Shown here: in pieces, positions 1 to 26,780 of the stretch
Layout of the letters: the number at the start of each line of letters is the position of its first letter
How positions within the stretch are numbered: the stretch's first letter is position 1
The notes under the pieces: generated by a model
The model's input: only the letters and a program-made list of their open reading frames with translations
Databases searched by the model: none
What the model was told of the DNA's origin: nothing
Made by a program: the position numbers and the translations under genes
Origin: a bacterium
Lineage (GTDB): Bacteria; CAIWAD01
Assembly (NCBI GenBank): GCA_030429345.1
Contig: JAUIFJ010000039.1
Span: forward strand, 1-26,780
Length of the DNA: 26,780 bases
Direction: 5' to 3'

Positions 1-239
1 GCACCGTCCTTGGCACCGTCCCTGGCACCGTCCCTGGCACCGTCCCTGGCACCGTCCCTGGCACCGTGCGTGGCACCGTCCCTGGCACCGTGCCTGGCAC
101 CGTCCCTGGCACCGTCCCTGGCACCGTCCTTGGCACCGTGCGTGGCACCGTCCCTGGCACCGTCCCTGGCACCGTCCGTGGCACCGTGCGTGGCACCGTC
201 CCTGGCACCGTCCCTGGCACCGTCCGTGGCACTGGTCCT
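1..239. repeat. 12-bp minisatellite (about 19 units)
   Basis: Nineteen head-to-tail copies of a 12-bp unit, consensus GGCACCGTCCCT, run from the left edge (first copy cut by the window) to about 227. A degenerate copy follows to 239. The first eight bases of the unit are constant; variation is confined to the last four (CCCT, GCGT, GCCT, CCTT, CCGT). The forward strand could read Gly-Thr-Val-Pro/Arg/Leu repeats, but I see no start, ribosome site or terminator for such a gene. The array lies beyond the terminator of the neighbouring reverse-strand gene. It is best called an intergenic tandem repeat, possibly length-variable; a coding tail from off the left edge cannot be excluded. Confidence 0.85.
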
Positions 240-270
240 CGACTTGGACAGCAGCGCCGCCGTTCCCCGG

Positions 271-307
271 GTAAAAACAAAACGGGGCCGCCCCGAAGGA
301 CGGCCCC
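271..307 (-). terminator. Rho-independent terminator of the 332-1279 gene
   Basis: On the reverse strand, 24 bases past the stop codon, a GC-rich hairpin (outer stem GGGGCCG/CGGCCCC at 284-290 and 301-307, with a further inner CC/GG pairing) is followed by a T-rich run read from 283 down to 271. This is a classical intrinsic terminator. The forward strand has no T-run after the hairpin, so it acts in one direction. Confidence 0.88.
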
Positions 308-331
308 TTGCTCGATGCGTGGATCGCGGTC

Positions 332-1279
332 CTACTTGACCAGCGTCAGGCGCTTGGTCTGGCGCTGCCCTTCGGCTTCCAGCGTGTAGAGGTAGGTACC
401 GCTGGAAAGGCCCGTGGCGTCGAAGACCACTTCGTGGCTGCCGCGGGAGACCAGGCCGTCCACCAGGCGCGCGATGCGGTCGCCTTGCAGGCTGTAGACA
501 TCCAGAGTCACCTCGGCCGAATTGGCCAGGCTGTAGCCGATGGTCGTCGTCGGATTGAAGGGGTTCGGGAAGGCGTCGGCCAGCTGGAAGCTGGTCGGCA
601 GGTCTTCCGTATCCGAACTGCGAGTCTCGCAGCGCAGGTACAGCGGCTGAGCCAGGTCGAGCCACAGGAATTCGTCAAAGTGGCCGGTCGTCTGGTCCCA
701 GGCGCAGAAACGCAGATAGCTCACATTCACCGGGTTGCTGAACATCATGCAGACTTCCTCGGGCAGGCACTGGCCGAACTCGATGGCAGCGCCGTCATTG
801 CAGCAGGCATCCCAGTTCCACTCGAATGCGCCCACGCCGGTGGCCGCATTGAGGCTGTGAAGATCAGAGGGATCTACGGAAAACGGATCGTTTTCGACGG
901 CAATGCTGGCACCAAAAGCACCCGTGATATCGAGATCGATGCTTCCGCCAGTACCATCGCCGGGCTCATCCACGTAGTACGCCAGGCTCCAGATGCCCGA
1001 GGGATCGCGGGACAGCAGGATCAGCATTTCTTCCGGACGCTCCATCATGCCGCCGGGGCTGTTGGAGGACGCGGCGATCGGGTTGTCGTAGGAGTAGTAG
1101 GTGGCAATGTCCGTCGCAACCGGATAGGGGGCGACGGGAGCATCTGTCACGATGTTGCCGTTGTGGTAGCTGGCACTGAAGGTCGGCTGGCAGTTGCAGC
1201 TCTGGGCCTCGGCCTGTGGGGCCACGGCCAGCATTCCGGCCAGTCCGGCAGCTGCACAAAGGAGTGTGTACTTGGTCAT
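332..1279 (-). CDS. Secreted protein with type IX secretion C-terminal sorting domain
   Basis: 315 residues. A clear signal peptide ([20 protein letters not shown]..., cleavage near AEA-QS around residue 25) is followed by a unique Cys-containing region of about 200 residues that I do not recognise. The last roughly 80 residues form the Ig-like sorting tail: [15 protein letters not shown], a [10 protein letters not shown] strand, a [17 protein letters not shown] segment and the ending KRLTLVK. This tail is known to direct proteins across the outer membrane by the type IX system in FCB bacteria, so the product is inferred to be exported to the cell surface or medium. The start is supported by GGAG at 1288-1291, eight bases upstream. 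It is monocistronic, with a -35 TTGACA upstream and a terminator downstream. The function of the mature part is unknown. Confidence 0.85.
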
Positions 1280-1311
1280 TGCGTGTTCTCCATTTTCTGG
1301 TTATTCAAGAA

Positions 1312-1341
1312 ATGATTGAGTCATTCCGCGGGCCCTGTCAA
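1312..1341 (-). promoter_or_regulatory. Probable sigma-70 promoter of the 332-1279 gene
   Basis: Read on the reverse strand, a perfect -35 TTGACA (1336-1341) is followed after 18 bases by a weak -10 AATCAT (1312-1317). The -35 lies in one arm of a small dyad (CCTGTC ... GACAGG). The -10 is poor, so the exact start point is uncertain. Confidence 0.4.
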
Positions 1342-1612
1342 CGCAGACAGGTCCCTCCACTACCAGAAATTGAACACACCGGATTTTGCAGGTTGCTTAG
1401 AGCACGTTCTGAACATTGCAAGAAGCCTGCCAATAAAATACAAATTGTCATCACATTGATTTTAAAGTCTTTACAGAATCAACCCTAACGCCGATACTGG
1501 TTCACTTGTTCACTTCAATGAACACTCCTCAAAGCAGGCGAATGCTCTTTATGACTGTTTTTATTCAACTTGATTTAGTGAAAGATTCTGAACACAACCT
1601 GACACCTACTAT

Positions 1613-1630
1613 TTGTTAGTTTTTTCACAT
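1613..1630 (+). promoter_or_regulatory. Candidate Rex operator upstream of the hydrogenase operon
   Basis: TTGTTAGTTTTTTCACAT matches the known Rex consensus (TTGTGAA-N4-TTCACAA) at 11 of 14 defined positions. A second weaker candidate at 1722-1739 has an exact TTGTTAA left half and overlaps a -35-like TTGACT. Rex senses the NADH/NAD+ ratio and often represses fermentative and hydrogenase genes, so its place before an NADH-linked hydrogenase makes biological sense. It is a candidate only; short AT-rich matches arise easily in such a region. Confidence 0.4.
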
Positions 1631-1843
1631 CTCTCTTTTCACCCACCATCTCCTATGAACAGTTTTAACGTATCCAGCATTCAATTCTGATGAGTTCGGG
1701 ATTCATCATGACTTCTCTTTTTTGTTAAAAATTTGACTTTAATCATAAAGACAACCGTTTTCCGCAACAAGCTTTGCCAACGATTCGAAGACGGGAAGGC
1801 CTGCCTTCACGCCAGTGGTCAATCAGGAGAACAACAAAGAGTT

Positions 1844-2317
1844 ATGTGCACCAAACTGATTCCGAAGGGCTCGGGCGAGCCGGGAGCGGGAAGAGAGGCT
1901 CTGCTTCCCCGCCTGCAGGAAATACATCGCCAGAAACGCTGGCTGGACGCGGACGATTTGCTGGAGGTTGCCCGCGACCTCAAACTGAGTCCCGCCATCG
2001 TGTACGGCACCGCTTCTTTCTACTCCTTCCTGGACACGGAGCCCCGCGGGAAACACATCATCCGCATTTGTCGCACGATCGGCTGCTACATGAAGGGCAA
2101 GGACGAGATTATTCGCACCATTGAAGTGCGCCTCAAGATCCGCCTGGGCGAGACCACGCGCGACGGCCGGTTCAGCTTCCTGGCCGCGAACTGCATGGGC
2201 TGGTGTCACAAGGGCCCGGCCATGCTGATCGACGAGGAGGTCTTCACGGAACTGACGCCGCAGAAGACCCTGCGCATCCTGGACGAGTTTATTCGCGAAA
2301 GGAAGGTGCGCGCATGA
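1844..2317 (+). CDS. hydC: NADH-linked [FeFe] hydrogenase, NuoE-like [2Fe-2S] subunit
   Basis: 157 residues, a thioredoxin-fold [2Fe-2S] protein of the NuoE/HydC/HndA family. The four ligand cysteines are visible as C76-x4-C81 (RICRTIGC) and C117-x3-C121 (NCMGWC), and the family signature YGTASFYSFL sits at 54-63. In such complexes it passes electrons between the NuoF-like flavin subunit and the catalytic subunit in the cytoplasm. I chose the ATG at 1844 because it has AGGAG at 1825-1829 and gives the usual family length; the open frame continues upstream to an ATG-less AT-rich stretch that does not look coding. The stop overlaps the start of the next gene (ATGA), so the two are translationally coupled. 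First gene of a three-gene operon. Confidence 0.9.
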   Translation: MCTKLIPKGSGEPGAGREALLPRLQEIHRQKRWLDADDLLEVARDLKLSPAIVYGTASFYSFLDTEPRGKHIIRICRTIGCYMKGKDEIIRTIEVRLKIRLGETTRDGRFSFLAANCMGWCHKGPAMLIDEEVFTELTPQKTLRILDEFIRERKVRA

Positions 2318-3498
2318 CCACGAAAGAGAAATGGACACGGCTGCAGCAGCAGCAGGGACGTGTACGCATGATCTTCGAGGAAGTGGACTGCGCCGCCCTG
2401 TTGCGCAAGGCGATCTCGCTGGGGCAGGAGTCCATCATCGAATGGATCGAATCTTCCGGATTGCGCGGACGCGGCGGCGCAGGTTTTCCCACCGGCCGCA
2501 AGTGGCGCCTGGCAGCGGCGCAGAAGGCCGACCGAAAGTTCGTGATCTGCAACGCGGACGAAGGCGAGCCCGGGACCTTCAAGGACCGCCGCATTCTCGA
2601 GGAGCAGGCGATCAAGGTCTGCACGGGAATGGCGCTCTGCGCCCTGGCCACAGGGGCGCGCGAAGGAATCATCTACCTGCGCGCCGAATACAGCTACCTG
2701 CTCACGTCCCTGGAAGAGACGATCCAGGAGTTCCATCTCCTGCTCAAGAAACTGGACCTGCCCTTCGACATCGTGATACGAAGCGGAAGCGGCGCCTATG
2801 TCTGCGGAGAGGAAACCGCACTCATCGAGAGCCTGGAAGGCCGGCGCGGCGAACCGCGCAACAAGCCTCCCTTCCCGGTGGAGAAGGGACTGCACGGCTT
2901 TCCGACGGTGGTCAACAACGTGGAGACTCTCGTCTACTGCGCGATGATCATTGAACGGGGGGCGGAGGCCTTCCGTCGCCTGGGCACGAAGGACAGCCAG
3001 GGCGGAAAAGTCTTCTCGGTTTCCGGAGACGCGGACATCGAGGGCATCTTCGAGCTCGAGCTCGGCATGAGCCTGGCGTCCTTCGTCGACCTCTTCGGCG
3101 ACGGGGACACGAAGGCGGTCCAGGTCGGCGGCAGCTCGGGGCACTGCGTGCCGCGGAAGAAATTCGACGAGACCGTGATCGGTTTCGAGGGCACCCCGAC
3201 GGGCGGCTCGATGATGCTCTTCAACAGCAGTCGTTCGATGTATCACATCCTCCACAACTACCTCGAGTTCTTCGAGGAGGAGTCCTGCGGGCAGTGCACG
3301 CCCTGCCGGGTCGGCTGCCAGCAGCTGCTGCGAGGCATCGAGGCGATCAAGAAGGGCGAAAAGGACGCGCATTACCTGCAGGAGCTGTTGCGGCTTGCCC
3401 GCACGATGAGCGTCAGTTCGAAATGCGGCCTCGGGCAATCGGTGGCCAATCCGTTCATCTCCATCGCGCAGAACTTCCGCGAAGAGATCCTCTACTAG
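2314..3498 (+). CDS. hydB: NADH-linked [FeFe] hydrogenase, NuoF-like flavoprotein subunit
   Basis: 394 residues, homologous to NuoF/HydB/HndC, the FMN- and NADH-binding subunit. Visible motifs: GRGGAGFPTGRKW (52-64, FMN/NADH site), ADEGEPGTFKDR (81-92), GSGAYVCGEETAL (158-170), and the [4Fe-4S] ligands C325, C328, C331 (ESCGQCTPC) and C371 (SSKCGLGQ). The start at 2314 overlaps the upstream stop by four bases and has AAGGAAGG just before it. Many HydB proteins of electron-bifurcating enzymes are about 600 residues, with an N-terminal [2Fe-2S] domain and a C-terminal pair of [4Fe-4S] clusters; both are missing here and the chain ends naturally after the NuoF core. This raises the possibility of a simple NADH-dependent, non-bifurcating enzyme. 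Confidence 0.92.
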   Translation: MTTKEKWTRLQQQQGRVRMIFEEVDCAALLRKAISLGQESIIEWIESSGLRGRGGAGFPTGRKWRLAAAQKADRKFVICNADEGEPGTFKDRRILEEQAIKVCTGMALCALATGAREGIIYLRAEYSYLLTSLEETIQEFHLLLKKLDLPFDIVIRSGSGAYVCGEETALIESLEGRRGEPRNKPPFPVEKGLHGFPTVVNNVETLVYCAMIIERGAEAFRRLGTKDSQGGKVFSVSGDADIEGIFELELGMSLASFVDLFGDGDTKAVQVGGSSGHCVPRKKFDETVIGFEGTPTGGSMMLFNSSRSMYHILHNYLEFFEEESCGQCTPCRVGCQQLLRGIEAIKKGEKDAHYLQELLRLARTMSVSSKCGLGQSVANPFISIAQNFREEILY

Positions 3499-3510
3499 CC
3501 GGGAGATCCA

Positions 3511-5280
3511 ATGATCCGCATAATCATGAACGGTTCCCCAATGGAAGTGGAAGAGGGAACCCGTGTACTCGCCGCCGCACAGGATGCCGGTGTCCGTATT
3601 CCGACCCTGTGCTACCACAAGGACCTCTGCGTGGCGGGCAACTGCCGTGTCTGCCTGGTCGAAGTGGAGGGCCAGCGCGCCCTCCAGGCGGCCTGCGCAT
3701 TGCCCGTGTCGGAGGGCATGACGATCCGCACCAACAGCGCCGCCGTGCGCGCCGCGCGCAAGCATGTGATCGAGCTGCTGCTCAGCGAACACCGGGTCGA
3801 CTGCCTGAAGTGCGCCCGCAACGGGAACTGCGAACTGCAGAACCTGGCCGAGGAATACCGGGTGGAGGAGCGCGAGTTCATCGACCTTGGACTGGAACGA
3901 AGCCTGGATCGCAGTTCGCCCTCGATCGAGAAGGACGACAGCAAGTGCATCCGCTGCCAGCGCTGCGTCCGCACCTGCACCGAGCTGCAGAGGATTTCCG
4001 CGCTGACTGTCGCACACAAGGGCAGCAAGATGCGCGTGGACACTTTCTTCGGGAATCCTCTGGGTGACGTGGTGTGCTCCAACTGCGGCCAGTGCGTCAG
4101 CCGCTGCCCGACGGGAGCGCTGGTGGAACGGTCCTCCATCGACTCGGTCTGGTCGGCGCTCGACAATCCGAAACTCCATGTTGTCGTACAGACCGCGCCG
4201 GCTGTCCGCGTGAGCATCGGCGAAGAGCTCGGCTGCGAGCCGGGAAAGCGTGCTACAGGACAGATGGTCACCGCCCTGCGGCGGCTCGGCTTCGACAAGG
4301 TCTTCGATACGGACTTCACGGCGGACCTGACGATCATCGAGGAGGGACACGAACTGCTCCGGCGGCTAAAGGCCAAACTCCTGGATCACGACGAGAACAC
4401 GGTCCTGCCCATGTTCACCTCCTGCTCGCCGGGCTGGGTCAAGTTCCTGGAACACCAGTTTCCCGAGCACCTGGAGAACCTCTCCACCTGCAAGTCTCCG
4501 CAACAGATGTTCGGCGCCCTGGCCAAGACCTGGTATGCCTCCCAGGCGCAGGTCGATCCCGAGAACGTGGTCGTGGTATCGATCATGCCCTGCACGGCGA
4601 AGAAATTCGAGGCCGACCGCCCCGAGATGCGCAGCGTCGGAGCGCGGCCGGATGTGGATCACGTGCTCACCACTCGGGAACTGGCGCGCATGATCCGTCA
4701 GTCCGGTTTCGATTTCGGGAAGCTGGAAGAACAGGCCTATGACACCCTGCTGGGGACGAGCACCGGGGCGGGCGTGATCTTCGGAGCGACGGGCGGCGTC
4801 ATGGAAGCTGCGCTGCGCACCGCCTACGAAGTGGTCACCGGGCGGCCAGTGCCCTTCCGCAACCTGGAGATCCTGCCAGTGCGCGGCATGGAGGGAATCC
4901 GCGAGGCCGTGATCCCGATCGAGGGCTGCCTGCCGGAATGGAGTTTCCTGGAAGGCGTTGATCTGCGCATCGCGATCACGCACGGGCTGGCCAATGCCTG
5001 GGAACTGATCGAGGGCATCAAGGCAGGCAGGCTCAGCTACCACTTCATCGAGGTGATGGCCTGCCCAGGCGGCTGCCTGGGCGGCGGCGGCCAACCGATC
5101 CCGACGGACATGGAGATCCGCCTGGAACGCATGGCGGCGATCTACGAGGAAGACCGGCAGATGCCCCTGCGCAAGTCACACGAGAATCCGGATGTGCAGC
5201 GCCTCTACGAGGAGTTCCTCAAGGAGCCGCTCGGCGAGAAGTCGCATGAGCTGCTGCACACGCACTACACGGCCCGGTAG
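3511..5280 (+). CDS. hydA: [FeFe] hydrogenase catalytic subunit
   Basis: 589 residues, group A [FeFe] hydrogenase of the HndD type, forming or oxidising H2. Domains in order: ferredoxin [2Fe-2S] (C34, C45, C48, C62); His-ligated [4Fe-4S] (H94, C98, C101, C107); two [4Fe-4S] clusters (C146/149/152/156 and C189/192/195/199); H-cluster domain with L1 TSCSPGW (303-309), L2 MPCTAKKFE (359-367) and L3 ACPGGCLGGGGQP (517-529); then a small-subunit-like C-terminus to 589. L1 has Ser306 where TSCCPGW is usual, and an extra Cys327 lies in LSTCKSPQQ. No C-terminal extra [2Fe-2S] domain is present. GGGAG at 3501-3505 supports the start, 12 bases after hydB. The HydE/F/G maturases needed for the H-cluster are not in the window. 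Confidence 0.95.
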   Translation: MIRIIMNGSPMEVEEGTRVLAAAQDAGVRIPTLCYHKDLCVAGNCRVCLVEVEGQRALQAACALPVSEGMTIRTNSAAVRAARKHVIELLLSEHRVDCLKCARNGNCELQNLAEEYRVEEREFIDLGLERSLDRSSPSIEKDDSKCIRCQRCVRTCTELQRISALTVAHKGSKMRVDTFFGNPLGDVVCSNCGQCVSRCPTGALVERSSIDSVWSALDNPKLHVVVQTAPAVRVSIGEELGCEPGKRATGQMVTALRRLGFDKVFDTDFTADLTIIEEGHELLRRLKAKLLDHDENTVLPMFTSCSPGWVKFLEHQFPEHLENLSTCKSPQQMFGALAKTWYASQAQVDPENVVVVSIMPCTAKKFEADRPEMRSVGARPDVDHVLTTRELARMIRQSGFDFGKLEEQAYDTLLGTSTGAGVIFGATGGVMEAALRTAYEVVTGRPVPFRNLEILPVRGMEGIREAVIPIEGCLPEWSFLEGVDLRIAITHGLANAWELIEGIKAGRLSYHFIEVMACPGGCLGGGGQPIPTDMEIRLERMAAIYEEDRQMPLRKSHENPDVQRLYEEFLKEPLGEKSHELLHTHYTAR

Positions 5281-5303
5281 CTGCTGTATACATGGTGTGC
5301 CTG

Positions 5304-5335
5304 GGGGATCGGCGTCGGGAGCTCTGCCGATCCCC
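5304..5335 (+). terminator. Hairpin after hydA, no U-tract
   Basis: A perfect 10-bp stem (GGGGATCGGC at 5304-5313, GCCGATCCCC at 5326-5335) with a 12-base loop starts 23 bases after the hydA stop. It is followed on the forward strand by A-rich rather than T-rich sequence, so it is not a textbook intrinsic terminator. It may protect the 3' end or mark a factor-dependent end. Confidence 0.45.
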
Positions 5336-5369
5336 AAAAGAAAAGGGGCGTCCGCGGTGCGGACGCCCC
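5336..5369 (-). terminator. Rho-independent terminator of the 5392-9333 gene
   Basis: On the reverse strand, 22 bases past the stop, a perfect 11-bp stem (5345-5355 with 5359-5369, loop of three bases) is followed by TTTTCTTTT at 5344-5336. Strong intrinsic terminator for the surface-protein gene. Confidence 0.9.
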
Positions 5370-5391
5370 TATACCTGAAGGCTGGAAAGCC

Positions 5392-8300
5392 TTACTTCAC
5401 AAGCAGCATCTTGCGATGCAGCTGTCCACGGGGCGTTTCGAGACGAGCGATGTATACACCGCTGGCCAGGTTCGAGGCCTGGAAGAGCGCCTCGTAGCGG
5501 CCGGCGGCCTGCTCGCCATCGACCAGCGTCGCCACCAGGGCGCCTCGCAGGTCGAAGACCGTCAGGCGCACCATGCCGGCTTCCGGCAGCTCGTAGGGAA
5601 TGAGCGTGCTCGGATTGAAGGGATTGGGATAATTCGGCTCCAGGCTCAACGCGGCCGGCAGGGCGGGCTCGATCGAGGTCTCGCCGCGCGTCTCCAGCTG
5701 GATCACCGCGTTCTGCGTCAGGTTGTGGATCGGGTTGGTCTGGAGCACCAGGGTTTCGCTGTGATACCCGGCGCGGCTGAAGTAGACATTGTAGCCCGTG
5801 TTGGCGGACAGGCCGCCAAGGCTGTACTGGCCGGTCGAGGTGCTGAAAGTGTAGTGCGCCAGGTTGCCGTCCTGTGAAACCGCCAGCACGAGCGCGCCGC
5901 CGACCGGACCGCCTCCCTGGTTGATCACGCTGCCCAGCAGGACATGATTGCCGGCCTGCCCGCTCAGCGGGTGCAGCTGCACATCCAGGCCCGCGTGATC
6001 CGTCATGGCATCGACGCTCTGCGCGTTGTCCAGGCTGTGCACGCCGCCCGAGAAGCTCGGGGCGTAGCCCGGCGCCAGGTACATCAGGACCACGTCTTCG
6101 TCGAAGGGATTGCCCACGGAGTACTGGCCGTTGGCCGCCGCCACCGTTCGCACTCCCGTGCCATCGGGGTCGAAGACCGCCACCAGGCCGCTGCCGAGCG
6201 GGTTGCCCTCGGGGTCCTGGATCTCGCCGCCGATGGTGCTCAGCGCGTCGCTGGCCTCGTCCAGGCTGAAATTCATGTTGGTGATGCTGGCGTCGTCGCT
6301 GAAGCTGAACTGCGTCGCCGTCTCGAAACTCGGCGAGTCGGAGAAGAACTCCATGTCGAACAGTTCGTGCTCGCTGCTGACCGTGAAGGGCACGATCGGC
6401 AGACGGTCGAGAACAAGGGTGGCGTCCCAGTAGCCCTCGTCGTCCGTCAGCGTGAAGGTGTCCAGCTCGCCCTGCTGGGTCCAGAAGCGAACTGTGGCTC
6501 CAGGCACGCCTTCGCCGGAGGAGTTGGTGACACGACCGCTCACGTTGACCACGATCGGATCCGGATCCTGTCGCGGCACCTCGAAATCGATGCTCTCGAT
6601 CACGTCTCCGGGCATCACGTCGATCAGGGTCGCGTCTTCCAGGCTCGTGACATTATCGAAGAACTCCATGTACTCCATGCCGTTTCCGTTGCCGTCGTAG
6701 AGCACGCGCACGGAAACAGCGTACTGCCCTTCCGGCACTTCCAGCGACCAGCCGCCCGAAGGGGAGGTCCAGGTGCTGTAGCTGATCGGATTGCCGGCAT
6801 TCGGATTGAAGGCCTCGATCAGCGCGAAAGCCGGCAGGCCACCCTGTTCGGTCGTGACCGCACCGCTCAACATGCCCATCAGCATGCCGCCGTCCTGCGG
6901 CGTCAGGAAGACCTCCACTTCGAGGCTATCCCCCTGGCCGGCCATCAGCTGAACGACCTCCGGCAGGTAGCCTTCCGCCTCGACCATCAGCTCGAGGTAG
7001 AGGTTGTACTCCAACAGCGGCGGAAACTCGAAGGAGCCATCCTGTCCGGTGACCGTGGCATTGAAATCCGCTCCGCCCATCAGAAGGACGACGGCCTCCG
7101 GGACGGGTTGGCGAGTAATATTGTCTACAACCGTTCCCATGACGATCAGGTCGCCCTCTTCCCCGTCCCTCTGGGCCATGGAGAAGTTGAATTCGTTCTC
7201 GCCTTCCTGCAGCACGAGCTGCTCGAAGTGGGCGTAGTATCCGGGAGCCTGGGCGGTCAGCTGTGTGGGTCCCGCCAGCAGGCCGGCAACCTCGTACTGG
7301 CCCTGCGGTCCGCTTTGCACATGGCGCATGTCTCCATTGGCTCCCGGCAGGAAAAGGTCCACGCCGGAAATCCCTTCGCCGGTGAGGGAATCGGTCACCG
7401 CGCCGAAGAGCAGGGCGTTCCCTCCGCCGTTGCCGCTCAAGGGCTGTAACACGATGTCGAGAGTGTTCCCGCCCTCGGCCAGGAAGATCTCCGAATCGAA
7501 GGGGAAATACGCAGGGTGATCCACGTTGACGAAGCTCGGCCCGGCAAGCAGGCCGGTGACCTCGTAAAAGCCCTGCTCATCCGTGAAGACCGGAGGATCC
7601 ACGGGACGCATGCCAGGCAGGAAGACCATTGCCTCCGGCACGCCCAACCCGGTTTCCGCGTCGGTCACCTGGCCGCCCAGGTCTGCCAGCACTTCCTCGC
7701 CTTCCGTCACCAGGCCGATCTCGACGAAGACCTGCGGCTCGAAGACCTGCAGGACCGAAGTGTACTCGCTGAAGCCCGCGCTCCAGGCCACCAGCTGGTA
7801 TACGCCCGTTTCCACGTCCAGCGCGAAGGTTCCCGCCTCGCCCGTGGAAGCCGAGTAGACAATGCCGGAGTTGCTCATAAGGTGAATTTCCGCGCCGGGC
7901 ACGGGCGACTGGTCCTCGACGTTGTATACCAGGCCTTCGACCACGCTGAACTCGCCGCCATTGCCGATGGGCTGCAGCTGGAAGTCCAGGGAATTGTCGC
8001 CCTCCTCAAGCATCAGGTCCAGGGCGAACTCGTAATAGCCGGGGTGCGAGGCGAAGAGCTCTCCGGGACCGGGGAAGAGGCCGCTGATGAAGTAGTGGCC
8101 GCTCTCGTCCGTGTAGAAGATCGGGTCCGCCGGACTCATCGGGACATGGATCTCCACTCCGGCCAGGGGAATGCCGGTTTCGGCATCGGTCACCTGTCCC
8201 GCAAGGGTCGAGCCGTTCGCCGCGTCTTCGAGCTGGATCGTGATCCCGTTCTCGCCCTGCTGCAGGTCGACATCGGTGACGACAGTCTGGAAGCCGAAGG

Positions 8301-9333
8301 CCTCCACGGCCAGTGACCACAAACCGCTTTCGACGCCGAGGAACTGGAAGCTTCCGTCCTCGCTTGTTTCCGTGAAGTGAGGAATCCCGAAATCACGCGT
8401 GATACTGACGAAGGCTCCCGGAACGGGCATCCCCATGTCGCCATGTACGACAAGGCCTTCCAGGTCCGCGTCCCCGTTTCCGATTCCGTCCGACAGGGCC
8501 AGGCTGACGAAGTTCTCTCCCGGCTCCAGCAGATAGTCCATGAACAGGGGCTGGTAGCCTTCCTTCTCCGCCTGAATGAAGACCGGTCCGGACTGGAGGC
8601 TGTCGATGAAGAAGCCGCCATCCTCGCCGCTGACCGTCGACCAGAATTCGAAGGGGCCGCGGCCGATGGAGACCTGAACGCCTCCAAGCAGGTTCCCGCT
8701 TTCGGCATCCAGTGTGACACCTCCCAGGCTGGCCGCTTCGGGATCGCCCCCGCCGGTCTGCATCACGAAGTCATAGGAGTTGACTCCCGCCTCAAGCGTC
8801 AGGAAGGGATCGAAGTACTCGGCGTAGCCTTCCGCTACCGCAAGGAAGGACTGCGTGCCCGTGAACACTTCGAAGGAATAGAAGCCGCTTTCATCGGTGA
8901 AGTGCAGATCGTCGGTCGGTCCTGTCGGCTGCAGGATCTGCACACCGGGAATCCCCGACCCGCCTTCGTCGTACGCATAGCCCTGGATCGTCCCCGTGCC
9001 GCCGCCGTTCTGCGGCTGCATCTGGAAACTGTAGGCGGTCTCCCCTTCGCCCACCTGGACTGCCTGGTCGACATACTCCTGGTAGGCCGGGTGGATCGCG
9101 AAGAGCGGAGCGACGGTCCCCGGCTCCAGATTCTGTATTACATAGTTGCCGTTCTCGTCGGTCATCACGGCGGGATCCACCGGATTTCCCAGAAAGCGTA
9201 TCTGCGCCTCGACAACGGGGTCTCCGGTCACGGCATTCGTGACCTGTCCGGCGAGGCTGGCTGCCTGCAGGCCGCCACCCCAGGCGAGGCCGGCCAGCAA
9301 GGCCCATTTCAGCGCTTTTCCACTACTGAACAT
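5392..9333 (-). CDS. Large T9SS-exported surface protein with about 13 carboxypeptidase-regulatory-like domains
   Basis: 1313 residues. Signal peptide MFSSGKALKWALLAGLAWGG..., cleaved near LQA-AS. From about residue 27 to 1215, about 13 beta-sandwich modules of 85-100 residues begin with variants of LAGQVTDAETGIPLAGVEI and continue with a TDExGxYxxxGL...G turn, the pattern of the carboxypeptidase regulatory-like (transthyretin-like) fold. The C-terminal 85 or so residues are a T9SS sorting tail (NYPNPFNPSTLIPYELPEAG ... KMLLVK). It is acidic and rich in Gly, Glu and Asp. It is inferred to be a long, stiff cell-surface or secreted adhesin-like molecule; no enzyme domain is seen. AAGGAG lies eight bases before the ATG. 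The first 11 bases overlap the end of the upstream regulator gene, so the two are cotranscribed and probably coupled. Confidence 0.9.
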   Translation of the reverse strand: MFSSGKALKWALLAGLAWGGGLQAASLAGQVTNAVTGDPVVEAQIRFLGNPVDPAVMTDENGNYVIQNLEPGTVAPLFAIHPAYQEYVDQAVQVGEGETAYSFQMQPQNGGGTGTIQGYAYDEGGSGIPGVQILQPTGPTDDLHFTDESGFYSFEVFTGTQSFLAVAEGYAEYFDPFLTLEAGVNSYDFVMQTGGGDPEAASLGGVTLDAESGNLLGGVQVSIGRGPFEFWSTVSGEDGGFFIDSLQSGPVFIQAEKEGYQPLFMDYLLEPGENFVSLALSDGIGNGDADLEGLVVHGDMGMPVPGAFVSITRDFGIPHFTETSEDGSFQFLGVESGLWSLAVEAFGFQTVVTDVDLQQGENGITIQLEDAANGSTLAGQVTDAETGIPLAGVEIHVPMSPADPIFYTDESGHYFISGLFPGPGELFASHPGYYEFALDLMLEEGDNSLDFQLQPIGNGGEFSVVEGLVYNVEDQSPVPGAEIHLMSNSGIVYSASTGEAGTFALDVETGVYQLVAWSAGFSEYTSVLQVFEPQVFVEIGLVTEGEEVLADLGGQVTDAETGLGVPEAMVFLPGMRPVDPPVFTDEQGFYEVTGLLAGPSFVNVDHPAYFPFDSEIFLAEGGNTLDIVLQPLSGNGGGNALLFGAVTDSLTGEGISGVDLFLPGANGDMRHVQSGPQGQYEVAGLLAGPTQLTAQAPGYYAHFEQLVLQEGENEFNFSMAQRDGEEGDLIVMGTVVDNITRQPVPEAVVLLMGGADFNATVTGQDGSFEFPPLLEYNLYLELMVEAEGYLPEVVQLMAGQGDSLEVEVFLTPQDGGMLMGMLSGAVTTEQGGLPAFALIEAFNPNAGNPISYSTWTSPSGGWSLEVPEGQYAVSVRVLYDGNGNGMEYMEFFDNVTSLEDATLIDVMPGDVIESIDFEVPRQDPDPIVVNVSGRVTNSSGEGVPGATVRFWTQQGELDTFTLTDDEGYWDATLVLDRLPIVPFTVSSEHELFDMEFFSDSPSFETATQFSFSDDASITNMNFSLDEASDALSTIGGEIQDPEGNPLGSGLVAVFDPDGTGVRTVAAANGQYSVGNPFDEDVVLMYLAPGYAPSFSGGVHSLDNAQSVDAMTDHAGLDVQLHPLSGQAGNHVLLGSVINQGGGPVGGALVLAVSQDGNLAHYTFSTSTGQYSLGGLSANTGYNVYFSRAGYHSETLVLQTNPIHNLTQNAVIQLETRGETSIEPALPAALSLEPNYPNPFNPSTLIPYELPEAGMVRLTVFDLRGALVATLVDGEQAAGRYEALFQASNLASGVYIARLETPRGQLHRKMLLVK

Positions 9334-10831
9334 CGGTTCTCCTTTCCGACGACTGCCCGGACCGGCCCTTCATCGCGCGGGTAATCAGCGCTGAAAGGTG
9401 GGGGTAGCTAAGCCCCAGTTTTTCGCTCATGAGCTTACGGTTATGATCGTAGCGCTCGAAGAGCCAGGCCAGGAGTGTCTCGTCGAATTTCTGGTTTATT
9501 TCTTTCCAGTTCAGGTCCTGGTTGTTTCGAATGAATTGGATCACGGTGGCCGGGGCGTTCTGACCGCCGGCCTCGCGATGCCGCTGTCGTACATTGCTGA
9601 TGGAGCGCTGGGCGATCCCCAGGTGTTCCACGGCTTCGCGACGGCTGCCGCGGGCCTCCACCTGCACATCGATCAGCGCACTCTGGAAGATGGTGCGGAT
9701 CTCCTTGAGGCTTCGGCCCATGGCGAACTCGAAACCCTCCTCTTCCTCGGCAATCGCCGGCAGCCCCTGCGAGCCGCTGAAGCGGACGTACTCGCGAATC
9801 GCCTCCAGCCTCGTCGGGGTCGCCGGGAATCCGTGATCCAGCAGCTCCATGGTCGAGCGGTAGGCTCCGGCAAAAAAGTGGCGGGCCAATTCGGTCTGCC
9901 CCAGTGCCTCGTGACACTGCCCCAGACGCAGGCGAAGGGAAGGCAGGATAATCATCGTACCCGCCTCGCTGGCCGTGTTCTGGGCCTCGGCGAATTCCTT
10001 GACGGCCTGCTCGTAGCGGCCGGCAGCCTGCAGGCACTTGCCGAGCAGGTCCAGGGAATCGATGCGTGAATAGGGATACTCGGCCAGGGAGATGGCCGTG
10101 CGCAGGGAGGCAATGGCCTGCTCGGCTTCTCCGCGATGATCCAGGAGCAGGGCCAGGTCGTTGAGGAAGAGAGCCCTGCAGAAGCGCAGATGGTCCTCGT
10201 GACACAACTCGATGCCCGAGCGGATCAGTTCTTCCGCCTGGTCGACCTCGCCCTGAGCCATGTGCAATTGCGCCACCATGCGCCGGTGCGCCATGGCCGT
10301 GGCAGTCTGCCCATGCCGTTCGAACCACCGGGAAGAGTCCTGCAGGGGCAGGCGCACATCTTCGCCGGAGGCTGCGCGAACAGCCAGTACATAGTATGCA
10401 AGCAGTCGCCGAAGGTATTCTGCGCTCGCGATGCGGTCCGTGTGCTCCAGCATCAGGCTTGCGGCATCCCGGTTGCCGACGAGCAGCAGGTAGCGCGCCA
10501 TCTCCAGCATCACGAAAGCCCGGAAGTCCGGGGACGCGTCCTGTCCCAGCAGTTTCCAGCAATGTCCAAGCAGCTCTCCGCCTTCTTTGAGGCGCATCTG
10601 GCTGTTCAGGCAGCGAGCGACGGCGGCGTAGAGCACGGCCTGGTGGGAGGGCTCGTCCTCCTTGCGCACTAACAGCTCAAAGGCTTGACGCGCCTCGGGA
10701 ATGTTCACTCCCCGGAACATGGAAAGATGTGTCACCGCGTCGATCCATTTCGAATCGGGCTGGACCTTGGCCAGGCAGTTGGAGGGCTGCCAGCCTTCGG
10801 GCGCGGTGAAACAATGGGGTACAGTCAGCAT
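9323..10831 (-). CDS. TPR-domain regulator with two C-terminal Fis-type helix-turn-helix segments
   Basis: 502 residues, cytoplasmic, no signal peptide. Residues from about 30 to 360 are mostly paired amphipathic helices of tetratricopeptide type (for example DQAEELIRSGIELC, GEAEQAIASLRTAISLAEYP, GRYEQAVKEFAEAQNTASEAG). Two putative DNA-binding segments follow: one at about 372-420 (SLKEIRTIF...GSRREAVEHLGIAQRSIS) and one at about 447-486 (LLAWLFERYDHNRKLMSEKLGLSYPHLSALI), both like the Fis/NtrC C-terminal helix-turn-helix. I chose the ATG at 10831 because AAGGAG precedes it by eight bases; the frame stays open for 53 more codons upstream without a ribosome site. The stop lies inside the next gene, so the regulator and the giant surface protein form one unit. 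The target and the signal bound by the TPR part are unknown. Confidence 0.8.
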   Translation of the reverse strand: MLTVPHCFTAPEGWQPSNCLAKVQPDSKWIDAVTHLSMFRGVNIPEARQAFELLVRKEDEPSHQAVLYAAVARCLNSQMRLKEGGELLGHCWKLLGQDASPDFRAFVMLEMARYLLLVGNRDAASLMLEHTDRIASAEYLRRLLAYYVLAVRAASGEDVRLPLQDSSRWFERHGQTATAMAHRRMVAQLHMAQGEVDQAEELIRSGIELCHEDHLRFCRALFLNDLALLLDHRGEAEQAIASLRTAISLAEYPYSRIDSLDLLGKCLQAAGRYEQAVKEFAEAQNTASEAGTMIILPSLRLRLGQCHEALGQTELARHFFAGAYRSTMELLDHGFPATPTRLEAIREYVRFSGSQGLPAIAEEEEGFEFAMGRSLKEIRTIFQSALIDVQVEARGSRREAVEHLGIAQRSISNVRQRHREAGGQNAPATVIQFIRNNQDLNWKEINQKFDETLLAWLFERYDHNRKLMSEKLGLSYPHLSALITRAMKGRSGQSSERRTDVQ

Positions 10832-11057
10832 GGGTGTTTCTCCTTGAACCGGGGGGAAAATAGGATACTCTTCCTGTTGTGCAAGATTTATTTCCGAAGT
10901 CGGCAATTTTTCTTCATGCGACTGGCACTTTCCCGAATCTGATAATGATTTTTCTGCCTTTTCAGCAAGGAGGCAGCGCAATGAATCCATGCGGGGGCAT
11001 CAATTGGAAGTATATCCTATCGGAGAGGAAAGAAGCCGTGCCGCTTCAGGGTGGGTT

Positions 11058-11642
11058 TCAGCGATTCCGTTCGACCAGTTGATCAAAGCCCTCGCGCAGC
11101 ATGTGGACAGCATCCTCGTACTCAAGCATGCGACTGCGGTGGATGAAGGCCAGAAACAGACCGACCCATGTGAAAACGAAGGTCTTCTCGTTCAGATTCC
11201 CTCGTAGGTGCCCTTCGTCCCGAGCCTGCACCACGGCGCGCTCAAAATTCTGGTAGAGACGCCGCTGCAGATCGACCAGCATGTCATGGATCTCGCCGGG
11301 GCGGTCATCGAACTCGAAGGCACTGGACATGATCAGGCAGCCGCCGGGTAGAAATTCCGCGCTTTCCCATTCCAGCCACCCTTCGAACAGCGCCCGCACC
11401 CTGGGAAGACCGCGGCCGTTCTTCATGGCAGGTTCGAAAACAAAGGAGATCCAGCGTTGCGCCGTCTGCTCGACCACGGCCTTCTGCAGGTTCTCCTTGG
11501 AATTGAAGTGGGCAAAAAGCCCGCTCTTCGACATGCCCAGCGTCCGGGCCAGGTTGCCGATGGTCAGTCCCTCCAGCCCCAGCACGCTTGCCATGCGGAT
11601 GGCCTGATCAATAATCTGTTCGCGGGTTCGGTTGCCTTTCAT
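11058..11642 (-). CDS. TetR-family transcriptional repressor
   Basis: 194 residues. The N-terminal TetR DNA-binding domain is clear at 6-52: TREQIIDQAIRMASVLGLEGLTIGNLARTLGMSKSGLFAHFNSKENL. The C-terminal helical part (from about 60, with an FLPGGCLIMSSAFEFDDRPG segment) is the ligand and dimer domain of the AcrR-like branch whose members often have GGC(L/P) at this place. It is divergent from the small membrane protein at 11771, and two matching palindromes lie between them. It is inferred to repress that operon, and perhaps itself, until an unknown small molecule binds. No strong ribosome site was seen at the ATG, but the TetR fold fixes the start closely. Confidence 0.92.
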   Translation of the reverse strand: MKGNRTREQIIDQAIRMASVLGLEGLTIGNLARTLGMSKSGLFAHFNSKENLQKAVVEQTAQRWISFVFEPAMKNGRGLPRVRALFEGWLEWESAEFLPGGCLIMSSAFEFDDRPGEIHDMLVDLQRRLYQNFERAVVQARDEGHLRGNLNEKTFVFTWVGLFLAFIHRSRMLEYEDAVHMLREGFDQLVERNR

Positions 11643-11672
11643 GCCCGGCAGGATAGGAATTCGAGATTTCTC

Positions 11673-11701
11673 TTGGAATTAAAATCGAACGATCGTACAA
11701 T
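11673..11701 (+). promoter_or_regulatory. Sigma-70 promoter of the 11771-12699 operon
   Basis: -35 TTGGAA (11673-11678), 17-base spacer, -10 TACAAT (11696-11701). The left TetR operator lies in the spacer and covers part of the -10, so a bound repressor would block RNA polymerase. A second TACTAT at 11718-11723 overlaps the right operator but has no good -35. Confidence 0.55.
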
Positions 11702-11720
11702 CTCGCCCGAACGGTCGTAC
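11687..11720. promoter_or_regulatory. Twin TetR operators
   Basis: Two copies of GAACGRTCGTAC, at 11687-11698 and 11709-11720, are 22 bases apart (about two helical turns). Each is centred on the near-palindrome ACGATCGT or ACGGTCGT. They lie between the divergent TetR gene and the forward operon; the left copy runs into the forward -10. This is the typical arrangement for a cooperative TetR-family operator. Confidence 0.75.
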
Positions 11721-11770
11721 TATTCTTTCATTCGGCTTGAAATCACCCCTTGTCCACAAGGAGAGAACCA

Positions 11771-12085
11771 ATGAAGACCCGAAGGATTTCCCGCCTGCTG
11801 CAACAGTTTCCGGTCTGGTTCCGTCGCATTCCGGACTTCACAATTCGCAGAAAAAGACATCGTTGTCTTGCCGCGGTCGGGGCGCTCCTGCTGGCCGGCA
11901 CCAGCCTGCCCTGGCTGCATTACCTGCGATCGGAAACCACCCTTCAGCTGCTAGAGGCGCAGACCCTGACTCGACCCCTGCTGGAGCACCTTCCGCTTCC
12001 CAGCATTCAGCTGCACCAGGGCCAGGCCTGGTACCTGGTGCGCTCGACCCGGCAGATCTACCGCTTGCATCCTGTTTCCGTGTAA
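11771..12085 (+). CDS. Small single-pass membrane protein, TetR-controlled
   Basis: 104 residues, not recognised. A basic, cytoplasmic N-terminus (MKTRRISRLLQQ...RRKRHR) leads into one hydrophobic segment at about 33-50 (CLAAVGALLLAGTSLPWL). A short, Leu/Gln-rich C-terminal part of about 55 residues would then lie outside the membrane. AAGGAGAG at 11757-11764 sets the start. It is the first gene after the twin TetR operators and is 56 bases before the outer-membrane-type protein, so the two are probably cotranscribed. It could be an accessory factor of an envelope system; there is no motif for a firmer call. Confidence 0.65.
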   Translation: MKTRRISRLLQQFPVWFRRIPDFTIRRKRHRCLAAVGALLLAGTSLPWLHYLRSETTLQLLEAQTLTRPLLEHLPLPSIQLHQGQAWYLVRSTRQIYRLHPVSV

Positions 12086-12141
12086 CATTCCGGACGCAAG
12101 CTGCCCCTGAATCGGATTACCCCCCAAAACTGGAGTTTGCC

Positions 12142-12699
12142 ATGAAGTCCTTTTGTTTCTGCGCCTCGCTGCTGCTTGCAGGAACGGCGCTGGCGGGCAG
12201 GGAGCCCGATTGGCCCGCGTATACGGAACCCATGAATCTCAGCGGCCCTCGCCTGGGCTTCACCGTGTTGTCGCAGGACCTTGTAGACAAAGTGCGGGAG
12301 GAACACGGCAACGAGCTTTCGCCCCTGGTCAGCCAGTTCGGCTGGCACCAGGAACAGCGCATGTTCGTGCTGGACAACGGCATGACCGGGCTGTCCGAGT
12401 GGATCCTGCTGGCCGGCGGCTTCGAGCAGAACCTGCTGATTCCCAGCCTGTCCTGGCTGATCGGCGTGCGCACCGGCAAGGGCATGGAGCTGGGCATGGG
12501 CCCCAATATCAATCCCATGGGCACCTCGCTGGTCATGGCCTACGGAATGACCTTCGAGCAGGGCGGAGTGAACTTCCCGGTCAACGTCGCCCTGTCGCAC
12601 AACAAGGACGGCGCGCGCCTCAGCCTGATCACCGGTTTCAGCTGGCGCAAGGACACCTCACGCAAGCAGCCCCGCCCGCGCCTGCCGGTCTTCGACTAG
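12142..12699 (+). CDS. Exported outer-membrane-type beta protein
   Basis: 185 residues. Signal peptide MKSFCFCASLLLAGTALAG, cleaved near residue 19. The mature part begins with a GPRLGFTVL strand, then VSQFGWHQEQRMF, GLSEWILLAGGFEQNLLIPSLSWLIGVR, GMELGMGPNINPMGTSLVMAYGMTF and LITGFSWRK. The alternating pattern and Gly/aromatic strand ends suggest a small beta-sheet or barrel of the outer membrane. I associate this pattern with an uncharacterised family of FCB bacteria, but no function is known to me. GGAG lies at 12132-12135. It is downstream of the TetR operators and is likely induced together with the small membrane protein. No transport or enzyme motif is visible. Confidence 0.7.
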   Translation: MKSFCFCASLLLAGTALAGREPDWPAYTEPMNLSGPRLGFTVLSQDLVDKVREEHGNELSPLVSQFGWHQEQRMFVLDNGMTGLSEWILLAGGFEQNLLIPSLSWLIGVRTGKGMELGMGPNINPMGTSLVMAYGMTFEQGGVNFPVNVALSHNKDGARLSLITGFSWRKDTSRKQPRPRLPVFD

Positions 12700-12747
12700 G
12701 ACCGGTTGTGCCACATCCTGTTTGCATTCCGTGTAGACAGGACCTCG

Positions 12748-12787
12748 CCCCCTTCCGCGTCAACGCCCGCAAAGACTCGGAAGGGGG
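12748..12787. terminator. Hairpin between convergent genes
   Basis: Perfect 10-bp stem CCCCCTTCCG (12748-12757) with CGGAAGGGGG (12778-12787) and a 20-base loop. It lies 48 bases after the outer-membrane-type gene and 53 before the end of the convergent membrane-protein gene. No T-run on either side, so its role as a terminator is uncertain. Confidence 0.4.
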
Positions 12788-12839
12788 TGGAGGGGGAGTG
12801 TGCAGGTTCTGCCCGCTCCACTCCGCCGGCAGCCGGGGT

Positions 12840-15314
12840 CTACAATCCCGGCCGCGCCGCCTCGGCTTCGATCTCGCCGCCGCTCATGCCCGTGTGACGG
12901 TAATACATCTGCAGGTACTCGTAGGCCAGTTCGCTGGGAATGCTGTCGTAGCGCCCCAGGTGGGCATTGTTGAAGGATTCGGCCAGGCCGCTGAGGATCA
13001 CGCGTCCCTCGCCGATCCGGACTTCGCTGGCGACCGGCGTTCCGTCCTCCAGGCGGTAGAAGGGCTGTCCGCCCTGCACCGGGATCGCGCTTTCCAGGAA
13101 GATCGGCAGATCGTGATTCGCGCCTTCCACGAGCACGTTCCGGGAAAGCTCCCTGCCGAAGGATAAACCGTAGTCGGACAGCCAGTCCTCAAGAGCCGCG
13201 TCCGGCAGCTCATTGCCTGCGGCGACCAGCAGCTCTCCCCCGCTCTTGACGAAATCCAGCAGTTCGCCGCGGAAACCGTCTTCCGGCGCCCTCTCGGGAT
13301 TCAGGATCACATACTGCTTCGTGTCCGGCTCGATGTGTTGGCGCGAGAGTTCGGGAATGCGGCCGGAACGATAGAGCCAGATGTAGGCCGTCTCCATGTT
13401 CCGCGGATCGTTGTCCTCGATCTTGTTCTTGCGCGGCAGGAGGATGTCGGACAAGTCCTCGTCCAGCGCGACTCCCTCCAGGCTGTGCCGGCGTTCGGGC
13501 AGATCGTAGATCGCGGCATTGAGGGCCAGCACCAGGGGAACGACCACGGCCGCCGCCAGCAGCAGATGGTCCGGCATGCGTGAGACAACCAGCTGCCCCT
13601 TGCGCACGGCGGCAAGGGCCAGCGCAAGGGCCAGGAAGAGAAAGAGCCAGAAGGCCTGCAGCGGAAAGCTGATCCGATTGAGGTACTGCACGATTCCCAT
13701 CAGGTGCTCGAAGCGCCCGGGCAGGAACATGGCGAAGTTGGAATAGGTCGTGCTGTCGCTGAAGCCGAGCACACGGCCGCGGCCATAGCGGGCGCTGACC
13801 ACCTGGACCAGGTTTCCTGCGCGCAACTCGGTGCGGGGGTAGTATACATCGAAGAAGTTGGAGGTGTTGTAGCTCAGCAGGTCGCTGCCGCACTGGGTTC
13901 CGACAGCGGCAAGCCCGCTGCGCCAGCCCGGCTTCACGCTGCAGCCGGTCAGGTAGCGGTACCAGGGCAGATGCTGCATCGCCGGGTGGGGAATCACATC
14001 CTGCTGTTCCCAGAACTGGTCGTTGGTCGTGTTCAGGTCGAAGACCGTGTCCTTGTTGTAGATGAAGCCGAAGTGCTGCGTGATCTCATTGAGAAAGGTG
14101 CTCATGCCGAAGACGTCGGTATGATCGCTGATCGTATACAACCCGCCGCCCTTGTGCACGAACTCCAGCACGGCCTCCTGCTCGCTCTCCGAATAGGCGC
14201 GGGTCGGCGTTTTGAGAATCAGCACATCGACCGTGTCCAGCAGCGCGGGCGTCAGCTCCTCGAAGTTCACCGTCGCGCTGTAGTGGCGCTTGAGCAGGCT
14301 GCCCAGGCCGTGGTAGTTGTAGGTCGTGCGCGTGCCGAACTGCCGGGTGTTCATGGGGTCGCCGACCCATTCCCAGTCGCTGTGTCCGTCGTCGATGAGA
14401 ACCCGCCCCGGCTTTTCGCTGCCCGGAAAATGGAAGCAAAGGGCCAGCAGCAGACACAGGGAAGCCAGTGCCGGCAGCCAGCCCGCAGTCGGCGTTTCGG
14501 CGGGAGCAGCCTCCTTCGGCGACGTCCATGCCGCCAGGCGCGCTGCCAGCAGGACCGGAGGCAGGCCCAGGAAGAACTGGTATACGGGGCTCCAGGGAAT
14601 CTCGAACTGGTAGAGCATGGCCGCGAGCAGGCTCTGCACGGGAAAGGCCACACCGGCCCAGACCCAGCCCCCCAGGGCGCACAACAGCAGGGCCGGCCCA
14701 AGCCGGGAGAAGCGGCTGCGGGCGGCAAGCCCCATGGCGAGCAGAAGGCCCAGGGCGAAGATTCTGTAGTACAAACCGGTCCACTCGGGGCCCAGGCTGA
14801 AGGGCAGGCTTTCGTCGGGCAGGCGAAGCACGAGTTCGTTGCCCAGGACGGCGGCATCCGTACCCGCCAAACGTGCGACACGCTCGGCCAGCCAGCCGAT
14901 GGGCAGGTCGCGCTCGATCATCGTGTGCAGGTAGATCGAGAACTTGATGCCGACGAAGCCCGCCAGGCCGCCATAGCCCGCCAGGCGCAGGGCAGCACCC
15001 AGGCGGCGCGCCAGTCGATCCTTGAGCAGAAGCAATAGACTTCCCGCCGCGACCAGCGTCATGGCCGGCAGCCCGTGTTCCGGCAGGAAGAAGAGCAGGA
15101 GCAGCGCGGCGACTCCGGGCACCAGGGCCCGCAAGGGGCTGCCGGCGGGAGCAGGCCGCGAGCCGAACCAGGCCAGGAACACGGACAGTCCGAGGAACAC
15201 AAGGGCAGTCGGCAGAGGTGCCGCCGGAAGCGTGTAGACGGGAAACAGGGCGGAGGTCGAGGCGAATCCCAGGTAGAGTGCCAGACCGGTGAACAGAGTC
15301 AGCCGCGTGTTCAT
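12840..15314 (-). CDS. Membrane protein with two amidotransferase-like extracytoplasmic domains (DUF4350-like), paralogue 2
   Basis: 824 residues. About eight or nine hydrophobic helices fill residues 1-300. They are followed by an alpha/beta domain (about 308-560; RVLIDDGHSDWEW, LDTVDVLILKTPTRAYSESEQEAVLEFVHKGGGLYTISDHTDV), two more membrane helices (about 570-630) and a second alpha/beta domain (about 635-815; GELLDFVKSGGELLVAAG, IGEGRVILSG). The first domain resembles class I glutamine-amidotransferase-like or DUF4350 domains, which often lack catalysis; I see no Cys-His-Glu triad. It overlaps its paralogue by ATGA and follows it in the same operon. A transport-accessory or envelope-assembly role is possible, but no partner ABC gene is present. 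Function unknown. Confidence 0.75.
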   Translation of the reverse strand: MNTRLTLFTGLALYLGFASTSALFPVYTLPAAPLPTALVFLGLSVFLAWFGSRPAPAGSPLRALVPGVAALLLLFFLPEHGLPAMTLVAAGSLLLLLKDRLARRLGAALRLAGYGGLAGFVGIKFSIYLHTMIERDLPIGWLAERVARLAGTDAAVLGNELVLRLPDESLPFSLGPEWTGLYYRIFALGLLLAMGLAARSRFSRLGPALLLCALGGWVWAGVAFPVQSLLAAMLYQFEIPWSPVYQFFLGLPPVLLAARLAAWTSPKEAAPAETPTAGWLPALASLCLLLALCFHFPGSEKPGRVLIDDGHSDWEWVGDPMNTRQFGTRTTYNYHGLGSLLKRHYSATVNFEELTPALLDTVDVLILKTPTRAYSESEQEAVLEFVHKGGGLYTISDHTDVFGMSTFLNEITQHFGFIYNKDTVFDLNTTNDQFWEQQDVIPHPAMQHLPWYRYLTGCSVKPGWRSGLAAVGTQCGSDLLSYNTSNFFDVYYPRTELRAGNLVQVVSARYGRGRVLGFSDSTTYSNFAMFLPGRFEHLMGIVQYLNRISFPLQAFWLFLFLALALALAAVRKGQLVVSRMPDHLLLAAAVVVPLVLALNAAIYDLPERRHSLEGVALDEDLSDILLPRKNKIEDNDPRNMETAYIWLYRSGRIPELSRQHIEPDTKQYVILNPERAPEDGFRGELLDFVKSGGELLVAAGNELPDAALEDWLSDYGLSFGRELSRNVLVEGANHDLPIFLESAIPVQGGQPFYRLEDGTPVASEVRIGEGRVILSGLAESFNNAHLGRYDSIPSELAYEYLQMYYRHTGMSGGEIEAEAARPGL

Positions 15315-17947
15315 TTGCCACCTCCCGCGCCCGGACGGTTTCCATGACGGATCGGCGCTCGCCGGCGCTCGCCGGGCGTCGTGCCCGGCCGGGTCGCCGG
15401 TTGCCGGACGGCTCCCGGCGGCCTGCGCATGGCTCCGGGCGTCGGACGGCTGCCGGGCTGCCCTCCCGGGCTCATCTGCGGACGGGGCATGGGAAGATTA
15501 AGCAGGCCATGCACGAGCTGCTTGCGGCGCTCGATGCGGTCCGGCGGCACCAGGGGCGGAGAAGGCGCGACGCGATGCAGGCTGTCGCCCCAGGACGCCA
15601 GGTAGCGGTTCTTCGCCGCGTTGCCCGGAGGCGGCGGGCGGCGTGATACAGACTCCGCCATGAAGCGCCGCGCCGTGTTGAGCGGCTTGCCGTTGCGCTC
15701 CGTTCCTTCCAGGCTGTACTTGCTGAAGAAGCGCTCGTCCCCGATCACCGTCACGTGCCCCCTGCCGATGTCCTTGTCCCCGATCACCGGGAAATCCCAG
15801 CAACTGAGCAGCGTGTCCAGCGGTTCTCCCGTGCTCGCCACGGGCCAGGCCTCGTAGAACAGGAAATCCGTCGGCCGGCCGAAACGATCCTTGCTGTCCG
15901 GCGCGGTTCCGAGCGGGATGTCCTGGATCTCCATCTCGAACTCCTCCAGAAGCGGCTCCAGGGCTGCAACACGACGGGCATCACCGGCGATCAGCAGGTG
16001 CCCCCCGGCCTCGACCCACTCGCAAAGGTCCCTGCTGTCGCCGCCGCTGAAGGTCTTCCCCGGCCCGTTGACCAGCAGCCAGCGCGAGCCCCCCAGCAGG
16101 TCGGTGTCCACGTCCCACAGGAAAAGCGGAAGCCGGCCCGCGTTGTATACACTCTCGACCAGGGCCATCGAGCTCCAGTCCATGTTGCTGTTGCTGTGGA
16201 AGGCGGGCTGGTGCGAGTAGTCGATCCAGCAGATGTTCTCCGCGCTCGCAGGGGCAGGCACGCTCTCGCTGCTCGCCGCCCTGGAAAAGGGCAGCGCCAG
16301 CAGGCAAAGCAGCAGCACCAGGCCTTCGCGCTCCCTGGTGCCCAGGGCAGGGGTTGCCGCCAGGAGCAGCCCAAGGGCAAGGACCCAGAGGATCATTCCG
16401 GGAAGCGGGCTGGCGGAAGCGCTGCCGCGGGCCAGCCAGCTGACCAGGTTCAGGTAGAAGGGCCAGGTCTGGGGCGTGCTGAGGCTCATCAGTCCGGAGG
16501 TGTCGCCCTGCACGAAGAGCACGCCCTTGCCCACCTTTTCCATGGCGCACAGGGGAATGCTTCCGAAGCGCTCGTCCCAGGTGTAGCGGTTATCGCCCAT
16601 TTTTCCGCGGACATTGTCCGGGTTCCCCGTGTCGGAAAAGGCCATCGTCCCCTGGATCACGGGCAGGGCCGGCCACTCCAGCTGGAGGCTGCCGCCGATG
16701 CTGATGCCGTACTGGTTCGCCTCTTTCATGCCTCGCGTGGCTCCGGACACCAGGTAATGCTGCACATGGTTCCAGTTCCAGCCCCGCCAGGCGGGAATCG
16801 CCGAGTCGTCCTTCAAGCGGATTCCGCTGCGGGAGATCACCGAATTGACGCCCAGCATGATGTCGTGCACGTTCGTGTGTTCGCCGACCACCAGCACCGC
16901 GCCGCCATCTCGCATGAAATCGTCCAGCTTGCCTCGCAGGGCTGTCGGCGCGGCCTCCGTCGGATGGATCACGAAGATCACGTCGTACTCGCCCATGCGC
17001 TCGGCGAGTTCCGGATCCTCGAGGATGTCGACCTGGGCGCCCCAGGCGCGCAACACGTCCAGCAATCCGCCCATGCGCGGGCCGGGACGCGTGCCTTCAC
17101 GCGTGCTCTCCCAGGACCAGTCCCCGTTCTCGCGGAAGGCGACCTTCAGGCCTTCCACGGAGGTCGAGGCCGGCGGCAGGGCGGTCCAGCAGAGCGCGAG
17201 CAGCGCCGCCAGTCCTCCCAGGCCCGCCACTCGCGCGCGGCTGGCGGAAAGCCTCGAAGGCCTGGACATGGAGGGGGCACCGGCAAGGCAGGCCGGCAGG
17301 GCGGAAAGGAGCAGCAGAAGAAAAGCGGGCAGGAAGGGAATATTGGCCGGAGCCTGCTCACGAGTCAGGAACCAGCCTCCAAGAAGCACGAGAAACAGGG
17401 GCAAGGAGGCGAGCCGAAGGCGTGCCGCGCCTTTGCCGGATGCGCGCAGGCCGGCCAGGACCTGGATCAGCAGCAGGGCGAAAGCGGGCCCCACGCCTGT
17501 CGTGCTGCCCCATTCCGGATGCAGTCCGGCAGGCAGCGCCGCCAGCGAAACCAGAGCGCCGGTCAGCCATTCGCCAATCCAGTAGAGCTGGGGAAGCCAG
17601 AAGACCTGGGCCGTCATTGCAGCCGCCAGCACAACAATCGTTCTGCGTTCAACCGGTCGGGCCCGCTCCTCCAGCAAGGCAAAGGGAAGCAGACCAAAGA
17701 GCGCAAAGGCCGGGTGCAGCATCAGGGGCAGCAGCAGCGACAGCACGCCAGTCAAGGCAAGAAGCAAGGTGCGCGAGCCCAGGGAAAGCAGCAGGAAGAG
17801 CAGCAGCGCGGCGCACCCCGCAGGCTGGGCCATGGAGGGCGGCAGGGCTGGAAGAAATCCCCCGAGGAGGGCCAGACCCGCAAGGAAGGTCACTTCGCGA
17901 AGGGCCCCGATGGAGCGCTCGCGCATCATGGAGAAAACTTCACTCAT
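15311..17947 (-). CDS. Membrane protein with two amidotransferase-like extracytoplasmic domains (DUF4350-like), paralogue 1
   Basis: 878 residues with the same plan as its neighbour: an N-terminal bundle of about nine hydrophobic helices to residue 265; an alpha/beta domain at about 270-525 (GLKVAFRENGDWSWE, YDVIFVIHPTEAAP, FMRDGGAVLVVGEHTNV); two membrane helices (about 530-580); and a second alpha/beta domain to about 800 (LCEWVEAGGHLLIAGD, GRGHVTVIGDERFF). The paralogues share the (D/E)HT(D/N)V motif and the GDWSWE/SDWEWV start. The last 60 residues are a Pro/Arg/Gly-rich basic tail absent from the partner. No good ribosome site lies before the ATG at 17947, which overlaps the end of a small upstream frame; ATG codons six and seven positions in are alternatives. 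Function unknown. Confidence 0.75.
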   Translation of the reverse strand: MSEVFSMMRERSIGALREVTFLAGLALLGGFLPALPPSMAQPAGCAALLLFLLLSLGSRTLLLALTGVLSLLLPLMLHPAFALFGLLPFALLEERARPVERRTIVVLAAAMTAQVFWLPQLYWIGEWLTGALVSLAALPAGLHPEWGSTTGVGPAFALLLIQVLAGLRASGKGAARLRLASLPLFLVLLGGWFLTREQAPANIPFLPAFLLLLLSALPACLAGAPSMSRPSRLSASRARVAGLGGLAALLALCWTALPPASTSVEGLKVAFRENGDWSWESTREGTRPGPRMGGLLDVLRAWGAQVDILEDPELAERMGEYDVIFVIHPTEAAPTALRGKLDDFMRDGGAVLVVGEHTNVHDIMLGVNSVISRSGIRLKDDSAIPAWRGWNWNHVQHYLVSGATRGMKEANQYGISIGGSLQLEWPALPVIQGTMAFSDTGNPDNVRGKMGDNRYTWDERFGSIPLCAMEKVGKGVLFVQGDTSGLMSLSTPQTWPFYLNLVSWLARGSASASPLPGMILWVLALGLLLAATPALGTREREGLVLLLCLLALPFSRAASSESVPAPASAENICWIDYSHQPAFHSNSNMDWSSMALVESVYNAGRLPLFLWDVDTDLLGGSRWLLVNGPGKTFSGGDSRDLCEWVEAGGHLLIAGDARRVAALEPLLEEFEMEIQDIPLGTAPDSKDRFGRPTDFLFYEAWPVASTGEPLDTLLSCWDFPVIGDKDIGRGHVTVIGDERFFSKYSLEGTERNGKPLNTARRFMAESVSRRPPPPGNAAKNRYLASWGDSLHRVAPSPPLVPPDRIERRKQLVHGLLNLPMPRPQMSPGGQPGSRPTPGAMRRPPGAVRQPATRPGTTPGERRRAPIRHGNRPGAGGGK

Positions 17948-18276
17948 GAGCGATTCGACTCGTTTGGGATACAGACGCGGGGGACAACGTGTGCAACCGG
18001 GTTGTGGTTGATGGCGACCGGAGCCGCTGGTTCCGGCAGGTTTGCCGGCGTTTGGACTTCTAAACTATAACCTTGCCGCGATTTCGCAAAGAAAAAGCCG
18101 CGAGGCACGAGGCGGAAGTTCTCACTGCCTCTTGCGACGGGCTGGACCTGGAGAGGGAATCTGTCAACAGTAGCTCTATATGGAATGGGCTGGATTCTTC
18201 TCCAGAGGATGGATCGCACGCTTTCCGGGTCACGAATACCGAACCGTTTCCCAGCGAATGAACCGTATGAGAGCAT
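17944..18276 (-). CDS. Doubtful small ORF upstream of the DUF4350-like pair
   Basis: 110 codons, basic, no recognised domain. In favour: GGAG four bases before the ATG at 18276, and a TGA that overlaps the next gene's ATG (ATGA), which would explain why that gene has no ribosome site of its own. Against: five AGA and one TTA codon, weak third-position GC preference unlike its neighbours, and a TATAGT hexamer (18064-18069) inside it that looks like a -10 of the downstream operon. Equally well a leader or plain intergenic DNA. Confidence 0.25.
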   Translation of the reverse strand: MLSYGSFAGKRFGIRDPESVRSILWRRIQPIPYRATVDRFPLQVQPVARGSENFRLVPRGFFFAKSRQGYSLEVQTPANLPEPAAPVAINHNPVAHVVPRVCIPNESNRS

Positions 18277-18401
18277 GATTCTCCGCCAAGGGCGATTCAG
18301 ACTCTCTTGGAATCGTACCGCTTCCGCCAGTCCACGTGAGGACCGCGAAAGCTTTCCCGGACAGAGAACAGAGTGATTGTTCCCGCGCACCGGATTTTTC
18401 C

Positions 18402-18431
18402 TTGACTCGTCGGGCAAATGTCTCTTACAAT
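18402..18431 (+). promoter_or_regulatory. Strong sigma-70 promoter of the decapeptide-repeat gene
   Basis: -35 TTGACT (18402-18407), 18-base spacer, -10 TACAAT (18426-18431): five of six matches in each box. Transcription would begin near 18438, giving a leader of about 100 bases. This rules out the upstream GTG at 18336 as the start of the gene. Confidence 0.75.
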
Positions 18432-18451
18432 GACCAGCGTCCCCCACCACC

Positions 18452-18491
18452 GCAGCTTCGGCTGCACCGCTTGAGCAGACCGGCGTGCCGG
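18452..18491 (+). promoter_or_regulatory. Two hairpins in the leader of the decapeptide-repeat gene
   Basis: GCAGC-TTCG-GCTGC (18452-18465) is a 5-bp stem capped by a stable UUCG tetraloop. CCGGC-GT-GCCGG (18480-18491) is a second short dyad. Both lie between the promoter and the ribosome site at 18530-18534. They could stabilise the message or tune translation; no known riboswitch was recognised. Confidence 0.4.
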
Positions 18492-18539
18492 CCTGTAGTC
18501 TATTCACACAGTTTCAAGAGCCATCGACTGGAGGTCATG

Positions 18540-21500
18540 ATGTCAGCGAGAGACCTGTCCAGAAACCGTTTGCCATTCCTGGCGACAATCGCCCTGGCGT
18601 GTTGTCTGCCTTTGCAGAATGTGCTTGCGGCGGGGACAACACCGCTCTTCGACTACCAGACCCGCTCAACGGTGGAGCGCTTCAATCGACAACTGGTCGA
18701 TGTGGAGAACGGCTCCAACGCGGCGGAGAAGAAGTCGCAGCAGCAAGGCGTGGTCACGGGAGTAACCCCGACCGACCCGAACTACCATCCATTGTGCGCA
18801 GGGCCCACGAACCCCATGTTCGAGCCCCAGTGCCAGACCAATCCGATCCTGGATCCGAACTGCGCGGAGCCGACCAATCCGCTCTTCGATCCCGATTGCC
18901 CCTACGCGACCAATCCGACCTATGATCCGGATTGCCCGCCGACGGATCCGATGTACGATCCGGCCTGCGCCGAGCCGACGAATCCCGAATTCGATCCGGA
19001 CTGCGCGCAGCCGACGAACCCGGTCTTCGACCCCGATTGTCGCACGAATCCCATGTACGACCCCGAGTGTCCGCCGACGGATCCGACCTATGATCCCGAG
19101 TGCCAGACCAATCCGGAGTGGGACCCCTTCTGTGTGACGGATCCGCTGCACGACCCGACCTGCACGGAAACGAATCCCCAGCACAACCCCGACTGCCAGA
19201 CCAATCCGGAATTCGATCCGATCTGTCAGACAGACCCGAACTACGACCCGGTCTGCCAGACGGATCCCGATTTCGATCCGGTCTGCGTGACGGACCCGGC
19301 GATCGATCCCAGCTGCGTGACCAACCTGGCCTACGACCCCTCTTGCGAGACGAATCCAGACTACGATTCCATGTGCGCCACCGATCCGGCTTTCGATCCG
19401 GACTGCGGCGACACGGATCCTCGCTTCAACCCGGCCTGCGCGCAGACCAACCCGATGTACGACCCGTCCTGCCTGACGGATCCCGCGGTGAATCCGGAGT
19501 GCTACGACACCAATCCGCAGTACTACTCGGCCTGCCAGACCAATCCGAACTGGGACCCGACCTGCGACGGTTTCACGGACCCTGCCTTCAGCACAGAGTG
19601 CTCGACCAACCCGGCATTCGACCCGCAGTGTCACACCAATCCGCAGTTCGACCCGGTCTGCCAGACCAACCCGCAGTACAACCCGGACTGCCAGACCAAT
19701 CCCATCTGGAACCCCGACTGCTACACCAACACCTACTACGACCCGAATTGCCTGAGCAATCCGGCCTACGATCCGCACTGCTTCACCAACCCGGTGGACG
19801 GCACGGAGTGCGTCAGCAACCCGATCTACGATCCTAGCTGCGAGACCAATCCGGCCTACGGCTTCTGCGAGACGGATCCGCAGTTCGAGCCCAATTGCAC
19901 CACAGACCCGGTCTGGGATCCCGATTGTGTGACCAGCCCGTATTTCGACCCCTATTGTCACACCAACCCGCAGTTCGCGCCGCTCTGCAAGACCAATCCG
20001 GAGTACGTGCCGGGCTGCAGCACCAACCCGCTCTACGATCCGACCTGCCAGACCAATCCGGACCTGGACCCGCACTGCGAGACCAACCCGGACTGGAACG
20101 GCGTCTGCGAAACCAACCCGCTCTACGACGTCAACTGCGTGACGGACCCGGTCCACAGTCCCGTCTGCGAGACCAATCCGGCCTACAGCCCCTACTGCGA
20201 GACCAATCCAGAGTACGCCAGCTGCAGCACGAACCCCATCTTCGACACCAGCTGCGAGACCAATCCCCAGTGGGACTTCTGCCAGACCAATCCGCAGTTC
20301 GACCCGGCCTGCGACACCAATCCGCAGTACTTCCCGCAGTGCGTGACCAACCCGGCCTTCGACCACCAGTGCCACACCAACCCGGGCCACGACCCGCATT
20401 GCGACACGAATCCCGAGTACGTGGCGGGCTGCGACACGAATCCGCTCTGGAATCCGCTGTGCACGACGAACACCTTCTACGATCCGGGCTGTGAGACGGA
20501 TCCGGACTATGATCCGAGCTGTTTCACGGATCCCGCCTCCGGCGTGACCTGTGATACGAATCCGCTCTACGTGCCGCAGTGCGAGACCAATCCCGCCTGG
20601 GGCTACTGCGAGACCAACCCGCAGTACGAGCCCGGTTGCGAGACCAATCCGCAGTGGATGGTCGGCTGCCAGACGGATCCCTACTACGACCCGGCCTGCG
20701 AGACCAATCCGGCCTACAGCCCGAACTGCCTGACCAATCCGGAATACGACCCGGATTGCCAGACCAATCCGATCTGGAACCCGGAATGCCTGACCAATCC
20801 CGACCTGGATCCGACTTGCCACACGAATCCGGACTGGGCCGGCGGCTGCGACACGAACCCGCAGTACAACCCGGACTGCCAGACCAACCCGGGCTACGAT
20901 CCCGAGTGCATCACGAATCCGCACTTCGATCCGCATTGTGATACGAATCCGGCCTACATGCCCCAGTGCATGACCAACCCGATTTTCGACAACAACTGCG
21001 AGACCAACCCGGACTACGGCTTCTGCCTCACCAACCCCTACTACCATCCGGGATGCGACACGAACCCGACCTACTACGACCAGTGCGTGACGAACCCCGA
21101 CTGGGACATGCAGTGCACCACCAATCCGCAGTGGGACCCGGGCTGCCAGCCGACGGATCCGGCTTTCGACCCCGATTGCCACACCAGTCCGGCCTATGAC
21201 CCGCTGTGCTTCCAGACCAATCCGGTCTACTACGCGGAATGCATGACGGACCCGGTCTTCGACCCGACCTGCGGACAGGACACGGACCCGGCCTACTGGC
21301 CCCAGTGCGCCACCAACCCGGTCTGGGATCCGGGCTGCCTGACCCACCCGCAGTACCAGCCCGAGTGCGAGACGAATCCGGAGTACCAGGCCGGTTGCGA
21401 CACCAACCCGATCTACAATCCGGACTGCTGGTCGAATCCCTTCTATGATCCGACCTGCCAGACGAATCCGGCCTACGATCCGCACTGCTTCACCAACCCG

Positions 21501-23309
21501 GTGGACGGTGTCGACTGCGTGACCAACCCGATCTACGATCCGCAGTGCGAGACGAACCCGAGCTACGGCTTCTGCGAGACGGATCCCCAGTTCGAGCCCA
21601 ACTGCACCACGGATCCGGTCTGGGATTCCGAGTGCGTGACGAGCCCCTACTTCGATCCCTATTGCCACACGAACCCGGAATACGCACCGCTCTGCGAGAC
21701 GAATCCCGAGTTCGGCAACTGCGAGACGAACCCGCTCTACAGCCCGAACTGCCAGACGAATCCGCTCTTCGATCCGGACTGCGAGACGAACCCGGACTTC
21801 GGCATCCCCTGTGATACGAATCCGCAGTACAACGACGAGTGCGCGACGAATCCCTTCTACGATCCTGTCTGCGCGACGAATCCGGCCTACGACACCTACT
21901 GCGATACGAATCCGCAGTGGACGCCTGGCTGCAACACGAATCCGCTCTTCGTCCGCGAGTGCGAGACCAATCCGGCATGGGACTTCTGCGTGACCAATAC
22001 CCAGTTCGATCCCAGCTGCGACACGAACCCGCACTACTTCCCGCAGTGCCAGACCAATCCGGTCTACAGCCGCGAGTGCCACACGGACCCGGCCTTCGAC
22101 CCGCACTGCGAGACGAACCCCGAGTACACGGCGAACTGCGCGACGAACCCGATCTTCGATCCCTACTGCTCGACGAATCCGTTCTATGATCCGGGCTGCT
22201 ACACCAATCCGGACCATGACCCGCACTGCTTCACCAACCCGAGCGACGACGGCACGGTCTGCGAGACCAACCCGATCTACACTCCGCAGTGCGAGACGAA
22301 TCCGAGCTACGGCTTCTGCACGACCAATCCCGAGTTCGAGCCCGGCTGCGAGACCAACCCGCAGTACAGCCCCTTCTGCACGACCAATCCGCGTCACGAC
22401 CCGGAATGCGTGTCGAACCCGCTGTACAGTCCCTTCTGTGACACGAACCCGGCCTACGACCCGAGTTGCAGCACCAACCCGATCTACGATCCGACCTGCG
22501 CCACGCATCCCGAGTACGATCCGCTGTGCCAGACGAATCCCGAGTTCGGCATCAGCTGCGACACGAACCCGGCCTGGAACGTGCTCTGCGTGACGGACCC
22601 GCACTTCGATCCGAACTGTCATACGAACCCGGGCTTCGATCCGCATTGCCAGACGAACCCGCAGTTCATCATCAACTGCGTGACGAACCCGATCTTCAAC
22701 CCCAACTGCCAGACGAATCCGGTCTTCGGCTTCTGCCTGACGAATCCCTTCTTCCACCCGGGCTGCAACACCAATCCGGTGTTCTACCCCTGGTGCACGA
22801 CCGACCCGGTCTGGGATCCCGTCTGCGTGACGAACCCGACCTTCGACCCGGCCTGCGGTTGGACCAACCCGGTCTTCGATCCGAATTGCGCGACCAACCC
22901 GCTCTTCGATCCGACCTGTACGACAAATCCGGTCTTCGATCCGAACTGCTCGACGAATCCGCACTACGAGCCGCGCTGCTGCTGGGCTCCGGACACGCTG
23001 GAGATCGAGCTGCTGAACCTGGATCCGGACATCCAGCTGACCTGGGATCCGGTACCCTTCGCCACGAGCTACAAGATCCACGCGCGCCGCGCGACGGGTC
23101 CCTGGTTCGTAATCGCTGAGACGGCCCAGACCAGCCACGTCTTCTCGCCGCCGACGACGACGGAGGATTCGGTCTACAGCTTCCGCATCGAGACGGTCTG
23201 CGGACCGCCGCCGGTCAGCTCGGAAAGCCGTGACCCGCACGACGAGAGACTCCATGGAACGCCACTCGAGGGACTGGCGCCCACCTGGAACAACGGCAAC
23301 AAACGCTAA
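18540..23309 (+). CDS. Secreted giant protein of 139 Cys-terminated decapeptide repeats with a C-terminal FN3-like domain
   Basis: 1589 residues from the ATG at 18540. GGAGG at 18530-18534 is five bases from this ATG; the ATG at 18537 is too close. A signal peptide (MSARDLSRNRLPFLATIALAC..., cleaved near VLA-AG) and a linker of about 50 residues precede the repeats. Positions 18772-22980 encode 139 consecutive units of consensus x-T-N-P-x-(F/Y/W)-D-P-x-C, each ending in one Cys; most are 10 residues, a few 9, 11 or 12. Early units are more irregular (PT or AEPT spacers). The last 105 or so residues contain a fibronectin-III-like domain (IQLTWDPVPFATSYKIHARR ... YSFRIETVC) and a short polar tail, with no T9SS FPNPFNP tail. 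It is inferred to be an extracellular, disulfide-rich or metal-binding filament or coat protein. No CxxCH haem motif occurs. Confidence 0.92.
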   Translation: MSARDLSRNRLPFLATIALACCLPLQNVLAAGTTPLFDYQTRSTVERFNRQLVDVENGSNAAEKKSQQQGVVTGVTPTDPNYHPLCAGPTNPMFEPQCQTNPILDPNCAEPTNPLFDPDCPYATNPTYDPDCPPTDPMYDPACAEPTNPEFDPDCAQPTNPVFDPDCRTNPMYDPECPPTDPTYDPECQTNPEWDPFCVTDPLHDPTCTETNPQHNPDCQTNPEFDPICQTDPNYDPVCQTDPDFDPVCVTDPAIDPSCVTNLAYDPSCETNPDYDSMCATDPAFDPDCGDTDPRFNPACAQTNPMYDPSCLTDPAVNPECYDTNPQYYSACQTNPNWDPTCDGFTDPAFSTECSTNPAFDPQCHTNPQFDPVCQTNPQYNPDCQTNPIWNPDCYTNTYYDPNCLSNPAYDPHCFTNPVDGTECVSNPIYDPSCETNPAYGFCETDPQFEPNCTTDPVWDPDCVTSPYFDPYCHTNPQFAPLCKTNPEYVPGCSTNPLYDPTCQTNPDLDPHCETNPDWNGVCETNPLYDVNCVTDPVHSPVCETNPAYSPYCETNPEYASCSTNPIFDTSCETNPQWDFCQTNPQFDPACDTNPQYFPQCVTNPAFDHQCHTNPGHDPHCDTNPEYVAGCDTNPLWNPLCTTNTFYDPGCETDPDYDPSCFTDPASGVTCDTNPLYVPQCETNPAWGYCETNPQYEPGCETNPQWMVGCQTDPYYDPACETNPAYSPNCLTNPEYDPDCQTNPIWNPECLTNPDLDPTCHTNPDWAGGCDTNPQYNPDCQTNPGYDPECITNPHFDPHCDTNPAYMPQCMTNPIFDNNCETNPDYGFCLTNPYYHPGCDTNPTYYDQCVTNPDWDMQCTTNPQWDPGCQPTDPAFDPDCHTSPAYDPLCFQTNPVYYAECMTDPVFDPTCGQDTDPAYWPQCATNPVWDPGCLTHPQYQPECETNPEYQAGCDTNPIYNPDCWSNPFYDPTCQTNPAYDPHCFTNPVDGVDCVTNPIYDPQCETNPSYGFCETDPQFEPNCTTDPVWDSECVTSPYFDPYCHTNPEYAPLCETNPEFGNCETNPLYSPNCQTNPLFDPDCETNPDFGIPCDTNPQYNDECATNPFYDPVCATNPAYDTYCDTNPQWTPGCNTNPLFVRECETNPAWDFCVTNTQFDPSCDTNPHYFPQCQTNPVYSRECHTDPAFDPHCETNPEYTANCATNPIFDPYCSTNPFYDPGCYTNPDHDPHCFTNPSDDGTVCETNPIYTPQCETNPSYGFCTTNPEFEPGCETNPQYSPFCTTNPRHDPECVSNPLYSPFCDTNPAYDPSCSTNPIYDPTCATHPEYDPLCQTNPEFGISCDTNPAWNVLCVTDPHFDPNCHTNPGFDPHCQTNPQFIINCVTNPIFNPNCQTNPVFGFCLTNPFFHPGCNTNPVFYPWCTTDPVWDPVCVTNPTFDPACGWTNPVFDPNCATNPLFDPTCTTNPVFDPNCSTNPHYEPRCCWAPDTLEIELLNLDPDIQLTWDPVPFATSYKIHARRATGPWFVIAETAQTSHVFSPPTTTEDSVYSFRIETVCGPPPVSSESRDPHDERLHGTPLEGLAPTWNNGNKR
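19692..22856 (+). repeat. Two copies of a 57-unit super-repeat inside the decapeptide array
   Basis: Units 30-78 (19692-21146) align in register with units 87-135 (21399-22856), an offset of 57 units or 1707 bases. Marker units agree: VTSPYFDPYC (38 and 95) and ETDPQFEPNC (36 and 93) are identical in protein. Nine-residue units at 35, 49, 60 and 74 recur at 92, 106, 117 and 131. Within each copy a 25-unit offset is also visible (31 with 56, 35 with 60, 49 with 74). Confidence 0.85.
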
Positions 23310-23333
23310 CCCTCAATCACCGTCTACAAAACA

Positions 23334-23368
23334 GCCCCGCTCCGGATTTCCGGAGCGGGGCTTTTCTT
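23334..23368. terminator. Bidirectional Rho-independent terminator
   Basis: Perfect 12-bp stem GCCCCGCTCCGG (23334-23345) with CCGGAGCGGGGC (23350-23361) and loop ATTT. It is followed by TTTTCTT on the forward strand and by TGTTTTG on the reverse strand. It lies 24 bases after the decapeptide-repeat gene and would also end polA transcripts arriving from the other side. Confidence 0.92.
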
Positions 23369-23424
23369 CGCATGGAGCAGGATGCGGGGTGATTGCGCCG
23401 CGGGCCTACGCCCGCAGATGCCAT

Positions 23425-23456
23425 TTGCCCAAAGGTGTCACAAACACTGTGGGCAA
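23425..23456. other. Nested hairpin just after polA
   Basis: TTGCCCA (23425-23431) pairs with TGGGCAA (23450-23456), and inside it GTGT pairs with ACAC around a five-base loop. It begins 11 bases after the polA stop codon. A second stem, GCGGGC-CTAC-GCCCGC, lies at 23400-23415. Neither has a T-run; they may protect the 3' end of the polA message. Confidence 0.4.
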
Positions 23457-23467
23457 TGCCGCCAGCC

Positions 23468-26218
23468 CTAGTGCGCTTCCCGCCAGTTGTCGCCGATGTG
23501 GGCCTCGGCGACCAGGGGCACCTTCAGTTCGACGGCGTGTTCCATTTCGTGCTGGACCAATCCGGCCAGCTCCTCCGCGCGCTCGCGGGGGGCCTCGAAG
23601 AGCAGTTCGTCGTGGACCTGGCTGATCATGCGCAGCTCGGGCACATCTTCCCGTATACGCCTGTCGAGGCGCAGCATGGCCTTCTTGATCAGGTCCGCCG
23701 CGCTGCCCTGGATCGGCGTGTTCGTGGCGATGCGCTCGGTGGCCTCCCGCAGCTGACGGTTGTCGGAATTGATTTCCGGCAGGTAGCGCCGGCGGCCGAA
23801 GAGATTGGAGACGAAGCCGTCCTCGCGCGCCTTTTCCAGGGTGCCGTCGATCCATTGGCGCACGCCGCTGTAGAGCTCGAAATAGGCCGAAATGAAACTG
23901 GCCGCCTCCTTGACCGGAATCTCCAGGTGCCCGCCCAGGGCGAAGGCGCCCATGCCGTAGATCACGCCGAAGTTGATCGCCTTGGCCTTGCGGCGCATCT
24001 CCTCGCTGACCAGCTCCTCCTCGACGCCGAAGATCTTCGCCGCCGTGCGGCTGTGCAGATCGGCATTCTCGTTGTAGGAGGCGAGCAGCTCGGGGTCTTG
24101 TGAGACATGGGCCAGCACGCGCAGCTCGATCTGCGAGTAGTCGGCGTCGATCAGCACATGGTTCCGGTCCCGTGTGACAAAGGCGCTGCGGATGCGCTTG
24201 CCCAGTTCCGTGCGGATGGGAATGTTCTGCAGGTTGGGTTCGGTGCTGCTCAGGCGACCCGTGGCGGCGATGGTCTGGTTGAAATTGGTATGGATGCGGC
24301 CGCTGCGCCGGTTCAGCATCTGCGGCAGGGCGTCCACATAGGTGCTCTTGAGCTTGCTCAGCTGGCGGTAGTCCAGCAGGCGCGCCGGCAGGGGCTCCGT
24401 CTTCGCCAGGCGCTCCAGTTCGCGCACGTCGGTGGAATAGCCGGACTTGGTCTTCTTGCCCGGCTTGAGATGCAGCTTCTCGAAGAGGATCGTCGCCAGC
24501 TGCCGCGGGGAGTTCAGATTGAACTGCTCGCCGGCCATGTCGTGGATCTCCGATTCCAGATCGGCCAGCTTCTCCTCCAGCTCGGCCGACATGGTCGCCA
24601 GTTCCTCGCGGTCCAGGCTGACGCCTTCCTGCTCCATGCGGCAGAGCACGGCCATCACCTGCATGTCGATCTCGCGGAACAGGCCGTCCAGGCCCGCCTC
24701 CTCCAGCTCCTTCAACAGAGGTGATACAAGCCTCAGGGTGAAGTCGGCATCTTCCGCGGCGTAGAAGGTGATCTTTTCCAGCGGCACATCGGCCATGCTG
24801 ATCTGCTTGCGGCCGCTGCCGATCAGTTCGCTGGTCGGCATCTTGCGGTAGTCGAAGTAGTGCAGGCTGAGCGCGTCCAGGCCGTGCTGGCGGCCGGAGG
24901 GACGCAGCACGAAACTGGCCAGCATGCTGTCGAACTCGACGCCCTCGACATGCACATCCTGCAAGGAGAGCACATTGATGTCGTACTTGGCGTTCTGGCC
25001 GCACTTGCGTATACGGGGATTCTCGAACCAGGGCTTGAGTTCCGCCAGGATCTCCGGCAGGGAGGGCGGGTCTTCCAGCTCCAGGCGATCGGCATCCGGG
25101 CAGAGCACCGGCAGGTACCAGGCCTCGCCCTCCTCCCAGGCGAAGGAAAATCCGACGATCTCGCAATCCAGCGGATCGAGCCCGGTGGTTTCCAGGTCAA
25201 AGGCGCAAAGCCGGTTCCCGCCTTCAGGATCCGTGGCGGCACGCAGCTTTTCGAGAAAGGCGGCAAAGGCCTTGCGACCGCCGACGCAGTGGTAGTCCTG
25301 CTTGAGGGAGGGAGCGGCGCTTTCCGTTCCCGCGGCGCTGTCCACCTTGTGCTGCAGGCGCCGGCTTTCCTCCAGGATGCTGCGCAGTCCCAGGTCCAGC
25401 AGCTTGTCCGACAGCCCGGGCGCTCCCCAGTTCGGCAGCTGGACCGATTCGATCGGCCAGTCGCCCGGCACCTCGCAGTCGATCGTCACCAGCTGGCGGG
25501 ACAGGAAGGCCAGTTCGCGGTTCTCTTCCAGGTAGCGGCGAAGCGCCTTCTTGCCGTGGTCCTCGAGGTTCTCGTAGACCCCTTCCAAGGTCTCGTACTC
25601 GGAGATCAGCTTGCCGGCGGTCTTTTCCCCCACGCGCGGCACGCCCGGCACATTGTCCGAGCTGTCACCCATCAGCGCCAGCACGTCAATCACCTGGTCA
25701 GGCCGCACGCCGAACTTCTCGCGCACGCCTTCCGGCCCCACCAGGATCACTTCGCCCTTTCGGCCTGTCTTGTAGAGGTAAAGGTTCTCCCCGACGACCT
25801 GCATCAGGTCCTTGTCCGAGCTGACAATGAAGACTTCCCGCCCGGCATCCCGCGCTTTCAGGGCAATGGTGGCCATGATGTCGTCGGCCTCGAAGCCGGG
25901 CAGCCGCAGGGGATCCATGCCCATCAAGGCCAGGATTTCATAGAGCAGGGGAATCTGCGCCGCCATCTCCTCCGGCATCTTCGGGCGGGTGCCCTTGTAG
26001 TCCGGGTAGAGTTCATGGCGGAAAGTGGGTTCCTTGCAGTCCGTCACCACCAGGATGCTCTCCGGCTCCTCGATGGTCTGGATCCGCAGCAGCGCCCGCA
26101 GCACGCCATGAATGCCACTGACGATCATGCCATCGCCCGTCGTCAGCGGATTGCGCTCCATGGCCATATGCGAGCGAAAGAACTGGGCCATCAAATCGAT
26201 AATAAACAGCTGTTTCAT
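23468..26218 (-). CDS. polA: DNA polymerase I
   Basis: 916 residues, full-length three-domain Pol I for lagging-strand fragment processing and repair. The N-terminal 5'-3' exonuclease has FEADDIMAT, SSDKDLMQ and GDSSDNVPGVPRVGEKTA. The 3'-5' proofreading domain keeps its catalytic motifs: FDLETTGLDP (Exo I), NAKYDINVL (Exo II) and YAAEDADF (Exo III), so proofreading should be active. The polymerase domain has motif A DADYSQIELRVLAH, motif B RRKAKAINFGVIYGMG and motif C QVHDELLFEAP. I chose the ATG at 26218 because AGGAAGG precedes it by about five bases and MKQLFIIDL is where the family begins; the frame is open 21 codons further up. It is monocistronic, ending at the terminator shared with the repeat-protein gene. 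Confidence 0.97.
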   Translation of the reverse strand: MKQLFIIDLMAQFFRSHMAMERNPLTTGDGMIVSGIHGVLRALLRIQTIEEPESILVVTDCKEPTFRHELYPDYKGTRPKMPEEMAAQIPLLYEILALMGMDPLRLPGFEADDIMATIALKARDAGREVFIVSSDKDLMQVVGENLYLYKTGRKGEVILVGPEGVREKFGVRPDQVIDVLALMGDSSDNVPGVPRVGEKTAGKLISEYETLEGVYENLEDHGKKALRRYLEENRELAFLSRQLVTIDCEVPGDWPIESVQLPNWGAPGLSDKLLDLGLRSILEESRRLQHKVDSAAGTESAAPSLKQDYHCVGGRKAFAAFLEKLRAATDPEGGNRLCAFDLETTGLDPLDCEIVGFSFAWEEGEAWYLPVLCPDADRLELEDPPSLPEILAELKPWFENPRIRKCGQNAKYDINVLSLQDVHVEGVEFDSMLASFVLRPSGRQHGLDALSLHYFDYRKMPTSELIGSGRKQISMADVPLEKITFYAAEDADFTLRLVSPLLKELEEAGLDGLFREIDMQVMAVLCRMEQEGVSLDREELATMSAELEEKLADLESEIHDMAGEQFNLNSPRQLATILFEKLHLKPGKKTKSGYSTDVRELERLAKTEPLPARLLDYRQLSKLKSTYVDALPQMLNRRSGRIHTNFNQTIAATGRLSSTEPNLQNIPIRTELGKRIRSAFVTRDRNHVLIDADYSQIELRVLAHVSQDPELLASYNENADLHSRTAAKIFGVEEELVSEEMRRKAKAINFGVIYGMGAFALGGHLEIPVKEAASFISAYFELYSGVRQWIDGTLEKAREDGFVSNLFGRRRYLPEINSDNRQLREATERIATNTPIQGSAADLIKKAMLRLDRRIREDVPELRMISQVHDELLFEAPRERAEELAGLVQHEMEHAVELKVPLVAEAHIGDNWREAH

Positions 26219-26278
26219 GAGGCCTTCCTGCGGATTGCCAGTACTCTGGTTGTCATGTGGCATGATCGGATCGCTGAG

Positions 26279-26298
26279 CATGCCACCATCGTGGCATG
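26279..26298. promoter_or_regulatory. Dyad upstream of polA
   Basis: CATGCCAC-CATC-GTGGCATG, a perfect 8-bp inverted repeat with a four-base centre, lies 60 bases before the polA start. A further GTGGCATG copy lies at 26268-26275. It could be an operator or a leader hairpin; no T-run follows. Confidence 0.35.
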
Positions 26299-26531
26299 GC
26301 TAGATCTGTGCAGCCGCATCCAGTTGCAGAATCTCAAGTCAAGAATTCTTAATGGATTGCAGAATTGCACTGTCGGATCACTTGGACAAGATCCGGAATC
26401 CGGGGGAGATCCGGCGGACCTTCATACGCGATTGTCGCCTGAGACTGTCGGACTGGAATGCCAAGGATCTCCGGTTCCATGGAATGCAGAACAGGGTTTC
26501 CGTGGGGTGCAACTTGCTGCGGGATATCCCC

Positions 26532-26725
26532 CGCTGCGGGCTGGCGGCCGCAGCTACCTTCAGCCGGCGCTTCGCGCCTTGCGGTATCGGCCCATTCGAC
26601 ACCGCCGTGAATCGCGAAGTCAACGGCCGACCATCCCGCCCTGCCATGCGACAAGTGAACGGCGCAACAGCACCACGAACCGCGAAGCGGTGGCTCAAGG
26701 TAGCTGCGGCCGATAGCCCGCAGCG
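26532..26725. repeat. 45-bp imperfect inverted repeat
   Basis: The left arm (26532-26576) and right arm (26681-26725) are inverted copies matching at 40 of 45 positions, 104 bases apart. The shared core GGTAGCTGCGGCCG and the ends CGCGAAGCG and AGCCCGCAGCG are exact. It could be a REP- or MITE-like element, a decayed element end, or the stem of a structured RNA. Confidence 0.75.
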
Positions 26726-26754
26726 ATTCCAGGGCTGTGATCCATGGCTAATCG

Positions 26755-26780
26755 AAGGGGCCGATGTGGCCCCTTTCTTG
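26755..26780 (+). terminator. Probable forward Rho-independent terminator at the window edge
   Basis: AAGGGGCC (26755-26762) and GGCCCCTT (26768-26775) form a perfect 8-bp stem with loop GATGT, followed by TCTT before the window ends. It implies a forward transcript ending here, perhaps the region holding the inverted repeat. The T-run is cut by the edge. Confidence 0.6.

Follow-up and report, generated by a model that had tools for sequence, protein, structure and literature searches.

Keratin-associated proteins and the small proline-rich proteins of skin carry short Pro- and Cys-rich repeats that are cross-linked into a tough coat. Similarly, thrombospondin type 3 repeats, rich in N-P and Asp, display Cys along an extended chain. 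Among surface proteins with short Cys-containing tandem repeats, BAD-1 of Blastomyces is described as having 41 of them (PMC3708853). Cargo of the T9SS of Porphyromonas bearing C-terminal sorting domains is reported to cross the outer membrane and to be anchored to the surface (PMC8545088, PMC5562754). The enzymes presented as making disulfides in bacteria are DsbA, DsbB and VKOR (PMC11208910), and unusual Dsb enzymes are described in Helicobacter (PMC4597128).

The locus compared here with these systems lies in a window of 26,780 nucleotides, the whole of one contig of source genome G000 (4.24 Mb, 98% complete, 92 contigs). The Cys-repeat protein that it encodes has the longest array among the members found of an exported repeat family that seems confined to its lineage, and whose shorter members are the paralogue P0001 of the same genome and P0002 of the sister-genus genome G001. 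The features of the gene and its surroundings are the following.

12840-15314, reverse strand: second DUF4350/ABC_transp_aux gene (Pfam), syntenic neighbour, 39% identity over 806 residues to the next G001 gene
15311-17947, reverse strand: DUF4350/ABC_transp_aux gene (Pfam), syntenic neighbour, 41% identity over 525 residues to the gene adjoining the G001 relative
18402-18431, forward strand: promoter-like site TTGACT-18-TACAAT upstream of the gene (consensus scan, 10/12 matches, shuffles mean 0.1; a consensus match alone is no evidence of function)
18537-23309, forward strand: gene for the exported Cys-repeat protein of 1590 residues, an open reading frame with ATG at 18537 and GC3 of 0.85
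18537-18629, forward strand: signal peptide read by eye, with likely cleavage by signal peptidase I between VLA and AGTT
18630-18764, forward strand: N-terminal head (TPLFDYQTRSTVERFNRQLVDV...) and linker, about 45 residues, the head common to P0001 and P0002
18765-22979, forward strand: 139 Cys-terminated units, of which units 1-26 are irregular and TDP-rich and are followed by two related blocks of ~57 units each
22980-23306, forward strand: FN3-like C-terminal domain and short tail (structure model and Foldseek), without T9SS sorting domain
23333-23362, no strand assigned: strong stem-loop terminator with a 13-bp stem and 11 G-C pairs, between the repeat gene and convergent polA, which are only 158 nt apart

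A Shine-Dalgarno-like GGAGG at 18530-18534 stands just 5' of the ATG, and the stop codon ends at 23309. On the opposite strand an ORF of 1529 residues mirrors the Cys-repeat array and was set aside. Elsewhere in the window, positions 1-232 at the contig end hold 19 copies of the 12-bp tandem repeat GCACCGTCCCTG (92% matches), 3511-5280 on the forward strand encodes an iron-only hydrogenase whose N-terminal part is an NADH-dehydrogenase-G-like iron-sulfur region, and 5392-9333 on the reverse strand encodes a T9SS protein of 1313 residues in which CarboxypepD_reg domains are numerous and which partly resembles a model of an anammox S-layer glycoprotein.

The initial annotation described 139 consecutive decapeptides of the form x-T-N-P-x-aromatic-D-P-x-C behind a signal peptide, at 18772-22980. 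The number of units and their position behind the signal peptide are confirmed, with the array now placed at 18765-22979, and the outline of the decapeptide is right although idealised, since units range from 9 to 12 residues (10 residues in 111 units, 11 in 11, 9 in 10 and 12 in 7) and the array contains 126 T[ND]P and 111 T[ND]P-x-aromatic but only 44 complete T[ND]PxArDPxC motifs. Each unit ends in a single Cys, giving 139 Cys in the 1405 residues of the array and 141 in the mature protein. All Cys spacings in the array fall within 9-12 residues, against at most 29% in composition-preserving shuffles (n=1000), and the number of T[ND]P motifs compares with at most 15 in shuffles. The array is strongly acidic, with 209 Asp and Glu against 7 Lys and Arg, and includes 170 aromatic residues and 32 His; CxC and CxxC pairs are absent from its sequence.

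Similarity is highest between units 57 positions apart (z 10.7) and has a lesser maximum at 25 (z 5.7). Offsets of 1-10 give no signal against shuffles, and the window array displays no two-unit periodicity. TDP is found in 42% of units 1-26 vs 12% of later units. The array is read here as two copies of one block (units ~27-83 and ~84-139), the block itself deriving in part from a 25-unit duplication. Judged by these offsets, growth is by large-block duplication and not by recent single-unit slippage, but the 57-unit period may have a structural cause in addition to a historical one. Between copies at that distance dS is 0.71 and dN 0.29 (best stretch dS 0.66, dN 0.17), values by which the array is under purifying selection.

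That misassembly, or repeat expansion without function, produced the length of the array is barely credible. The 139-unit form does occur in one genome only, and the window is one contig of 26.8 kb in an assembly of 92, but dN is well under dS at offset 57, relatives with 7 and 24 units exist, and one open frame of 1590 codons runs across the array (GC by codon position 0.52, 0.50 and 0.85). In addition, every unit differs in DNA from every other, a point against misassembly, and with no exact repeat of 50 nt or longer within the array its ordering by ordinary short reads should be feasible. As far as DNA-level checks of the assembled sequence tell, the array is real.

The two relatives share the plan of the protein at much smaller size. 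P0001 (G000:C79, 250 residues) displays a signal peptide, the head TPLFEYQTR..., 7 Cys-terminated units of 10-14 residues that go with 7 mature Cys, and a T9SS sorting domain. P0002 (346 residues), recovered only with P0001 as the query (E 0.004), displays the head SPLYQYQTK..., 24 Cys-terminated units with 24 Cys, and a sorting domain; 16 of the 24 units are 7-mers (ATDPQWC and variants; xTDPxWC) and its array is without Lys or Arg. The Por_Secre_tail model (PF18962) scores 29.4 bits for P0001 in the genome search (cut-off 27) and 26.5 bits in the protein scan, and 26.1 bits for P0002 (E 1.1e-5), just below the cut-off, while the 1590-residue protein gives no match to it. A 22-residue head, [TS]PL[FY]xYQT[RK], follows the signal peptide in all three proteins, and the signal peptides of P0001 and P0002 end at the same position relative to the head as that of the window protein. 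The score of the head similarity is reached by 0 of 200000 shuffles for every pair of the three proteins, and among the genome sequences examined the head motif is found nowhere beyond them. A lipoprotein reading of Cys22 of the window protein is set aside because the signal peptide of P0001 has no Cys.

The genes beside the relatives, a comparison proposed by the initial annotation, differ between the two. P0002 has as its immediate neighbours two DUF4350/ABC_transp_aux genes that share 39% and 41% identity with those next to the window gene, and this synteny is conserved between the window gene and its G001 relative. P0001 is instead found beside flagellar genes; in its locus (L081, 9501-17451 of G000:C79) it stands upstream of, and is divergent from, the genes for flagellar rod, FlgA, FlgI and FlgK proteins. 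Because of the shared head and the synteny with P0002, the window gene is taken to be a syntenic and hugely expanded member of the family, in which an FN3-like end stands in place of the sorting domain of its relatives. Unit length varies across the orthologous genes (7 residues in P0002 vs 10 in the window protein), but Thr-Asn/Asp-Pro, an aromatic residue and Cys are retained at either length.

The decapeptide was initially said to belong to no named family, and this holds in the libraries searched. NCBIfam and PADLOC contain no matching model, PHROGs gives only weak matches to the FN3-like end, no solved structure in the PDB matches the repeat profile, and the repeat is not described in the open-access literature. 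The Pfam family Extensin_1 (PF02095) scores 163.7 bits, above its gathering cut-off of 105; membership is rejected since the Ser-Pro(3-4)/SPPP motifs that define the family are absent from the array, and similar composition is the best account of the match. By these searches the Cys-repeat family is an undescribed one.

Its distribution agrees with the expectation that relatives are confined to one phylum, as far as tested. The 10-residue profile is present only in the source genome among the five genomes representing the phylum, finds nothing real in a 386-genome sample across the domain, and motif scans of the 10-residue form over 84,980 species genomes and viral contigs, from which records near the source genome were perhaps left out, find nothing; scans with six peptide patterns also find nothing. 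These collection-wide scans used the 10-residue form and would let 7-residue arrays escape detection, so lineage restriction is supported for the long form only. Family members are thus found, to the extent of these scans, only in two related genera of one small phylum. Two viral matches to the 7-residue form were rejected because they come from the opposite strand of a phage gene whose protein has an AAEGIGG repeat, matches in plasmids and phages by tblastn look like low-complexity sequence (two inspected), and a match in G051 was rejected as the antisense of a GRPQGFAPTS repeat. The latter is a tandem 10-codon repeat of an unrelated genome (G051:C1 near 3121200, L005), which reads GRPQGFAPTS on one strand and opens an ORF.

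An FN3-like domain had been assigned to the C-terminus, and the model of this region is a beta sandwich of moderate confidence (pLDDT 84-90 in the core), for which Foldseek ranks FN3 domains first among PDB structures (E 0.02-0.03, weak; probability 1.00). The assignment is supported to that extent, but Pfam fn3 does not fire on the domain. In the array, modelling of 10-20 units had been proposed, and AlphaFold2 applied to 13 units gives a mean pLDDT of 33, almost no secondary structure and no fold; the input was an 11-row self-alignment with ten other array stretches, and the low confidence is no proof of disorder.

A rod-like solenoid stapled by disulfides, as first suggested, or stabilised by ions, in the manner of insect antifreeze beta-helices or thrombospondin type 3 wires, is an improbable reading of the array. 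The almost even placement of Cys along the window protein, one to every 10 residues, would suit it, and the genome encodes haem-copper oxidases, so chemical oxidation outside the cytoplasm is possible. In contrast, unit length is not fixed, with 7-residue units in the syntenic relative, no pairing periodicity exists at 2-10 units, both proteins of the source genome have odd mature Cys counts (141 and 7), no fold is predicted and no PDB profile match is found. Furthermore, DsbA, DsbB and VKOR are all undetected in this 98%-complete genome with Pfam models that do ring in control genomes, which argues against disulfides in the array. The disulfide-stapled solenoid is not supported by these results. 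Cys counts of T9SS cargo (n=55) are even in 23 proteins, odd in 28 and zero in 4 (p 0.58). Some T9SS cargo proteins of the genome are Cys-rich and look disulfide-type despite the lack of DsbA, DsbB and VKOR.

The main rival to a structural role, itself unlikely, is a metal-binding sink or scavenger in which thiols, carboxylates and histidines would capture metals outside the cytoplasm with a capacity set by length. The 139 Cys, 209 Asp/Glu and 32 His of the array provide such ligands, and with no Dsb enzymes the thiols may stay reduced. Nevertheless, the spacing from Cys to the other ligands is not conserved between relatives (7 vs 10 residues), the array is without CxC or CxxC pairs, and no metal transport or resistance gene is found among the neighbouring ORFs examined. 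The metal-loaded extracellular filament that the initial annotation gave as an alternative to the solenoid is a candidate reading. Much the less probable is a polyprotein precursor, cut by a protease or at labile Asn-Pro and Asp-Pro bonds into many small Cys peptides. Nearly every unit contains T[ND]P, and many contain DP as well, but no dibasic or other conserved protease site is present (7 Lys and Arg in 1405 residues), no maturation enzymes occur among the identified neighbours, and the units vary more than repeated copies of a single product would.

The best explanation, which should be held tentatively, is that the window protein is an acidic polymer of the cell surface or matrix, long and probably extended, which would be joined by cross-links or metal bridges outside the cell. 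The sequence itself establishes the architecture and export signal, the family and its synteny, growth by block duplication, purifying selection and composition. A change of unit length (7 vs 10) in which T-[ND]-P, the aromatic residue and Cys persist is what a flexible sticker-and-spacer chain would show, and the acidic, aromatic-rich composition and the unfolded AlphaFold2 model also speak for this reading. The array would form an extended, acidic, non-globular chain with a contour of up to about 0.48 micrometre, in which turns at Thr-Asn/Asp-Pro would hold sticky aromatic and thiol groups apart, every unit contributing a single turn, aromatic residue and thiol. The genome encodes SprA (663.9 bits for the frame), so the T9SS machinery is present, together with about 130 T9SS sorting domains over the cut-off, and by extension from Porphyromonas cargo the short T9SS-tailed members would be attached to the outside of the cell. 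The long protein, in which the sorting domain is absent and whose surface location is for that reason not established, might work in the periplasm or exit by another route; its passage across the outer membrane is the weakest step of this proposal. It would be joined to the surface or matrix via its FN3-like end or its head. Disulfides between neighbouring chains, arising with no Dsb enzyme, may cross-link them; alternatively, metal ions may bridge thiolates and carboxylates of neighbouring chains. The outcome would be a tough coat or tether. A bolder and rather doubtful extension is that these proteins constitute a new class of bacterial exported structural polymer, bearing a thiol and an aromatic residue in each short unit and assembled outside the cell by non-enzymatic disulfides or metal-thiolates in a bacterium that lacks Dsb enzymes, with short T9SS-anchored members docking the giant one.

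If the proposed role is true, bacteria would have in this protein an equivalent of Cys/Pro-rich coat proteins, with exported thiols (141 in the mature protein) at an unusually high density for an organism without recognised disulfide-forming enzymes. This raises the question of the state of the cysteines outside the cytoplasm and of the agent by which they are oxidised or metallated. Protein materials that bear thiols might also be modelled on the short, nearly regular unit.

The likeness to each described system is partial. Extensin_1 plant wall proteins also consist of short Pro- and Tyr-rich repeats, whereas the window protein is bacterial, acidic and has one Cys per unit. The family resembles T9SS cargo in that P0001 and P0002 both end in a Por_Secre_tail sorting domain; in contrast, the window protein gives no PF18962 match and the Cys-repeat array itself is not in the libraries searched. 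Blastomyces BAD-1 is likewise a surface protein with short Cys-containing tandem repeats, but these are disulfide-closed loops of 17 residues with WxxWxxW, while the window array has one Cys per unit, is without that motif and is unrelated. Thrombospondin type 3 repeats differ by their DxDxDG calcium motifs, which the array does not have, and the TSP_3 profile gives no Pfam match at E<1 in the window protein. Finally, the keratin-associated and small proline-rich proteins of skin are of animal origin, with other motifs and no homology, and it is in working principle only that the window protein is like them.
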